Shown here: positions 1 through 63,927 of the stretch, piece by piece | Position numbering within the stretch: the stretch's first letter is position 1 | Layout: the number at the start of each line of letters is the position of its first letter | NCBI GenBank assembly: GCA_028697725.1 | Contig: JAQVEG010000011.1 | Coordinates: 1 to 63,927, forward strand | From: Anaerostipes sp. | Lineage (GTDB): Bacteria; Bacillota; Clostridia; Lachnospirales; Lachnospiraceae | Direction: 5' to 3' | DNA length: 63,927 nt | Translations under genes and position numbers: made by a program | The notes under the pieces: generated by a model | What the model saw: only the letters and a program-made list of their open reading frames with translations | Told to the model about the DNA's origin: nothing | The model's database searches: none

Positions 1-444
1 CATAAGATTGATGATGAATTTTTCACTTATAAAGCGGTTATGAATGCAAAAAAGATTGTTACCATCAGTCAAAGACTTTGTTTGTATCGAATGAGAGAAT
101 CAGGAGTGATGTTGTCATATGATGCCCATGAGGAAACCATGATTCAGGATCGATTGGAATATTTAACAGAACGATATGAGTTAGTGTCAAAAAAATATAA
201 AGAATTAAAAAGCGACTATTTAGATAATCTGCAGGATAATTTGATTCGATTAAAACGTGAAAGCTACTGGTATCAGGAAACACACCAAAGGGTAAAAACT
301 ACGATGAAGCAGTATTTAAGAGAAGTGATAAAAAGTGACATATCATGGAAGAAGAAATATTCATTTATTCGAGGATTCTTATGTGAGGAGAAACAAAAGA
401 GCGAGAATAAAAATCAACAAAAAGAACGAGAGCTGTTTAAATAA
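1..444 (+). CDS. Glycosyltransferase family 2, C-terminal part (cut by left edge)
   Basis: The reading frame is open from base 1, so this is the tail of a gene that starts outside the window. The first visible residues (HKIDDEFFTYK) are the conserved stretch that follows the catalytic domain of many GT-A family 2 transferases, where an acidic pair precedes a Tyr/Phe-rich segment. The last 80 residues are charged and helical (about residues 45-145 of the visible part) with no membrane segment. It is followed after 18 bases by another transferase gene, so it belongs to the same polysaccharide operon. The sugar donor cannot be read from the sequence. Confidence 0.75.
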   Translation, partial: HKIDDEFFTYKAVMNAKKIVTISQRLCLYRMRESGVMLSYDAHEETMIQDRLEYLTERYELVSKKYKELKSDYLDNLQDNLIRLKRESYWYQETHQRVKTTMKQYLREVIKSDISWKKKYSFIRGFLCEEKQKSENKNQQKERELFK

Positions 445-462
445 TGGGAAAGGATAGATATT

Positions 463-1467
463 ATGACGCATTTTCTTCAAAGAGCATATCATTTGATTCA
501 AAGAATTATCAAAGAAAGTAAAATATATCCTCAAAACAAGAAGAATTTTGGAACCCATATTGCCAAAGTAATCTTTCGAGATGGTCTGATTCCGCCGGGG
601 AAATCCAGTGAATATATCTCTCAAATTGAAGCATATATTCATGAGGAAATGAGAGGATTTGTTCGCAATTATAAAATAGAAAAGATTGATGAAAGAAAAG
701 AAAAATACCCTGGATTTGATAAAGTTCCAGTGTGGTTATGCTGGTGGCAGGGCGAAGAAAGTATGCCAGAATTAGTAAAAATGTGTTATACAAGATTAAA
801 GCAATCAATTCCTCAGGATTTGATGGAACTACATTTTATTACCTTTGATAATTACAAAGATTACGTCATTTTTCCAGAGCATATAATGAAAAAATACCAT
901 GAGAAAAAGATTACAATGACAACCCTTTCTGATATGTTAAGATTTGAATTATTAAGCCGTTATGGTGGATTTTGGATGGATGCAACCGTTTTTTTTACTG
1001 GAGAATTTCCAAAAGAATTTTTGGACAAACCATTTTACTCACAGAAAATGTACGATCCTATAAAGTGCAGCAGAGAAGCTTGTAAGGGAAGATGGTGTGG
1101 ATTTTTTATGACAGGGTATTCCTATAATCCGCTTTTTTCATTTGTAAGAGATGCATTTTATCATTGGTGGAAACGATTTGATACCATTGTGGATTATGTC
1201 CTCATTGATTATTTAATATTGGAAGGTTATAAGAATTATCCAGAGATAAAAAAACTCATTGATGATGTACCAGACAATAACGTTGATATCTTTGAGTTGT
1301 ATCAAAAATTAAATGAGCCATATACTAGGGAATTATATGAAGAACTTACAAAAAACAATGTGATTCATAAGCTTACATATAAGATGGAATTACACAAACA
1401 AACATCAGATGGACAAGATACTTTGTATGGATATTTATTAAAGGATGTGTATCAAAATGAGAGATAA
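463..1467 (+). CDS. Capsular polysaccharide synthesis-type glycosyltransferase (GT32-like)
   Basis: A 334-residue protein of the capsular polysaccharide synthesis family, related to GT32 mannosyl/galactosyltransferases. Diagnostic features are the WWQGEESMP segment near residue 90, where the family has a W-x-G-x-x-x-x-P motif, and the stretch around residues 157-175 containing DMLRFELLSRYGG followed by FWMDAT, whose Asp residues act as the DxD-like nucleotide-sugar/metal site in this family. It would transfer a sugar to the growing cell-surface polysaccharide at the inner face of the membrane. The start has an AGGATAG ribosome site. The gene overlaps the next glycosyltransferase by about 11 bases, which suggests coupled translation. 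The exact sugar is unknown. Confidence 0.8.
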   Translation: MTHFLQRAYHLIQRIIKESKIYPQNKKNFGTHIAKVIFRDGLIPPGKSSEYISQIEAYIHEEMRGFVRNYKIEKIDERKEKYPGFDKVPVWLCWWQGEESMPELVKMCYTRLKQSIPQDLMELHFITFDNYKDYVIFPEHIMKKYHEKKITMTTLSDMLRFELLSRYGGFWMDATVFFTGEFPKEFLDKPFYSQKMYDPIKCSREACKGRWCGFFMTGYSYNPLFSFVRDAFYHWWKRFDTIVDYVLIDYLILEGYKNYPEIKKLIDDVPDNNVDIFELYQKLNEPYTRELYEELTKNNVIHKLTYKMELHKQTSDGQDTLYGYLLKDVYQNER

Positions 1468-2413
1468 AGTTAGTATAATTATTCCCGTCTATAACAGCGA
1501 GGATTCCATAAATCGATGTGTAAATTCAATGGAAGAAAATACATATGAAAATTATGAGATTATTTTAATTGAAGATTGTTCCAGTGACCGAAGCTTTGAA
1601 ACATGTAAGAAATTAGAAAGAAAATATGATAATATAGTATGTATACAAAATAGTATGAACCGTGGTGTTTCTTATACGAGAAATCAAGGGTTAAAGAAAG
1701 CATCTGGAAAATATCTCATGTTTGTTGACAGTGATGACTGGGTAGAAAAAGATTATGTTGAAACCTTTGTAAACACAATAATAAAAGAGCAAACCAATTT
1801 AGTTATTTCAGGCTATGTAAATCATGATGAGGTGCAAAATGGGAGAACTGATATCTTTGGATTTCCTGATATTGATACAAGCAGGAAAATAGATTATAAA
1901 GAGTGTTTAGAGAAGCTATATGAAGATCGATTGATTCAGATTCTATGGAACAAGATATTCCTTATGGATATTGTAAAAGAAAATGAGATTTATTTTGACG
2001 AGACAATCAGCATTGGGGAAGATTTTAGATTTGTTCTCAAATACATAGAGAAAATGAAGCAACCAGAGATTATTCTTTTAAATAGGCCTTTATATCATTA
2101 TATGAGAGATAATCCAAACTCCTTAATGTCGGCAGCAAAGCTGGCAAATATTGATGAGATTCTTGTGAATTTAAGAATGATGAAGGAACTCTTAGGTGAG
2201 AAGAAAGAGGACATTGAAGCTGAGTTGATACAGGAGAGAGAACAACAAGTACAACTATATGCGTATTTTATTTATCGGAATTCTGTCTATACAAAGCAAG
2301 AGAAGAAAGAATTATTACAACAATTGGATCCAAAAAGATGGAAAGAGCTTTATCGAAGAAACAGAGAATTGGTAATGAAAGAAAAGATAAGTGGAATTGT
2401 GCGTAGGAGGTAA
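1457..2413 (+). CDS. Glycosyltransferase family 2
   Basis: A GT-A fold family 2 transferase of about 318 residues. The N-terminus carries the nucleotide-binding strand VSIIIPVYN and the loop D-C-S-S-D, and VDSDDW at about residues 90-95 is the metal-binding DxD-type motif. The GEDFRF motif in the second half is the usual catalytic-base region. I chose ATG 1457 over the in-frame ATG at 1445, because AAAGG at 1440-1444 abuts 1445 but lies about 12 bases from 1457, and because family members begin directly with D-K-V-S-I-I. It sits in a run of transferases with tiny gaps, so it is one step of the same surface glycan pathway. Confidence 0.85.
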   Translation: MRDKVSIIIPVYNSEDSINRCVNSMEENTYENYEIILIEDCSSDRSFETCKKLERKYDNIVCIQNSMNRGVSYTRNQGLKKASGKYLMFVDSDDWVEKDYVETFVNTIIKEQTNLVISGYVNHDEVQNGRTDIFGFPDIDTSRKIDYKECLEKLYEDRLIQILWNKIFLMDIVKENEIYFDETISIGEDFRFVLKYIEKMKQPEIILLNRPLYHYMRDNPNSLMSAAKLANIDEILVNLRMMKELLGEKKEDIEAELIQEREQQVQLYAYFIYRNSVYTKQEKKELLQQLDPKRWKELYRRNRELVMKEKISGIVRRR

Positions 2414-3288
2414 TGATTTTGAATATAAAAGCAAAGTTGATAGAAAGATATGCTATGAAAAAAGCTGGAATTGGGACTGGCCTTCCAAAAAGTTCAGGTG
2501 TAACAAGCATAAAAAGAAAAAAGCCTATTATTATTTCGCTTACTTCATTTCCAGCAAGAATTAAAGATGTAGATAAAACAATTCTATCTTTATTAAAGCA
2601 GGATGTTAAACCAGATAAAGTAATTTTATGGTTAGCAACAATGCAATTTCCCAAACAAGAAGGTGATTTACCACCAAGTATTTTGAAGTTAAAGAAGTTT
2701 GGCTTAGAAATTGGATGGTACAATAAAGATATAAGATCATATAAAAAACTAATTCCAACATTGAGAGAGAATCCAGATGCTGTGATTGTAACAGTTGATG
2801 ATGATTGGTATTATTCAAAACGATTTTTAAAAGTGTTATTAGAAGAACATGAAGAACACCCAAGAGACATTATTTGCAATTTAGTTACACATCCACAATT
2901 TGATGAGAAGAATCGATTGCGTTCAAATAAAAAAGAGATAGACTACAGAGGAACATCAAGCTATTTTAATAAGCAGGTTGGATCAGATGGAGTGTTATAT
3001 CCACCATATACATTGGATGAAAAGGTATTAGATGAGGACTGCTTTATGAAAATTGCACCTACAAATGATGATATTTGGCTTTGGGCAATGGCAGTAAAAA
3101 AAGGAACAAAGATAAGACTAGCAAAGAATCCAGAAAGATGTATGTATATGACAAATGCAGAAATACAAACGGAAACATCATTGAATCGTATCAATAGTCA
3201 AGGTACAATATACGAAGATGTTACAAATGCAATGTTAAATACATTTCCAGAGATTTTTCAGAGATTAAAAGAACATGGAGAAGGTTGA
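2413..3288 (+). CDS. Glycosyltransferase-like protein with DDD motif
   Basis: About 291 residues. It opens with a basic N-terminal segment, then IIISLTSFPARI (near residue 40), and has VTVDDDWYYS near residue 130. This arrangement is that of a group of family 2-like glycosyltransferases that act on cell-surface glycans, the DDD being the probable metal site. Start choice is open: ATG 2413 overlaps the stop of the previous gene by one base but is only 2 bases after AGGAGG (2405-2410), while TTG 2419 is 8 bases away, the normal distance. The true protein may therefore be two residues shorter. No membrane helix is visible. The donor and acceptor are unknown. Confidence 0.72.
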   Translation: MILNIKAKLIERYAMKKAGIGTGLPKSSGVTSIKRKKPIIISLTSFPARIKDVDKTILSLLKQDVKPDKVILWLATMQFPKQEGDLPPSILKLKKFGLEIGWYNKDIRSYKKLIPTLRENPDAVIVTVDDDWYYSKRFLKVLLEEHEEHPRDIICNLVTHPQFDEKNRLRSNKKEIDYRGTSSYFNKQVGSDGVLYPPYTLDEKVLDEDCFMKIAPTNDDIWLWAMAVKKGTKIRLAKNPERCMYMTNAEIQTETSLNRINSQGTIYEDVTNAMLNTFPEIFQRLKEHGEG

Positions 3289-3290
3289 GA

Positions 3291-4274
3291 ATGGATAGAG
3301 TTAGTATAATTGTGCCGGTATATAATGTTGAGAAATATTTAAAGAAATGTATTAGCAGTATTATCAATCAGACATATATAAACTGGGAATTACTATTGAT
3401 AGATGATGGTTCTACCGATAATAGTGGTTTGATTTGTGATGAATTTGTTGAAAGAGACCAAAGGATACAAGTATATCACATGAAAAATCATGGGGTAGCA
3501 GCAGCAAGGAACAAAGGATTAGAAATTGCAAAAGGAAAATATGTTTTCTTTATTGACAGTGACGATTATATTGATTCTAAATATTTGGAACATTTTTTAA
3601 TGAATTCAAGTGCTGATTTCTTATGCTCTGGGTATCAAAACAGGAGAGATGAGGATTCAGAAAGTAAAATTAGTGTTAATAGATATGAGCCATTGAAAAT
3701 ATCAGTGAGTGAATATAAAAAAAACTATATGAAATACAAAATTATGAGAAATTTTGTTCCTATGGTTAGATTTAAGATGAATATTATTCAAAAAAGTAAG
3801 ATTAGATTTGATGAGAATGTAAAACTTGGAGAGGATGTTAGATTTAATTTAAAATACTTAAACAACTGTAAGGAGATTGAAGTTACATCTTATACAGATT
3901 ATGTTTACTGGTATCATCAATCTAGTGCTACAGGTAGATTCTTTGAAAATCGTATTGAGAAAGAAAGAGAAGAATGTATGTTAACGGAGGAATTTTTTGG
4001 GGAAACAACTGGGGAAAATTTTTTCCGGTATTACTGTTGGCATGCGGCAATCGGACATTATGAAAGAATTTTACGAGAAAAGCCAGAATGCAAGAAAAAG
4101 GTAAAACGATTATTGAAACAGACTTACAATGATATCTACTTTCGACAATCAATGAAGTATATGTGGAAACAGGGAACAAAAGATATGAAAATTGAAGCTA
4201 TATGCATTTATTTTCATGTTCCAAATCTTTGTTCTGTCATTTTGAACATAATAGGAAAAATAAAAAAACAATAG
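3291..4274 (+). CDS. Glycosyltransferase family 2
   Basis: A family 2 transferase of about 327 residues. VSIIVPVYN at the N-terminus, DDGSTDNSG near residue 40, the segment KNHGVAAARN, and FIDSDDYI near residue 88 together mark the GT-A catalytic domain. LGEDVRF in the second half is the typical post-catalytic motif. A TTG codon at 3285 is in frame, but ATG 3291 lies 6 bases after GGAGAAGG and is preferred. It overlaps nothing and follows the DDD-type transferase by 2 bases. It closely resembles the gene at 1457 in domain plan, so the two probably arose by duplication within this kind of cluster. Confidence 0.85.
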   Translation: MDRVSIIVPVYNVEKYLKKCISSIINQTYINWELLLIDDGSTDNSGLICDEFVERDQRIQVYHMKNHGVAAARNKGLEIAKGKYVFFIDSDDYIDSKYLEHFLMNSSADFLCSGYQNRRDEDSESKISVNRYEPLKISVSEYKKNYMKYKIMRNFVPMVRFKMNIIQKSKIRFDENVKLGEDVRFNLKYLNNCKEIEVTSYTDYVYWYHQSSATGRFFENRIEKEREECMLTEEFFGETTGENFFRYYCWHAAIGHYERILREKPECKKKVKRLLKQTYNDIYFRQSMKYMWKQGTKDMKIEAICIYFHVPNLCSVILNIIGKIKKQ

Positions 4275-4287
4275 AAAGGATGTAATC

Positions 4288-5130
4288 ATGGAACAACACT
4301 GGACGACAATAATTAAGCCCAAAGCAAAATTACTTGATTTAAACTTAAAAGAAGTTTGGCATTATAGAGATTTGATTATCATGTTTGTAAAAAGAGATTT
4401 TGCAACATTATATAAACAAACAATATTAGGACCATTGTGGATTATTCTAAATCCATTAATGACAACAGTAATCTACAATATCGTATTTGGAGGAATTGCG
4501 AGCATTCCAACAGATGGAATGCCATCTTTTATATTTTATATGGCGGGGAATACAGTTTGGACCTATTTTGCGGCGTGTTTAAATAAGACTTCCACAACCT
4601 TTACAGCAAATTCAGCTATCTTTGGAAAGGTATACTTTCCAAGACTTGTAATGCCCATATCAACAATTATTTCAGGAATTATAAACTTTTTTATTCAATT
4701 TGTTATGTTCCTAGGTTTTATGTTCTTCTTTATGATTCGAGGGTCAGCGATACAACCCAATCTATGGATTTTGTTGACGCCAGTTCTTTTGATTCAAATA
4801 GGAATTTTAGGAATGGGGTTCGGAATTATTATATCCTCTTTGACGACAAAATATCGTGATTTAACTGTGTTGGTTACATTTGGTGTTCAATTATGGATGT
4901 ATGCATCACCAGTGGTGTATCCTATTTCTCAGATTCCTTCTAAGTGGGCAGGACTTCTTATGTTAAATCCTATGGCGCCAATTCTAGAAACATTCAGATA
5001 TGCTTACTTGGGTTCAGGAAAAGTACCAGTGTTTTATTTGTGTATTGGTATGATTTTAACATTGATTGTTTTGTTTATTGGAATTGTAATATTCAATCGA
5101 GTAGAAAAAACATTTATGGATACGGTATAG
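4288..5130 (+). CDS. ABC polysaccharide exporter, membrane subunit (Wzm/RfbA/TagG-like)
   Basis: A 280-residue ABC-2 type permease with an amphipathic N-terminus and about six hydrophobic segments. FVKRDFATLYKQT near residue 32 and LGPLWIILNP near residue 48 are the conserved cytoplasmic helix and first membrane-segment motif of O-antigen, teichoic acid and capsule exporters. ASPVVYP and LNPMAPI near residues 208-233 are the second conserved block. It forms the channel through which a lipid-linked glycan made inside the cell is flipped out. The ATPase subunit follows after 10 bases. The ribosome site is AAAGGATG. Specificity for teichoic acid or another polymer cannot be assigned. Confidence 0.9.
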   Translation: MEQHWTTIIKPKAKLLDLNLKEVWHYRDLIIMFVKRDFATLYKQTILGPLWIILNPLMTTVIYNIVFGGIASIPTDGMPSFIFYMAGNTVWTYFAACLNKTSTTFTANSAIFGKVYFPRLVMPISTIISGIINFFIQFVMFLGFMFFFMIRGSAIQPNLWILLTPVLLIQIGILGMGFGIIISSLTTKYRDLTVLVTFGVQLWMYASPVVYPISQIPSKWAGLLMLNPMAPILETFRYAYLGSGKVPVFYLCIGMILTLIVLFIGIVIFNRVEKTFMDTV

Positions 5131-5140
5131 GAGGAACACA

Positions 5141-6412
5141 ATGGGAAATCAAGAAATAGCAATTAAAATAGAAAATTTATATAAAAGATATCGTCTTGGT
5201 GCCATCGGTGGAGGAACGCTTACAGCTGATTTACAAAGTTGGTGGGCAGTGAAACGAGGAAAAGAAGATCCTAATACACAGATTGGTTCAGAAAACCATC
5301 AAAAACATGGAACTTTTATGGCGGTAGATGGAATTGATTTTGAGATTTATAAAGGTCAAAGGGTAGGAATTATTGGTGGTAATGGAGCAGGAAAGTCAAC
5401 AACTCTTAAGATGTTATCTCGTGTGACAGCTCCAACAGAAGGCGAGATAAAGATTAATGGAAGAATCTCTAGTATGTTAGAAGTGGGAACAGGATTTCAT
5501 CCAGAACTTACAGGACGTGAAAATATTTATCTTAATGGAGCAATTCTTGGAATGACACATGCTGAGGTGGACATGAAGATAGAGAGTATTATTGATTTTT
5601 CTGAATGTAGAGAGTTTATTGATACTCCCGTAAAACGTTATTCTTCTGGAATGTATGTGAAGCTTGCTTTTGCAGTTTCATCACATTTGGATTCTGAAAT
5701 ACTTATCATGGATGAAGTATTGGCAGTTGGAGATATGAAGTTTCAGCAAAAGTGTTTGAATAAGATGAAGCAGTTAGCAGAAGATGAAGGGCGAACGATT
5801 CTTTATGTAAGTCATAACATGTCAACAATTACTCAACTATGCAATCGATGTATTGTGTTGAAAAAAGGAAAAATAGTATTTGATGGTGATGTGGATGAAG
5901 CAATTAAAATCTATATGGATAACGGCTTGGATTCTGAGATCAGAAAACATTATGATTCCTATGTTCGACCATCTTGGTTACAGCTAGATGATTTAAGAAT
6001 TACAGAAGCTGGATTTATGGAAAAAGACTCTAATATTTATTTTGACAATGAACCAATCTTGTTAAATGTAAAATGGAGAAATAAAAAAGAAATTCACAAC
6101 TTGTGTTTACGCTGGGAAATTAGAACATCAGATGGTATTCCGATAGGGACATCTTTAATTGAAAACTTTTATAATAGTGATGGAAGTAATGAAGGGAATA
6201 TTACTTTGGCATATCAGTTTCCGAATTTAACAGAAGGAGAATTTATATCCATGATTACAGTTTACTATAAAGATGAATTTGGAAATAATATCAATGTAGA
6301 TTGTGTTCCGGGACCTTCGTTTGAAAAGAAGTTAGTGCAGGAGAAGAAAATAGTATGGGATGCACTTCATTGGGGATATGTAGAGTTTGGGGAACCTGAA
6401 TTAAAGGGGTGA
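5141..6412 (+). CDS. ABC polysaccharide exporter, ATP-binding subunit with Wzt-type C-domain
   Basis: 423 residues. The nucleotide-binding domain covers about residues 8-250: Walker A GGNGAGKST, the segment LEVGTGFHPELTGREN that is specific to polysaccharide-exporting ABC proteins, the signature YSSGM, Walker B ILIMDEVLAVGD and the switch histidine in VSHNM. A second domain from about residue 275 to the end is beta-rich and matches the position of the Wzt C-terminal carbohydrate-binding domain, which in O-antigen export recognises a terminal modification on the finished chain. This implies that the partner glycan may carry such a cap. It is paired with the permease upstream and overlaps the next transferase start region. 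Confidence 0.9.
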   Translation: MGNQEIAIKIENLYKRYRLGAIGGGTLTADLQSWWAVKRGKEDPNTQIGSENHQKHGTFMAVDGIDFEIYKGQRVGIIGGNGAGKSTTLKMLSRVTAPTEGEIKINGRISSMLEVGTGFHPELTGRENIYLNGAILGMTHAEVDMKIESIIDFSECREFIDTPVKRYSSGMYVKLAFAVSSHLDSEILIMDEVLAVGDMKFQQKCLNKMKQLAEDEGRTILYVSHNMSTITQLCNRCIVLKKGKIVFDGDVDEAIKIYMDNGLDSEIRKHYDSYVRPSWLQLDDLRITEAGFMEKDSNIYFDNEPILLNVKWRNKKEIHNLCLRWEIRTSDGIPIGTSLIENFYNSDGSNEGNITLAYQFPNLTEGEFISMITVYYKDEFGNNINVDCVPGPSFEKKLVQEKKIVWDALHWGYVEFGEPELKG

Positions 6413-6417
6413 TAAGG

Positions 6418-7359
6418 ATGGATAAAAAAGTAGAGCCATTAGTATCAGTTATTCTTCCTGTGTATAAAGTCGAGCAATATGTTGAAACGTGTATCCAGAG
6501 TATTTTAAATCAAACTTATCAAAAACTAGAAATTATTATTGTAAATGATGGAACACCTGATCAGAGTATGAAGATAGCTGAAAAAGTCGCAAAAGATGAT
6601 AAACGAACGATTTTCATAAATAAGGAGAATGGTGGATTAAGCTCGGCTAGAAATGCGGGGTTAGAAGTAGCTCAGGGGGAGTTTGTTTTTTTTGTTGATT
6701 CAGATGATAAGATACATAGTAAGACAATTGAAATCTTAATAAGTGAAATGAAAGATGATGTTGATATTTCAGTTATTGCTTTTAAAAAAGTTATATCCTT
6801 AAAAGAAAATGAGGATGTCATAGAGAGAGCTGAATTTAAATATATTTCAGGATTAGATGCTTTAAAATTATATTTGGATGATAATACGGCATATTGGATT
6901 GTGTCTTGGGGTAAATTATATCGAAAAAGTTTGTTTGAAAATATAAGATTTCCGTTGGGAAAAATTCATGAAGATGAGTACACAACATATCAATTAATTT
7001 ATGAAGCTAGGAAAGTTGCGTATTCGAATTTGGAAATATATTATTATTTGCAACGAAGTGACAGTATAAAGGGGAGTATTGACCTATCAAAACGAATGCA
7101 CTACATGGAAGCATTGGTTTTACGAAATGAATTTTTAAAGAAAAAGAAATTATCAGAGATGTACAAACAAGATGCAGGAAGAGCTTTGTATCTCTTATAC
7201 AAATATCGAGATATAATAAGAGATGAAAACCTAGACAACGATATACTACAAAAAAAATTAAATAATTTATATCTAAAGTGGATAAAGGTGAATTTTCAAA
7301 CCTTAAATTGGAAAGAGAAAATAGGATGCATAATGAATTGCGTGTTAAGACGTTGGTAA
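6418..7359 (+). CDS. Glycosyltransferase family 2
   Basis: A family 2 transferase of about 313 residues: VSVILPVYKVEQYV near residue 9, NDGTPDQS near residue 41, NGGLSSARN near residue 73 and FVDSDD near residue 92. The second half carries HEDEYTTY, equivalent to the DDE-F-T-Y motif of the fragment at the left edge. An in-frame GTG at 6409 overlaps the stop of the exporter ATPase, but ATG 6418 lies 6 bases after AAAGGGGTG and is the better start. It is transcribed with the exporter genes and probably adds a sugar to the exported glycan. Confidence 0.85.
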   Translation: MDKKVEPLVSVILPVYKVEQYVETCIQSILNQTYQKLEIIIVNDGTPDQSMKIAEKVAKDDKRTIFINKENGGLSSARNAGLEVAQGEFVFFVDSDDKIHSKTIEILISEMKDDVDISVIAFKKVISLKENEDVIERAEFKYISGLDALKLYLDDNTAYWIVSWGKLYRKSLFENIRFPLGKIHEDEYTTYQLIYEARKVAYSNLEIYYYLQRSDSIKGSIDLSKRMHYMEALVLRNEFLKKKKLSEMYKQDAGRALYLLYKYRDIIRDENLDNDILQKKLNNLYLKWIKVNFQTLNWKEKIGCIMNCVLRRW

Positions 7360-7374
7360 TGGTAGAGGAGAGAT

Positions 7375-8247
7375 ATGAAGAGTAAATTAGTTTCAGCTAT
7401 TATAACTACATATAAAAGAAGGTCTAAAATGCTGGACAAGGCGGTTCAAAGTGTGCTGATGCAAACTTATGATAATATGGAGTTACTGATAGTGGATGAC
7501 AATAAAAATAACAATCCTTTGTGTGCAGAACTTCGACAATATGTCGATTCGCTGAAGAATCAAAAAGTTCGTTATATAAAGCAAAAAGGTAACAAAGGAG
7601 CATGTGCAGCTAGAAATCTTGGGATGGAATGTGCAAAAGGAGATTATTTTGCATTTTTGGATGATGATGATTTATGGGAACCAGAGAAGATTGAAAAGCA
7701 AGTGAAATTATTTCAGAATGATTCAATTGGAATGGTATTTTGTAAGGGAGTGGAAATCAATGATAATACAAATCCACCTAAAATATATGATTATTATTCC
7801 ACTAAAACATTTAAATCAGAGGTAAATTTTGATGACATGATAAATTGGGATTACATAGGAACTACATCACAAGCGATAATTACAAGAAAGTGCTGGGAAA
7901 AAGTTGGTGGATTTTATGAAAAATTACCTGCGAGACAAGATTATGAAATGTGGATTCGAATAAGTCTTGATTTCAGGATTTTAGGTGTACCTGAACCGCT
8001 TTTTCAGTATATTCAACATGGAGAAGAGCAGATAACAAAGAGTTTTTGGAAAGCATTTCAAGGGAATCGTTTATTATATAAAAAGCATAAGAACGATAGA
8101 AGTAATTGTTCATTTAAAAGAGATTTTCTAGACGCTATTTATTGGAGATTTAAAGATAAAGATGGTTGGTATAAGTATTATTTTTTTGTATTGCTTATGA
8201 TACAGCAAATTAGATTGAAGATATTTCATCCTGAGGTGTTCGCATAG
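7375..8247 (+). CDS. Glycosyltransferase family 2
   Basis: A 290-residue family 2 transferase of a slightly different subgroup from its neighbours: SAIITTYKRR at the N-terminus, VDDNKNNN near residue 40, the acceptor-region motif GNKGACAARN near residue 72, FLDDDDLWEPEK near residue 95 (metal site) and ARQDYEMWIRIS near residue 187, which is the catalytic-base region of this group. The start has a GAGGAGAG ribosome site. The last 60 residues are basic and aromatic and could lie along the membrane. It is the last recognisable transferase of the cluster. Confidence 0.85.
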   Translation: MKSKLVSAIITTYKRRSKMLDKAVQSVLMQTYDNMELLIVDDNKNNNPLCAELRQYVDSLKNQKVRYIKQKGNKGACAARNLGMECAKGDYFAFLDDDDLWEPEKIEKQVKLFQNDSIGMVFCKGVEINDNTNPPKIYDYYSTKTFKSEVNFDDMINWDYIGTTSQAIITRKCWEKVGGFYEKLPARQDYEMWIRISLDFRILGVPEPLFQYIQHGEEQITKSFWKAFQGNRLLYKKHKNDRSNCSFKRDFLDAIYWRFKDKDGWYKYYFFVLLMIQQIRLKIFHPEVFA

Positions 8248-8249
8248 GC

Positions 8250-8615
8250 GTGGAAGAAAAAGCAATTTACCAAATCTATCACTTAGAAGCACAAATTAAA
8301 GAAGATGCAGATCAATTGTTAGAATTAATCTATAAGTTATATTCATACATTTTAGATAATTATGAAGAGTTGGGAGGTTCAGAGGATATGAAAGAACTAT
8401 TGCCAGGAGCGATGGAATTGCCATTAGACAAGTATCGAAAGCAGATAGATGAACTAACTCAAGAAAAGGAAGAAGCACAAAAACAAGTGGAAAACCTAGT
8501 GAAGAAAGATAAACTTACGGAGATTTTGCTAGAGCAGAATCGGTTAGATGAACTGATGAAAAGCAGAGAAGATGAAAGCTTTTATCAAGAATTACTAAAT
8601 GAGTTTCAATTATAA
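8250..8615 (+). CDS. Small coiled-coil protein of unknown function
   Basis: A 121-residue acidic protein that I do not recognise. It starts at GTG 8250, two bases after the stop of the previous transferase, and has no good ribosome site of its own, so it is probably translated by coupling. Residues 10-40 are helical with leucine/isoleucine spacing, and residues 60-110 are strongly charged (many Glu and Lys) with a heptad-like pattern that suggests a coiled coil. There is no signal peptide, membrane segment or cysteine. Its place at the end of the transferase run hints at a scaffold or regulatory partner of the glycan machinery, but this is only positional inference. Confidence 0.55.
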   Translation: MEEKAIYQIYHLEAQIKEDADQLLELIYKLYSYILDNYEELGGSEDMKELLPGAMELPLDKYRKQIDELTQEKEEAQKQVENLVKKDKLTEILLEQNRLDELMKSREDESFYQELLNEFQL

Positions 8616-8752
8616 GTAAAAACGATGTGAAAATTATGATAATCCAGCAGATGGATTGATTTGGATGATTCGGTGTACTAGTTGAGATATATCAATGGAT
8701 TTGATACTATATACATAGGTATGTAGAGGACATGTATAGAAGGAGATTCAAC

Positions 8753-9166
8753 ATGACGAAAAATTTCACGTAACAGGGCTTTGTGTTCCTGAAAAGAACT
8801 ACATGGTTGATATGACAAGTCGTGTAGAAGAAATTGTCCACAATTATGTAGAAGAAGGAAAGTATTTTACGATCAATCGTGCAAGACAATATGGAAAGAC
8901 AACGTTGCTGTATCTTCTAGAGAAGCGTTTGCAGGATGATTATGTTGTGATTCGTCTAAGTTTTGAAGCAGCAGATGAATGGTTTGAATCATTGTATACA
9001 CTTGCCCAAGGATTTTCAAGAAAAATCGAAAGAGTTCTTAGAAGACAGGGTGTTTCAGATGAAGAATCAAGGATATATGTTAAGTTTTAATTTTAACAAA
9101 AAGAAAAAAATAGGCATACACAGAATAGAATATAACGGAAAGAGCATTCTGGAAGTTGTAGTCTAG
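8753..9166 (+). pseudogene. Remnant of AAA-ATPase / PD-(D/E)XK nuclease-like protein
   Basis: The segment carries the start and the end of a family common in Lachnospiraceae (an AAA-ATPase-like domain followed by a PD-(D/E)XK-like C-terminus), with most of the middle missing. After a good ribosome site (GAAGGAGA) ATG 8753 opens a frame that stops after six codons. Adding one base to the A-run at about 8758-8763 restores K-F-H-V-T-G-L-C-V-P followed by YMVDMTSR and the Walker-type segment RQYGKTTLL. This frame ends at about 9090. In another frame, 9066-9166 encodes a tail (MLSFNFNKKK, then SILEVVV before the stop) that looks like the C-terminus of the same family. Intact members are around 500-600 residues, so several hundred codons have been deleted. 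Confidence 0.7.
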
Positions 9167-9182
9167 GAGATAGGAAATCAAT

Positions 9183-10073
9183 ATGAAATCAATGACTAAA
9201 AAATTTATCAAGATCACTCTAATTATCATCTTATTGTTTATCATAGCAATAGGCTTAGATATCTTTGCGTCTTACAAACTTTTATCTGTTACTGATTATA
9301 CCATCCAGTCATCTAAGATAAAGAATAAGACCAAGGTGGTCATGATTGCAGATCTTCACGATTCTACATTTGGAAGTAAAAATCAGCGGTTGGTAACTAA
9401 GATAAAAAGGCAAGAACCAGATATTATTCTAATGGTAGGAGATATGCTCAATGATACAAGTAAAGATAGTCATGTGCCAGTAGAATTGATTCAAAAATTA
9501 AAAAAGATTGCTCCTATTTATTATTCTTGGGGGAATCATGAAGAAGATTATAGGAAGAAAGCTACATCAAATTTAAAAAAGGAATTAGAGGATGCAGGAG
9601 CAGTTGTACTTGAGAGAAAATATGAGGATATCAAGGTAAATGGAAATATAATTCGAGTTGGAGGAATGTATGACTATGCCTTTGAAGCGGATGGATATGG
9701 AAATATGGACAAAAGTGCAATGAAGAAGCAAGATTTAGATTTTTTGGAATCCTTTCAGGCTACATCAGATTTTAAGATTATGATGGCACATCGTCCAGAA
9801 AGTTTTATTTATTGTCAAGCGGCAGATACGTGGAATGTAGATATTGTAGCAGCGGGTCATCTTCATGGTGGACAGGTCATTATTCCAGGAAAAGGGGGCT
9901 TGTATGGAGCAGAGCAGGGATGGTTTCCAAAGTATACAGAAGGAAATTACCATTTTAAGAAAGTAAAGAATATGATTGTTACAAGAGGATTGGGAACCAG
10001 CTCCCAAAAATTACCTCGTTTTAATAATATACCAGAGGTTGTGAGTATTACATTAGAGAATACTTCAAAGTAA
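9183..10073 (+). CDS. Membrane-anchored metallophosphoesterase (YkuE-like)
   Basis: 296 residues. An N-terminal hydrophobic helix (about residues 8-30) anchors the protein, with the catalytic part probably outside. The calcineurin-like metallophosphatase motifs follow in order: ADLHD near residue 56, GDMLND near residue 87, GNHEED near residue 118, AHRPE near residue 201 and GHLHGGQ near residue 221. These residues bind two metal ions. Relatives include YkuE of Bacillus, reported as a cell-wall phosphodiesterase, but the substrate here is unknown. Its start has a TAGGAGATAGG ribosome site, and the next gene follows after 11 bases, so it may be co-transcribed with the peptide locus. Confidence 0.85.
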   Translation: MKSMTKKFIKITLIIILLFIIAIGLDIFASYKLLSVTDYTIQSSKIKNKTKVVMIADLHDSTFGSKNQRLVTKIKRQEPDIILMVGDMLNDTSKDSHVPVELIQKLKKIAPIYYSWGNHEEDYRKKATSNLKKELEDAGAVVLERKYEDIKVNGNIIRVGGMYDYAFEADGYGNMDKSAMKKQDLDFLESFQATSDFKIMMAHRPESFIYCQAADTWNVDIVAAGHLHGGQVIIPGKGGLYGAEQGWFPKYTEGNYHFKKVKNMIVTRGLGTSSQKLPRFNNIPEVVSITLENTSK

Positions 10074-10084
10074 AGGATGAAAGA

Positions 10085-11323
10085 ATGAATGAGATACAAT
10101 TGCGCTTTTTAGATACAATTAAATATTTTCTTAAGGATGAGACTGTTTTATGGGATGATGTTATGGAGGACATAGCATGGAATGAAATATTTAAAATGAG
10201 TGATCAGCACAATGTATTTCCTATGACCTATGAGGCAGTCTATGGCAGTAAGACATTTATGATGCTACCACCAGAATTGCAAGGTATGTATAAGAATAAG
10301 ATGGTACAGGCTGTAATTACTCAACTGAGAGCCACAGATGAATTTTTGAAATGCTATGAGTATTTGATTACACATGGAATCTGTCCAATGGTTGTGAAGG
10401 GAATTATCTGTAGAAATTTATACAAAAGACCAGATTATAGAATTTCTAATGATGAGGATATGTTTATTCCAAAAGAGATGGCGGTCAAATGTCATGAACT
10501 GTTGTTACAAGATGGATTTCAAAGTGACTGGGTAGTTTCAGAAGATATTCCAGATGAGATAACCTATGTTCATGGGCAAAGAGGACTTTTGATGGAGGTA
10601 CATAATTCTTTGTTTCCAAGAGATTCCAAGGCTTACGGAGAGTTCAATGAATTGTTTTCCCATAGCTATGAGAATAAAATAACAGAAGAAATCAATGGAG
10701 TACATGTGTATACTATGAATCATGAAGATCATTTTGTGTATTTGATTTGCCATGCTTTGAAACATTTTTTACATAGTGGATTTGGAATCCGGCAGGTGTG
10801 CGATATTGTTATCTATGGGAAAACATATGAAAATGAATTGAATTGGGAATCTATTGACCGAAAATTAGAAAGAATTTATGGAAAAGGCTTTACATCATCT
10901 ATATTTAAAATTGGAGAGAGATATTTTGATATTCACCTAGAAAACATAAAGTTTTCACAGCTATTTGAGAAAATGAAAGTAGAATGTGAGCCTATGCTCA
11001 TAGATTTGTTAGAGGGTGGAGTGTTTGGAGATTCTTCTATGACACGAAAGCATAGTAGTACAATCACATTAAATGCTGTGAGTGCGGCTAAGAAGAATCA
11101 AAAGCATTCGTTACTTGCAACTGTATTTCCTTCAAAGGCATATTTAGAACATCGATATGAATATTTGAAAAAATATCCCTATTTGCTTCCTGTGGCGTGG
11201 ATGAATCGAATTGTAACTTATAAGAAACAAGTAAAGGAAAGAGTGCAGGATAATCCATATGAGAGCATGGAGCTTGGAAAACAGCGAATTGAGTTGTTGA
11301 AAAAATATGGAATTATAGAATAA
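10085..11323 (+). CDS. Nucleotidyltransferase family protein (NTP_transf_5-like)
   Basis: 412 residues resembling the uncharacterised nucleotidyltransferase group NTP_transf_5. The key segment is MVVKGIICRNLY near residue 100 followed by YRISNDEDMFIP near residue 119. Family members carry a K-G at the first site and a D-x-D-type pair at the second, here DED, as in polymerase-beta-like transferases. The rest is largely helical. Proteins of this group are known as neighbours of PqqD-like, HPr-kinase-like and ABC exporter genes in peptide-natural-product and polysaccharide clusters, including some paeninodin-type lasso clusters. All three occur just downstream here. It is separated from them by a 128-base gap with its own promoter. 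Reaction and substrate are unknown. Confidence 0.72.
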   Translation: MNEIQLRFLDTIKYFLKDETVLWDDVMEDIAWNEIFKMSDQHNVFPMTYEAVYGSKTFMMLPPELQGMYKNKMVQAVITQLRATDEFLKCYEYLITHGICPMVVKGIICRNLYKRPDYRISNDEDMFIPKEMAVKCHELLLQDGFQSDWVVSEDIPDEITYVHGQRGLLMEVHNSLFPRDSKAYGEFNELFSHSYENKITEEINGVHVYTMNHEDHFVYLICHALKHFLHSGFGIRQVCDIVIYGKTYENELNWESIDRKLERIYGKGFTSSIFKIGERYFDIHLENIKFSQLFEKMKVECEPMLIDLLEGGVFGDSSMTRKHSSTITLNAVSAAKKNQKHSLLATVFPSKAYLEHRYEYLKKYPYLLPVAWMNRIVTYKKQVKERVQDNPYESMELGKQRIELLKKYGIIE

Positions 11324-11360
11324 AAACGGGAAATGGTCTGCATAAGTTCTGTATAAAATA

Positions 11361-11389
11361 TTGACAAAAAAAGGATAATAAGATACAAT
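11361..11389 (+). promoter_or_regulatory. Sigma-A type promoter for the PqqD/substrate operon
   Basis: TTGACA at 11361-11366 and TACAAT at 11384-11389 with a spacing of 17 bases. This is a near-consensus housekeeping promoter 62 bases upstream of the PqqD-like start. It would give the peptide locus its own transcript, separate from the nucleotidyltransferase. Confidence 0.75.
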
Positions 11390-11451
11390 TTAATTAGGTA
11401 TATATAAACGGGTATAATATAATTGCAAATTGTAATAGAATGGATTAGAGT

Positions 11452-11739
11452 ATGAAATTATACAAAACAAATGAAGACTTTTTATTACGAGAAATCGCTG
11501 GCGAATACATACTTGTACCAGTTGGCAATGGAGCACAGCAGTTGAATGGAATGTTGACATTGAACGATACATTTCGATTTGTCTGGGAACAATTTAAGGA
11601 AGCTAGAACAATCGAAGATGTAGTAAAAAGAACAGAACAGGAATATGATGCAGAGAAAGGACGAATTGAGCAAGATGTTTGTCAGTTTGTTCGAGAGTGT
11701 TTAGAATATGGATTCATGAAAGAGGAGGAATTATTATGA
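11452..11739 (+). CDS. PqqD-like peptide-recognition protein (RRE)
   Basis: A 95-residue protein with the length and residue pattern of PqqD family members, the RiPP recognition elements that bind the leader of a precursor peptide and deliver it to a modifying enzyme. Visible hallmarks are LLREIAGEYILVPVG at residues 11-25 (the beta strands that bind leader peptide), LNDTFRFVWE near residue 42 and EDVVKRTEQEYD near residue 55, with a final helix around FVRECLEYGF. In lasso-peptide clusters the same fold is the B1 protein. Its stop overlaps the start of the next gene (ATGA), linking it to the putative substrate. Confidence 0.85.
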   Translation: MKLYKTNEDFLLREIAGEYILVPVGNGAQQLNGMLTLNDTFRFVWEQFKEARTIEDVVKRTEQEYDAEKGRIEQDVCQFVRECLEYGFMKEEELL

Positions 11740-12134
11740 AAGGTGCAAAGAAACAGTGGATATATCCACAAGCAGTAGGTGAAGTGTTTACACCCAATGA
11801 ATATATTGCAGCATGTGGAGATAGTGGTAAAGTATATTATTTTAAGTGCGATGCTCCGGCAGGAACTCTTTACTATTATCCAACTTCTGATGGTGCGGTC
11901 GATGGTATTCGAGCGTCAAGTACTGGAGCAAAAAAGCTGGGAATTTATCACCCATGTAATATAACACATCAGGCAGCATCTACAAATCCTTTTTATGATG
12001 GTTTTGTGGATCGAAATGGGAATAAAAAGCAGGATAAAGGTGAAGGTGTAATTGTATGGCGCGGAGAGTATCAAAACAATGGTCATGCAACGAATAACCT
12101 TAACATGGATTCTTGGGAAACAGCGAAGTCATAG
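11736..12134 (+). CDS. Putative substrate protein of the radical SAM/PqqD system
   Basis: 132 residues from ATG 11736, which has AGGAGG at 11723-11728. A GTG at 11679 is in frame but would run deep into the PqqD gene. There is no N-terminal signal peptide. The first 25 residues are leader-like (WIYPQAVGEVF then TPNEYIAA), followed by CGDSGK. The whole protein has three cysteines (27, 38, 74), many Tyr/Gly/Ser/Asn residues, and DRNGNKKQDKGE near residues 92-103, which resembles a calcium-binding D-x-N-x-N loop. I recall similar proteins with the EY-x-AACGDSG segment in Lachnospiraceae, of no known function. Position between PqqD and a radical SAM maturase makes it the likely modified substrate. 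This is inference. Confidence 0.65.
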   Translation: MKGAKKQWIYPQAVGEVFTPNEYIAACGDSGKVYYFKCDAPAGTLYYYPTSDGAVDGIRASSTGAKKLGIYHPCNITHQAASTNPFYDGFVDRNGNKKQDKGEGVIVWRGEYQNNGHATNNLNMDSWETAKS

Positions 12135-12155
12135 AATAAACAATATAGAACTGAT

Positions 12156-12186
12156 AAAGAGCCGGGGAAACTTTGGCTCTTTTTTT
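12156..12186 (+). terminator. Intrinsic terminator between substrate and maturase genes
   Basis: AAAGAGCC (12156-12163) and GGCTCTTT (12175-12182) form an 8-base-pair stem with an 11-base loop, running into TTTTTT. It lies inside the apparent operon and would reduce transcription into the downstream enzyme and transporter genes relative to the upstream small genes. Confidence 0.8.
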
Positions 12187-12200
12187 GAAGGAGAATCAAT

Positions 12201-14153
12201 ATGGATTCAATGGATATATCTAAGAATACATTGGAAGAAAGATTGTTTCGGCATGCGGAGGAACATGGTGTCCCTTTATACGGAATTTTAGAACTTTTAC
12301 CATTGTGCAATTTGAACTGTAAAATGTGTTATGTTCGTTTAAGTGAGGCGGAGATGAAGAAACAGGGAAGATTACGAACGGTAGATGAATGGCTTCAAAT
12401 TGCTAGAGAGATGAAGAGAGAAGGAACTCTTTTTTTACTTTTAACAGGAGGAGAACCACTGCTTTATCCTGGATTTCAAGAACTATATCTGGAACTTAGA
12501 AAGCTTGGAATGATTGTGACCATAAATACCAATGGAACATTGTTAAATGATGAATGGGCAGAGTTTTTTGGAAAAAATAAGCCAAGACGTGTGAATATTA
12601 CTTTATATGGAAGTAAGGATGAGACTTATGAAAAGTTATGTGGTATATCACATGGCTTTCAACGGACGCTAAAGGGAATTAAATTATTACAACAGCAAAA
12701 AGTTGATATAAAAATCAATGGAAGTTTGGTAAAGGAAAATCAAAAAGACTATCAACGGATGATTGAAATTGGAGAAGAATTGGATATTCCTGTTCGGATT
12801 GATACATATATGTATCCAGCGGTTAGAGAGCGAGAATGTTCTTTCCCATACCAGTCTAGATTAAATCCAGAGACTGGAGCAGAATTACGTGTAGATATCT
12901 TGGAGAGAGAAATGGGAGAAGATATCTTTAAAACATATGTAAATACCACGCTGCAGACCATAGAGCAGACCCCAGATGTGGAAGAAAAAAGAAAGGGAAT
13001 GACATGCCGAGCTGGGAAAAGCAGTTTTGTTGTGAACTGGAAAGGGGAGATGACACCTTGTGTTGTCATGGGACAACCCAAGGTATCTATTTCGGATGTT
13101 GGATTTAAAAAAGCGTGGGATAGAATCTCTAAGGAAACGCAGCAAGTGATCTTACATGACGATTGTTATAAATGTAAATATCGAAAAGTATGTAATAATT
13201 GTGCAGCAAGTGCAATGGCGGAAGAAGGAAGTTATCATTCAAAACCGGAATATATTTGTAAATATACCAAAAAGACAATAGAGCTTTTAAAAGAGAAAAA
13301 AAGACAATTGAAAAGGATAATTCAAATTGGAGAATTCACCTTTGAGATAAATTATAACGAAGAGATTCAGATACCAGAGCATCTTTTGGAATTTGAAACA
13401 AAAAATGTGGGTCCTCAATATAAATATACAATTCTTCTTTCAGACGATTTGCCAGAAGCCAAAGGGGTGTTGGTGGCTAACCGAGAAGATATCAGAATTT
13501 TTAATCATCATGGTTTGGAAAGCCGCTTCATCGGGGTAAAAGGAAGAGAAAAACCATACGCATATTATGAAGAAATTTCAAAAGAAGAAGCCAGAATTAC
13601 TGTAATTACAGAAAAGCGAAAATCATTGACCATTGATCCTATTTTTATGTCTTTATTTGCACTGGAAAAAAGAATACTAGATAGAAAAGGATTGATTCTT
13701 CATTGTGCCTATATCAATTATCAAGGTAAGGCGATTCTTTTTTCAGCACCTTCTGGTGTTGGAAAAAGCACACAGGCTAGTTTATGGGAAAAATATCAAA
13801 ATGCACAGACAATCAACGGAGACCGAGCTTTGTTGCAACAATCTGCTGAAACATGGATGGCAAAGGGATGGCCAGTTTGTGGAACTTCTGGGATTTGCGA
13901 AAATAAGAATACACCAATTCAAGCAATTGTTATGGTAGGAAGAGGAGAGGAAAATCAGATACAAAAACTAAAACAGGCAGAAGCAATACAACGATTATAT
14001 ACGCAAGTGACAGTGAATTCCTGGGATATTTCCATGGTAGATCAAACCTTGAATTTGTTAGAAGAAATCACAAGACAGGTACCTGTCTATTATCTGGCAT
14101 GTGATATTTCAAAGCAGGCAGTGGAGTGTTTAAAGAAAGAATTAAGAGGATAA
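12201..14153 (+). CDS. Radical SAM/SPASM peptide maturase fused to HPr-kinase-like domain
   Basis: 650 residues with two enzyme modules. The first (about 1-370) is a radical SAM enzyme: C36-x3-C40-x2-C43 in LCNLNCKMC binds the SAM-coordinating 4Fe-4S cluster, and LLLTGGEPLL near residue 77 follows. A SPASM region runs from about C269 through TPC near residue 287 to DDCYKCKYRKVC-NNC, enough cysteines for auxiliary clusters. The second (about 375-650) resembles the HPr kinase/PEP-carboxykinase fold seen in peptide clusters: ILHCAYINYQGK, then the phosphate loop SAPSGVGKST near residue 515, and INGDRALL. Such kinase-like proteins are usually separate. AAGGAGA precedes ATG 12201. The enzyme probably modifies the 132-residue protein upstream. 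The chemistry cannot be told from sequence. Confidence 0.85.
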   Translation: MDSMDISKNTLEERLFRHAEEHGVPLYGILELLPLCNLNCKMCYVRLSEAEMKKQGRLRTVDEWLQIAREMKREGTLFLLLTGGEPLLYPGFQELYLELRKLGMIVTINTNGTLLNDEWAEFFGKNKPRRVNITLYGSKDETYEKLCGISHGFQRTLKGIKLLQQQKVDIKINGSLVKENQKDYQRMIEIGEELDIPVRIDTYMYPAVRERECSFPYQSRLNPETGAELRVDILEREMGEDIFKTYVNTTLQTIEQTPDVEEKRKGMTCRAGKSSFVVNWKGEMTPCVVMGQPKVSISDVGFKKAWDRISKETQQVILHDDCYKCKYRKVCNNCAASAMAEEGSYHSKPEYICKYTKKTIELLKEKKRQLKRIIQIGEFTFEINYNEEIQIPEHLLEFETKNVGPQYKYTILLSDDLPEAKGVLVANREDIRIFNHHGLESRFIGVKGREKPYAYYEEISKEEARITVITEKRKSLTIDPIFMSLFALEKRILDRKGLILHCAYINYQGKAILFSAPSGVGKSTQASLWEKYQNAQTINGDRALLQQSAETWMAKGWPVCGTSGICENKNTPIQAIVMVGRGEENQIQKLKQAEAIQRLYTQVTVNSWDISMVDQTLNLLEEITRQVPVYYLACDISKQAVECLKKELRG

Positions 14154-14158
14154 AATGT

Positions 14159-15946
14159 ATGAGTCAAGAAAAAGGCGACAATGAAAAAGTGTCTTTTGAA
14201 TCATTAGATATATTAATCGGAAAATGGAAGGAGGGGACATTTGGTGAAATTCTAGATGACTGGAGATGGATTTTTTCTTATAGTAAAAGGTATAAGGGTG
14301 CAATTGTATTTTATACAATTCTAGGAATCCTAAGTACGAGTTTAGGACTGCTAGGTAGTATAGTGAGTAAATATCTTATAGATATCATTACAGGATATAA
14401 GACCGATCAGTTAGGAACGTTTATCGTTATAGCACTTGGAAGTGCATTGTTTAGTTTAGTGTTTTCTAATGTTATTAATCGAATTACTACAAAGCTGAGT
14501 ATTTATATTAATAATGACATTCAGGCAGATATTTTTGATAAGATTATTGATGCCGATTGGATGGAAATCAATAAATATTCTAACGGAGATGTGCTGAACC
14601 GCTTTAATGGCGATATCAGTACCGTAAGTGAAAATGCCATTAGCTGGCTTCCTACCATTGTCATTGCAATTTATAATTTTATCGCAACGTTTCTTGTTAT
14701 TTGGTATTATAGCAAAATTATGGCAGCTCTTGCGTTTGCAAGTGCACCGATTATGCTTTTAATGTCTAAGTTCTTAATCCGAAAACAAAGAGAATATGGA
14801 CAAAAAGTGCGTGAGATGAGCAGTGACATGATGACCTTTGAAGTTGAAACTTTCTATAATTTTGATACAATTAAATCCTTTGGAATCACTTCTTTGTATG
14901 GAAGGAAAATGCGTAGTTGGCAGGAAAAGTTTAAAGATATTAGTCTAAAATATAACATGTTCAGCATTAAAACTGGAATATTTATGTCCATAATTGGAAT
15001 GATTGTAGAGTATGCAGCTTTTGGTTATTGTTTATTTTTGCTTTGGACAAAGGCCATTACATATGGAACAATGACACTTTTCTTACAGCAAAGAGGTAAT
15101 TTAAATTCTGCATTTAATAGCGTTGTTTCTATTATCCCTTCTTTTTTGAATAGTTCAATTTCTGCACACAGGATTAGAGAACTTGTTGAGTTGAAGAAAG
15201 AAGTGCATATTCCTACAAGTAGTGAACTAGATGAATTTACCGATGATGGATTTCAAATTCACATGGAAGATGTTGACTTTTCGTATGTAGAAGAGAATCG
15301 TGTCATTACGAATTCTGCATTTGAAGCAAATCCAGGAGAAATCGTTGCACTGGTTGGACCATCAGGTGAGGGGAAAACCACTATGATTCGGTTGATTCTT
15401 GGACTAATTCGACCAGAGTGTGGGAAGGCATATATTTCTGCATCCAATGGAATGGAAGTTGAGATGAATGCAGATACTAGATACTTATTTGCATATGTTC
15501 CTCAAGGCAATACCATTCTTTCGGGAACAATTGCAGAGAATATGCGTATGATAAAAGAGGATGCTACAGACGAAGAGATTATCGATGCCTTAAAGATTTC
15601 TTGTGCATGGGATTTTGTTAAAGATATGGAAGATACAATTGATTCAAAGATAGGGGAGCGTGGGCGAGGATTCTCTGAGGGACAAGCACAGCGGATAGCC
15701 ATTGCAAGGGCGGTACTTCGAGATGCCCCTATTCTTTTGCTAGATGAAGCAACATCGGCCCTTGATGTGACAACAGAACGGAGGGTGCTTCGCAATATTA
15801 TAACCCAGCGTCCAAATAAAACCTGTATTGTGACAACACATAGGCCAAGCGTTCTCAACATGTGTCAACGTGTCTATCGAGTGATGGAAACAAAAGTAAC
15901 GGAATTATCAGAAGAAGAATCCAGTAAAATGGCCATGGACTTCTGA
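14159..15946 (+). CDS. ABC exporter, fused membrane and ATPase domains
   Basis: About 595 residues from ATG 14159, which lies 8 bases after AAGAGGA. A GTG at 14126 is in frame but would overlap the maturase end. An N-terminal cytoplasmic stretch of about 45 residues precedes six membrane helices (about 50-330), then an ATPase domain: Walker A GPSGEGKTT near residue 400, signature FSEGQAQR near residue 503, Walker B ILLLDEATSALD and the switch His in TTHRPS. It is a half-transporter type that works as a homodimer. There is no C39 peptidase domain at the N-terminus, so any leader must be removed by another enzyme. Its position implies export of the maturase product. Confidence 0.85.
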   Translation: MSQEKGDNEKVSFESLDILIGKWKEGTFGEILDDWRWIFSYSKRYKGAIVFYTILGILSTSLGLLGSIVSKYLIDIITGYKTDQLGTFIVIALGSALFSLVFSNVINRITTKLSIYINNDIQADIFDKIIDADWMEINKYSNGDVLNRFNGDISTVSENAISWLPTIVIAIYNFIATFLVIWYYSKIMAALAFASAPIMLLMSKFLIRKQREYGQKVREMSSDMMTFEVETFYNFDTIKSFGITSLYGRKMRSWQEKFKDISLKYNMFSIKTGIFMSIIGMIVEYAAFGYCLFLLWTKAITYGTMTLFLQQRGNLNSAFNSVVSIIPSFLNSSISAHRIRELVELKKEVHIPTSSELDEFTDDGFQIHMEDVDFSYVEENRVITNSAFEANPGEIVALVGPSGEGKTTMIRLILGLIRPECGKAYISASNGMEVEMNADTRYLFAYVPQGNTILSGTIAENMRMIKEDATDEEIIDALKISCAWDFVKDMEDTIDSKIGERGRGFSEGQAQRIAIARAVLRDAPILLLDEATSALDVTTERRVLRNIITQRPNKTCIVTTHRPSVLNMCQRVYRVMETKVTELSEEESSKMAMDF

Positions 15947-15992
15947 AAAATGTCCATTGTTGTGTTTATTATAAAATTAAGAGTTTGGTTTA

Positions 15993-16021
15993 TTGACGCT
16001 TAGAATAAACCCATGTATACT
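15993..16021 (+). promoter_or_regulatory. Sigma-A type promoter for the sortase operon
   Basis: TTGACG at 15993-15998 and TATACT at 16016-16021, spacing 17 bases, 33 bases before the sortase start. It has one mismatch in each hexamer from consensus. Confidence 0.75.
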
Positions 16022-16054
16022 GTAAGTGTGGAACTACATTAAGGAGCATATAAT

Positions 16055-16843
16055 ATGAAGAAAAAATCAGTATGGAGAATTATTCTTATTCTTGCAATTC
16101 TTGTTTTTGCGGGCTGCATTGGCAAGTTAGGCTGGGATAAGTATCAAGATTATAGGTTGGAACAGGAACAGAAAGCAACACTAAAGGCGATTAAAAGCAG
16201 CGTATTTGTGGGAGAGACAGATGGAGAGGAACCAGACCTTCCAAAAGGAATCAAACATGGAAGTGAAATCGACTTCAAGAAGTTAACCAATATAAATTCT
16301 GATGTTTATGCATGGATTTATATTCCAGGAACGAAGGTAGATTATCCTATTGCACAGTCTTCCACAGATGATACACATTACTTGAAGTATAACTACAAGA
16401 ATGAGCCTCAGTTTGCGGGATGTATTTACACAGAGAAGCGTAACAGTAAGAGTTTTACAGATCCTAATACGGTGATTTATGGACATAACATGAGAAATAA
16501 TTCTATGTTTGGTGGATTAGATTTGTTCAAAGATGAGGCTTATTTCAACAAGAATCAGAATGTTTATATTTATACTGAAAAAAAGATTTATACATATCAA
16601 ATTTTTGCAGCATATATTGCAAGTGATTCACATATTTTAAAATCAAATGATTTTTCTAAGAAGGATGTGTTTCAAACATATTTGACAAATATTTTGAGAA
16701 AGAGAAGTATGGATGCCAATATCAATAAAAAGATGGTCGTATCATCAAAGGATAAGATTATTACATTAAGTACTTGTGTTGGTGGAGCACCTAACAATAG
16801 ATATTTAGTACAGGCGGTGTTAACAGATGAAAGAAATACATAA
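16055..16843 (+). CDS. srtB: Class B-type sortase
   Basis: 262 residues. An N-terminal membrane anchor (about residues 7-25) is followed by the sortase beta-barrel: WIYIPGTKVDYPIAQ near residue 86, the catalytic His in VIYGHNMRNNSMF near residue 144, the catalytic Cys in TLSTC near residue 241, and the Arg in NNRYL just after. The NSMF segment after the His and the long helical insertion before TLSTC are characteristic of class B sortases. It would cleave a sorting motif on exported proteins and attach them to the cell wall or another acceptor. The likely substrate is the protein at 18039, two genes downstream. The end overlaps the LCP gene by 17 bases. Confidence 0.9.
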   Translation: MKKKSVWRIILILAILVFAGCIGKLGWDKYQDYRLEQEQKATLKAIKSSVFVGETDGEEPDLPKGIKHGSEIDFKKLTNINSDVYAWIYIPGTKVDYPIAQSSTDDTHYLKYNYKNEPQFAGCIYTEKRNSKSFTDPNTVIYGHNMRNNSMFGGLDLFKDEAYFNKNQNVYIYTEKKIYTYQIFAAYIASDSHILKSNDFSKKDVFQTYLTNILRKRSMDANINKKMVVSSKDKIITLSTCVGGAPNNRYLVQAVLTDERNT

Positions 16844-18011
16844 TGACAAACTGAATCTAGATGAATTGAACCAGCAGTTAGATGCTCGGATTCAAAAGAC
16901 AGAGATGGATGTAAACGAAGAGTTTCAAGGACATCAACCAAAGAAAAAAGAGCCAAAAAAGAGAAAGAATGGAAAGAAGAAATTAACAAAACGCCAGATA
17001 GGAAAGAGAATTGGACTTACAGTCCTTGGTATTCTCCTTGTAATTCTCCTCGCAATTGTTATTGCCTGGGCCATTGGAAAGAGTGGTTTATTTGGTAAAG
17101 ACGTTGATATGGAGAAAGGTGCGGATGGAGCAAATATTTCCCAAAATGGTGAGATTATTGTTTACAAAGGCAAAAAATATAGATATAATGATAATATAAC
17201 TAGTATTCTATGTATGGGTATCGATAAAACGAGCCTGGATTCTAATGATAAGACATTAAAGAAGCGTGGAGCAGGACAATCAGATTCATTGTTTTTACTT
17301 GTGATGGACACGACTTCTATGAAGACAACTATCGTGAATGTTTCTCGTGATATTATGACAGATGTACGTAATTATGATGCGAAAGGGAAGTATACAGGAA
17401 CTAGTTTGCAGCAAGTATGTTTAGCATACGCAAGTGGAGATGGAAAGAAGCTTAGCTGCACGAATACAGTGACAGCAGTTTCAAAGTTATTGTATGGTAT
17501 GCCGATTGATTCTTATATATCAATTGATTTATCGGCAATTAGTACATTGAATGATGCTATTGGTGGAGTGAGTGTACAAGTGTTAGAAGACTTGACATCT
17601 CAAGATCCGGTGTTGAAGCAGGGAGCCAACGTTACATTACTTGGTGATCAGGCAGAGACTTATGTTCGTTCTAGAGAACATGATCCAGTTGACGCGAATA
17701 ATGCACGTATGAGAAGACAGCAACAATATGTATCTGCATTTGCAAAGAAGGCAATTTCAGAGATGAAAAGTGATATTACATTACCTGTTAATATGCTCAA
17801 TTCTCTTTCAGACAATGCAGTAACAAATCTTACGGGGAGTAAGATATTATATTTATCATCGCTAGTAGTTCGTAACAGCGTTTCGTTTGATAATATAGTG
17901 AATATTGAAGGGACATATAAAGAAGGAAAAAGTGGATATGCAGAGTATTATGCAGATGACACAAAGCTATTTGAGATGGTTCTAAGTGTTTTTTACGAGG
18001 AAGTGAAGTAG
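16827..18011 (+). CDS. LytR-CpsA-Psr (LCP) family glycopolymer transferase
   Basis: 394 residues. A long, very basic cytoplasmic N-terminus (about 60 residues) precedes one membrane helix (about residues 62-86), then an extracellular LCP domain: ILCMGIDK near residue 127, GQSDSLFLLVMD near residue 148, VNVSRDIMTD near residue 171, VDLSAIS-type and ETYVRSREHD near residue 283, the Arg/Asp residues that bind the polyprenyl-diphosphate substrate. LCP enzymes attach capsule or teichoic acid chains to peptidoglycan. Here the gene lies between sortase and the CpsB/CpsCD genes, fitting a role in anchoring the surface glycan. Confidence 0.88.
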   Translation: MKEIHNDKLNLDELNQQLDARIQKTEMDVNEEFQGHQPKKKEPKKRKNGKKKLTKRQIGKRIGLTVLGILLVILLAIVIAWAIGKSGLFGKDVDMEKGADGANISQNGEIIVYKGKKYRYNDNITSILCMGIDKTSLDSNDKTLKKRGAGQSDSLFLLVMDTTSMKTTIVNVSRDIMTDVRNYDAKGKYTGTSLQQVCLAYASGDGKKLSCTNTVTAVSKLLYGMPIDSYISIDLSAISTLNDAIGGVSVQVLEDLTSQDPVLKQGANVTLLGDQAETYVRSREHDPVDANNARMRRQQQYVSAFAKKAISEMKSDITLPVNMLNSLSDNAVTNLTGSKILYLSSLVVRNSVSFDNIVNIEGTYKEGKSGYAEYYADDTKLFEMVLSVFYEEVK

Positions 18012-18038
18012 TCTATACTACTTAAAGGAGGATTTACG

Positions 18039-18359
18039 ATGAAAAAAATTATGATGATGATTGCAATGGTTACAATGGTTTTATCATTTTCAATATCAGT
18101 TATGGCTCTTGATAGTCCGGAAAAGTATGATGAAACACCAGAAACTAATGATGAAGGTTCTGATAAAACAACGGACGATGAATATTCTGAAAATTTAGAT
18201 GGAGAGGATGATTCTTCATCGAGTTCATCTAGTGATGAATCTTCATCAACATCGCCTAAAACTGCAGATGATAGAACTACAACAGGTCTAGTATTTACAG
18301 TATTAGTGGCAGCAACGATGATTATTTATGCTGGGAAGCGTGTTACGGAAGAAAACTAA
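18039..18359 (+). CDS. Secreted acidic Ser-rich protein with sortase-type sorting signal
   Basis: 106 residues. A clear signal peptide (MKKIMMMIAMV, cleavage after about SVMA at residue 23) is followed by a very acidic stretch rich in Asp, Glu and Ser (about residues 25-72), including runs of Ser. The C-terminus has SPKTAD near residue 74, a hydrophobic helix and a charged end (GKRVTEEN). This is the layout of a sortase sorting signal, where Lachnospiraceae often use S/N-P-x-T-G; here Ala replaces Gly. With the class B-type sortase two genes upstream it forms a probable enzyme-substrate pair. The mature part is only about 50 residues, so it may act as a small wall-linked or pilus-base-like element. 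No function is known. Confidence 0.72.
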   Translation: MKKIMMMIAMVTMVLSFSISVMALDSPEKYDETPETNDEGSDKTTDDEYSENLDGEDDSSSSSSSDESSSTSPKTADDRTTTGLVFTVLVAATMIIYAGKRVTEEN

Positions 18360-18373
18360 GAGAGTCATTTAAG

Positions 18374-18404
18374 CTCCTCAATCATTGCTGGTTGAGGAGT
18401 TTTC
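18374..18404 (+). terminator. Intrinsic terminator after the sortase/LCP operon
   Basis: CTCCTCAA (18374-18381) pairs with TTGAGGAG (18392-18399) around a 10-base loop, followed by TTTT. It ends the sortase-LCP-substrate transcript. Confidence 0.8.
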
Positions 18405-18411
18405 TATTGTG

Positions 18412-18440
18412 TTGATAGGAACCCCACAGTTTGATAGATT
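18412..18440 (+). promoter_or_regulatory. Probable promoter for the cpsB operon
   Basis: TTGATA (18412-18417) and TAGATT (18435-18440) spaced by 17 bases, between the terminator and the CpsB-like start. Each hexamer has one or two mismatches, so this is a moderate call. Confidence 0.5.
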
Positions 18441-18462
18441 CGGGATATGGAGATTATAAAGG

Positions 18463-19191
18463 ATGATTGATATACATACACATATATTGCCAGGAGTTGA
18501 CGATGGGGCGAGAGATTTATCTGATTCTGTAGCTATGGCGGAACTAGCTGTAAGTTCTGGGGTGCATATCTTAGTAGCAACACCTCATAGTAATATGCGT
18601 GGAAGGTTTGAGAATTATAATAGTGAAGAATTTCGCAATGGTTTTCAACGACTACAAAAGGTAATTGACGGAGAAGGAATTCCACTTTTAATTCTGCCTG
18701 GAATGGAGATATTTACAACACATCATGTGATGAAGAGAATCCAAGAAGATGAATTGATTTCCTTAAACCATTCTAGATATTATTTGATGGAATTTCCGTT
18801 TTTGTCCAGCTATGAAGAGATGAATCAAGAATTAGAGAATGTGATAGTCGGTGGTTGTATTCCGGTAATCGCACATCCTGAGAGATATGAAAGTATTCAG
18901 GAGAATCCAAGGAGAGTTGCTTCATGGAGGAAGAAAGGTATGCTGATTCAAGTAAATCGAGGGAGTATTCTTGGGAAGTTTGGGCATAGGGTAAAGTCTT
19001 GTGTAGATGAATTGCTAGATGATGAATTAGTTACTTGTATTGCCAGTGATGCACATAAACCATATGAGCGAACTACCTTTATGGGAGATATTCAGGAATA
19101 CATGGAGAAGGAATATACTTTTGATTATGCAAAAAAGTTATTATATGATAATCCAAAGAAAATTATTGAAAACCAAAATGCGATAAAATAG
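18463..19191 (+). CDS. cpsB: CpsB/CapC-type PHP-family protein tyrosine phosphatase
   Basis: 242 residues with the manganese-dependent PHP fold. Metal-binding motifs appear in order: DIHTHILPGVDDG at residues 3-15, ATPHSNMRGRF near residue 45, the catalytic-region Glu in PGMEIF, AHPERYE near residue 137 and ASDAHKP near residue 192. In Gram-positive capsule operons this enzyme removes phosphate from the tyrosine-rich tail of the CpsD kinase, and so sets chain length and amount. Its two presumed kinase partners lie at 20094 and 21654 in the same transcript. Length is usual for the family. Confidence 0.92.
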   Translation: MIDIHTHILPGVDDGARDLSDSVAMAELAVSSGVHILVATPHSNMRGRFENYNSEEFRNGFQRLQKVIDGEGIPLLILPGMEIFTTHHVMKRIQEDELISLNHSRYYLMEFPFLSSYEEMNQELENVIVGGCIPVIAHPERYESIQENPRRVASWRKKGMLIQVNRGSILGKFGHRVKSCVDELLDDELVTCIASDAHKPYERTTFMGDIQEYMEKEYTFDYAKKLLYDNPKKIIENQNAIK

Positions 19192-19224
19192 ACAAAGAAG
19201 ATTACGAATAAGGAGCAGCTGAAT

Positions 19225-20082
19225 ATGAAGAAATTAAACAAAATATGCCTTATAATTTTTGGGTGTGCATTAGCACTAAGTATAATTTTTTGGTTTACCC
19301 AGATACGAAAGGGAGATCGAATTGGACCATCAATTAGTATGAAATCATCAGAGATGACCGTTGAATTACATGCATCAGATGATGAATTTTTAAAGGGTGT
19401 TAGTGCCAAGGATGCGAAAGATGGAGATGTATCAGATACTCTTGTTGTTGAGAGTGTTTCTAATTTTTTAAGTGGTGGACGAAGAATTGCAGTGATTGCG
19501 GCAGTAGATAAGCATAATAATGTAAGTCGTGCCAATCGAACCATTATATACAAAGGATATAAGTCACCTAAATTTTCTATGAAGAAGCCTTTGTGTTTTC
19601 CCACAACATCGTCAAATGATTTTGATATGCTACAGAATTTAAAGGTTTCAGATTCTATTGATGGGAATATTTCAGATCAGATTCGAGTTATGACCAACAG
19701 TACCGTTGATTTATATTCGGCAGGGGAATATCCAGTGAAGTTTCAGGTTGCTAACAGTGCAGGAGATACCATTTCATTGAATGCTACTATTATCGTATAT
19801 GATAAGGAAGATGAAGCAAATCATGCATTTATTCATTTGGATAAGTATTTAGTATATACAAAGGTTGGAAAAAAATTAAATGCAGAGTCTTATATTTCTG
19901 AAGTTTCCACAGGTGGGAATTACGAGAGGTCAGATGTGGCTGGAGATATTAGTAAGTCTAAAGTCAAAGTAGATGACAGTGATGTGAATTATAACAAGGC
20001 AGGGTCTTATGAGATTAAATATACGGTGTCTAGTGGTGGTCATAAGGGCAGTGTGAACTTAATTGTAATAGTGGAAGAATAG
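19225..20082 (+). CDS. Membrane-anchored protein with Ig-like repeats
   Basis: 285 residues. An N-terminal membrane helix (about residues 6-24) is followed by three beta-rich repeats. The repeats contain the pattern D-x-x-D-G-D/N-I/V-S-D (DAKDGDVSDT near residue 69, DSIDGNISDQ near residue 146) and G-x-Y-x-V-K-F/Y-x-V (GEYPVKFQVAN near residue 172, GSYEIKYTVSS near residue 263), typical of DUF5011/HYR-like bacterial immunoglobulin-type domains. It therefore probably sits outside the membrane and binds a wall or glycan component. It lies between the phosphatase and the kinase genes with gaps of about 33 and 11 bases, so it is part of the same operon. Its role is unknown. Confidence 0.72.
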   Translation: MKKLNKICLIIFGCALALSIIFWFTQIRKGDRIGPSISMKSSEMTVELHASDDEFLKGVSAKDAKDGDVSDTLVVESVSNFLSGGRRIAVIAAVDKHNNVSRANRTIIYKGYKSPKFSMKKPLCFPTTSSNDFDMLQNLKVSDSIDGNISDQIRVMTNSTVDLYSAGEYPVKFQVANSAGDTISLNATIIVYDKEDEANHAFIHLDKYLVYTKVGKKLNAESYISEVSTGGNYERSDVAGDISKSKVKVDDSDVNYNKAGSYEIKYTVSSGGHKGSVNLIVIVEE

Positions 20083-20093
20083 AGGTGGGCAAG

Positions 20094-21641
20094 ATGAGTA
20101 AGAATCAAATAAGTCATCAGTCAGAGAATGACTATGAGATGAATATTGATATTTATAGTATTCTAAAAGACATTTTTAAGTATGCGGCAGTTGTGTTGTT
20201 ACTGGCAGCCTCTATTAGTTTATTAACTTATGTATATGTTGGTGTTACATATCATAAACAATATGAATCCAGTAGTACATTTATTGTCAGTGGAAAAGGA
20301 AGCAATAACAATATATATAGCAATTTAGAGACAACGTCTCAGATGGCGACAAAGTTTTCACAGATTTTAAATAGCAGTATTCTGCAAAAAAAGGTTGCAC
20401 AGGAAATGAAGCTTGGTTATTTTCCAGGGACGGCGACAGCAGAAGTGATTGAAGAGACAAATCTACTTGTGCTTCATGTCAAAGCCGATTCACCAGAGAT
20501 GGCATTCCGATTGAATAAGTCTATCATGAATAATTATTCCATTGTCTCAGATTCTTTGATGGGAAGTGTGGTACTTGATGTATTGCAGCAGCCTACAGTA
20601 CCTAGTTCTCCAGCCAATGGATTTCATCCATTTGCGTTAATGAGAAAAGTATTTGTATATACGGTTGGGATATTTTGTGCATTGATTGCGATTGTATCAT
20701 TTTTAAAGGATACGGTGCGTAAGCCAAAGGAGATTGCATCAAAAGTGGATACAAAGCTTCTTGAGACAATTTACCATGAAAAGAGATATAAGTCTTTGAA
20801 GGCAAGATTGCATCGAAAGAGAAATGAAGTCCTTTTGCTGAATCCTGGTATGAGTTTTCGGTATGTAGAAGACATGAAGAAATTAGCGAGAAAAGTAAGC
20901 AATCAGATGAAAGATCGTAGTGCAAAAACTTTGTTGGTTTCAAGTGTAAAAGAGAACGAAGGAAAGTCTACAGTTGCGGCGAATTTAGCGTTAGCTTTGG
21001 TAGAAGAATCTGAAAAAGTTATTTTAATTGATGGAGATTTAAGAAATCCATCCTTGTATAAAATATTTGGAATGGCTGCCAACGAAGTTAAGCAATTTGG
21101 TGAAGTATTAAATGGAAATATTAGTGCAGAGAATTTGATTGTGGAGGCAAAGAATTCAGAGCTTTGTCTAGTTACGGGAACTATGATATATCCAAACTCA
21201 ACGGAACTTCTTGCAATGCCAGTGTTTATTAAGATTTTAGAATTTTGTAAAGAAAACTTTGATTATGTTATCATTGATACACCAGCCATGTCAAAAGTTG
21301 CAGATGCAGAGGAATTAGTTGATATGGTAGATGCCACATTGTTAGTTGTTAAGCAGCATACTGCACTGGTAAAGGATATTAATGATGCAGTTGCTGTCTT
21401 GGATTCTTCGGATCATCGGCTTCTTGGCTGTGTATACAATGATGTATTTCAGGGTGTGGCAGAAACAGCAAAACAATACGGATATGGTGGATATGGTTAC
21501 GGTTATGGTTATGGTAGTTATGGGAGCCAATATGGATATGGTTATGGAAGTGGAAGTCGCCATGGGTATGGATATGGATCTCATTATGGCTATGGATATG
21601 GAACTAGAAACAAAGACAAGAAAGAAAAGTCAGATTCGTAA
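20094..21641 (+). CDS. Fused Wzz/bacterial tyrosine kinase with Tyr-Gly-rich tail
   Basis: About 515 residues from ATG 20094, which follows GAGGTGGG; a GTG at 20085 is in frame. The N-terminal part is a chain-length determinant (Wzz) domain between membrane helices at about 22-46 and 184-204, with the P-x-x-P-x-x-P segment (PTVPSSPANG) before the second. The kinase has Walker A KENEGKST near residue 287, Walker A-prime LIDGDLRNPS and Walker B VIIDTPAMS. Residues about 462-504 are a repeat of Gly-Tyr units with about 15 tyrosines, the autophosphorylation cluster. Firmicutes usually have separate CpsC and CpsD, so the fusion is unusual. It regulates polymer length and export. Confidence 0.9.
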   Translation: MSKNQISHQSENDYEMNIDIYSILKDIFKYAAVVLLLAASISLLTYVYVGVTYHKQYESSSTFIVSGKGSNNNIYSNLETTSQMATKFSQILNSSILQKKVAQEMKLGYFPGTATAEVIEETNLLVLHVKADSPEMAFRLNKSIMNNYSIVSDSLMGSVVLDVLQQPTVPSSPANGFHPFALMRKVFVYTVGIFCALIAIVSFLKDTVRKPKEIASKVDTKLLETIYHEKRYKSLKARLHRKRNEVLLLNPGMSFRYVEDMKKLARKVSNQMKDRSAKTLLVSSVKENEGKSTVAANLALALVEESEKVILIDGDLRNPSLYKIFGMAANEVKQFGEVLNGNISAENLIVEAKNSELCLVTGTMIYPNSTELLAMPVFIKILEFCKENFDYVIIDTPAMSKVADAEELVDMVDATLLVVKQHTALVKDINDAVAVLDSSDHRLLGCVYNDVFQGVAETAKQYGYGGYGYGYGYGSYGSQYGYGYGSGSRHGYGYGSHYGYGYGTRNKDKKEKSDS

Positions 21642-21653
21642 GGAGGAGGCAGC

Positions 21654-23036
21654 ATGAGTGAGAATAATAATACAATAAAGCATGAACACAAAGCCAACCT
21701 TATTGATTTGACAGGAATTGTAGATGATATGCTAAAAGGAGTCTATCGATTAAGAATTAGATTTCTAATGATTATTTTGATTGTGGCAGCAATTTACTGT
21801 GGTTATCAAAGGATGACATACACGCCATACTATGTGGCAAGTTCTACATTTACAATTAGTGCGAGTATTTCTTCTGAATCAACAAACAGTTATCTGGATA
21901 ATACAGCAGCCAATCAAATGGCAAAAACATTTCCTTATATTTTGAAAAGTGGAGTGTTAAATGATGTGGTGGCTGAAGATTTAGGGGTACAAAAGATTGA
22001 CGGAATCATTTCTGCAGATGTAATGAGCGATACAAATCTATTTACGTTGAATGTTCGCTCCAATAGTCCTGCCATGGCAGAGAAAATATTAAAATCAGTA
22101 GTAAAGAATTATCCAACAGTTGCTGAATTTGTCATTGGAAGTACGAAATTGAGTCTTATGGACGAGACAGGGACACCAACAGCTCCTGCCAATCCATTTA
22201 GTTGGAAACATGAATTGTTCATAGGCGTGGCAATAGGACTTTTTATCTGTCTACTTATTGATTTACTATATGCCTTTGGAAGAAATACAGTCCAAAGAGA
22301 AGAAGATTTCAAGAAAATGTTTAGTATTAAGAGTCTAGGGGTTCTTCCTCAGGCGAAGTTTAATAAGCGAAGAACAAAAACGGAAGAATTGGTTGTTCTT
22401 GATAATGCAAGACTTCCAAAGGTGTTCTTAGAGTCTGCAAGAACCATCCGAAGAAGGATTGAACGTTCTTGTAAGGAACATAATATACATTCTTTCCTTG
22501 TTACCAGTGCTATGCCGGGAGAAGGAAAATCAACAGTTGCAGCAAATGTTGCCCTGTCACTTTCTATGAAAGGGTATAAAGTAATTTTGGTGGATGCAGA
22601 TTTACGGAATCCATCAACTGCAAAAATATTAGGTATGGAAGAAAAGAAAGTTGGAACCTTGGAAGTAATGAAAGGCGAGGTTTCTTACGAGGAGGCAGCA
22701 CAAAGATATAAGGACACCAATGTTATGTTTTTAGCTGGGTCTACTCCAATTCAAGATACAGCCAGTGTTCTAAGTGGAGAATATATGAGGCGTTTTATCA
22801 AAGAGTTAGAGAAGAATGCGGATTATGTTATTATTGATACACCACCAAGCGCACTTCTTTCAGATGCTGCCATTGTGGCACAGTATGTGGAGGGTGCAGT
22901 GTTTGTCGTAAGACAAGATTACACAGATGTAGATCGTATTGTAGATGGTATGGAAATTTTGGCTAGTTCAAAAGTACATATCAGTGGATGTGTGTTAAAT
23001 TACGCACCGGTTAGAGGACCAGGAATTGTGGGATGA
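21654..23036 (+). CDS. Second fused Wzz/tyrosine kinase-like protein, without tyrosine tail
   Basis: 460 residues with the same plan as the gene upstream: membrane helices at about 32-50 and 178-200, the proline-rich segment TGTPTAPANP between them and the ATPase core (Walker A MPGEGKST near residue 287, Walker A-prime LVDADLRNPS, Walker B VIIDTPPSALLSD). The C-terminus ends shortly after VRGPGIVG and has no tyrosine cluster. It may therefore be a kinase that phosphorylates its neighbour, or a pure chain-length regulator. The 12-base gap with GGAGGAGG indicates co-translation with the first copy. The two form a tandem duplication with divergence. Confidence 0.88.
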   Translation: MSENNNTIKHEHKANLIDLTGIVDDMLKGVYRLRIRFLMIILIVAAIYCGYQRMTYTPYYVASSTFTISASISSESTNSYLDNTAANQMAKTFPYILKSGVLNDVVAEDLGVQKIDGIISADVMSDTNLFTLNVRSNSPAMAEKILKSVVKNYPTVAEFVIGSTKLSLMDETGTPTAPANPFSWKHELFIGVAIGLFICLLIDLLYAFGRNTVQREEDFKKMFSIKSLGVLPQAKFNKRRTKTEELVVLDNARLPKVFLESARTIRRRIERSCKEHNIHSFLVTSAMPGEGKSTVAANVALSLSMKGYKVILVDADLRNPSTAKILGMEEKKVGTLEVMKGEVSYEEAAQRYKDTNVMFLAGSTPIQDTASVLSGEYMRRFIKELEKNADYVIIDTPPSALLSDAAIVAQYVEGAVFVVRQDYTDVDRIVDGMEILASSKVHISGCVLNYAPVRGPGIVG

Positions 23037-23039
23037 TTT

Positions 23040-23486
23040 ATGAAGGAAATTGATAATAATATTTTGTTTCCTATGTTAAAAGAATTAATTGAGCAGGGAA
23101 AAACAGTTCAAATTGTAGTTAGTGGTAGTAGTATGAATCCTTTTTTGATTCATCAAAGAGACTTAGTTTTGGTAAAAAGTTTAGATGGTAATTTAAAATC
23201 AGGAGATATTGCACTTTATCAAAGAGAGAATGGAGCATATGTTTTGCACCGAGTACATCATGTGGATAGCAAAGGAAAGCTTTATATGATTGGGGATGCG
23301 CAAACAGAGATAGAAGGTCCATTGGATGTAGACTGTGTGTTTGGAATCGTATGTAAAGTGAGGCGGAAAGGTCGTTGGATGACGGCGGAAAGTTTCTGGT
23401 GGAAATTTTTTGAGAAAGTCTGGATTCGACTAGTTCCATTTCGGAGATGGATTATGGGAATGTATCGTATATTTACAAGGAGATGA
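23040..23486 (+). CDS. S24/S26-like signal peptidase without membrane anchor
   Basis: 148 residues. VVSGSSMNPFL near residue 25 holds the catalytic Ser as in signal peptidase families S24/S26. LKSGDIALYQR and the segment YVLHRVHHV near residue 73 resemble the Ser-His type (S26B) rather than Ser-Lys, and MIGDAQ follows. No N-terminal membrane helix is present; only an amphipathic aromatic C-terminus (WWKFF to the end) could touch the membrane. Similar short peptidases occur beside PqqD, kinase-like and nucleotidyltransferase genes in peptide clusters, and one leaderless candidate lies 11 kb upstream. It starts 3 bases after the previous stop, so it is in the capsule operon. Confidence 0.78.
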   Translation: MKEIDNNILFPMLKELIEQGKTVQIVVSGSSMNPFLIHQRDLVLVKSLDGNLKSGDIALYQRENGAYVLHRVHHVDSKGKLYMIGDAQTEIEGPLDVDCVFGIVCKVRRKGRWMTAESFWWKFFEKVWIRLVPFRRWIMGMYRIFTRR

Positions 23487-23493
23487 AATATTA

Positions 23494-24405
23494 ATGTATT
23501 ATTTTATTGTCAATCCTAATTCAAAATCACGCAAGGGAATTAAAATATGGAAACAGCTAAAGGAGCGTCTGATAAAAGAAGACGTTCCTTTTCGTGAATG
23601 TATTACAAAAAAAGCTGGGGAGGCAACTGAAATTGCCAGACGAATTACCAAAGAAGATAAGACAAGGAATATTATGATTCTTGGAGGAGATGGTACGCTT
23701 CATGAAGTTATCAGTGGAATTGAACATATATCAAAGGTTTTTGTTGGTTATATTCCCACAGGCTCCAGCAATGATTTTGCAAGAGGAATGAAGCTTACAT
23801 CGGATATTGATTATTTTTTGGAACACCTTTTAAAAAATCCCAAGACATGGACCATTGATTATGGAACTACAAGTGTAACAGGTGGACAAAGAGAAAGATT
23901 TCTTGTTAGCTCAGGTATTGGGTATGATGCGAAAGTATGTTATCTTGCCAATGAAACCAAGATGAAGAAAGTTCTTAATTCCATTAAACTTGGAAAATTA
24001 ACTTATATACAGATTGGACTTCAGGGATTGATGGAATTTCAGATGTTTCACGCAAAGGTAATTATGGATGGAAGAGAGATAGAGTTTGATGATACATTAT
24101 TTATATCTGTACATAATCTTCCTTATGAAGGGGGAGGGATTAAATTCTGTCCAGATGCAAAAGTAGATGATGGGTATTTAGATGTATGTGTTGTAGCAGG
24201 AATTTCAAAAAAGAAGATGCTCCTATTATTACCGAAAGCTATGACAGGAAAACATGTAGGATGCAAAGGGGTCTATCAATATCAGTGCAAGAAGATACAA
24301 ATAGAAACAGATCAAGAACAATTCTATCATATGGATGGAGAAGTTCCCGGAAAGACAAGGGAGATGGACGTAGAAGTGTCCAAAGAAGGAATAAGATTCT
24401 TATAG
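23494..24405 (+). CDS. Diacylglycerol/lipid kinase family protein
   Basis: 303 residues of the DagK/YegS/sphingosine-kinase-like family. YYFIVNPNSKS at the N-terminus, the nucleotide loop ILGGDGTLHEVISGI near residue 68 and IPTGSSNDFARG near residue 89 are diagnostic. VSSGIGYDAKV and the C-terminal DGEVPG segment complete the fold. Enzymes of this group phosphorylate diacylglycerol, which recycles the lipid left after lipoteichoic acid synthesis, or related lipids. Such a role fits the two LTA-synthase-like genes elsewhere in this window. The gene is last in the envelope operon and is followed by a terminator. Confidence 0.88.
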   Translation: MYYFIVNPNSKSRKGIKIWKQLKERLIKEDVPFRECITKKAGEATEIARRITKEDKTRNIMILGGDGTLHEVISGIEHISKVFVGYIPTGSSNDFARGMKLTSDIDYFLEHLLKNPKTWTIDYGTTSVTGGQRERFLVSSGIGYDAKVCYLANETKMKKVLNSIKLGKLTYIQIGLQGLMEFQMFHAKVIMDGREIEFDDTLFISVHNLPYEGGGIKFCPDAKVDDGYLDVCVVAGISKKKMLLLLPKAMTGKHVGCKGVYQYQCKKIQIETDQEQFYHMDGEVPGKTREMDVEVSKEGIRFL

Positions 24406-24422
24406 GGATATAAGGACGTTTA

Positions 24423-24453
24423 AAAAGCTCGTTATTATCGGTAACGAGCTTTT
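24423..24453. terminator. Bidirectional intrinsic terminator
   Basis: AAAAGCTCGTTA (24423-24434) pairs with TAACGAGCTTTT (24442-24453) in a perfect 12-base-pair stem with a 7-base loop. It serves the lipid kinase transcript on the plus strand and the LacI-type gene on the minus strand. The stop codon of the latter lies in the loop, so the stem includes its last sense codons. Confidence 0.85.
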
Positions 24454-25511
24454 CCTGTGCTTTTTCGCTTGACTACAAATGGCTGAAATTCTAGTTTGGT
24501 AACAAAACCACCAGAAGTCTCGTTGCCAGAGTCTTGATGCCGCATGATAATATCTACGGATTCCCGCCCTTTTGCTTCAATGGAATGTTCCACACTTGTG
24601 AGAGAAATACGATTCATATCATCCATTGGAATGTTATCAAATCCAGCCACAGAAAAATCATTTGGAACTTTGTATTTAAGTTCTGACATAGCATCCAAGA
24701 TTCCAAAGGCAACCATATCATTGTAGCCAATAAATGCAGTGGAGTCAGTTCCCTCTTGGAGAGCTTCTTTTGTTAAGTTATATCCAGTGGAGTATTCTAA
24801 CATATTTGGAGATAATGTATTATACTGTCCGGCAGATAAGGATTTGGACGTAATATTATCTGGATTTAGTCCATGGTCTGTAAATGCCTGACACAAACCA
24901 TCAAATCTTTTGGAACGTGAACGTTCTACATCGGTCATAGGCGTTGAAATATAAGTGATTTTCTGATGACCAAGATCAATTAAGTGTTCCGCAAGCATAC
25001 GGGCAGGTTTTGTGCTGCTTACATGAACGGAGTCAAATAAAATATCATCATTACGATCTCCAATATTTATAATAGGAAGAACTTTTGATATGTGGTTCAC
25101 TTCATCAAGCCATGAGGTAGGATAAAGATAAACAATTCCAGCTACATTCATACTAGGCAGCATATTAAGATAATACTCTTCGGTGTTGGCGTTTCTAAGA
25201 GTAGGCGCAACAAATGTAACGAAGCCATAGTCATGGGCGCGCTCAGTAATAGAGTGAATCAAAATAGTATAATAATGATTGGATAAAAATGGGCACATAA
25301 TGACAATGACTTTTGATAAATTTAAGTCTTGTTCCTTTTTCTTTTTCTTCTTTTGATAACCTAACTTTTCTACGGCATCAAAAACACGCTTCTTTGTATT
25401 CTCTGAAAAAGAAACGTCTGTTTTATCATTTAAAATCATAGATACAGTGGACTGTGAAACACCAGCGTGTTTTGCAATATCCTTGGTGGTGATTTTCTTT
25501 TTATTCGACAT
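24435..25511 (-). CDS. LacI-family transcriptional regulator
   Basis: 358 residues. The N-terminal helix-turn-helix reads TTKDIAKHAGVSQSTVSMIL (about residues 7-26), followed by the hinge region NTKKRVFDAVEKLGY. The remainder is a periplasmic-binding-protein-like sensor domain with the typical SVAGFDNIPMDD near the C-terminal third. Position is divergent from the transaldolase/transketolase operon with 339 bases between, so it most likely controls that operon and itself in response to a sugar or sugar phosphate. The stretch K-K-K-K-K after the hinge is a lysine run. The effector cannot be named. Confidence 0.9.
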   Translation of the reverse strand: MSNKKKITTKDIAKHAGVSQSTVSMILNDKTDVSFSENTKKRVFDAVEKLGYQKKKKKKEQDLNLSKVIVIMCPFLSNHYYTILIHSITERAHDYGFVTFVAPTLRNANTEEYYLNMLPSMNVAGIVYLYPTSWLDEVNHISKVLPIINIGDRNDDILFDSVHVSSTKPARMLAEHLIDLGHQKITYISTPMTDVERSRSKRFDGLCQAFTDHGLNPDNITSKSLSAGQYNTLSPNMLEYSTGYNLTKEALQEGTDSTAFIGYNDMVAFGILDAMSELKYKVPNDFSVAGFDNIPMDDMNRISLTSVEHSIEAKGRESVDIIMRHQDSGNETSGGFVTKLEFQPFVVKRKSTGKARYR

Positions 25512-25536
25512 AATAACTCCTAATCAAAAAAATTTA

Positions 25537-25737
25537 TATTAATAAAACACAATTGATAATTGTTAAAAATATTAATAAAAATAATTAAAATATTAATAAA
25601 CTATTTTTATAATATCATATGTTCGGAAAAAAATACAGTGATAATCAAGGATTTTTAAAGTGAAATATTGTATCCTGTGTTACAATAAAAAATGTGTAAA
25701 ATATCAGGTATTAATATTTTACTAAATTATTAATAAA
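25537..25737. repeat. Five copies of palindromic octamer TATTAATA (candidate operators)
   Basis: TATTAATA, which equals its own reverse complement, begins at 25537, 25570, 25591, 25709 and 25728. Four copies extend identically to TATTAATAAA. They lie in the A/T-rich gap between the LacI-type gene and the transaldolase operon, three near the repressor start and two just upstream of the operon promoter. LacI-type proteins bind palindromes, so these are candidate operator sites. The high A/T content makes some copies possible by chance. Confidence 0.5.
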
Positions 25738-25774
25738 TATCTTGAAAATGGCATAAAACCAAGGGATTATAGGT

Positions 25775-25803
25775 TTGACAAAGAGAAAGAATCATGGTTA
25801 AAT
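25775..25803 (+). promoter_or_regulatory. Promoter for the transaldolase/transketolase operon
   Basis: TTGACA (25775-25780) and TTAAAT (25798-25803), spacing 17 bases, 47 bases before the transaldolase start and 37 bases after the last TATTAATA copy. Confidence 0.6.
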
Positions 25804-25850
25804 GATAGCAGAACAAAACAATCGAATTCATTTATTAGGAGGAAGTTATC

Positions 25851-26507
25851 ATGAGATTTTTCGTAGACACAGCTATCGTAGAGGATATTAAAAAGGCAAA
25901 CGACATGGGAGTTATTTGTGGAGTAACAACAAACCCATCATTAATTGCTAAATCTGGAAGACAATTCGAGGACGTTATCAAAGAAATTACAGAAATCGTA
26001 GACGGAGCAATCAGTGGTGAAGTGAAAGCAACAACAACAGATGCAGAAGGAATGATCGCAGAAGGAAGAGAAATCGCTAAAATACATCCTAATATGGTTG
26101 TTAAGATTCCTACAACAATCGAAGGATTAAAAGCGACTAAGGTATTAGCTTCTGAAGGAGTTAAGACAAACTTAACACTAGTATTTAATCCAAACCAAGC
26201 ATTATTAGCTGCAAGAGCTGGAGCAACTTATGTATCTCCATTCTTAGGAAGACTTGATGATATTTCTCAAAATGGATTAGATTTAATTGCAGATATTAAA
26301 GACATTTTTGAAGCAGCTGGAGACATTGATACACAAATCATTTGTGCAAGTGTACGTAATCCAATTCACGTAATTGAATGCGCTAAGATGGGTGCTGATA
26401 TTGCAACTGTTCCTTACAACGTATTTGAACAGATGATGCAACATCCACTAACAGATCAAGGAATCGAAAAGTTCCAAGCAGATTACAAAGCAACATTTGG
26501 AGAATAG
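25851..26507 (+). CDS. tal: Transaldolase (TalC / fructose-6-phosphate aldolase-like)
   Basis: 218 residues, the length of the small transaldolase/FSA subfamily. MRFFVDTA at the start, [13 protein letters not shown] near residue 23, [10 protein letters not shown] near residue 83 with the Schiff-base lysine, and [10 protein letters not shown] near residue 129 are family signatures. In the non-oxidative pentose phosphate pathway the enzyme moves a three-carbon dihydroxyacetone unit between sugar phosphates in the cytoplasm. It is the first gene of an operon with both transketolase halves. A strong AGGAGGAAG ribosome site and codon use with few rare codons suggest high expression. Confidence 0.93.
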
Positions 26508-26525
26508 GAAAGGGCGGTATATATA

Positions 26526-27347
26526 ATGACAGTGGCAGAATTAAAAAACAAAGCCAATGAAATTCGTAAAGGCGTAATTAGAGGAACACACGCTGCAAAA
26601 TCTGGACATCCAGGTGGATCTTTATCAGCAGCAGATATGTTTGCATATTTATATTTTGAAGAGATGAACATTGATCCTAAGAATCCTAAGGATTCAAACA
26701 GAGATCGTTTTGTATTATCCAAAGGACATGTAGCACCAGGATATTATGCTACATTAGCAGAAAGAGGATTTTTCCCAAAAGAAGAGCTTCTTACATTAAG
26801 ACATATTGGTTCTCGCTTACAAGGACATCCAGATATGAAGAAGATTCCTGGAGTAGATATGTCAAGCGGATCTTTAGGACAGGGTATCTCTGCTGCTGTT
26901 GGTATGGCATTAGCAGCTAAACTTCAAAACAAAGATTACCGTACATATACATTACTTGGAGACGGTGAGATCCAAGAAGGTCAAGTATGGGAAGCAGCAA
27001 TGTTTGCTGGAGCTAAGAACTTAGATAACTTAGTGGTAATCGTAGATAATAATGGACTTCAAATTGATGGAAACATTGAAGATGTTTGTTCTCCATATCC
27101 AATCGTAGACAAGTTTGAAGCATTTAATTTCAACACAATTGCTATTGACGGTCATAACTTCGATGAAATCGCAGATGCATTAAAGAAAGCAAAAGAATGC
27201 AAAGGAAAACCAACTGCAATCATTATGAAGACTGTAAAAGGTAAAGGTGTATCATTTATGGAGAATCAAGCTAGCTGGCATGGTTCTGCTCCAAACGATG
27301 AACAATGTGAACAAGCTCTTAAAGATTTAGAAAAGGTAGGGGAATAA
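26526..27347 (+). CDS. Transketolase, N-terminal subunit
   Basis: 273 residues covering the thiamine-diphosphate pyrophosphate-binding domain: HAAKSGHPGGSLS near residue 20, SKGHVAPGYYA near residue 65, SGSLGQGISAAVG near residue 115, and the TPP motif LLGDGEIQEG near residue 146 with GDG and downstream N. It ends after the domain, so it is one half of a split transketolase and must pair with the next gene product. Split transketolases are usual in Clostridia and archaea. Together they transfer two-carbon ketol units in the pentose phosphate pathway. Confidence 0.95.
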   Translation: MTVAELKNKANEIRKGVIRGTHAAKSGHPGGSLSAADMFAYLYFEEMNIDPKNPKDSNRDRFVLSKGHVAPGYYATLAERGFFPKEELLTLRHIGSRLQGHPDMKKIPGVDMSSGSLGQGISAAVGMALAAKLQNKDYRTYTLLGDGEIQEGQVWEAAMFAGAKNLDNLVVIVDNNGLQIDGNIEDVCSPYPIVDKFEAFNFNTIAIDGHNFDEIADALKKAKECKGKPTAIIMKTVKGKGVSFMENQASWHGSAPNDEQCEQALKDLEKVGE

Positions 27348-27348
27348 G

Positions 27349-28284
27349 ATGGCAGAAGTAAAAAAGATTGCGACACGACAAAGCTATGGTGAAGCTTTAG
27401 TTGAATTAGGAAAAGAAAACTCTAATGTTGTAGTTTTAGATGCTGACTTAGCAGCTGCAACAAAGACTGGTATGTTTAAAAAAGAATTCCCTGATCGTCA
27501 TATTGATTGTGGAATCGCTGAAGGAAACATGACTTCTATTGGTGCTGGACTAGCAGCGTCTGGAATGATTCCATTCGTTAGTACATTTGCAATGTTCGCT
27601 GCAGGGCGTTCATTTGAACAAGTAAGAAATTCAATTGGTTACCCACATCTTAATGTTAAGATTGGTGCAACACATGGTGGAATTTCTGTTGGAGAAGATG
27701 GTGCAACTCATCAATGTTGTGAAGATATTGCTCTTATGAGAACAATTCCTGGAATGACTGTTATTGTTCCTGCAGATGATGTAGAAGCAAAACAGGTAGT
27801 TAAGGCTGCAGCAGAATTTGACGGACCAGTTTATATGAGATTTGGACGTTTGGCAGTACCTGTAATCAATGGAGACGATTATAAGTTTGAAATTGGAAAA
27901 GGAACAGTCATCAAAGAAGGAACAGACGTTGCAATTATCGCAAACGGACTTTGTGTAGCATCTGCGTTAGAAGCAGCTGAAAAGCTTGCAGCAGATGGTG
28001 TAAATGCTAAGGTTATTAACATGGCGACTGTAAAGCCATTAGATGACGAATTAGTAGTAGCTGCTGCAAAAGAATGTGGTAAAGTAGTAGTAGTTGAGGA
28101 ACACTCTGTAATCGGTGGATTAGGTGGAGCTGTTGCTGAATTATTAAGCGAAAAACTTCCAACTCCTGTACTTAGAGTGGGTGTTGAAGATGTATTCGGA
28201 CATTCAGGACCAGCAACTGAATTAATTAAAGAATTTGGTTTAGATGGAGAAGGCGTTTACAATAAAGTAAAAGCTTTCCTATAG
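27349..28284 (+). CDS. Transketolase, C-terminal subunit
   Basis: 311 residues, the pyrimidine-binding and C-terminal domains of transketolase. RQSYGEALVELG at the N-terminus, VVVLDADLAAATK, FPDRHIDCGIAEGNM near residue 48 with the catalytic Glu, and THGGISVGEDGATHQ near residue 107 are conserved. The C-terminal domain begins around residue 190. It starts 1 base after the stop of the N-terminal subunit, consistent with equal production of both halves. Two terminators follow. Confidence 0.95.
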   Translation: MAEVKKIATRQSYGEALVELGKENSNVVVLDADLAAATKTGMFKKEFPDRHIDCGIAEGNMTSIGAGLAASGMIPFVSTFAMFAAGRSFEQVRNSIGYPHLNVKIGATHGGISVGEDGATHQCCEDIALMRTIPGMTVIVPADDVEAKQVVKAAAEFDGPVYMRFGRLAVPVINGDDYKFEIGKGTVIKEGTDVAIIANGLCVASALEAAEKLAADGVNAKVINMATVKPLDDELVVAAAKECGKVVVVEEHSVIGGLGGAVAELLSEKLPTPVLRVGVEDVFGHSGPATELIKEFGLDGEGVYNKVKAFL

Positions 28285-28300
28285 AATCATATATGTTTGA

Positions 28301-28330
28301 AACGGGCTTCCCATGGGAAGCTCGTTTTTA
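28301..28330 (+). terminator. Intrinsic terminator after the transketolase operon
   Basis: AACGGGCTTCCC (28301-28312) pairs with GGGAAGCTCGTT (28315-28326), allowing one G-T pair, followed by TTTTTA. The inner pairs must open to make a loop. Confidence 0.75.
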
Positions 28331-28337
28331 TATGGAC

Positions 28338-28375
28338 AAAAAAAGAACTACCAAATCATTGGCAGTTCTTTTTTT
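28338..28375. terminator. Bidirectional terminator for glmS and the transketolase operon
   Basis: An A-run then AGAACTACCAA (28344-28354) pairs with TTGGCAGTTCT (28359-28369) with one mismatch and a 4-base loop, followed by a T-run. On the minus strand it terminates glmS, which ends at 28385. Confidence 0.8.
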
Positions 28376-28384
28376 GTTTATAAA

Positions 28385-30208
28385 TTATTCTACTGTTACA
28401 GATTTTGCAAGGTTACGAGGTTGGTCAACATCGTATCCTCTAAATACTGTGACATGATATGCTAAAATTTGAAGAGCGGCAGTAACTCCAAAGGTTCCGA
28501 ATCTGTCGTCTACTTCTGGTACTTGAATTAAATCATCAAATGCACCTTCATAACCTGTCATATCTTTGTCGGTTACCATAATCACGTGAGCTCCACGAGC
28601 TTTTGTTTCTTCTACGTTAGCCATAAGCTTAGGAAGAACACTGCTTTGTGTTGCAACTGCGATAATAGGTACACCTTCTGTTACAAGAGAAATGGTTCCG
28701 TGTTTTAGCTCCCCAGCGTTGTATGCTTCTGAGTTTACATAAGAGATTTCTTTTAGTTTTAGAGATCCCTCACTAGCCAAACCAAAGTCAAGTCCACGCC
28801 CTAAGTAGAATGCTGAGAATGTATCTTTGATTTTCTCTGAAATTGTCTTAATATAATCGTCTTGTTTTAATACTTCTTCTACAGTTCCGATTGCTTTTTC
28901 AAATTGTTCACAGAAGTCTGCTTGTTCTTCATCTGTCATTAATCCCTTAATCTCAGCTAATTTTAATGTGATTAAGTAGAAACCAGCACATTGAACAGAG
29001 AATGCCTTTGTACTTGCAACTGCGATTTCTGGACCAGCATGTGTATATAATACATGATCACTTTCACGTGCAATACTTGAACCTTTTACATTGACAATAG
29101 AAAGTGTCTTGGCACCACGCTCATTTGCAAGGCGAAGAGCAGCAAGTGAATCAGCAGTTTCTCCAGATTGAGATACAATAACAACTAAAGTATGTTCATC
29201 TAAAATTGGGTTCATATAACGGAATTCAGATGCAAGTTCAACAGTAACAGGAATACGAATCATAGCTTCGATAATGTTACGTCCCACTAATCCTGCATGC
29301 ATTGCAGTTCCACAAGCACAAACAATGACGCGGTTTACACCTTGGAATAATTCATCTGAAATACCATCTGCACTAAAGTCTACATGCCCGTTGTGTAAAC
29401 GTGGAGCAACTGTGTTTGTAAGTGCTTCTGGTTGGTCGTAGATTTCCTTTTGCATAAAGTAATCATATCCACCCTTTTGAGCAGCTGTTGTATCCCAATC
29501 TACATGAAGCATCTTTGGTGTTTCTTTTTCTTTTGTTTCAATATCAAATAATTCGATTCCGCTTTTTTTCATAACGACAATATGATCTTCTGGTACAACA
29601 AAGTAATCCTTTGAGTATTGAAGAAGAGCAACCATGTCAGATGCGATATAAGCGCCATCTTCAGTTACAGTAGCAACCAATGGGCTTGAGTTACGCATAC
29701 AGTAAATCTCTCCTGGATGATCCTTGAACATAATACAGAATCCGTAAGCACCTTCTAAGATTTTGTTGGCTTCCTTCATAGTTTCAAATGGATCTCCACT
29801 GTAAAGAGAATCAATTAACATAGCAGCAACTTCAGTATCTGTCTCTGAGATTGCCTTGTATCCTTTAACTGCCAAAGAAGCAGCGATTTCTTTATAGTTT
29901 TCAATGATTCCGTTGTGAATCAACGTAATGTTGTTTGATACATGAGGATGTGCGTTAGCTGTTGTAACACCACCATGAGTTGCCCAGCGTGTATGTCCGA
30001 TTCCGCATGTTCCGCTGGCATCACTTGCCTGATCTACTTTTTCACGAAGCATTGCAACTTTACCAGCTGTTTTGATGACTTTAGTTCCGTTCTCATCGTT
30101 TAATGCGATTCCAGCACTATCATAACCACGATACTCTAATTGCTGTAGTCCCTCAACTAAAATGTTAGCAGCTTCTGTTTGACCAGTAAATCCAATAATT
30201 CCACACAT
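28385..30208 (-). CDS. glmS: Glucosamine-6-phosphate synthase (glutamine-hydrolysing)
   Basis: 607 residues, full length. MCGIIGFTG gives the N-terminal nucleophile Cys2 of the glutaminase domain (1-~240), with HTRWATHGG near residue 72 and HNGIIENY near residue 97. Two SIS sugar-isomerase domains follow, with CGTAMHAG near residue 299, SQSGETADS near residue 347, ASTKAFS, and the C-terminal end DQPRNLAKSVTVE. It converts fructose-6-phosphate and glutamine to glucosamine-6-phosphate, the first step toward UDP-GlcNAc for peptidoglycan and wall polymers. Its leader contains a glmS ribozyme, so its mRNA is destabilised when glucosamine-6-phosphate is plentiful. Confidence 0.97.
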   Translation of the reverse strand: MCGIIGFTGQTEAANILVEGLQQLEYRGYDSAGIALNDENGTKVIKTAGKVAMLREKVDQASDASGTCGIGHTRWATHGGVTTANAHPHVSNNITLIHNGIIENYKEIAASLAVKGYKAISETDTEVAAMLIDSLYSGDPFETMKEANKILEGAYGFCIMFKDHPGEIYCMRNSSPLVATVTEDGAYIASDMVALLQYSKDYFVVPEDHIVVMKKSGIELFDIETKEKETPKMLHVDWDTTAAQKGGYDYFMQKEIYDQPEALTNTVAPRLHNGHVDFSADGISDELFQGVNRVIVCACGTAMHAGLVGRNIIEAMIRIPVTVELASEFRYMNPILDEHTLVVIVSQSGETADSLAALRLANERGAKTLSIVNVKGSSIARESDHVLYTHAGPEIAVASTKAFSVQCAGFYLITLKLAEIKGLMTDEEQADFCEQFEKAIGTVEEVLKQDDYIKTISEKIKDTFSAFYLGRGLDFGLASEGSLKLKEISYVNSEAYNAGELKHGTISLVTEGVPIIAVATQSSVLPKLMANVEETKARGAHVIMVTDKDMTGYEGAFDDLIQVPEVDDRFGTFGVTAALQILAYHVTVFRGYDVDQPRNLAKSVTVE

Positions 30209-30287
30209 AATGAAATCTCCTTTTCCATATTAAATTAATGTTGTTTTGATACTATATGTGGTTTTTCTAAGCTTTGGTTATATCCTC

Positions 30288-30421
30288 CTTTGTTCTACAA
30301 TTACTTGTAGTTTTTAAAGAATATATCACATGTCCAAAGAACACGGGAAAGCATCCGCCGAATCTTCGATGACTTTCCTCCTCGTTAACCTTCTCCACAA
30401 TGGAAAGGTGCATGGCGCTTA
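30288..30421 (-). ncRNA. glmS ribozyme riboswitch
   Basis: Read on the minus strand, the leader contains AAGCGCC (30420-30414), the variable P1/P2 arms, then GTTAACGAGGAGG followed by ATCGAAGATTCGGCGGATGC, the conserved catalytic core of the glmS ribozyme. The cleavage site would be between A30419 and G30418. A hairpin at 30295-30310 (six base pairs, TTAC-type loop) matches P4. The element ends about 80 bases before the glmS start. Binding of glucosamine-6-phosphate triggers self-cleavage and mRNA decay. The gap 30209-30644 otherwise holds only promoters. Confidence 0.93.
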
Positions 30422-30490
30422 TAAATATAATAAAACTCCTTTCTTAAAATTATGATTTGTATAAAAAACCAAAAATACGCATCATTAATT

Positions 30491-30519
30491 AAGATATCAT
30501 GACAGGAATTAACTGTCAA
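30491..30519 (-). promoter_or_regulatory. Promoter for ribozyme-glmS transcript
   Basis: On the minus strand TTGACA (30519-30514) and TATCTT (30496-30491) are 17 bases apart, about 70 bases upstream of the ribozyme cleavage site. Confidence 0.6.
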
Positions 30520-30580
30520 ATCCTTTGTTCTAGTTAAGGAAATTTTAATAATTAAAAGAGTAGATTGTTTTAGGCTGCAA

Positions 30581-30589
30581 TGCTATAAT
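30581..30589 (+). promoter_or_regulatory. Extended -10 promoter for LTA-synthase-like gene
   Basis: TGCTATAAT at 30581-30589 is an extended -10 element (TG-n-TATAAT), 55 bases before the gene. No good -35 hexamer lies 17 bases upstream, which is tolerated in extended -10 promoters. Confidence 0.55.
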
Positions 30590-30644
30590 ACTCTAGAGCG
30601 ATTTTGAAAAAATAAGAAAATACAATAGATAGGAGCTGTAAAGT

Positions 30645-32654
30645 ATGAAGACAGTATCAAATATATTAGGAAAGTTAAAGGCGATATGGTTACAGATTTT
30701 GCATTGGCTGCGTAAAGTGCCTCTTTTATGCAATGTAGTGATATCTTTTTTATTGGCAGTTTTATTAGAGGTTCTAGGACGACAGACCTTTGATATGAAT
30801 GTATTCCAGTATATGCAGGAACGAAGCAAGATGTTCTTATATGGTATGTTTATTATTTTCTTGACATATTCCGTTGTGTTAATTGTAAAGAGAAGATTAT
30901 TTACGTATCTATGTGTGACATTATTGTGGGGAACCGTTGGGTTTGTGAACTTTATGATGTTAAGTTCAAGGAATACACCGTTTACTTATGTAGATATTAC
31001 ATTGATGAAGTCGGTACTTCCAGTTATGAATAACTATTTTTCACCAGTTGAGATTGTAGCTATGGGAAGTATGATTTTATTGATTCTTGTATTAATGGTT
31101 GTTGCATTTATGTTCCTTCCTATGGAAGAGAAGATTCATAGAAAAAGAAATTTTATCGTAGTTGCAGTTATTGTAGCAAGTTTTAGTGGAACAACAGTCT
31201 ATGGATTTGAGTCACAGATGCTTACAACGGAGATTCATAATATTCGATTAGCATTTGGAGATTATGGAACACCTTATTGTTTTAGTGTTACAGCTCTTCG
31301 GACAGGAATCGAAAAGCCAGCTGATTATTCAAAAGAAAAGATTGAGAATATTCAGAAGACAACCAACGATGCTGTTGCAAAGAAGAAAAAGAAAGTAACT
31401 AAGAAACCGAATATTATTTTTGTTCAGTTAGAATCACATTTTGATATTACAAAAGTAAAGGGAGTTACCTTTAATAAAGATCCATTGACCAATTTCCATA
31501 GTTTAATGAAGAATTATTCTTCTGGACATTTAAGTATGCCATCCTATGGAGCGGGAACTGCCAATTCAGAGTTTGAATTGATTACAGGTATGAATATGGA
31601 TTTGTTTGGAGCGGCAGAATATCCATACAAGACAGTGCTTCAAAATACAACAACAGAAAGTTATGCAACGGTTCTAAAGTCACTTGGATACTCAACACAC
31701 ACCATCCATAACAACAGTGCTGCATTTTATGATCGTGATTTAGTATTCTCTCAATTGGGATTTGATACATTTACCACCAAAGAATCTATGGATATTAAAA
31801 AGTGGACCGAGAATGGATGGGCTAAGGACAGCGTGTTGACAGGATGTATTAAGGATGCGTTAGATTCATCGAAAGAGTCAGATTATATTTATACCATTTC
31901 TGTGCAGGGACATGGAGATTATCCAACGGATGAAGTGATTGAGAATCCAGAGATTACAGTCAAAGGAATCGAGGATACGGCACTAAAGAATAAGTATACT
32001 TACTACGCAAATCAAGTGTATCAGATGGATAAGTTCATTGGAAATTTGGTAAAATCATTAAAGAAACGTGGAGAAGATACTATTTTAGTTGCTTACGGAG
32101 ATCATTTACCAAGTTTAGGAATTGAAGATGAGAATTTAACATATGGAAACAAATATGAGACAAGTTATTTTATCTGGAATAACTTTGGAATGAAGAAGCA
32201 GGATGAGACTTTGGAGGCATATCAGTTAGGATCTACAATTTTGGACCGATTGAATATCCATTCAGGAACTATGAATGCATTCCATCAAACGAGAAAAGGC
32301 ACGAAGAATTATCTTGAAGATATGCAGAATCTACAATATGACATGTTATATGGAAAGCAGTATTTGTGGGGACAAACTAACCCATTTACTGCATCAGATA
32401 TGAAGTTTGGTATTAAGAAATTAGCAGTTACAAAGGCATATGAGACAGATGATAATATTTTTATTGTAGGAGATAATTTTACAAATTATTGTCAAGTATA
32501 TGTAGGAGATACCAAGATTAATACCACCTATCATAATGAACATTTGTTGGAAGTTTCTAAGAAAGATTTGAACAAGGGTGATACCTTTACAGTTAGTATT
32601 GTAAGTAAGGCACCAAGAGTCCTTAGCACTTCAAATGAATATATTTATGAATAA
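30645..32654 (+). CDS. LTA synthase-like phosphoglycerol transferase with C-terminal Ig-like domain
   Basis: 669 residues. About five membrane helices in the first 190 residues are followed by a sulfatase-fold catalytic domain: VQLESHFDI near residue 263, PSYGAGTANSEFEL near residue 300 with the probable nucleophile Thr, SVQGHGDYP near residue 419 and AYGDHLPS near residue 484 for metal binding. It would transfer glycerol phosphate from phosphatidylglycerol to a surface polymer at the outer membrane face. From about residue 582 to the end is an extra beta-rich piece (IKKLAVTKAY to the end) like an IPT/TIG fold, not part of classical LtaS. The ribosome site is AGGAGC. The gene is divergent from glmS and single. 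Confidence 0.87.
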   Translation: MKTVSNILGKLKAIWLQILHWLRKVPLLCNVVISFLLAVLLEVLGRQTFDMNVFQYMQERSKMFLYGMFIIFLTYSVVLIVKRRLFTYLCVTLLWGTVGFVNFMMLSSRNTPFTYVDITLMKSVLPVMNNYFSPVEIVAMGSMILLILVLMVVAFMFLPMEEKIHRKRNFIVVAVIVASFSGTTVYGFESQMLTTEIHNIRLAFGDYGTPYCFSVTALRTGIEKPADYSKEKIENIQKTTNDAVAKKKKKVTKKPNIIFVQLESHFDITKVKGVTFNKDPLTNFHSLMKNYSSGHLSMPSYGAGTANSEFELITGMNMDLFGAAEYPYKTVLQNTTTESYATVLKSLGYSTHTIHNNSAAFYDRDLVFSQLGFDTFTTKESMDIKKWTENGWAKDSVLTGCIKDALDSSKESDYIYTISVQGHGDYPTDEVIENPEITVKGIEDTALKNKYTYYANQVYQMDKFIGNLVKSLKKRGEDTILVAYGDHLPSLGIEDENLTYGNKYETSYFIWNNFGMKKQDETLEAYQLGSTILDRLNIHSGTMNAFHQTRKGTKNYLEDMQNLQYDMLYGKQYLWGQTNPFTASDMKFGIKKLAVTKAYETDDNIFIVGDNFTNYCQVYVGDTKINTTYHNEHLLEVSKKDLNKGDTFTVSIVSKAPRVLSTSNEYIYE

Positions 32655-32669
32655 ATCAACAATTTGTGG

Positions 32670-32699
32670 TCGACAAGACTTGAAATGTCGTGTTATAAT
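32670..32699 (+). promoter_or_regulatory. Promoter for trigger factor
   Basis: TCGACA (32670-32675) and TATAAT (32694-32699), spacing 18 bases, 56 bases before the tig start. Confidence 0.65.
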
Positions 32700-32754
32700 G
32701 TTTTAATGTTTGTGAAAAACGCAATCGATAATTAACTTAGGAGGATTTGTAAGA

Positions 32755-34035
32755 ATGAGTTTACAAGTTGAAAATTTAGACAATAATATGGTCAAAGTAA
32801 CTATTGAGGTAGGAGCAGATGTATTAGATGCTGCCATCAAAAAGGCATACAACAAGAATAAAGGTCAATTTAATTTGCCAGGATTCCGTAAAGGAAAAGT
32901 GCCTCAAGTGATGATTGAAAAGCAATATGGAGTAGAAGTATTCTATGAAGATGCAGCGAATATTATTATTCCTGATGCATATAGTGATGAAATGAAAGAT
33001 TCAGAGTTGGATATTGTTTCTAGACCAGAGATTGATGTAGTACAATTAGAAAAAGGAAAACCTTTTATCTTTACTGCAACTTTAGCTGTTAAGCCAGAAG
33101 TTACATTAGGAGAATACAAGGGAATTGAAGCACCAAAGAAGCGTGTGACAGTTAAGAAGACTGAGATTGATGAAGAAATCAAGAAACAGCAGGAAGCTAA
33201 CGCTCGTGAAATTACAGTGGAAGACCGTCCAGTAAAAGATGGAGATATTACAATTATCGACTATTCTGGATCTGTAGATGGAGTACAGTTTGAGGGTGGA
33301 ACTGCTCAGAATCAAACTTTAGTGATTGGTTCAGGACAATTTATCCCTGGATTTGAAGAACAGTTAATTGGAGCTTCTGTTGGAGATGACGTAGAAGTTA
33401 AAGTTACATTCCCAGAGGAATACCAAGCATCTGATTTAGCTGGAAAAGACGCAGTTTTTGCTGTAAAAGTAAATGCAATCAAGGAAAAAGAATTACCAGA
33501 GTTAGATGATGAATTTGCAGCTGAAGTATCTGAATTTGATACATTAGAAGCATTTGAAGCTGACGTAAAAGAAAAACTTAGAGAACAAAAGAAACAAGCT
33601 GCTGAGACTGAAAGAGAAAACTTAATTGTTGATACAGTAACAGAGAATGCATCTATGGATATTCCAGAAGCTATGATTGAAGAGCAAGTTCAACAAATGA
33701 CAGAAGAATTTGCACAAAGATTAAGCTATCAAGGATTAAACCTAGAGCAATACTTACAATTTACAGGTATGGATGCACAGAAGTTTGCAGATGATATGAA
33801 ACCTCAGGCAGTTAAGAGAATCCAAACTAGATTAACTCTTGAAGCAATCGTAAAAGCAGAAGGAATTGAAGCAACAGAAGAAGAATTCAAAGCTGAATTA
33901 GAGAAGATGGCTGCTCAATACCAGATGGAAGTTGAAAAGATTGAGGGAATCATTCAAGGAAGTCAAAAAACACAGATGATGGACGATATTGCAGTTCAAA
34001 AAGCTGTAGATTTCTTGGTAAGTGAAGCAAAATAA
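32755..34035 (+). CDS. tig: Trigger factor (ribosome-associated chaperone)
   Basis: 426 residues with the three domains in order. The N-terminal ribosome-binding domain (1-~145) has the signature FRKGKVP near residue 44. The FKBP-type peptidyl-prolyl isomerase domain (~150-245) includes DGDITIIDYSG and GSGQFIPGFE. The helical C-terminal domain (~250-426) forms the substrate cradle. It meets nascent chains at the ribosome exit and is usually transcribed ahead of clpP and clpX in Clostridia, as here. An AGGAGG ribosome site precedes ATG. Confidence 0.97.
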   Translation: MSLQVENLDNNMVKVTIEVGADVLDAAIKKAYNKNKGQFNLPGFRKGKVPQVMIEKQYGVEVFYEDAANIIIPDAYSDEMKDSELDIVSRPEIDVVQLEKGKPFIFTATLAVKPEVTLGEYKGIEAPKKRVTVKKTEIDEEIKKQQEANAREITVEDRPVKDGDITIIDYSGSVDGVQFEGGTAQNQTLVIGSGQFIPGFEEQLIGASVGDDVEVKVTFPEEYQASDLAGKDAVFAVKVNAIKEKELPELDDEFAAEVSEFDTLEAFEADVKEKLREQKKQAAETERENLIVDTVTENASMDIPEAMIEEQVQQMTEEFAQRLSYQGLNLEQYLQFTGMDAQKFADDMKPQAVKRIQTRLTLEAIVKAEGIEATEEEFKAELEKMAAQYQMEVEKIEGIIQGSQKTQMMDDIAVQKAVDFLVSEAK

Positions 34036-34062
34036 TAAAGGCATCAGCCGGGAGGAATTAGT

Positions 34063-34647
34063 ATGAGTTTAGTACCTTATGTCATTGAACAAACAAGTCG
34101 TGGAGAACGTTCTTACGATATTTATTCCCGCTTACTAAAAGAGAGAATTATATTTTTAGGTGAAGAAGTAACAGATGTTTCTGCTAGTTTAATTGTGTCT
34201 CAATTGTTATTTTTAGAGGCAGAAGATCCAGAAAAGGATATTAATCTTTACATTAATAGTCCAGGTGGGTCTGTGACAGCAGGAATGGCTATATACGATA
34301 CAATGAAGTTTATTAAGTGTGATGTTTCAACCATTTGTATGGGAATGGCTGCAAGTATGGGAGCATTTTTGCTTGCAGGTGGAACCAAAGGAAAGCGTTT
34401 AGCATTACCAAATGCGGAGATTATGATTCACCAGCCTTCAGGGGGAACTCAGGGGCAGGCCACAGAGATTCAAATCGCTGCAGAACATATTTTAAGAACA
34501 AAGAAAAGATTAAATGAAATCTTAAGTGAGAACACAGGACAGCCTATGGACGTAGTAGAAAAAGATACAGATCGTGATAATTGGTTGACAGCTCAAGAAG
34601 CAAAAGCTTATGGATTGATTGATACTGTGGTAGATCACAGAGAGTAA
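34063..34647 (+). CDS. clpP: ATP-dependent Clp protease, proteolytic subunit
   Basis: 194 residues, usual length. The catalytic triad is visible: Ser98 in GMAASMGA, His123 in MIHQPSGG and Asp172 in [17 protein letters not shown] near residue 65 forms the oxyanion-hole region. Fourteen copies make the proteolytic barrel that works with ClpX, encoded next, to degrade tagged or misfolded proteins. A CGGGAGGA-type ribosome site precedes ATG, and the gap to tig is 27 bases, so it shares that transcript. Confidence 0.97.
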
Positions 34648-34661
34648 AATAATTGAAGTAC

Positions 34662-34718
34662 ACAAGCATCTCCCTAATTATAGGTGTATAAAGCACTTTC
34701 GGTGGGGTGGATGCTTGT
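34662..34718 (+). other. Long hairpin between clpP and clpX
   Basis: ACAAGCATCTCCC (34662-34674) can pair with GGGGTGGATGCTTGT (34704-34718), leaving one bulged position, with a loop of about 29 bases. It ends 9 bases before the clpX ribosome site. Only a weak T-run follows, so it may be an mRNA processing or attenuation structure rather than a true terminator. Confidence 0.5.
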
Positions 34719-34742
34719 TTCAGTAGAAAGGATAGGTATCCT

Positions 34743-36041
34743 ATGCCAAATCATAGCGATGACAAAAAGCAAATAAAGTGTTCTTTTTGTAATAAGACAC
34801 AAGACCAGGTTCGCAAGTTAATTGCTGGACCTAAGTCTATGAATGTATACATTTGTGATGAATGTGTAGATGTATGTATGGACATTATCGAAGATGAATT
34901 CGAGGAATATATCGATGATCAAGAAATTACACTAAATAAACCAAAGATTATTAAGAAGTTTTTGGATGATTATGTTATTGGACAGGATGAAGCAAAGAAA
35001 GTTTTATCAGTGGCTGTTTATAATCACTATAAAAGAGTGTTGCTTGGTCAAGATTCAGATGTTGATTTACAAAAGAGTAATATTATTATGTTAGGACCTA
35101 CTGGTTCAGGAAAGACACTCCTTGCACAAACCTTGGCGAAGATGTTAAATGTTCCATTTGCCATTGCAGATGCCACAGCTTTAACAGAGGCTGGATATGT
35201 TGGGGAGGATGTTGAAAATATCTTACTTAAATTGATTCAGGCAGCAGATTATGATATTGAACGCGCTCAGCATGGAATTATTTATATTGATGAGATTGAT
35301 AAAATTACAAGAAAGTCTGAGAATACATCAATTACTAGAGATGTATCTGGAGAAGGAGTTCAGCAGGCACTGCTTAAGATTGTAGAAGGAACGGTAGCTT
35401 CTGTGCCTCCACAAGGAGGAAGAAAGCATCCACATCAAGAATTTATTCAAATTGATACAACGAATATTCTGTTTATTTGTGGAGGAGCCTTTGATGGATT
35501 AGAGAAGGTTATTGAATCTAGAATCGGAAAGAAATCCATTGGATTTACCGCTGAGATTGCAGAGCAGGATAAAGTGGATCTTGGAGAATTGTTAGGTCAA
35601 GTATTGCCAGAAGATTTTGTAAAATATGGATTGATTCCAGAGTTTATTGGACGTGTGCCAGTGACCGTATCATTGAATCCATTAGATGAAGATGCTTTGG
35701 TTCAAATTCTTAGAGAACCAAAAAGTGCCATTGTAAAACAATATCAAAGATTATTTGAACTTGATGGAGTGGAGTTAGTCTTTGAGGAAGATGCACTTCG
35801 AGCAATGGCGAAGAAAGCAATTACACGTAAAACAGGTGCCAGAGGACTTCGAGCCATTATGGAAGATGTCATTATGGAACTAATGTACACAATTCCTTCA
35901 GAAGAGGATGTTGTAAAGTGTACCATTACAAAAGAGGTTGTTGAATCAGGTGGAGAAGCTTTACTAGAACGTTCAGAGAAGCGACTTAACAGACCAGCAA
36001 CAAAGAAACGTATAAAAAAGAGCAACGATGAAATAGCATAA
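34743..36041 (+). CDS. clpX: ClpX ATPase, Clp protease unfoldase subunit
   Basis: 432 residues from ATG 34743 (AAAGGATAGG upstream). A GTG at 34707 is in frame but falls within the hairpin and adds residues before the normal N-terminus. The zinc-binding domain has C13, C16, C38 and C41. The AAA+ domain follows with Walker A GPTGSGKT near residue 119, Walker [10 protein letters not shown] near residue 180, and the IGF loop (KSIGF near residue 264) that docks on ClpP. It recognises substrates, unfolds them and feeds them to ClpP. Confidence 0.96.
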
Positions 36042-36046
36042 ATAAA

Positions 36047-36092
36047 AAGCTGCTTCGATATAAGGGAAATCTTGTATCGGAGCAGTTTCTTT
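36047..36092 (+). terminator. Intrinsic terminator after clpX
   Basis: AAGCTGCTTCGATATAAG (36047-36064) pairs with CTTGTATCGGAGCAGTTT (36071-36088) in a long stem with a few G-T pairs and a 6-base loop, followed by CTTT. It separates clpX from lon. Confidence 0.75.
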
Positions 36093-36138
36093 AGAACGAG
36101 ATAAAGCCATAGCGAATTGTAGAATAGAGGAGAATTAA

Positions 36139-38442
36139 ATGAAAAAAGTATTACCAATGCTTGCATTAAGAGGGAAATATATATTCCCAAATACAGTGAT
36201 TCATTTTGATGTTTCAAGAGCCAAGTCACTAAGAGCAATCGAGGAAGCAATGCAAAATGATCAAATGATTTTCTTAAATAATCAGATAAATCCCACGTTA
36301 GAAGATCCCCTTTCAAGGGATTTGTATGAGGTTGGTACATTGGCAAAGATTCGCCAGGTCGTAAAATTACCACAGAATATGACACGTGTTTTTGCAGAAG
36401 GATTATTTCGTGGAAATATTACAGAATATTGTGAAGAAGAACCATCCTTCCGCGTGGAAGTTGACTATTGGGATATAAGGGAAGAAAGTTTTGAGGCGTT
36501 AGAAAAAGAGGCATATCTTCGCTGTGTCAAAGAAAGTTTTGAAAAATACTGCGAAGAATTCCCTAAAATTGATGATAATATTGTAAACTATGTTCTTATG
36601 CAGGAAGATTTAACTGCAATTTTAGATCAAATTGCTACCCATCTTCCTTTTTCTTTAGAAGCAAAGCAAGAGATTTTGGAGACGAAAGATTTAAAAGACC
36701 GTTGTGAAAAGATGTTGCTTATCTTAGAAGATGAGATTGATTTGTTAGAAGTCCGTAATCGCATTCAGGATAAGGTGCGAAAAAGTGTGGATAAAAATCA
36801 GAGAGATTTTATGCTTCGTGAACAAATGAAGGCAATCAGAGAAGAACTTGGAGAAACCTCAGTGGTAGATGAGGGAGAAGAGTATCTTCAAAGGGTTGAG
36901 AAATTAGATGCATCTGAGGAAGTAAAGGAAAAAATAAAAAAAGAAATTAGTAGATTTCAGGCTATGGGGAATCATGCGGCGGAAAGTGGTGTGATTCGTA
37001 CATATATTGAAACTATGTTAGATATGCCATGGAACCACAAAACCCAGGATAATGATGATTTAGAGGAAGCTCAAAAGATTCTAAATGAAGATCATTATGG
37101 GTTAGAAAAAGTAAAAGAAAGAGTGTTAGAGTATCTTGCAGCCAGAGCATTAAGTGGTAAAAAAGAAGTTGCTATTTTATGTTTGGTTGGACCTCCGGGA
37201 ACAGGAAAAACTTCAATTGCCAGATCCATTGCAAGAGCGACACATAAAGAGTATGTGCGAATTTCTTTAGGTGGAGTTCGTGATGAGGCAGAGATTCGTG
37301 GGCATCGAAGAACTTATGTGGGAGCTATGCCAGGTAGAATTGTAACAGCAATAAAAGAGGCAAAAACAAGTAATCCATTGATGCTTTTAGATGAAGTTGA
37401 TAAAGTGGGAAAAGACCAAAGAGGGGATACTGCGTCAGCACTTCTTGAGGTACTAGATGGGGAACAGAATATCAGCTTCAAAGATCATTACTTGGAAGTA
37501 CCTTTGGATTTAAGTGAGGTATTATTCCTTACAACAGCCAATGATTTAAGTACCATTCCAAAGCCATTGTTAGATCGAATGGAAGTAATAGAAGTTTCAA
37601 GCTATACAGAGAATGAAAAGTTCCATATTGCCCAGAACTATTTAATTGAAAAACAGCGTAAGATTGCTGGATTAAAGAGTAAGCAGATTACATGGAAAGA
37701 CGAAGCTATCCATGTGTTGATTCAAAATTATACAAGAGAAGCGGGAGTTCGTAATTTAGAACGCCGAATAGGACAGATTTGTAGAAAAGTGGCAAAAGAT
37801 ATTTATATGAAAAAGAAAAAACAGGCAACTATTTCAGCAAAGATGGTAGGAAAGTATCTGGGAACATCACCTTATGGAAATGAAGAAGAATCCTTAGATG
37901 ACCAAATTGGGTTAGTACATGGACTGGCATGGACAAGCGTAGGTGGAACCACCTTGAATATAGAAGTCAATGTGATGCCGGGAAAAGGAAAGCTTCAAGT
38001 AACAGGATCTCTTGGAGATGTAATGAAAGAATCGGCATATGCTGCCATTAGTTATATTCGGAGCCAAAGCAAAAAGTATAATATTTCGGATAACTTTTTT
38101 GAAACCCATGATTTACATATCCATGTTCCAGAAGGAGCAGTGCCAAAGGATGGGCCATCGGCAGGAATTACAATGACTACAGCTGTGTTATCTGCAATTT
38201 TAGAGCAAAAGGTAGATGGACATCTAGCTATGACAGGAGAGGTAACCATTCGTGGACAAGTGCTTCCAATTGGAGGCTTAAAGGAAAAACTTTTAGCAGC
38301 AAAACGAATTGGAATTAAAAAAGTGGTTGTTCCACAGGCAAATGAAAAAGACGTAAAGGAATTTGATACTGAGATTACGCAAGGTATGAAGATTCATTAT
38401 GTAAAACAAGTAGATCAGGTTATTGAACAGGCATTTAAATAG
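36139..38442 (+). CDS. lon: ATP-dependent protease Lon
   Basis: 767 residues. The N-terminal substrate-binding region opens with VLPMLALRGKYIFPNT (residues 4-19). The AAA+ module has Walker A GPPGTGKTS near residue 353 and Walker B PLMLLDEVDK near residue 413. The C-terminal Ser-Lys protease has PKDGPSAG near residue 674 with the catalytic Ser, and the Lys lies in GGLKEKLLAAKR near residue 717. It degrades damaged and short-lived regulatory proteins in the cytoplasm. GAGGAGAA precedes ATG. The next gene, folC, begins 11 bases after the stop, so transcripts may continue into it. Confidence 0.96.
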   Translation: MKKVLPMLALRGKYIFPNTVIHFDVSRAKSLRAIEEAMQNDQMIFLNNQINPTLEDPLSRDLYEVGTLAKIRQVVKLPQNMTRVFAEGLFRGNITEYCEEEPSFRVEVDYWDIREESFEALEKEAYLRCVKESFEKYCEEFPKIDDNIVNYVLMQEDLTAILDQIATHLPFSLEAKQEILETKDLKDRCEKMLLILEDEIDLLEVRNRIQDKVRKSVDKNQRDFMLREQMKAIREELGETSVVDEGEEYLQRVEKLDASEEVKEKIKKEISRFQAMGNHAAESGVIRTYIETMLDMPWNHKTQDNDDLEEAQKILNEDHYGLEKVKERVLEYLAARALSGKKEVAILCLVGPPGTGKTSIARSIARATHKEYVRISLGGVRDEAEIRGHRRTYVGAMPGRIVTAIKEAKTSNPLMLLDEVDKVGKDQRGDTASALLEVLDGEQNISFKDHYLEVPLDLSEVLFLTTANDLSTIPKPLLDRMEVIEVSSYTENEKFHIAQNYLIEKQRKIAGLKSKQITWKDEAIHVLIQNYTREAGVRNLERRIGQICRKVAKDIYMKKKKQATISAKMVGKYLGTSPYGNEEESLDDQIGLVHGLAWTSVGGTTLNIEVNVMPGKGKLQVTGSLGDVMKESAYAAISYIRSQSKKYNISDNFFETHDLHIHVPEGAVPKDGPSAGITMTTAVLSAILEQKVDGHLAMTGEVTIRGQVLPIGGLKEKLLAAKRIGIKKVVVPQANEKDVKEFDTEITQGMKIHYVKQVDQVIEQAFK

Positions 38443-38453
38443 GAGCAGTTAAT

Positions 38454-39734
38454 ATGAACTATCAAGAAACAATGGAATTTGTCCAGCATGCAAATAAATT
38501 CGGAAGTGTGTTAGGACTTCAAAATATTAGAATTTTATTAGAACGTTTAGGCAATCCACAAGATGATTTAAAGATAGTACATGTGGCAGGAACCAATGGG
38601 AAAGGGTCTATTCTCGCGTATTTATCTAGTGTATTTCGTGAGAGTGGATATCGTGGGGGAAGATATATTTCCCCTGCCCCATTTGCCTATGAAGAGCGAT
38701 TCCAGATTAATAACGAATACATTACAAAAGAGCGTTTGTGCTTTTTCATGGAAAAAGTAAAGAAAGAATGTGAGAATATGGTTTTGGATGGGTTAGAGCA
38801 TCCTACTATATTTGAAATTGAAACTGCGGTTTCCTTACTCTATTTTCTCGATGAAAAAGTGGATGTTGTTTTTTTAGAAACTGGAATGGGCGGAAGATTA
38901 GACGCAACCAATGTGATAAAAAAGCCTATTTGTTGTGTCATTGCATCTATTGGCATGGATCATATGCAGTATTTAGGGAATACCATTGAGGAGATTGCAG
39001 GGGAAAAGGCAGGGATTATCAAGGAGAATGTACCAGTCATTTCTTATTGTAATTCATCGGCAGCCATAAGTGTTATTCAGAAAAAGGCAGAGGAAAAGAA
39101 AGCTCCTTTGACTGTTGTAGACAAGAATATGATACGAGTTTTAGATGAAACTCTTATGGGACAAAGTTTTTCTTATAGAACTGCAAAAAGACGATATGAA
39201 AAGATTGAGATTCCACTGCTTGGAGAACATCAGATTTATAATGGGGCAACCGCATTAGAAGTATTAGAGGTTGTTAAGGATTACTTTTGTTTGGGAGATT
39301 TTCAAGTGGAAGAGGGATTCCGTAAAACAAAATGGGCAGGACGATTAGAGATGTTAGATACAAAGCCCTATGTTTTTTGTGACGGAGCCCACAATCCAGA
39401 TGGTGCAGAAGCACTTTTACATTTCCTTCAAAAGAATTTTACAAATAAAAAGATAACTTATATAATAGGTGTGTTAGCAGACAAGGATTATCAAAAGATG
39501 GTAGAACTTACGGCACCTATGGCTTCGGCGATTTATACCGTAACACCAGATAATGACAGAGCATTGGATAGTGAGCTGCTGGCGAAGGAAGCAAGAAAGC
39601 ATTGCAGCCAAGTAACGGCGATGAGTACATTGCATGAGACTTATAAGACAGTAAAAGAACAGTGTAAAGAAGATGAAGTTTTAGTTGTATTTGGGACCTT
39701 ATCCTTTTTACATGAGATATATGAGGACAGGTAA
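38454..39734 (+). CDS. folC: Folylpolyglutamate/dihydrofolate synthase
   Basis: 426 residues of the Mur ligase-like FolC family. The nucleotide loop VAGTNGKGSI lies near residue 44, SPAPFAYEERFQIN near residue 73, LETGMGGRLDATN near residue 142, and CDGAHNPDGAEA near residue 311. The enzyme adds glutamate to dihydropteroate and to folates. It stands at the head of the folate genes that follow. A second, diverged FolC is encoded at 61330. The stop is directly followed by the GTG of the next gene. Confidence 0.92.
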   Translation: MNYQETMEFVQHANKFGSVLGLQNIRILLERLGNPQDDLKIVHVAGTNGKGSILAYLSSVFRESGYRGGRYISPAPFAYEERFQINNEYITKERLCFFMEKVKKECENMVLDGLEHPTIFEIETAVSLLYFLDEKVDVVFLETGMGGRLDATNVIKKPICCVIASIGMDHMQYLGNTIEEIAGEKAGIIKENVPVISYCNSSAAISVIQKKAEEKKAPLTVVDKNMIRVLDETLMGQSFSYRTAKRRYEKIEIPLLGEHQIYNGATALEVLEVVKDYFCLGDFQVEEGFRKTKWAGRLEMLDTKPYVFCDGAHNPDGAEALLHFLQKNFTNKKITYIIGVLADKDYQKMVELTAPMASAIYTVTPDNDRALDSELLAKEARKHCSQVTAMSTLHETYKTVKEQCKEDEVLVVFGTLSFLHEIYEDR

Positions 39735-40214
39735 GTGGAACGTTATCAAAAGATTATTCAGCATGAATTATATAAAAGTGCGTATGAGAAGATTTATAAG
39801 GCGGAGGAGAACCGAGAATTTTGCCACCATGATATGGAGCATTTTCTGGCGGTTGCAAGACTGACTTATATTTTTGTGTTGGAACAAAACCTTCCAATGT
39901 CAAAAGATGTTGTGTATGCTTTGGGATTCTTACATGATATTGGAAGATGTAAAGAATACGAGGATGGAACGCCTCATGAAGAAGCAGGGATGGATATTGC
40001 AGGGGAGATTTTGCCAGCATGTGGATATGACAAAGAAGAATGTGCTATGATTCTACAGATTATTGGAGATCATCGAAATAAAGATTGTTTTTTACATCCT
40101 TGTTCGGCAATATTTTATCAGGCAGATAAGATATCAAGAAACTGTCAGGAGTGTAACGCATATCATCAGTGCTATTGGAGTGAAGAAAAGAAAAATCATA
40201 AATACACGTATTAG
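39735..40214 (+). CDS. HD-domain phosphohydrolase in the folate operon
   Basis: 159 residues from GTG 39735, right after the folC stop. The HD-superfamily metal motifs are CHHDMEH near residue 31, FLHDIGR near residue 69 and GDHRNKDC near residue 112. The C-terminus has a compact Cys cluster (NCQECNAYHQC) near residue 136, an extra feature of unknown meaning that could bind metal. HD proteins hydrolyse phosphate esters of nucleotides and similar compounds. Lying between folC and folP, it could act on a pterin or nucleotide intermediate, for example dihydroneopterin phosphate, but this is inferred only from position. Confidence 0.7.
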   Translation: MERYQKIIQHELYKSAYEKIYKAEENREFCHHDMEHFLAVARLTYIFVLEQNLPMSKDVVYALGFLHDIGRCKEYEDGTPHEEAGMDIAGEILPACGYDKEECAMILQIIGDHRNKDCFLHPCSAIFYQADKISRNCQECNAYHQCYWSEEKKNHKYTY

Positions 40215-40227
40215 ATAGGAGATTCAA

Positions 40228-41043
40228 ATGCAGATTGGAACAAAAGAGTTTGATTTAAATCATCATGGACATATTATGGGAATTTTAAATGTAACTCCAG
40301 ATTCATTTTCAGATGGCGGAAAGTACAATGATTTATCTCATGCATTAAAACATGCCCAAGAGATGATTTTACAGGGAGCAGAGATTATTGATGTTGGTGG
40401 AGAATCAACAAGACCTGGTTATACATTGATTTCAGATGAAGAAGAAATTGAGAGAACTTCAAAAGTGATTGAAGCATTAAAAAAAGAATTTGAAATTGTT
40501 GTTTCTTTAGATACGTATAAAAGCAAGGTTGCTCAGGCAGGTATTGATGCTGGGGCTGATATGATTAATGATATCTGGGGACTAAAGTGGGATAAAACCA
40601 TGGCAGATGTGATTGCAAAGAATAAAGTTCAGGCTTGTTTGATGCACAATCGAAAAAATACGGAGTATGGAAATTATCTAAAGGATGTTATAGATGATTT
40701 AAAGGAAACCATGGATATTGCCAGTAAGGCAGGAATTGAGAAAAAAGATATTGTGTTAGATCCAGGCATTGGATTTGCAAAGGATTTAGATCAAAACCTT
40801 GAACTTATGAATCATTTAGAGTTGCTTCAGGAATTTGACGTTCCTGTACTTCTTGGAACCTCAAGAAAATCAATGATTGGACTTACCTTAGATTTACCTT
40901 CAAATGAACGTGTGGAAGGTACAGTTGCCACAACAGTGAGTGGCTATATGAAAGGGTGTCGATTCTTCCGAGTGCATGATGTGAAAGAGAATAAAAGAGC
41001 ATTATCCATGATAGAAGCAATCTGCAGTCATGAAGGGATGTGA
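40228..41043 (+). CDS. folP: Dihydropteroate synthase
   Basis: 271 residues. GILNVTPDSFSDGG (about residues 18-31) and DVGGESTRPGY near residue 52 are the two classic DHPS signatures that form the pterin and p-aminobenzoate site. SLDTYKSKVA, ININD-like DMINDIWG near residue 111 and LDPGIGFAKD near residue 178 complete the TIM barrel. It condenses p-aminobenzoate with the pterin pyrophosphate to give dihydropteroate. AGATAGGAGA precedes ATG. It is followed, with a few bases between, by the fused FolB-FolK gene. Confidence 0.95.
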   Translation: MQIGTKEFDLNHHGHIMGILNVTPDSFSDGGKYNDLSHALKHAQEMILQGAEIIDVGGESTRPGYTLISDEEEIERTSKVIEALKKEFEIVVSLDTYKSKVAQAGIDAGADMINDIWGLKWDKTMADVIAKNKVQACLMHNRKNTEYGNYLKDVIDDLKETMDIASKAGIEKKDIVLDPGIGFAKDLDQNLELMNHLELLQEFDVPVLLGTSRKSMIGLTLDLPSNERVEGTVATTVSGYMKGCRFFRVHDVKENKRALSMIEAICSHEGM

Positions 41044-41047
41044 TGAC

Positions 41048-41878
41048 ATGGATCAGATTATCATCAAGGATTTAGAGATATACAGCAATCATGGTGTTTA
41101 TAAAGAAGAGAAGGTTTTAGGACAGAAGTTTTTAGTTTCCGCCATTTTATATACAGATACGAAACGGGCTGGAGTCAGTGATAGAATCGAATATTCAGTC
41201 AATTATGGGGAAGTTTCTCATCGAATTGCAGAGATTATGGAGAAGAATACCTTTGATTTAATTGAGCGAGTGGCAGAGGTCATTGCCAAGGATTTGCTTT
41301 TAAGATATCATTTGATTCAAAAGGTTGAGATTGAGGTTAAAAAACCATGGGCGCCAATCGGTATGCCAATTCAAAGTGTTGCAGTGAAAATACAAAGAGG
41401 ATGGCATCGTGCCTATATTGGAATTGGATCTAATATGGGAAATCGAATGGAATATATTGAGCAAGCCATTGAGACCATGGAGGGAGAATCAGATATTAGA
41501 GTAGAAAATATATCAAATTTAATTGAGACAAAGCCATATGGGGGAGTAGAGCAGGATGATTTCCTAAATGGATGTGTGGCGATTGATACTCTGAAAGAAC
41601 CAGAGGAATTACTTGATTTTCTATTAGATGTGGAACAACAGGCGGGAAGAGAGCGTACGGTTCACTGGGGACCAAGAACCTTAGATTTGGATATTCTTCT
41701 ATATGATGATATTATAATGGATCAGGATAATTTAGTGATTCCACATATAGAGATGACGAAACGACTATTTGTTTTGGAACCACTTGCACAAATTGCACCT
41801 TATAAGATTCATCCATTAAAGAAACAGACTATTTTAGAACTTAAGGAAAGATTAGATAAAGAGGAGGAAAACCAATGA
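41048..41878 (+). CDS. folBK: Fused dihydroneopterin aldolase / HPPK
   Basis: About 276 residues. The N-terminal 118 residues are dihydroneopterin aldolase (IIKDLEIYSNHGVYKEEK at the start, VNYGEVSH near residue 52 and KPWAPIG near residue 100). The C-terminal part is 2-amino-4-hydroxy-6-hydroxymethyl-dihydropteridine pyrophosphokinase (AYIGIGSNMGNR near residue 121 and GPRTLDLDILLYD near residue 208). I chose ATG 41048, about 8 bases after AAGGGATG, over ATG 41030, which lies inside folP. The two steps convert dihydroneopterin to the FolP substrate. Such fusions are known in Firmicutes. The stop overlaps pheA by 4 bases. Confidence 0.93.
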   Translation: MDQIIIKDLEIYSNHGVYKEEKVLGQKFLVSAILYTDTKRAGVSDRIEYSVNYGEVSHRIAEIMEKNTFDLIERVAEVIAKDLLLRYHLIQKVEIEVKKPWAPIGMPIQSVAVKIQRGWHRAYIGIGSNMGNRMEYIEQAIETMEGESDIRVENISNLIETKPYGGVEQDDFLNGCVAIDTLKEPEELLDFLLDVEQQAGRERTVHWGPRTLDLDILLYDDIIMDQDNLVIPHIEMTKRLFVLEPLAQIAPYKIHPLKKQTILELKERLDKEEENQ

Positions 41879-43005
41879 GAGATTTAAGTAAAATTAGAAA
41901 AGAGATTGATCGAATCGATCAAAGTCTTGTCCGATTGCTTGGAGAGAGAATGAATTGCTCCAGTGAAGTTGCAGAATATAAGCGCGGAACTCACAAGCCA
42001 ATTTATGATAAGAAAAGAGAAGATGAGAAACTGTTGACACTGACAGCAGATCAGAAAAATCCATTTATGGCAAGAGCAATTGAGGAAGTATTTCTTCAGA
42101 TTATGTCTATTAGCCGACGTTATCAATACAGCATTCTTTCCAATGAAGATGATTATATTGAAAAACACTTTAAGGAAGTGGATAAGCTTTTGGTTACCAA
42201 TGAGACAAGGGTTGCATATCAAGGAGTTCCAGGTGCATATCAAGAACAAGCCATGGTACAGTTTTTTGGCGAAGAAGTACAGAATTTTCATGTACAGACA
42301 TTTGAAGATGTAATCAAAGCTGTGGATGAGGGAAAAGCAGATTACGGTGTTCTTCCCATTGAGAATTCATCGGCTGGAACAGTCAGTGGAATTTATGATA
42401 TGCTATTAAATTCAGAAGTTTGTGTTGTTGGAGAGGAAATCGTTGAATGCAACCATGCACTAGTTGGAATTCCTGGAACACAGTTAGAACAAGTGGAAAA
42501 GGTATATTCTCATCCACAGGGACTCATGCAGTGTAATAACTTCTTAAGGGAGTGGAAATGGGAGCAGATTGATCAGCTCAATACAGCCATCGGTGCGAAA
42601 AAGGTTGCCACAGACAATGATAAAACAAAAGTGGCCATATCAAGTGAGCGTGCAGCCAAGTTATATGGGTTGGAGATTTTACGTCATAAAATCAATAACG
42701 AAGGAAATAATTGTACTCGATTTGTAATTATGTCAAAAGAAAAACAGTACAAAAAAGATGCAGAGAAGATTAGCATTAGTTTTTCACTGCCACATGAAAC
42801 TGGTACATTATATAACATTCTTGCACATTTTATGTTTAATGATATTAGTATGTGTAATATTGAATCTAGACCACTTCCTAATAGACAGTGGGAATATGGA
42901 TTCTACATCGATGTCATTGGAAATCTAAATGAACCATCGGTGAAAAATGCATTGATTGGAATACGTGAGGAAGTAAACGATTTTAAAATATTAGGAAATT
43001 TTTAA
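41875..43005 (+). CDS. pheA: Bifunctional chorismate mutase / prephenate dehydratase
   Basis: 376 residues. The N-terminal ~85 residues are an AroQ-type chorismate mutase (KIRKEIDRIDQSLVRLLGER, then IYDKKREDEKL). The dehydratase domain runs from about residue 110 to 290: VAYQGVPGAYQEQA, GVLPIENSSAG and NCTRFVIMSKE, whose Thr-Arg-Phe is catalytic. The final ~75 residues are a regulatory ACT domain with NIESRP, which binds phenylalanine for feedback control. It makes phenylpyruvate from chorismate in two steps. It overlaps folBK by 4 bases (ATGA), so it is translated with the folate genes, with which it shares the chorismate pool. Confidence 0.95.
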   Translation: MRDLSKIRKEIDRIDQSLVRLLGERMNCSSEVAEYKRGTHKPIYDKKREDEKLLTLTADQKNPFMARAIEEVFLQIMSISRRYQYSILSNEDDYIEKHFKEVDKLLVTNETRVAYQGVPGAYQEQAMVQFFGEEVQNFHVQTFEDVIKAVDEGKADYGVLPIENSSAGTVSGIYDMLLNSEVCVVGEEIVECNHALVGIPGTQLEQVEKVYSHPQGLMQCNNFLREWKWEQIDQLNTAIGAKKVATDNDKTKVAISSERAAKLYGLEILRHKINNEGNNCTRFVIMSKEKQYKKDAEKISISFSLPHETGTLYNILAHFMFNDISMCNIESRPLPNRQWEYGFYIDVIGNLNEPSVKNALIGIREEVNDFKILGNF

Positions 43006-43038
43006 AAGAAAAACAAAGATTGGACAGGTAAGATTTTT

Positions 43039-45513
43039 ATGAAGGAAAAGATGAATCAAGGAATACAAAAGATAGGGAAATATGCCAAGTATGTGGCAAT
43101 CCTACTTATCGTTGCATTTATGATGTTTATAGTGCAAAGCAAGAATCAGTTTTCTGAATATGTTCCATTTCACATTCCTGTGAAATTAGAACAAAGAGGA
43201 AAAGTAAAACTTGGGGATGGAGATGTGATAACTCAGAAGTTTACCGCATCTGCAGATACCATAGAAGAAGTGCAGATTTTTGTGGATTGTAATCAAGAAG
43301 TAACCAGACCGGGATCTATGGAACTTACGATTACAGACCAAAAAGGAAAGGAAATCTTTCATTTAACACCAACGTTAGATAAGGTTGATGGAAATGAGAT
43401 TGATTCAGCACCTTTAGGAAAAAAGGTGCAAAAAGAACACCACTGGTATAATGTTATGGTAAATCAGAAGGTGAAAAAAGGGGAAACATATACCTACACC
43501 ATAAAAGGTATTGGAATTAGCGACAAAAATCCTCTTTATATTTATACAGCCAAAGATAAGGGAGATATTTTTGGACAATGTACGGTCAACGGAAAGAAGG
43601 TATCTAGTCGTTTATACATAAAATCATGGGCAACGAGAATTGATAAGATGGCAATTGGGCTTGCACTTGCCATTTGTATTGTATTGATTGGTTTGATTTT
43701 ATTGCCAATTTCAATCCCACCAAAGATGAATCGAATTGTGTCATGGATTTATTTTGCCATCGTTCCATGGATTGCATTTTATATGGTAGAAAAGACATTT
43801 TACAATCCAATTAGTCAGATGAACAAATGGGCATTTGGACTTAATGTTTTATGGTATTATGCGGTGTTTGGAATTCTGTTATTTATATTTAATCGTATTA
43901 ATACGGCAGTGATTGTGGGAAGTATTTTACTGTACATATGTGGAATCGCAGAGTATTTGACATTAATGTATCGTGGAACGCCAATTACACCATCTGATTT
44001 TTATTCACTGGGAACGGCCATGGATGTGGCAGATCATTATACTCTGGATCTTAATCGTGCAGCCATTATTGCTACAGTTGTAATGATTGGAATTTGTATT
44101 CTTGCATGGAAGCTTACAACCTTTAAAGTATCCAAGGGAAAGAAGCAAAGACTTATTGTTTTGGCAATTGCAGTTGTCATTTTAGGTGGTACAATATTTA
44201 CAACTTCAAGAACTCAATTTTTATTCAATCGAAAAGTTGGAGTCAACCTTTGGAATCAGAAAAAGGGATATAAAAGAAATGGATTTGTACTTAGCTTCTT
44301 TATGAACATTCAATATGTTATGGGTGCAAAGCCAGATGGATATAGTGAAGCAAAGGTAGAAAGTATTACAAAGAACAACAAAGTAACCACAGGAAAGAAA
44401 ACTTCATTAAAGCAAAAACCAAATGTAGTGGTAATTATGAATGAGACACTTGCAGATTTAAGTGTTGTAAATGACATTAAAACCAATAAAGAAGTATTCC
44501 CATATTTAAATAGTTTAAAAGAGAATACAATCAAAGGACATATGCTAATGTCAGTGTTTGGAGGAGGAACAAGTAATTCTGAGTATGAATTTTTGACAGG
44601 AAACTCAGTAGGTTCCCTTCCGTTAAGTGGAAATGCATATACCCAGTACATTAAAAGTGAGACACCAAGTTTAGCAAGTCAGTTAAAGGAACAGGGATAT
44701 GATACCGTTGCATTTCATCCATATAAAGCGTCAGGATGGAATCGAGAAAAGGTATATCCATTGTTAGGATTTGATGATTTTCTTACTATAGATGATATGA
44801 GTGCTTCCGCACAAAAGTATCGTGGATGGTACAGTGACAATGCAGATTATGACAAGATTATTGAAATATTTGAAAAGAAAAAGAAAAATCAACCGTTATT
44901 TTTCTTTAATGTAACAATACAAAATCATGGTGGATATGATGTAGCAGATAAGAATTTTAATGAGCAGATTAAAATTACCGATGAGAAAAAGACAGAGACA
45001 GCAGATCGATATGAGTCATTAATGTATGAATCTGATCAGGCATTTAAGAAAATTGTAAATTATTTTAGTAAACAGTCAGAACCTACCATCGTTGTTTTGT
45101 TTGGGGATCACCAACCAAAACTAGAGGATGAGTTTTATGAATTGTTGTATGGGAAAGCTTTGGATTCTTTATCTTTAAAAGAGCTTCAAAAGAAATATAC
45201 AGTGCCATTTGTTATTTGGGCTAATTATGATATTAATGAAAAGCAGGACGTTTACACTAGTGCAAATTATTTGTCGAGTATGATGCTTGAGCAGACCAAT
45301 TTAAAGCTGACACCTTATAATCAGTATTTGTTAGATCTTGCGAAAAAGCTGCCTGCAATTAATGCAAATGGATATGTTGATGCCAAGGGAGAAAATCATA
45401 CCCTAAGGGCAAAAACAAAATATTCTAAGCTGGTAAATGAATATCAAATTTTACAGTACAATAATCTATTTGATAATAAAAATAGAGATACAAGTTTATT
45501 TTCAACAAAATAG
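43039..45513 (+). CDS. LTA synthase-like protein with large extracellular N-domain
   Basis: 824 residues. One membrane helix (about 17-34) precedes a beta-rich domain of ~145 residues that is not part of classical LtaS, then several membrane helices (about 200-390), then the sulfatase-fold catalytic domain: VVIMNETLAD near residue 465, FGGGTSNSEYEFLTG near residue 507 with the probable Thr nucleophile, IQNHGGYD near residue 628 and LFGDHQPKLE near residue 684. It resembles the LTA-synthase/phosphoglycerol transferase family. The N-terminal jelly-roll-like domain may bind a glycan. It follows pheA by 33 bases, but with its own ribosome site. Confidence 0.87.
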   Translation: MKEKMNQGIQKIGKYAKYVAILLIVAFMMFIVQSKNQFSEYVPFHIPVKLEQRGKVKLGDGDVITQKFTASADTIEEVQIFVDCNQEVTRPGSMELTITDQKGKEIFHLTPTLDKVDGNEIDSAPLGKKVQKEHHWYNVMVNQKVKKGETYTYTIKGIGISDKNPLYIYTAKDKGDIFGQCTVNGKKVSSRLYIKSWATRIDKMAIGLALAICIVLIGLILLPISIPPKMNRIVSWIYFAIVPWIAFYMVEKTFYNPISQMNKWAFGLNVLWYYAVFGILLFIFNRINTAVIVGSILLYICGIAEYLTLMYRGTPITPSDFYSLGTAMDVADHYTLDLNRAAIIATVVMIGICILAWKLTTFKVSKGKKQRLIVLAIAVVILGGTIFTTSRTQFLFNRKVGVNLWNQKKGYKRNGFVLSFFMNIQYVMGAKPDGYSEAKVESITKNNKVTTGKKTSLKQKPNVVVIMNETLADLSVVNDIKTNKEVFPYLNSLKENTIKGHMLMSVFGGGTSNSEYEFLTGNSVGSLPLSGNAYTQYIKSETPSLASQLKEQGYDTVAFHPYKASGWNREKVYPLLGFDDFLTIDDMSASAQKYRGWYSDNADYDKIIEIFEKKKKNQPLFFFNVTIQNHGGYDVADKNFNEQIKITDEKKTETADRYESLMYESDQAFKKIVNYFSKQSEPTIVVLFGDHQPKLEDEFYELLYGKALDSLSLKELQKKYTVPFVIWANYDINEKQDVYTSANYLSSMMLEQTNLKLTPYNQYLLDLAKKLPAINANGYVDAKGENHTLRAKTKYSKLVNEYQILQYNNLFDNKNRDTSLFSTK

Positions 45514-45556
45514 CGAAATATAGATGAAAAGTCGGGGATTCATAAGAATGCCTGAC

Positions 45557-45583
45557 TTGACATTGATGCAAAAACAATATAAT
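45557..45583 (+). promoter_or_regulatory. Probable promoter for purA
   Basis: TTGACA (45557-45562) and TATAAT (45578-45583), both consensus but only 15 bases apart, which is short of optimal. It lies 67 bases upstream of the purA start. Confidence 0.5.
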
Positions 45584-45607
45584 ATAACAATGTTGTTTTA
45601 ACAAAAA

Positions 45608-45626
45608 GTGATACAATATATATCAC
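45608..45626 (+). promoter_or_regulatory. Inverted repeat upstream of purA
   Basis: GTGATA (45608-45613) and TATCAC (45621-45626) are perfect inverted arms with a 7-base A/T spacer. The site lies between the promoter and the start codon, where a repressor could act. No known box was matched. Confidence 0.35.
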
Positions 45627-45649
45627 GATTTATTTAGGAGGATACACAT

Positions 45650-46939
45650 ATGGTAAAAGCAATAGTAGGTGCTAACTGGGGAGACGAAGGAAAAGGTAAG
45701 ATTACAGATATGTTAGGAGAGACATCTGACATTATTGTACGTTTCCAGGGAGGTGCCAATGCAGGTCATACAATTATTAATGATTATGGTAAATTTGCGC
45801 TTCACACTTTACCATCTGGTGTTTTTTATAATCATACAACGAGTGTTATCGGAAATGGTGTTGCACTAAATATTCCGGTTTTATTTGAAGAGATTGAATC
45901 AATCGTTTCAAAAGGAGTGCCAAAACCAAAGATTTTAGTTTCTGACCGAGCACAGATTGTTATGCCATATCACATATTATTTGATCAATATGAGGAAGAA
46001 CGTTTAGGAAAAGCCTCTTTTGGATCAACAAAGTCTGGAATTGCACCATTTTATTCAGATAAATATGCCAAGATTGGAATTCAAGTTTGTGAGTTGTTTG
46101 ATGAAGAAGCATTAAAGGCGTCATTACAACGTGTTTGTGAACAAAAGAATGTTATTTTGGAACATTTATACCACAAACCACTTTTAAATCCAGATGAATT
46201 ATTTGACACATTGATGGAATATAGAGAGATGGTTGCACCTTATGTTTGTGATGTTCCATTGTTCTTATATGAAGCAATCAAAGAAGGCAAGAATATTTTA
46301 TTAGAAGGTCAGCTAGGATCATTGAAGGATCCAGACCATGGAATTTATCCAATGGTAACATCTTCATCAACTTTAGCTGCATATGGAGCTATTGGGGCTG
46401 GAATCCCACCATACGAGATTAAGAAGATTGTAACAGTTGTAAAGGCATATTCAAGTGCTGTTGGAGCTGGAGCTTTCGTAAGTGAGATTTTTGGAGATGA
46501 AGCAGATGAATTAAGAAGACGCGGTGGAGACGGTGGAGAATTTGGAGCTACAACAGGACGCCCAAGACGTATGGGATGGTTTGATGTAGTTGCATCTAAG
46601 TATGGATGTCGTGTTCAAGGAACAACAGATGTTGCATTTACAGTATTGGATGTTTTAGGATACTTAGATGAGATTCCTGTTTGTGTTGGATATGAGGTTG
46701 ATGGAGAGATTATAACTGATTTCCCTACAACTTCAAAACTTGAAAAGGCAAAACCAGTATTAGAAGTGTTGCCTGGATGGAAGAGTGATATTCGTGGAAT
46801 TACGGATTATGATAAACTTCCAGAAAACTGCAAAAAATATATTGAATTTGTTGAAGAAAAGATTGGTTATCCAATTACTTTAATCTCTAATGGACCTGGT
46901 CGCCACGAGATTATTAAGAGAAATTTCAAAGATAACTAG
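45650..46939 (+). CDS. purA: Adenylosuccinate synthetase
   Basis: 429 residues, usual length. GANWGDEGKGKITD at residues 7-20 is the GTP-binding and catalytic signature with the essential Asp and Lys. GGANAGHTI follows near residue 36, and LEGQLGSLKDPDHG near residue 220 is the second signature. GATTGRPRRMGWFD near residue 303 is the IMP-binding segment. It joins IMP and aspartate using GTP to give adenylosuccinate, the first step from IMP to AMP. It has its own promoter and a strong AGGAGG site. A hairpin follows. Confidence 0.96.
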   Translation: MVKAIVGANWGDEGKGKITDMLGETSDIIVRFQGGANAGHTIINDYGKFALHTLPSGVFYNHTTSVIGNGVALNIPVLFEEIESIVSKGVPKPKILVSDRAQIVMPYHILFDQYEEERLGKASFGSTKSGIAPFYSDKYAKIGIQVCELFDEEALKASLQRVCEQKNVILEHLYHKPLLNPDELFDTLMEYREMVAPYVCDVPLFLYEAIKEGKNILLEGQLGSLKDPDHGIYPMVTSSSTLAAYGAIGAGIPPYEIKKIVTVVKAYSSAVGAGAFVSEIFGDEADELRRRGGDGGEFGATTGRPRRMGWFDVVASKYGCRVQGTTDVAFTVLDVLGYLDEIPVCVGYEVDGEIITDFPTTSKLEKAKPVLEVLPGWKSDIRGITDYDKLPENCKKYIEFVEEKIGYPITLISNGPGRHEIIKRNFKDN

Positions 46940-46943
46940 ATTT

Positions 46944-46980
46944 ATTCCTCTCTGAGTTGCAGACTCAGGGAGGAATTTGA
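46944..46980 (+). terminator. Stem-loop after purA
   Basis: ATTCCTCTCTGAGT (46944-46957) pairs with ACTCAGGGAGGAAT (46963-46976), one G-T pair, with a 5-base loop. The T-run after it is short (TTGATT), so termination may be partial and could allow read-through to lepB. Confidence 0.65.
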
Positions 46981-47051
46981 TTATAGGGAAAGGGTGTGTT
47001 TTGGATACATTTGTCCTTTAAGAAGTTAGAATAACTAACAGGAGATAGCAT

Positions 47052-47585
47052 ATGAAAGAAAAGAAAACAAATTTTAAAAAGGAATTAATCAGCTGGATTT
47101 TATGTATTGCAGTTACCCTGGGGATTACATTTTTTATTACACAGTTTGTGATTGTCAATGCAAGTATTCCAAGTGGATCTATGGAAAGTACCATTATGAC
47201 TCACGATAAGTTGATTGCACTTCGTACCACATATTGGTTCAATGATCCAGAGCGGGGAGATATTATTATTTTCAAATATCCTGAGAACGAGAAGGAATGG
47301 TACATTAAACGTGTGATTGCCCTTCCAGGTGAAACTGTTCAAGTAAAAGATGGAAAGGTATATATTAACCACAGCAAAACTCCACTAAAAGAAAGTTATA
47401 TTAAAGAAGAACCTGTGGATGATTTTGGACCATATAAAGTGCCAGAGAATGGATATTTTGTAATGGGAGACAATCGAAATAACTCCAATGATGCCAGATA
47501 CTGGAACGTTCATTATGTGAAGAGAGACGAAGTAATTGGTAAGGCATATTTTAGATACTATCCATCTTTCAAGAAGCTTAAATAA
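47052..47585 (+). CDS. lepB: Signal peptidase I
   Basis: 177 residues. An N-terminal membrane helix (about 13-35) is followed by the catalytic Ser in SIPSGSMEST near residue 39, RGDIIIFKYP near residue 75, and the catalytic Lys in YIKRVIALPGE near residue 89. MGDNRNNSNDAR near residue 146 is the third conserved box. It removes signal peptides from secreted proteins at the outer face of the membrane. The Ser-Lys type distinguishes it from the Ser-His peptidase at 23040. AGGAGATA precedes ATG. The lipoprotein gene follows after 13 bases. Confidence 0.95.
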   Translation: MKEKKTNFKKELISWILCIAVTLGITFFITQFVIVNASIPSGSMESTIMTHDKLIALRTTYWFNDPERGDIIIFKYPENEKEWYIKRVIALPGETVQVKDGKVYINHSKTPLKESYIKEEPVDDFGPYKVPENGYFVMGDNRNNSNDARYWNVHYVKRDEVIGKAYFRYYPSFKKLK

Positions 47586-47598
47586 AGGAGATGAGCAT

Positions 47599-48708
47599 AT
47601 GAAGCGTTGTTTTAAAATCACATTGTTACTTGCTCTTTGTATTTTTTGTGTGGCAGGATGTGGGAAAAAAGAGAACACGACAGAAAGCACAAAACAGGCA
47701 AAAGTAGATGCACTTTCTAAGAAAAGCCAGATGAAGGAAGTTGTAAATGCGGTATTAAAAGATAAAAGTTCTGAAGATTTTCCTTCCATTGACTATATTT
47801 CGGAAGATATGACTATGTTTCATACCAATCGAGGATTTTTTGTGTTTGACCGTAGCAAGAAGACATTGACAACAGCCATAGACTTAAAGAAAACAGGAGT
47901 TTTTTCTTCAAATAGTAAAACGAATACGAAGATAGAAGTTGCAGATGATGGAAGTGTGGTTCGTTTATCTTTAACAGAAGGAAAAAAGATTTTAAAGGAT
48001 TACTACTTTGATGTAAAAAATAAAAAAGTAACTGGAGATAAGATTACAATTAAGAAGATTTACAAAGAAGATGCTGCAGCAGACGAAAGTTTAGCTTCTC
48101 TTGCTGTCAATTCCAACGCAATTTATAATGGAAAAAATCAAATTGCATTTTTAGGATATCCCACTGGAGTGTTTATGCAAGAGGGAGATATGACGAAGAA
48201 TTTAAGTCTTGTAATATATGATAAGAAAACAAAAAAGACCACAACTACGCCACTGTATACAGGATATGCATCTCTAGATCAGAAGAAAAAAGGAAGCCAG
48301 CTTACTTTTAAAGACGACAAGAAGTGGTATAAGCAGGCGTCAGATGGAAGTTTATATTTTGATTTAGATGAATTAAGCGGAACCAAAGGTGCCAAAGGAA
48401 CATTTGGAAGTATCATCATTGGAAATGTATTTCAGACGGCAAAGAAGACACTAACCATAACATTTGATGCTCCACAGAACTTGGATACTAGTTTAAAACC
48501 AGTTCTTGTTTTGAATTCAGTGGATGAGAAAACAGAGCCAGTACAAGTGGATTTAAAGAAGAATCAAGCGGTTTATACATTTAAGAATTTAGAGAAAGAT
48601 AGAAATTATTATATTGACTATTATCCAACGAAAGATTCTACAGATGACAAAATCATGGAGAAGATTGATCAAACAAACAAAAAATTAAAGGTTACAGTAA
48701 GCAATTAA
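47599..48708 (+). CDS. Lipoprotein of unknown function
   Basis: About 369 residues from ATG 47599, preceded by AAAGGAGATGAG. A GTG at 47536 is in frame but lies inside lepB. The signal peptide CFKITLLLALCIFC ends in the lipobox VAGC, so the mature protein begins with a lipidated Cys at residue 22. The remainder is soluble and rich in Lys, Asp and Ser, with alternating beta strands. I cannot place it in a named family. Near residue 200 NGKNQIAFLGYPTG, and the C-terminal LEKDRNYYIDYYP resembles a beta-sandwich end. It may bind a ligand on the outer surface. Confidence 0.7.
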   Translation: MKRCFKITLLLALCIFCVAGCGKKENTTESTKQAKVDALSKKSQMKEVVNAVLKDKSSEDFPSIDYISEDMTMFHTNRGFFVFDRSKKTLTTAIDLKKTGVFSSNSKTNTKIEVADDGSVVRLSLTEGKKILKDYYFDVKNKKVTGDKITIKKIYKEDAAADESLASLAVNSNAIYNGKNQIAFLGYPTGVFMQEGDMTKNLSLVIYDKKTKKTTTTPLYTGYASLDQKKKGSQLTFKDDKKWYKQASDGSLYFDLDELSGTKGAKGTFGSIIIGNVFQTAKKTLTITFDAPQNLDTSLKPVLVLNSVDEKTEPVQVDLKKNQAVYTFKNLEKDRNYYIDYYPTKDSTDDKIMEKIDQTNKKLKVTVSN

Positions 48709-48726
48709 CAAGAAAGAGAGGCAATT

Positions 48727-49104
48727 ATGAGAAAAACAATTAACACAAGCAAAGCACCAGCAGCCGTTGGACCATACTGTCATGCAGTGAGAGTAGATAA
48801 CTTAATCTTTACATCTGGGCAAATTGGACTTAATCCAGAGACCAATGAATTAGTGGATGGTGTGGAAGCACAGGCACAACAGGCAATTGACAATATTGCA
48901 GCTGTGTTATCAGAAGAAGGATTAACCCTAGATGATGTTGTAAAGACAACAGTATTTTTAGATGATGTCAATGACTTTGGAGCAATCAATGAGATTTACG
49001 CAAAGGCTTTTAAAGATAATAAGCCAGCAAGATCTTGTGTAGAAGCAGGAGCGCTTCCTAAAGGTGCATTATTTGAAATGGAAGTTATTGCAGCAGCAAA
49101 ATAA
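48727..49104 (+). CDS. ridA: RidA family enamine/imine deaminase
   Basis: 125 residues with YjgF/RidA family motifs: NTSKAPAAVGPYCHAV at the N-terminus, FTSGQIGLNPET near residue 27, and the active-site Arg in PARSCVEAGALPKGALFEME near residue 98. It forms a trimer whose active site lies between subunits. It hydrolyses reactive enamine/imine intermediates such as 2-aminoacrylate to keto acids and ammonia, protecting PLP enzymes. It is the last gene before a bidirectional terminator. Confidence 0.93.
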   Translation: MRKTINTSKAPAAVGPYCHAVRVDNLIFTSGQIGLNPETNELVDGVEAQAQQAIDNIAAVLSEEGLTLDDVVKTTVFLDDVNDFGAINEIYAKAFKDNKPARSCVEAGALPKGALFEMEVIAAAK

Positions 49105-49114
49105 TAAAAAACAA

Positions 49115-49152
49115 AAAAAAGATTATGCCTTAGGTTTGGCATAATCTTTTTT
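49115..49152. terminator. Bidirectional terminator between ridA and the NSS transporter
   Basis: An A-run plus GATTATGCC (49121-49129) pairs with GGCATAATC (49138-49146), 8-base loop, flanked by T-runs on both strands. The stop codon of the minus-strand transporter falls in the loop. Confidence 0.85.
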
Positions 49153-50611
49153 CTCTTTTCCTTGATGAAATGGTGGAGAAGATAAATCCTAGAATCAGGA
49201 ATGCAACACTCATCCAAAACAAGAATAACACAGAACCTTGATTTTTAAACAGATCATAGTATCCTTTAATGTAAATCACAACCACAATCAGTGGAAGGAT
49301 ATTTGTCATATAAAATCGAATCCATGTTGGAAATTTTAATCCTTTTCCTGCATTGGTCTCTTTGATAAAGTTATCCCATCCCCATCCATTTTTATGAGTA
49401 CAAAATAATAGGAAAATCACAGATCCAAGTGGAAGGACATTGCTTGAAACAAGAAAATCTTCTAAATCCATTAAATTGGTTCCAGTTCCAAGTGGTTCAA
49501 TAAAGCTTAAAAGGTTAAATCCAAGGATACATGGAATACTAAGGACTGTGACAGCAGCCATGTTGATTCCCACTGATTTCTTTCGGCTCCATCCTTTTAA
49601 ATCCACACCAAAGGATACAATGTTTTCAAAAACTCCAATAATCGTTGATAATGCAGCGAAGGAAAGAAATAGGAAGAATAAAAATCCCCAAATTTGTCCT
49701 CCAGGCATACGTGCAAATATGTTTGGCAGTGCAATAAAGATCAAAGATGGTCCAGCAGTTGGCTCAATATGATAAGCAAAACATGCAGGAATAACGATTA
49801 GTCCAGCCATAAGAGCAACGAAAGTGTCAAGGACTAATACTTGAAGAGATTCTCCTGCTAAGGAGCGGTCTTTTTCAAGATAACTTCCGAAAATAGCCAT
49901 TCCACCCATACCAATACTTAATGTAAAAAATGCCTGACTCATTGCTGCAAAGATTACATTTCCCCATCCCATGCTATGGATTTTTCCAAAATCGGGAACT
50001 AGATAAAAACGAATTCCTTCTTTTGCACCAGGGAGCATAATAGAATTTATTGCAAGAATTACGATTAAGACAAGAAGACACAACATCATAATCTTTGTCA
50101 CTCGCTCAACTCCTTTTTGGACTCCAATGCAGCAGACGCCAAAGGAAATGACGATGGCAAGGATTGTCCAGAAAAATAAAGTGCCAGGGGAAGAGAGCAT
50201 TTGAGTGAACCCTTCACTGATTTTTGCTGAAGATGCACCTACATAATCCCCTTTTGCTAATTGAAAGCAATAGTTTAACATCCAGCCTCCAACCATAGAA
50301 TAGAACATGACCAAAAGGTAATTTCCAGCCATTCCAAAGCTTTTTAACTTATGCCAGTTGGTTCCTTCTGGTTCAAGCTTAGCAAAAGCAGTTGCAATAC
50401 TTCGCTGGCTGTTTCTTCCTAGACTAAATTCACAAATTAAAATAGGAAGACCAATGATCAGTAGAAAAAATAAATATATTAATATAAATGCAGCTCCACC
50501 ATATTTTCCTGCCATATATGGGAACTTCCATACATTCCCCAGTCCAATGGCACATCCTGCAGAGACTAAAACAAATCCTAATCTAGAGCCAAAACGTTCT
50601 CTTGTTTCCAT
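49130..50611 (-). CDS. Sodium-dependent transporter, NSS family
   Basis: 493 residues with about 11-12 hydrophobic helices. The conserved first helix is visible near residues 8-35 (SRLGFVLVSAGCAIGLGN followed by VWKFPYMAGKYGG), which contains the broken-helix sodium and substrate sites of LeuT-type transporters. CEFSLGRNSQRS follows near residue 60, and a sodium-site segment appears in TLSIGMGGMAIFGSY near residue 232. It is likely to import an amino acid or amine with sodium. It is transcribed away from the LysR-type gene 50724, sharing a 112-base intergenic region. Confidence 0.9.
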   Translation of the reverse strand: METRERFGSRLGFVLVSAGCAIGLGNVWKFPYMAGKYGGAAFILIYLFFLLIIGLPILICEFSLGRNSQRSIATAFAKLEPEGTNWHKLKSFGMAGNYLLVMFYSMVGGWMLNYCFQLAKGDYVGASSAKISEGFTQMLSSPGTLFFWTILAIVISFGVCCIGVQKGVERVTKIMMLCLLVLIVILAINSIMLPGAKEGIRFYLVPDFGKIHSMGWGNVIFAAMSQAFFTLSIGMGGMAIFGSYLEKDRSLAGESLQVLVLDTFVALMAGLIVIPACFAYHIEPTAGPSLIFIALPNIFARMPGGQIWGFLFFLFLSFAALSTIIGVFENIVSFGVDLKGWSRKKSVGINMAAVTVLSIPCILGFNLLSFIEPLGTGTNLMDLEDFLVSSNVLPLGSVIFLLFCTHKNGWGWDNFIKETNAGKGLKFPTWIRFYMTNILPLIVVVIYIKGYYDLFKNQGSVLFLFWMSVAFLILGFIFSTISSRKREKRLCQT

Positions 50612-50698
50612 GATATTACTCCTTTTTCTTGACTTTTTACTATCTCAACTATACCATAGGAATATGAATTAGAAAAATTGATAAATTAGATAATATAC

Positions 50699-50713
50699 AT
50701 CAAAAATATTGAT
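50699..50713 (+). promoter_or_regulatory. Candidate LysR-type box (ATC-N9-GAT)
   Basis: ATCAAAAATATTGAT at 50699-50713 is a near-perfect palindrome with the T-N11-A spacing typical of LysR-type sites. It lies between the transporter and the regulator, just upstream of the latter's ribosome site, where autoregulation would be expected. Confidence 0.45.
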
Positions 50714-50723
50714 AGGAGAGTTT

Positions 50724-51605
50724 ATGGAATTAAGAAATTTGATTACGTTCACAAAAGTGGCAGAATTACATAGTTTTTCAAAGGCTGCGGTAGAACTTGG
50801 ATATTCTCAATCTGCAGTGTCCACTCAGATTGCAGGGCTTGAAAAGGAACTAAAGAAGAGATTATTTGATAGAATTGGGCGAACGGTATATTTAACCCAG
50901 GAAGGAGAACGTCTATTAGAATACTCTCAAAAGATGATTCGATTAGAGCATCAGGCAAAGAAGGCCATGGAACAGGCACCAAAGGAAAGTGGTCTTCTTA
51001 GAATTGCAATGGCAGAATCTTTGTGCAATTCTTATTTTCCAGAAATCCTACAAGAGTATACAAGTGAATATCCGCAAGTAGAAGTGGTGATTAAAACTGG
51101 GGTTACCACTGAGATGTTTCAAATGCTTCATCAAAATGAAGTAGATATGATTTTTACATTGGACCAAAGAATTTACCAATCAGACTTGGTGATTGCACAG
51201 GAAAAAGAGTCACCCATGACATTTATTGCACCTAAGAATCATCCTTTAACAAAGAAAAAGAAGGTGTTGTTAAAGGAACTTATGAAGTATCCTATGATTG
51301 CAACAGAGCAGGGGATGAGTTATGGTGCCAGACTTGATGAAGAATTAGCTCTTCAAAGTTTAGAGATGAAACCACAGATTGAACTTGGAAATACCCATAT
51401 GATTTTAGATTTAGTTGCCCGGGGAGTTGGCTGTGCATTTTTACCTGAGTTTGTAGTAACACAGGGAATTAAACTGGGAGAAGTCAGCAAACTAAATATA
51501 AGTGACTGTTACATCCAGATATGGACACAGCTTATCTATCATAAAGATAAGTGGCTTTCTCCAGCCATGGAGGCAATGATAAAAAAAATAAGAGAGCATT
51601 GCTAA
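50724..51605 (+). CDS. LysR-family transcriptional regulator
   Basis: About 293 residues from ATG 50724, with ATAGGAGAG upstream. A TTG at 50709 is in frame but overlaps the candidate operator. The N-terminal winged helix-turn-helix reads MELRNLITFTKVAELHSFSK, then AVELGYSQSAVSTQIAGLEKE. A periplasmic-binding-protein-like effector domain fills the rest (about 90-290). Divergent from the sodium-dependent transporter and tail-to-tail (4-base overlap) with the aminotransferase, so it may control both. The inducer is unknown. Confidence 0.9.
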   Translation: MELRNLITFTKVAELHSFSKAAVELGYSQSAVSTQIAGLEKELKKRLFDRIGRTVYLTQEGERLLEYSQKMIRLEHQAKKAMEQAPKESGLLRIAMAESLCNSYFPEILQEYTSEYPQVEVVIKTGVTTEMFQMLHQNEVDMIFTLDQRIYQSDLVIAQEKESPMTFIAPKNHPLTKKKKVLLKELMKYPMIATEQGMSYGARLDEELALQSLEMKPQIELGNTHMILDLVARGVGCAFLPEFVVTQGIKLGEVSKLNISDCYIQIWTQLIYHKDKWLSPAMEAMIKKIREHC

Positions 51606-52690
51606 GCTCTCTTTAGAATTTCAATTAATTTTTTGTTGTGTTCTTCCTTTTGAATACAAAAACGTATGTATTCACCCTCTAGTCCATGAAAGCTGGAACA
51701 GTCACGAATCATAAGCCCTTCTTTGATACAACGTTCAAACATATCATAAGAAGTGGTACCATCTAATAATCGAACTAAAAAGAAATTAGCATATGCAGGA
51801 TAAATCTTTCGATGATTGCACTTAGAGAGTTCCTTTGCACAATAGTCTCTTTGTGAATTAATGTATGCTTTTGTTTCTTTTATATAGTCAATATCCATAA
51901 ACATGGCTTCCCCTGCAAGGGCGGCAAGGGTATTGATACTCCATGGATTTTTAATAGATTCCAAGTCTTTTAGGAAAGATGGATTTCCACAAATTCCATA
52001 GCCTAAACGAAGTCCTGGAGATGCAAAAAACTTTGAAGTACCACGAAGAACTAATACATTGTCAAATTCATCTGTCAAAGAAACCGCTGTGATATCCTCC
52101 ATATGAGGAGCGAATTCCACATAGGTTTCATCAATCATAACAAAAATATCATGTTTTTTGCAATGAAGTAAAAGTTGTCTGATCTCTGATACTGTAAGTG
52201 CACTTGAAGTTGGGTTGTTTGGATTGCAGAATGCAAATAAATCAACTTCATCTGTTAAGTGTTGTTTTAAATCTTCTAAATCAACCTTGAAATTCTGTTC
52301 TTCTTTTAAAAAATATTCTGTGTAAGAACCTCCAACCAAATCAATTTCACGCATATACTCAGAATAAGTTGGTGCGATTAATAGGGCTTTTTTTGGTGCA
52401 ATGGTTCGCATGGTAACACTAATTAATTCTGTGGCACCATTCCCCACTAAAATATGTTCCATAGGTGCGTTGCAGTAGCTGCTAAGGGTAGAACGAAGGG
52501 TACGATAGTCCCGATCTGGATATATGGATATGGCATCTACATGATGTCGCATACTCTTTTTTAATAAAGGAGATATACCTAGAGGATTTACATTTCCTCC
52601 AAAGGGAACAATAGTATCCTTTTTTATACCGTAGACTTCTTCTATTTTCTCTAAATCACTTCCGTGAAAAATTTGTTTTTCCTTTTTCAT
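51602..52690 (-). CDS. PLP-dependent aminotransferase, class I/II (HisC/CobD-like)
   Basis: 362 residues. VPFGGNVNPLGISP near residue 28 is the N-terminal motif shared by HisC and CobD groups. VGNGATELIS near residue 82, FCNPNNPTSS near residue 154, IDETYVEF near residue 187 and LRGTSKFFASPGLRLGYG near residue 215 follow, with the PLP-binding Lys in the last. The fold is that of histidinol-phosphate aminotransferase, but no other histidine or cobalamin genes are in the window, so the substrate stays open. It ends within the LysR gene end by 4 bases and starts next to a 13-base-pair inverted repeat shared with the divergent gene. Confidence 0.85.
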   Translation of the reverse strand: MKKEKQIFHGSDLEKIEEVYGIKKDTIVPFGGNVNPLGISPLLKKSMRHHVDAISIYPDRDYRTLRSTLSSYCNAPMEHILVGNGATELISVTMRTIAPKKALLIAPTYSEYMREIDLVGGSYTEYFLKEEQNFKVDLEDLKQHLTDEVDLFAFCNPNNPTSSALTVSEIRQLLLHCKKHDIFVMIDETYVEFAPHMEDITAVSLTDEFDNVLVLRGTSKFFASPGLRLGYGICGNPSFLKDLESIKNPWSINTLAALAGEAMFMDIDYIKETKAYINSQRDYCAKELSKCNHRKIYPAYANFFLVRLLDGTTSYDMFERCIKEGLMIRDCSSFHGLEGEYIRFCIQKEEHNKKLIEILKRA

Positions 52691-52722
52691 AGGAATCCTC
52701 TCTTTTCTATAATGTCGAAATT

Positions 52723-52757
52723 TGTTATACTAATAATATATATGTATTAGTATAACA
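52723..52757. promoter_or_regulatory. Inverted repeat in divergent promoter region
   Basis: TGTTATACTAATA (52723-52735) and TATTAGTATAACA (52745-52757) are perfect 13-base inverted arms with a 9-base A/T spacer. The site is between the aminotransferase (minus strand) and the solenoid operon (plus strand), so it could be an operator controlling both promoters. TATACT within the left arm may itself serve as a -10 hexamer. Confidence 0.55.
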
Positions 52758-52809
52758 CAGTTTGGACCCAATATTAACAATGTGAATGGAATATGAGTGG
52801 AGTTTAGTA

Positions 52810-55800
52810 ATGCAAAAGACGATGAATGATTTTATACAATTGACAAAGAGTGACAGTAAAAGAGCCAAAGCGCTCTTTTTTTCAGAGTCTTTTAAAACAC
52901 AATATTTAGAGGAAGAACAAGAATTAAAAGACATTTACCATGAACTGCTTCTTGGAAGGAATAAGGAGCAGATTTTTGATGAATTTTTAATCTATGTGAA
53001 GGCAAGAGAACCTGTAAGCCTCCAGATGAAGGCCAATGTTTTAGAAGATAAAGTAATTGTTACGGTCACAAAAGAAGTACAGGGGTATGCACAGGGAAGA
53101 ATACTATTAGAGGGAGATGGAGTATCCTTAGAGGAGAATTATCTTTACAATCAGAATTTTCAGGATTCCATGGTTACCATTCCGGTTCAGATTACAAAGA
53201 AGAGTGTCCATAAAAGAAAGTGTAGAATCCGAATTCAGCTGCCAAGAAGGGAATTCTTCTTGGACTTTGTTGTGCCAGAAAGAGAGAAAACACAAACAGA
53301 ATTGTTAGAAGAGGACTTGTTGAAACTATATGTGAAGTTCTGTAAGGGATTGATTTCAAAAGATTTTTTTGTGGCAGAGGGAACCCATCGACTTAAGATT
53401 GCAAGAGTTGAGGAAGCAGGACAGGTTTATATTTCACTGCTTCAATTACATTTTGATATATTACATGGAGATGAAAGACAGATTGAAGAGGGTTTTCTTA
53501 CAATAGAAAGTGATTATGAGACAGAAATCAACAAAGGTCTATGTCAATGTTACTATTTTTATTTGAAGGCATTATATGCAAGAAGTGAGGGACGAATTCA
53601 AAAGGCTGTTGCTACAATAGAGCATTATTATGAGAATGAAGGAAAAAGTTCCTATCCCCTTTGGATGTTATGTTATTTAGACGAAAGACTCATGAAGAAT
53701 CCAGAGAGGGAATTAAAACAGATTAAGAATTTAGAAAAAAATAAAGTGGTAAATGGACTGCTTTGTTTTGAGGTCTGCAACTTATTTGGACAAGATGTTC
53801 AGCTTTGTAGAGAATTAGGTAATTTTGAATATCAAGTTTTAAGATTTGGTGTGGATCACCAGTGTATTTTGCCGAAACTTTGGATTCATGTGAACCATTT
53901 GGTAAAAAAGACAAAAGATTTTCAGGAAAGATGGCTAAGTCTTATGATAGATGGGTACAAACAGACAGAGATTCCGGAACTTTTGCAGGGGGTATGTTCA
54001 CTATTAATTCGTGGCAATTATATGAGTCCATCGTATCATTTTTACTATGCAAAGGGAATTGAAGCTGGAGTTAAGGTCATTGGTCTATTAGAAGCATATA
54101 TTGCAACCATACCAAGAGGTGAGTATCCAATCTTGAATCAAGATGTGCTTCTTTATTTTTCTTATAGCAACAGTTTGAATCATACAAGACTTGCCAATCT
54201 TTATGCGAATATCGTAAAGAATCGATGGAAGTATGATGGGATTTATGAACAATATCACTCAAAAATAAAGTCTTTTCTTATCCAGCAGTTAAGTATGGGG
54301 AAAGTCAGTGAGGATTTAATCTTTTTGTATCATGGATTTTTTGAAGAGTTATGTAAGAATCCTCTGGGACACAGTTATTTGGGGAATATCCTTTACTACC
54401 AGAAAATCTCCCATATTCCAAGAGGAATTCATCATGTTCTTTTAATTCAAAAGGAGTTAAGAGAAGATGAAAAAAGAACCGTAGAACATGGAATTGCGTA
54501 CGTCAATGTATTAAGTGAACATCCTTTCCTTGTGTTTGTGGATCAAGATGAGAATCGATATGTTCAAGTGCCACATAAAGTCAAAGGTATTTGGTCCCAA
54601 AAGGAGATGGCAGCCTTTGAAAAAAGTGGAAGTTTTGAGGATGAGAATCGTCTCATTCGAGACAGTATTGTGTTATATCACAAAGAAAAGTTTGAAGAAT
54701 CTGATATAGATATGGTACAAAGGGTTTTAGTTTGTCAGTCCTTAGATGAAAAGTATCAACATGTTATTTTAGAAAAGCTGATAAACTATTATTTTGAAAG
54801 AAAAGAGTATGATAAGATTAGAGACAATTTACCGTTGATTCATTTGGAATTTTTATCAAGGGAAAACTGTTCTAGTATATTGGAACTGCTGATTGGAGAG
54901 AAACAGTATGAAGAGGCGTTAAAGGGAATTAGGCTTTTTGGATGTATTGGTGTGGAAGCGGAAAGTTTAAAAGAATTAACCTTGTGGCTTTTAAAAGCAA
55001 ACAGCAGTCAATTAGATGACAATTTATTAACCCTTGGAGAAGAAGTGTTCAAACGTGGAATTTACAACCATGAAATCATAGAATATTTGCAAAAATATTA
55101 CATGGGAGATTTGGAGTTCATGATTGAAATATGGGAAAAGGGAAAAGAGTTAGGATCTATTCATCAAGATTTCATGGAAAGAATTCTAAGAAAAGGATGG
55201 AAAGAAAAGAATTTAGAATCCTTACTCACGGTACTTTTATCTTACAGCCAATTAGAGAGTCCAGAATGGGAATTAATATATGATATTTTAAATGATTATG
55301 TCACTTATGGTTACCGCAATCAAATCTGTTTTGATTCTCCTTTCTATGAACTTCTTGGAAAGCAGATTGAACAGGGAGGATTCGCCCTTTTAAATCAATG
55401 GGTATTCCTTGATTATTATAAAGACAAGGAATTAAGTGAGGGTCAAAAAAAGCAAGTAGAACTGTGTATTGAATATGAGACGGCACATGGATGTCTCCTT
55501 CCAGTTTTATTTGAATACAGGAAAGATGTAGCCCTTCCAATGGAAAGCTATAGCACAACGTATATTGTGTATCAAGAAGCAGAAGATAAGAATTTTACAT
55601 TTCATATGGTCTTAAATTCAGGAAGTCAGATTGATGTTCGGATGAAAGAAATGGTTCCAGGGTACTATGTGTGTACCCATGATCAATTTGCAGATGATGT
55701 GACAGATTATTTTATTACTCTGCCACGTCAGCAGAATCGAAGACGAAAGGATATTCAATGGATATCTCCAGAAAATCAAAAAGATAAAGGAAGGTTTTAT

Positions 55801-55926
55801 CTTTTAAATCAAATGTTGCAGGATCAACGGAATGCAAATATGCCAGAGAAAATGCGAAATTATGCATATCAAAAATCAATGATAGAATGGTTAGAGGAGA
55901 CAGATGATAACAACGATACATTTTGA
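52810..55926 (+). CDS. Giant alpha-solenoid-like protein (DUF5717-like), first gene of uncharacterised operon
   Basis: About 1038 residues from ATG 52810, which has GTGGAG 7 bases upstream; ATG 52786 is in frame but has no ribosome site. No signal peptide or membrane helix. An N-terminal helical part (1-~70) is followed by a beta-rich block (~70-170), then a long series of helical hairpins (~175-900) with the spacing of a TPR-like or superhelical scaffold, then a final beta-rich part near residues 915-985 (YIVYQEAEDKNFTF). I recall such proteins from Lachnospiraceae as a domain-of-unknown-function family, next to the one encoded by the following gene. It overlaps that gene by 23 bases. A role as a large assembly scaffold is inference. 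Confidence 0.75.
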   Translation: MQKTMNDFIQLTKSDSKRAKALFFSESFKTQYLEEEQELKDIYHELLLGRNKEQIFDEFLIYVKAREPVSLQMKANVLEDKVIVTVTKEVQGYAQGRILLEGDGVSLEENYLYNQNFQDSMVTIPVQITKKSVHKRKCRIRIQLPRREFFLDFVVPEREKTQTELLEEDLLKLYVKFCKGLISKDFFVAEGTHRLKIARVEEAGQVYISLLQLHFDILHGDERQIEEGFLTIESDYETEINKGLCQCYYFYLKALYARSEGRIQKAVATIEHYYENEGKSSYPLWMLCYLDERLMKNPERELKQIKNLEKNKVVNGLLCFEVCNLFGQDVQLCRELGNFEYQVLRFGVDHQCILPKLWIHVNHLVKKTKDFQERWLSLMIDGYKQTEIPELLQGVCSLLIRGNYMSPSYHFYYAKGIEAGVKVIGLLEAYIATIPRGEYPILNQDVLLYFSYSNSLNHTRLANLYANIVKNRWKYDGIYEQYHSKIKSFLIQQLSMGKVSEDLIFLYHGFFEELCKNPLGHSYLGNILYYQKISHIPRGIHHVLLIQKELREDEKRTVEHGIAYVNVLSEHPFLVFVDQDENRYVQVPHKVKGIWSQKEMAAFEKSGSFEDENRLIRDSIVLYHKEKFEESDIDMVQRVLVCQSLDEKYQHVILEKLINYYFERKEYDKIRDNLPLIHLEFLSRENCSSILELLIGEKQYEEALKGIRLFGCIGVEAESLKELTLWLLKANSSQLDDNLLTLGEEVFKRGIYNHEIIEYLQKYYMGDLEFMIEIWEKGKELGSIHQDFMERILRKGWKEKNLESLLTVLLSYSQLESPEWELIYDILNDYVTYGYRNQICFDSPFYELLGKQIEQGGFALLNQWVFLDYYKDKELSEGQKKQVELCIEYETAHGCLLPVLFEYRKDVALPMESYSTTYIVYQEAEDKNFTFHMVLNSGSQIDVRMKEMVPGYYVCTHDQFADDVTDYFITLPRQQNRRRKDIQWISPENQKDKGRFYLLNQMLQDQRNANMPEKMRNYAYQKSMIEWLEETDDNNDTF

Positions 55927-56941
55927 GGGGAACCAGTTTGTAAAGTGTTCCTATGAAAAAAATCAAATAATAGAACATGGGTCTGTAGAGATGGAACATT
56001 CCTGGGATTTCTATGTGAAAGAAGAAATCAATAAAAGACAGCAATCAGATGATATCTTTTTAGGCGTTCTTCTTGACCAAGTGGAGCCGGAACACGTGTT
56101 AGCCATGGAAACCATGCGAAAATTGTACCACCTGACCAAAAGACAGCTTCGTTTATTTACCAAAGAAGAAGCATTTATTGGCTGGATGGAGTATGAGCCT
56201 ACTTGGCTTGCCAAAGGGAATGCTGGCTTGTTTGACTACGAGGCAGGAGGATTATACTATTATCTAATTCAAAAAAATGCAGAAAAGTTGTCCATTCAAA
56301 AAACAGACGTGACCAAGTATATGGAACTTTCAAAAGAGGAGAAAGATATTCCCTTTCTAAGTGCAGTCAAGGAAGTTCTTGCGGCTGGAGTTACATCGGT
56401 TGTTTATTTAACTGGAAAAGGATTTGACGGAAACTGGATGGAGGAATCTGTAAAATATTTATGTAATGGGCGAAGAGTATTTATGGGGGATCATATTTTT
56501 GCACAGGGCATGGTTGGAGCTTATCTTGTAGAAAAGCAGCGAGGCAATGAATATGATTCTGTCATTTTGACTCAAAATGGAACAAAACATAATATTTATT
56601 TACAACTGCAAGACGGAAGAAATCAGACATCTGCTCTTTTGTTAAAAGAAGGTATGCCATGGATGACAAGTAAAAATGAGATAACGATTATTGTAGAGGG
56701 AATGTGCAAGCTTCGATTTTTGTTAAAATCGATTCAAAATGACGAGACTTGCATTCATGAAATGAAATTAACAGGAGCCTCAAAAGATGTAACAAAATAT
56801 CGAATCGAAATAGAATATACAAGGAAAAATCAATGCAGAATTAAAGTATATGAAATGGGATTTGGAAGAATTCGTCCATCCAATCATCGAGTGTATCAGA
56901 TGATTCTTGCGTTAGATGAGGGGGTGCATGGTCATGAGTAA
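55904..56941 (+). CDS. Hsp70/actin-like ATPase-fold protein (DUF5716-like)
   Basis: 345 residues. Three spots resemble the ATPase core of Hsp70/actin-like proteins: TIHFEGNQ at the start where phosphate-1 would lie, GLFDYEAGGLYYYLI near residue 107 where the family has D-x-G-G-G, and VVYLTGKGFDGNWMEE near residue 165 followed by a G-rich end (AQGMVGAYL) like the adenosine region of DnaK. Key catalytic acids differ from true Hsp70, so it may bind nucleotide without classic chaperone activity. The C-terminal 90 residues are beta-rich and resemble a substrate-like domain. It overlaps both neighbours, so it is translated with the solenoid protein, a probable partner. Confidence 0.65.
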   Translation: MITTIHFEGNQFVKCSYEKNQIIEHGSVEMEHSWDFYVKEEINKRQQSDDIFLGVLLDQVEPEHVLAMETMRKLYHLTKRQLRLFTKEEAFIGWMEYEPTWLAKGNAGLFDYEAGGLYYYLIQKNAEKLSIQKTDVTKYMELSKEEKDIPFLSAVKEVLAAGVTSVVYLTGKGFDGNWMEESVKYLCNGRRVFMGDHIFAQGMVGAYLVEKQRGNEYDSVILTQNGTKHNIYLQLQDGRNQTSALLLKEGMPWMTSKNEITIIVEGMCKLRFLLKSIQNDETCIHEMKLTGASKDVTKYRIEIEYTRKNQCRIKVYEMGFGRIRPSNHRVYQMILALDEGVHGHE

Positions 56942-57734
56942 AGTTTTATTGTGGGAAACAAAAACAGCAGGAAAACCCTATTATTTTTCCGCTTTTCATC
57001 AATGGATAGAATCTTATGAAGAATTATGCTATATTATTTCAAAGCGAATGATTTATTTTTTTGTTTTCGGAATTCCAGATGATTTGAAAGTATGGCTTCG
57101 AGAGGAGTTTAGGATTCAATTAAAATCTTCAGATATTAAAAGACAACTGACAGATATTGTTGAATATAAAAACTTTTTTACCTTAGATGAGAAAAGAGAA
57201 TTAATGGAGAGGATTCGGAAGATGTTTCTTCAGACTCCATCCAAAAAGTATTGGATGTTAGGAGAGGATTTTAGAAAGAATCGTCAGTATTTAAGTGCAT
57301 TTACTGCTTATGAAAAGGCACTTCCAGGAATGGTACAGATGCCCAAAGAGGAGCAGGCTCAAATCTATTATTATATGGGCATTTGTCTGTGTCAGATGTT
57401 TCAATTTGAAGAAGCTTTGGTATATTTGAAAAAAGGAATTGAGACAGGAAAATCAAGCAGGTGTCAGCTTGCGATGGAGACTGTTTTATTTTTAACTCTT
57501 AATCAGGAGGCATTTATACAAGAACTATGTAAAAATGGAAAAAGTGAAAATCAGGCAAAGGCTATTTATGAACAATTAGATGAGAGAAAGAATTTTGTGA
57601 TGCAGGGAAATGAATTTGTAAAATTAGATAAGATTGCCTATCATAAGAAAAAATTAGATGACACCATGCAGAACCGTTTAACCAAATCAATGTTGGAGCA
57701 GTGGAAAGATGAGTACAAAAGAGAAATTAGCTAA
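56934..57734 (+). CDS. TPR-like cytoplasmic protein
   Basis: About 266 residues from ATG 56934, 7 bases after GAGGGGGTG; ATGs at 56916 and 56928 are in frame. The middle third has TPR-type hairpins: YWMLGEDFRKNRQYLSAFTA near residue 105, followed by YEKAL and then IYYYMGICLCQMFQFEEAL near residue 142 and VYLKKGIE. The N-terminal part (1-~60) is aromatic and beta-rich. No membrane segment. It overlaps the gene upstream by 8 bases and the next by 26, so all four proteins are probably made together as a complex. Function is unknown. Confidence 0.65.
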   Translation: MSKVLLWETKTAGKPYYFSAFHQWIESYEELCYIISKRMIYFFVFGIPDDLKVWLREEFRIQLKSSDIKRQLTDIVEYKNFFTLDEKRELMERIRKMFLQTPSKKYWMLGEDFRKNRQYLSAFTAYEKALPGMVQMPKEEQAQIYYYMGICLCQMFQFEEALVYLKKGIETGKSSRCQLAMETVLFLTLNQEAFIQELCKNGKSENQAKAIYEQLDERKNFVMQGNEFVKLDKIAYHKKKLDDTMQNRLTKSMLEQWKDEYKREIS

Positions 57735-58683
57735 AAGAGAATATGGAGAAGAAAGCTTTGTAGAATTGTATCAAGAAGAAATTGATACAATCAAAGATTA
57801 TGAGAAAGATTTTACACGTTTCGATGAATTAGAGGCTGACGAACAAAGAGAATTAGAGCTAGATGCAAGAAGTTATTATCGTAAATTTGCAAGAGCATTT
57901 TTAGAATTGGGAGATGGCCGAGTCACGCAGGAGGAAGCACTGCCGATTTGTGAACGTTTTGATGAATTAAAAGAAGAATTTCAGACCATTAAAGATGTTG
58001 AGCAGGAAAAAGAAAAGATGGAACATGAGATTCATATTCAGGACTTAGAAGAAGCTCAGATGAATCAAAAAATCAAAAAATATCACGATGAGGTAAACAA
58101 CAGGCATATATTGTATGTGTCTACATCAATTATGCTTATTGTAGCAGTGGCGTTTACTATATTTGTTATGAACTATTTTCGCATTTTATTGCCAATGATT
58201 ATACTGCCAGGTATCATCGTGATTTTTGGAGCTGTCATTGCTCTTGTATTTTTTTACCGAAATCAAAAAAAGTCATTGGAAAAAGAAAAGTTATATGGGG
58301 TAATGAAATCCAACCGAAGAATTGTGTCCAACCGTTCTCTGATAGAATATGAAAATCAATGCAGAAAATTAGTTTTTTATAATGAAAAATACAATACGAT
58401 TTTTTCATATATTAAATCAGAACAGTGGAAATTATTCGGATTTTGTGCTAAAGTTCTTGAGGTAATAGAATCAGAAGAATTGCAGAAAGAAAGAAAGCAG
58501 TTTCTTGATTCTTTAAAAAAATATAAATTCCAGTATCCAGATTTGTGGATTCTTTATACGCGAGGACTTTATGACAAGAAAAAGCGAGAAGAATTAAGAA
58601 ATCAGTGGAAGCAAAGGATAGAATCCTGTGAGGCAGGAATCAAAAAGCATACAAAGAATATAGATAGAGGAGAAGCAGAATGA
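57709..58683 (+). CDS. Two-helix membrane protein with long cytoplasmic coiled-coil
   Basis: 324 residues. The N-terminal ~110 residues are acidic and helical, ending in a coiled coil ([17 protein letters not shown] near residue 100). Two adjacent membrane helices at about 139-157 and 161-183 are joined by a very short turn, so the two ends lie on the same side of the membrane. The C-terminal half (~190-324) is charged and helical. It could anchor the other operon products at the membrane. It overlaps the upstream TPR-like gene by 26 bases and valS by 4 bases (ATGA). I do not recognise the family. Confidence 0.65.
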
Positions 58684-61322
58684 GTAAAGAATTAGATACA
58701 ACATATAATCCTTCAGATATTGAAGACCGATTATATCAAAAGTGGCTAGATCATAAGTATTTTCATGCAGAAGTGGATCAAAGTAAGGAGCCTTTTACAA
58801 TCGTAATTCCACCTCCCAACATTACAGGAAAGCTTCATATGGGACATGCATTAGATGAAACTCTTCAGGATATTTTAATTCGTTTTAAGAAGATGCAGGG
58901 ATATAATACTCTTTGGCAGCCAGGAACAGATCATGCAAGTATTGCAACAGAAGTTAAGATTATTGAAGCCTTGAAAAAAGAAGGTCTGTCAAAAGAAGAT
59001 TTAGGAAGAGAGAAGTTCCTAGAACGAGCATGGGAATGGAAAGAAGAGTACGGTGGTACCATTGTCAGCCAGCTAAAGAAACTAGGTTCGGCATGTGATT
59101 GGGAGAGAGAACGTTTTACTTTGGATGAAGGATGTTCCCAAGCAGTGGAAGAAGTATTCATTAAATTATACGAAAAAGGATATATTTATAAAGGTTCTCG
59201 AATTATTAACTGGTGTCCAGTATGTGAAACGACCATTTCTGATGCAGAAGTAGAATATGAGGATCAGGCAGGACATTTCTGGCATATTAAGTATCCAATC
59301 GTAGGAAGTGATGGGGAATACGTAGAGATTGCAACCACACGTCCAGAAACATTGCTGGGAGATACTGCAGTTGCAGTTCATCCAGAGGATGAAAGATATA
59401 CAAATTTAGTTGGCAAGATGTTAGAATTGCCACTTTGTAATCGTCAAATTCCAATTGTGGCAGATGAATATGTAGACAAGGAATTTGGAACAGGTGCGGT
59501 TAAGATTACACCAGCCCATGATCCAAATGATTTTGAAGTTGGAAAGAGACATAAACTACCAGAAATTAATATTTTAAATGATAACGCAACAATCAATGAA
59601 AATGGTGGAAAATATGCTGGTATGGATCGTTATGAAGCAAGAAAAGCAATGGTTGCGGATTTAGAAGAACAAGGATATCTTGTAAAGATAAAAGACCATG
59701 AACATAATGTAGGAACTCATGACCGCTGTGGAACAACCATTGAACCAATGATTAAGCCACAATGGTTCGTTAAGATGGATGAACTTGCAAAGCCAGCCAT
59801 TGAAGCCATTAAAAATGGAGAGCTTAAGTTTGTTCCAGAACGATATACAAAGACTTATTTACATTGGTTAGAGAATATTAGAGATTGGTGTATTTCTCGT
59901 CAATTATGGTGGGGACATCGAATTCCAGCATATTATTGTGATGAATGTGGAGAAGTGGTTGTATCAAAAGAAGTACCAGAAGTTTGTCCAAAGTGTGGAT
60001 GCACACATTTAACACAAGATGAGGATACCTTAGATACGTGGTTTAGTTCTGCGTTATGGCCATTTTCAACTCTTGGCTGGCCAAAGAAGACAGAAGAACT
60101 TGATTATTTTTATCCAACGAGTACCTTAGTAACAGGATATGATATTATCTTTTTCTGGGTAGTGCGGATGGTATTTTCAGGATATGAACACACAGGAAAA
60201 TCACCATTTGATACAGTGCTGATTCATGGATTGGTAAGAGATGATCAGGGACGTAAGATGAGTAAATCCCTTGGTAACGGAATTGATCCATTAGAAGTGA
60301 TTGCAAAGTATGGAGCAGATGCTCTTAGATTTACCTTGGTAACAGGAAATGCACCAGGAAATGATATGCGTTTTTATATGGAACGTGTAGAAGCCAGCCG
60401 AAACTTTGCCAATAAAGTATGGAATGCTTCTCGTTTTATGATGATGAATTTTGAGCAGGCTGATTTTTCTCATGTTACATTAAAGGATTTAACAAGTGCA
60501 GATAAGTGGATTTTATCAAAATTCAACACACTTGCAAAAGACGTAACAGATAATATGGAAAAATACGAACTAGGAATTGCCGTTCAAAAGTTAAATGATT
60601 TTATCTGGGAAGAATTCTGTGACTGGTATATTGAGATGGTAAAACCTCGTTTGTACAATGATGAAGACGAGACAAAGGCAGCAGCTCTTTGGACATTGAA
60701 GACTGTTTTAGGAGAAGCATTAAAGCTATTACATCCGTTTATGCCATTTATTACAGAAGAGATTTATTGTAACTTAACTGGAGAAGAATCTATTATGTTA
60801 GCATCTTGGCCAGAATATAAAGAGGAATGGAATTTTGCAGAGGATGAAATTTCAGTTGAGACAATCAAAGAAGCTGTACGTGGAATCCGAAATGTACGTG
60901 CAGAGATGAATGTTTCACCAAAGAAAAAAGCCACAGTTTACGTTGTGTCTGAATCAGAGAAAATCCAGAATATATTTAAACAAGGGGAAGTATTCTTTGC
61001 AACTCTTGGATATGCCAACGAAGTTATAATTCAAAGTGACAAGGCAGGAATCGCAGAGGATGCAGTGTCTACTGTAATCCCAGATGCAGTTCTTTATATG
61101 CCATTTGCTGAATTAGTTGACATTGAAAAAGAGATTGACCGTTTGGAAAAAGAACAAAAGAAATTAACTGGTGAAATCAAACGTTGTGAAGGAATGCTGA
61201 ATAACGAAAGATTTACAAGCAAAGCACCAGCAGATAAGGTTCAATCAGAACGAGAAAAACTTGAGAAATATCAACAGATGTTTGATCAGGTAAATGAAAG
61301 ATTAAAAGGATTAAAAAAGTAA
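58680..61322 (+). CDS. valS: Valyl-tRNA synthetase
   Basis: 880 residues, full length for a class Ia synthetase. [15 protein letters not shown] near residue 41 holds the HIGH-type motif (HMGH), [10 protein letters not shown] near residue 522 is the KMSKS loop, and the CP1 editing domain runs between ([13 protein letters not shown] near residue 218). The last ~65 residues form the tRNA-binding coiled-coil arm ([14 protein letters not shown]). It charges tRNA-Val with valine and hydrolyses mischarged products. The gene starts inside the end of the upstream membrane-protein gene, so no T-box leader precedes it. folC follows after 8 bases. Confidence 0.97.
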
Positions 61323-61329
61323 ATAGAAA

Positions 61330-62541
61330 ATGAAATATCAAAATGCAGTAGATTATTTAAATAAAGTTCCAAGTTTCGGCAAAAAATCATCTTTAGAACA
61401 TGTACAATGTATCTTGGATGTCTTGGGAAATCCAGAGAGAGATCTTAAATTTGTTCATGTAGCCGGAACCAATGGAAAAGGTTCTACTTGTGCGATGATA
61501 GAAAGTATCTTACATTCTTGTGGGGTAAAGACAGGATTATTCTTGTCTCCCCACGTGATGAAGATCAATGAGAGAATTCAAATTGAAACCAATGATATTA
61601 CAGATGAATTATTTGAAACTTGTTTTGAAAAAGTGAAGGCAGGTGTAGATACCGTTGTTTCAAATGGTGGAAATCACCCATCTTTTTTTGAGTTCCTTTT
61701 TTTTATGGCACTTCTTGCATTTAAGAAAATGAACTTAGAAATCTGTGTGATTGAAACAGGAATGGGGGGAAGAAGGGATGCAACCAATGTATTGACACCT
61801 CTTGTTTCAGTGATTACCTCAATTAGTATTGACCATACAGAGTTTTTAGGATCAACGTTAGCAGAGATTGCAAGGGAAAAAGCAGGGATTATTAAGCCAA
61901 AAGTACCAGTGGTATACAGTTATCAAAATGATACAATATCTAGGGAAATTGATTTTGAAATTTCCAAAAAGAATGCAGTGAAGAAGTGTTTTTCTAAAGA
62001 AAATCTTAAAATCATTGATTTTTTAGAGGATTATGAGTATGATAAGGATGAAATGGTACCAATAGGGCTTTTTGGAGACTTCCAAAGGGAAAATGCCCTT
62101 CTGGCAATTCAGGCGGTTTTACAGGTGTATCCTCGTTGTTCTTCTGCACATATTCTGCAGGGACTAAAGGATGTAAGGTTATCTGGACGAATGGAGCGAA
62201 TCAATGAATGGCTTTATGTAGATGGAGCTCATAATATGAGTGGAATTGATACATTTTGTGATATGATTTGCAGGTATTTTCCAGGGAAAAAAGCTTTGTT
62301 TTATGCTCCTTCCCATAAGAAGGAGAGAGAACCGATTTTAAAAAAATTAAGGCAGATAGAGAATCTAGTGGAACTTGTTGAGATACCAGTAGAACATCGT
62401 GCCTTAGATAAAGATGTTTTAAATATAGCCTGTCAGAAGATGAATATGTGGATGCACAATAAAGTGACTTGTTTTTGTGTTGGATCTTTTTATCTGGCAG
62501 GAGAAATCAAGAAATATATGGAGGATAGAACTCATGATTAA
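61330..62541 (+). CDS. folC: FolC-family folylpolyglutamate synthase (second copy)
   Basis: 403 residues. VAGTNGKGSTCAM near residue 45 is the ATP loop. FLSPHVMKINERIQ near residue 71, IETGMGGRRDATNV near residue 139 and VDGAHNMSGIDTF near residue 297 follow. It is clearly diverged from the copy at 38454, in particular in the loop SPHVM versus SPAPF that touches the folate substrate, so the two may prefer different folate forms. The valS-folC order is conserved in many Firmicutes and supports this as the ancestral copy. The stop overlaps the next small gene by 8 bases. Confidence 0.9.
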   Translation: MKYQNAVDYLNKVPSFGKKSSLEHVQCILDVLGNPERDLKFVHVAGTNGKGSTCAMIESILHSCGVKTGLFLSPHVMKINERIQIETNDITDELFETCFEKVKAGVDTVVSNGGNHPSFFEFLFFMALLAFKKMNLEICVIETGMGGRRDATNVLTPLVSVITSISIDHTEFLGSTLAEIAREKAGIIKPKVPVVYSYQNDTISREIDFEISKKNAVKKCFSKENLKIIDFLEDYEYDKDEMVPIGLFGDFQRENALLAIQAVLQVYPRCSSAHILQGLKDVRLSGRMERINEWLYVDGAHNMSGIDTFCDMICRYFPGKKALFYAPSHKKEREPILKKLRQIENLVELVEIPVEHRALDKDVLNIACQKMNMWMHNKVTCFCVGSFYLAGEIKKYMEDRTHD

Positions 62542-62680
62542 TTTCAAAGAAGAATTAAAAAAATTTCACCCTTGTTTAGATGTAGACCAGACAGAGGAAG
62601 CAATATATAGTGACAACCAAGGGGATGTGCAGGATTTAATAAAAGAAATCAAAGCAGATTTAGCAAAAGAAGAACAATAG
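62534..62680 (+). CDS. 48-residue acidic protein of unknown function
   Basis: ATG 62534 opens a short frame of 48 residues (MINFKEELKKFHP, then LDVDQTEEAIY near residue 15, ending LAKEEQ), which overlaps the end of the folC gene by 8 bases. GAGGATAG lies at a normal distance upstream. Composition is acidic and helical, with no membrane segment. It has the length and coupling of a real small protein and would be overlooked by length filters. It sits directly ahead of the TPR membrane protein. No function can be assigned. Confidence 0.6.
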   Translation: MINFKEELKKFHPCLDVDQTEEAIYSDNQGDVQDLIKEIKADLAKEEQ

Positions 62681-62689
62681 GTGAAAGAT

Positions 62690-63927
62690 ATGGATATGAA
62701 AGAGAAGATAGCCAATAGTGCAAAATGGTATTACAATCTTGGATTAGAAAAGGCCAAAGAAGGTAACTTAACAGGTGCAACTGCCAATCTTAAGACTTCA
62801 TTGTTTTTCAATAAGAATGATGTGGATGCAAGAAACTTGTTAGGACTTATTTATTTTCAAACAGGACAGATTGTAGACGGATTAGCTCAATGGGTAATTA
62901 GTTCGAATTTAAAGCAAGATAACAATGTTGCCAATGATTATTTAGCTGCAACTCAGGCCAATGCAACAGAGCTTGACCGCATGAACCAAGTAATTAAAAA
63001 GTACAATCAGGCATTGACATATGCAAAGCAGGGAGATGAAGATTTAGCCATGCTTCAGGTCAAGAAAGTTGTATCTATTATGCCGAATTTTATTGATGCA
63101 CAGTTACTTATGGCATTACTTTTGATACATCAAGACAACACGAAAGAAGCATATGAGCGCATTCAAGATGTACTTGCAATAGACCGTAAGAATAGCAAAG
63201 CACTGGATTTTTTACAAGAGGTTGAAAAACCAAAGGAAGAGGTTATTGCAGATACAGGGGAGAAAGTTATAGAGAAACCAAAGAAAGAGAAAGGTGCAGT
63301 TATGGAACGTTTTGAAAAGGGACTATGGGGAAGAGGTCCACTTCTTTATGTAATCGCAGGAATTATTGTAGGTGTGATTGTTTCTATGGCGTTGGTTTAT
63401 CCAACCATAAAGAGAAGTTCGGCTTCAAGCTATCAATCTCAAATTGATGACTACAAAGAACAGATTTTAGCAAAAGACACACAGTTAAAGAGCAATGAAA
63501 AGAATATTAAAGAAGCAAATTCTGCAAAGAAGAAAGCAGAAGAAGAATTAAAATCATATATTGGAGATGCAAAGACAGAAGGATTGTACGATAAACTTCT
63601 AACAGCAATGGATGCATACAGCCAGAAGGATTATTCAACAGCGGCAATTAACCTTAATAAGATTAATCGAAAGAAGCTTGCAACAAAGAAGATGAAAAAG
63701 GTATATGATAACTTGAAGGTAAATACCTATACAACAACAGTTGCAACCAACTTGTATGCTCGTGGATATTCTGCCTATGTAAATGGAGACAATAAATCAG
63801 CAATTGAATATCTTACTTTATCAATTGATATTAACAGTTCAAAGTTGACTTCTTACTTATACCTTGGAAGAGCTTATGAATCTTCAAAGGATAAGAAAAA
63901 AGCAATTAGCACATATAAGACAATTGT
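62690..63927 (+). CDS. TPR-containing membrane protein (cut by right edge)
   Basis: The frame is open from ATG 62690 to the window end (412 complete codons visible); ATG 62696 is an alternative start with better spacing from AGGTGAAAG. The N-terminal ~180 residues are TPR-type hairpins (WYYNLGLEKAKEGNLTGATA near residue 14, LLGLIYFQTGQ near residue 56, then ALTYAKQGDEDLAMLQV near residue 106). A linker rich in Lys, Glu and Pro follows, then one membrane helix (LYVIAGIIVGVIVSMALVYP near residue 218), a coiled coil (~245-300) and further TPR-like repeats outside or on the other side. It continues the run of scaffold-like proteins around valS-folC. Confidence 0.75.
   Translation, partial: MDMKEKIANSAKWYYNLGLEKAKEGNLTGATANLKTSLFFNKNDVDARNLLGLIYFQTGQIVDGLAQWVISSNLKQDNNVANDYLAATQANATELDRMNQVIKKYNQALTYAKQGDEDLAMLQVKKVVSIMPNFIDAQLLMALLLIHQDNTKEAYERIQDVLAIDRKNSKALDFLQEVEKPKEEVIADTGEKVIEKPKKEKGAVMERFEKGLWGRGPLLYVIAGIIVGVIVSMALVYPTIKRSSASSYQSQIDDYKEQILAKDTQLKSNEKNIKEANSAKKKAEEELKSYIGDAKTEGLYDKLLTAMDAYSQKDYSTAAINLNKINRKKLATKKMKKVYDNLKVNTYTTTVATNLYARGYSAYVNGDNKSAIEYLTLSIDINSSKLTSYLYLGRAYESSKDKKKAISTYKTI

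Follow-up and report, generated by a model that had tools for sequence, protein, structure and literature searches.

What does a locus make when the accessory enzymes of lasso peptide clusters stand beside a radical SAM/SPASM enzyme? This question is raised by a stretch of Anaerostipes DNA of 63,927 nucleotides (hereafter the window). The initial annotation read the gene order as nucleotidyltransferase, PqqD protein, 132-residue protein, radical SAM/SPASM-HPrK fusion and ABC exporter, and five open reading frames lie where that order places them. The S24/S26-type peptidase gene, the capsule genes, the hairpin between the substrate and maturase genes and the C-terminal serine rule described below are additions to that reading. 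The features are as follows.

10085..11323 (+): NTP_transf_5 nucleotidyltransferase, 412 aa (PF14907, 147.6 bits, cutoff 31.2)
11361..11389 (+): promoter-like TTGACA-17-TACAAT 5' of the PqqD gene, 11/12 consensus bases (a consensus match only)
11452..11739 (+): PqqD-type RRE, 95 aa (PF05402, 53.3 bits, cutoff 23.4)
11736..12134 (+): 132-aa precursor (substrate) protein made up of a leader and a predicted beta domain of ~100 residues; relatives in 56 named loci
11736..11813 (+): leader, residues 1-26, W..P......F..NEYIAA, with a putative end
12129..12131 (+): codon of the C-terminal serine (Ser132); Ser is the last residue in 69/70 members of the branch
12156..12187 (+): hairpin with T-run (terminator/attenuator-like) in the gap from the substrate gene to the maturase gene, -13.9 kcal/mol
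12201..13298 (+): radical SAM/SPASM maturase domain, residues 1-366 (PF04055, 103.1 bits, cutoff 29.5)
13299..14153 (+): second half of the maturase fusion, a predicted HPrK/PEPCK-like kinase domain by fold search; SGVGKST P-loop, LH and NGD motifs
14159..15946 (+): ABC exporter, permease and ATPase fused (PF00664, ABC_membrane, 96.9 bits; PF00005, ABC_tran, 90.5 bits); its Pfam matches include no C39 peptidase domain
16827..18011 (+): LCP family glycopolymer transferase (PF03816, 85 bits)
18463..19191 (+): CpsB/CapC capsule phosphatase, first gene of the capsule control block (PF19567, 224.9 bits)
19225..20082 (+): surface Ig-like protein within the capsule block (PF16403, 50.4 bits)
20085..21641 and 21654..23036 (+): two capsule chain-length/tyrosine-kinase-like genes; PF02706 (Wzz) on the first only, a ParA/AAA_31-type ATPase match (Pfam) on both
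23040..23486 (+): S24/S26-type signal-peptidase-like enzyme (PF00717, 27.2 bits, cutoff 23.3)

The absence of a lasso cyclase and a B2 protease from the window was confirmed by tblastn with two cyclases and one B2 protein, which gave a best E value of 0.86; the B2 query (from L129), which was found in the controls, had no match in the window at E <= 1. Neither cyclase matched any of the 56 loci at E 1e-3 in a search that found the controls L130 and L132, and none was found by tblastn in the organism's own genome (92% complete; a search with no positive control). The locus resembles paeninodin/pseudomycoidin-type clusters in its PqqD-type B1 protein, HPrK-like kinase, NTP_transf_5 enzyme and ABC exporter, and its precursor shares with theirs the [WY]xxP leader and the Ser end. 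In contrast to those clusters, the asparagine-synthetase-like cyclase and B2 protease are replaced by a radical SAM/SPASM enzyme, and the substrate has 132 residues rather than about 45. The window PqqD protein, over the cutoff of PF05402, scored 28.2 bits against the lasso B1 model NF033536, below its cutoff of 80. The proposal of a radical-SAM peptide system that employs accessory genes of the lasso type while lacking a lasso cyclase was upheld by profile matches to the lasso kinase and nucleotidyltransferase, by the co-occurrence of substrate and maturase, and by the tracking of maturase clades by substrates.

The C-terminal half of the fusion had no Pfam match at E <= 0.1, its NCBIfam matches were all below cutoff, and by sequence it reached E about 1 to HPrK/P. 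In Foldseek its AlphaFold model (pLDDT 96.7) matched both PEPCK (E down to 4.5e-7) and HPrK/P (E down to 6.7e-6) with probability 1.00, at modest TM-scores of about 0.24-0.56, and the P-loop (GxGKST) is intact. This half is thus modelled with an HPrK/PEPCK-like fold, and kinase activity is predicted. Profiles from the window's system had matches in five of five lasso loci, at E 2e-6 to 3e-4 for the kinase and 3e-17 to 4e-28 for the nucleotidyltransferase, and the DxD motif of the NTP_transf_5 enzyme aligned with the enzymes of these loci. Homology to the lasso kinases is weak by sequence; the NTP_transf_5 enzyme is a homologue of the lasso "N" enzyme and may decorate a phosphate with sugar. 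The review PMC8498205 describes lasso kinases that phosphorylate the C-terminal Ser, the rest of the peptide mattering little, and a pseudomycoidin nucleotidyltransferase that puts one or two hexoses on the phosphorylated Ser. By analogy, the product of this locus may be phosphorylated or glycosylated.

The SPASM region of the window maturase scored 19.9 bits, just below the cutoff of 21.5. Among 59 aligned maturases, the window's included, the CxxxCxxC cysteines were present in all 58 rows covering them, six SPASM cysteines in 59/59 and the seventh in 58/58. Of the 56 named loci where a substrate relative was found, 51 also have a maturase relative, and a maturase starts no more than 600 bases downstream of 48 of 70 substrates. 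Fusion of maturase and HPrK seems to be particular to the window: in the relatives' loci examined, none of the maturase open reading frames exceeds 506 aa and HPrK is a separate frame. PqqD was present in 47 of the 56 loci, HPrK in 43, ABC in 32, S26 in 29 and NTP in 25, many of the contigs being short; missing from the 32 full-length loci were NTP in 15, ABC in 11, S26 in 10, and PqqD and HPrK in 4 each. One full-length locus (L104) lacks the cassette but carries a substrate-like gene. As a whole, the gene set is genuine and not a coincidence.

On a tree of the 59 enzymes, substrate type changed four times, the minimum, versus a mean of 20.7 for shuffled labels, and none of 200 shuffles, which ignore relatedness, was as low. 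The tree left out substrates with no maturase in the nearest 600 bases (4000 for the IFxS type), and the L098 maturase, which follows two substrates, was labelled by the farther one. In a separate alignment, A6, which serves as illustration only, the L075 row is truncated through a coordinate slip. Candidate substrates were found in 17 of the first 20 maturase loci; L036 and L038, where the maturase is at a contig end, had none, nor did L043. According to the initial annotation, two findings would count against its reading, namely a known function of the 132-residue family unrelated to radical SAM enzymes, and maturases occurring widely without the substrate gene. Family searches found no such function. 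The second point divided: maturase relatives in a wider sense sit with several other small-protein types, and in some of their loci the criterion used picked out no candidate substrate, so that pairing with this exact family characterises a single branch.

The 132-residue protein had no usable family match in Pfam, NCBIfam or PDB sequence searches and no match in phage and plasmid collections at E 0.01; the other substrate types had no usable family either (Pfam, NCBIfam). P11, F18, N21 and E22 of the leader are invariant in 42 aligned relatives. The AlphaFold model (pLDDT 86.8, pTM 0.72) predicts a folded beta domain behind a leader of ~26-30 residues. A fold search gave no match at E <= 0.001, and the best one, SpyCatcher (E 0.4, TM 0.23), was set aside. 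Between the substrate and maturase genes, a terminator-like hairpin was found in 21/46 relatives versus 2/46 stretches within maturase genes, by the same criterion for both (a T-run with an upstream fold <= -7 kcal/mol).

A C-terminal Ser was found in 69 of 70 substrates of the window's branch, versus 9 of 306 cassette-enzyme open reading frames, some of which may be cut at contig ends. Ten IFxS proteins, chosen by eye from leader and position among the first 20 maturase loci, end in Ser in nine cases and in Thr in one (L049), which brings the count to 79/81 once they and the window are added. All six lasso precursors found in the five comparison loci also end in Ser. At E 1e-3, blastp splits the substrate cores into ten unlinked groups, seven of them within the IFxS set. 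Because unlinked groups keep the same last residue, bar one exception and one shortened frame, the C-terminus may be the tag by which the kinase recognises its substrate, and the rule in the window's branch points to a kinase that acts on the substrate.

A second sample covered 20 loci, mostly of more distant maturases, where a script listed 24 open reading frames, 10 ending in Ser. Nine with no plausible leader or product, two of them ending in Ser, were dropped by eye (L184 9037, L191 4498, L192 3836, L195 8505, L197 10198, L199 6857, L200 8261, 14681 and 4477), and 8 of the 15 plausible substrates retained end in Ser. The 15 include a Ser-ended one in L199 that had already been counted as L076 in the first set, one in L183, which has no kinase in the DNA covered, and one in L193, whose chosen start is probably internal. 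L186, L187, L188, L189, L194 and L201 had no candidate substrate, and L191 none that was credible. In L184, L185, L190 and L196 a kinase occurs together with substrates whose last residues are L, L, F and W, respectively. A strict rule of a Ser end whenever HPrK is present was therefore rejected; the rule is a feature of the window's branch and fails in several more distant kinase loci. L139 and L148 depart from it as well.

We conclude, with a probability of roughly 55%, that the locus is a leader-guided cassette for modifying and exporting a protein, in which we infer every chemical step, the order of the steps and the cut site; gene content, co-occurrence, clade pairing, the branch Ser rule, the kinase-like fold and the capsule linkage were computed directly. 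The PqqD protein would bind the W/YxxP...F leader and pass the 132-residue substrate to the fused maturase, whose radical SAM/SPASM half would modify the core bearing Cys, His and Trp, a thioether or C-C crosslink being the likeliest candidate. The HPrK half would phosphorylate the C-terminal Ser, and the NTP_transf_5 enzyme would attach a further group, probably a sugar, to this phosphate, on the pattern of pseudomycoidin. A signal-peptidase-like enzyme may then cut near VAA/C, and the ABC exporter would release the modified beta domain of ~100 residues. The S24/S26-type enzyme is perhaps this leader peptidase; the 23040-23486 protein is 50% identical over 146 aa to that of the gene after the exporter in L034. 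Most likely, the product is an exported radical-SAM-modified protein that is phosphorylated on Ser and perhaps phosphoglycosylated.

One could also envisage an ordinary bacteriocin-like radical-SAM RiPP, a secreted antimicrobial with thioethers for which HPrK and NTP would be accessory or regulatory. RiPP loci usually feature a PqqD protein, a SPASM maturase, an exporter and a hairpin resembling an attenuator; the aligned substrate relatives all keep C27 and C38 and nearly all keep C74; and kinase loci exist whose substrates end without Ser. However, a core of ~100 residues with a predicted folded domain is unusual for a bacteriocin, the capsule linkage recurs, and the branch Ser rule argues for a kinase acting on the substrate, so we regard this explanation as possible but unlikely. 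The window does have the cluster cysteines and the leader-bearing precursor paired with a maturase that mark a radical SAM/SPASM RiPP, and it resembles sactipeptide/ranthipeptide systems in its CxxxCxxC motif, complete SPASM cysteines, leader with RRE and Cys-bearing core; unlike in those systems, the core is protein-sized, predicted to be folded and Ser-ended, and a kinase and a nucleotidyltransferase are linked to it. The SynChlorMet cassette (ScmC/D/E/F) likewise combines a PqqD relative, a radical SAM/SPASM enzyme and an HPrK-like protein; it is not known to have an identified precursor or a link to capsule genes. ScmC was the best NCBIfam match of the HPrK half (44.2 bits, cutoff 125), ScmD scored 16.8 bits of 100, and ScmE/F 76.8 and 65.4 of 400; membership was rejected with all of these far under their cutoffs. 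No NCBIfam model was over its cutoff among 25 matches listed of 73.

The capsule genes bear on a further explanation, in which the C-terminal phosphate and sugar would tether the exported domain to capsular polysaccharide or a lipid carrier, giving a protein-decorated capsule. CpsB/Wzz homologues are present in 26 of the 56 named loci and, in the first maturase sample, in 7 of 20, versus 0/20 control stretches, the peptidase gene 23040-23486 sits inside the capsule block in the window, and sugar transfer onto phosphoserine has a precedent in pseudomycoidin (PMC8498205). Nevertheless, the capsule block is missing from 13 of 32 full-length loci, its presence shows only a loose association with that of NTP (13 and 4 versus 6 and 9 loci; not significant, Fisher p 0.07), and no ligase joining polymer to protein was found; we regard the tether as improbable. 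We hold a protein-glycan linker, in which the radical SAM enzyme would harden the beta domain, the kinase phosphorylate Ser and the nucleotidyltransferase add sugar so that hypervariable domains stand on the capsule, to be similarly doubtful. That the 132-residue protein is a normal secreted protein and a chance neighbour of an unrelated radical SAM operon is very improbable: its AlphaFold fold is predicted to be stable without any modification and 5 of the 56 loci have a substrate relative and no maturase in the DNA covered, but it lies next to the maturase and shows clade pairing, its leader has no Sec-type hydrophobic stretch (maximum 11-residue hydropathy 0.64 versus 2.55 in a Sec-signal neighbour), and its gene overlaps that of PqqD by 4 bases.

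Some gut Firmicutes thus seem to carry a cassette, often beside capsule genes, that modifies and exports small folded proteins, most of them ending in Ser. Its novelty would lie in the joining of radical-SAM RiPP logic to lasso-type C-terminal tailoring, the tailoring enzymes being found with no lasso cyclase, beside a radical SAM enzyme for protein-sized substrates. The Ser rule is a residue-level prediction that can be checked by one mass spectrum. The link to capsule genes hints at a surface role in gut bacteria, and if the protein-glycan linker were true, gut Firmicutes could use their capsule to present hypervariable domains.

The initial annotation had described five open reading frames as a radical-SAM peptide system with lasso-type accessory genes, and all five were present in the window at the coordinates given there.

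10085-11323: NTP_transf_5 (nucleotidyltransferase) gene
11452-11739: PqqD gene
11736-12134: gene for the 132-residue protein
12156-12187: hairpin followed by a T-run, between the substrate and maturase genes
12201-14153: gene for a radical SAM/SPASM protein of 650 residues (the maturase) with a kinase-like C-terminal half
14159-15946: ABC exporter gene, the frame being open from a GTG at 14126

The lasso cyclase and B2 protease previously reported as missing were not found in the window by a search whose positive controls worked, and a search of the window's own genome (92% complete), run without a positive control, yielded no lasso cyclase. The region 8803-9166 holds two short frames that overlap; the first has a weak AAA-ATPase-like match, and the pair looks like what is left of a broken AAA-ATPase gene.

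An alignment of the 132-residue protein was scanned against the genome_contigs collection through a single peptide pattern, [AP]NEY[VI]AAC, so that only the window's own substrate branch was visible. The scan gave 56 loci with 70 substrates, and the titles were mostly Bacillota, with many gut or animal samples and one Parabacteroides label. On whether substrate and maturase genes occur together, a check suggested in the initial annotation, a maturase relative was present in 51 of the 56 loci. PqqD was present in 47, HPrK in 43, the ABC exporter in 32, an S24/S26-type peptidase in 29, and NTP in 25; when only the 32 loci of 17 kb or longer were counted, the numbers were 31 (maturase), 28, 28, 21, 22 and 17, with L104 the sole full-length locus devoid of a maturase. 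The maturase-kinase protein was matched at E 1e-30 in 32 of 250 genomes of the window's family and in 4 of 11 of its genus, the window's own genome counted in both. L090, the locus from the metagenome-assembled genome labelled Parabacteroides, has a cassette whose maturase branch is very long (1.98); it either truly belongs to the Bacteroidota or comes from a misbinned contig.

The maturase starts no more than 600 bases downstream of the substrate in 48 of 70 cases, and several core types of substrate share one leader. When five substrate types were placed on a tree of 59 substrate-linked maturases, four changes were required, the minimum possible; with shuffled labels the same tree required a mean of 20.7, and in 200 shuffles the count was never as low as four. 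Label shuffling takes no account of relatedness. At the six loci of the tree with two pairs (L061, L062, L068, L086, L095 and L100), every maturase clustered with its own substrate type. This pairing, by proximity and by tree, is our strongest evidence that the small leader-bearing protein is the substrate of the maturase.

An AlphaFold model of the substrate (42 sequences; pLDDT 86.8, pTM 0.72) places a beta domain behind the leader, with lower confidence in the leader, to about residue 31. No solved relative was detected by sequence search, nor by fold search at E 0.001. Invariant residues are P11, F18, N21, E22, A26, C27, Y34, F36, C38, H78, V105, W108, H117 and S132, and the leader has no Sec-type hydrophobic stretch. 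By one criterion, a hairpin and T-run comparable to that between the substrate and maturase genes occurred in 21 of 46 relatives versus 2 of 46 stretches within maturase genes, which fits production of the precursor in excess.

The last of the invariant residues is the C-terminal serine, found in 69 of the 70 substrates (the exception, at L097, is a shortened frame), with ends that are otherwise varied (AKS, NRS, NAS, NHS, DKS and others). We clustered the cores of 81 proteins, namely the window's, the 70 branch substrates and the IFxS set, ten substrate-like proteins selected on leader and place; ten groups resulted, seven of them within the IFxS set, and serine was last in 79 of the 81, the remainder being one threonine and the shortened frame. 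By comparison, 9 of 306 cassette-enzyme frames had a C-terminal serine. L130 and L141 show the terminal serine too, and L135 has threonine in its place. In five IFxS loci (L041, L042, L046, L048 and L049), the genes next to that of the substrate encode very large proteins, between 1100 and 2800 residues long.

In a second sample, drawn mostly from more distant maturases, 20 loci contained 15 believable substrates, of which eight had the terminal serine, one of these repeating L076 of the 56 loci. Other ends were alanine (two substrates of L182), leucine (L184 and L185), phenylalanine (L190), tryptophan (L196) and cysteine (L183, with no kinase in the stretch examined). At six loci (L186, L187, L188, L189, L194 and L201) the criterion used turned up no candidate, and the single candidate of L191 was judged not believable. 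L139 and L148 likewise depart from the rule. L182, L184, L185, L190, L196 and L139 are radical SAM-HPrK loci whose small leader-bearing proteins lack the terminal serine. Given the exceptions in the second sample and those at L139 and L148, we conclude that the window's branch follows the serine rule and the IFxS set almost does, but that not every radical SAM-HPrK locus does so.

Published work describes paeninodin-type kinases as phosphorylating a C-terminal serine, the rest of the peptide mattering little, and the pseudomycoidin nucleotidyltransferase as decorating that phosphate with one or two hexoses (PMC8498205, PMC7533575). In five lasso loci, all six precursors found end in serine, as in the window's branch. 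The lasso-type character proposed for the accessory genes was upheld: profiles built from the present kinase and nucleotidyltransferase matched their counterparts in all five lasso loci, and the motifs align. The kinase half is predicted to adopt an HPrK/PEPCK-like fold, with modest TM-scores. At L130 (775-12651), a lasso cluster lies beside a radical SAM-PqqD-HPrK-S26-ABC cassette, with a third PqqD-HPrK pair after both; this side-by-side arrangement suggests that parts were exchanged between the two kinds of system.

Genes for a sortase, LCP, a small secreted protein, CpsB, a surface Ig-like protein and two Wzz/ATPase-type proteins, then the signal-peptidase-like gene, follow the window's cassette on its 3' side, and the whole run from the cassette onward is tightly spaced on a single strand. 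CpsB/Wzz homologues (E 1e-10) were detected in 26 of the 56 substrate loci (836 kb) and 7 of 20 loci of the first maturase sample, and in none of 20 control stretches (286 kb). The controls were the first 1.5 to 18.4 kb of contigs from 15 genomes of the window's family that carry the maturase, most of the substrate loci being from other genomes. The association of NTP with the capsule block (p 0.07) is suggestive only. Within 16055-18359, a class B sortase gene (186 bits, above cutoff) is followed by the LCP gene and by one for a protein of 106 residues that starts like a signal peptide, contains the stretch SPKTADD and has a hydrophobic tail; this protein may be a substrate of the sortase.

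A literature search with thin coverage of subscription papers, hence weak evidence of absence, found no description of the cassette among the matches listed, nothing joining HPr kinase, radical SAM and Lachnospiraceae, nothing joining radical SAM, nucleotidyltransferase, PqqD and Clostridia, and nothing on SynChlorMet; one paper that it returned assigns HPr kinase to lasso clusters. The reading we favor, at slightly better than even odds (about 0.55), is that the radical SAM enzyme would modify the substrate under guidance of the leader, the kinase would phosphorylate the C-terminal serine of the substrate, the serine phosphate would then be decorated, and the product would be exported after removal of the leader. 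In the boldest reading, a long shot, the exported product would be tethered to the capsule.
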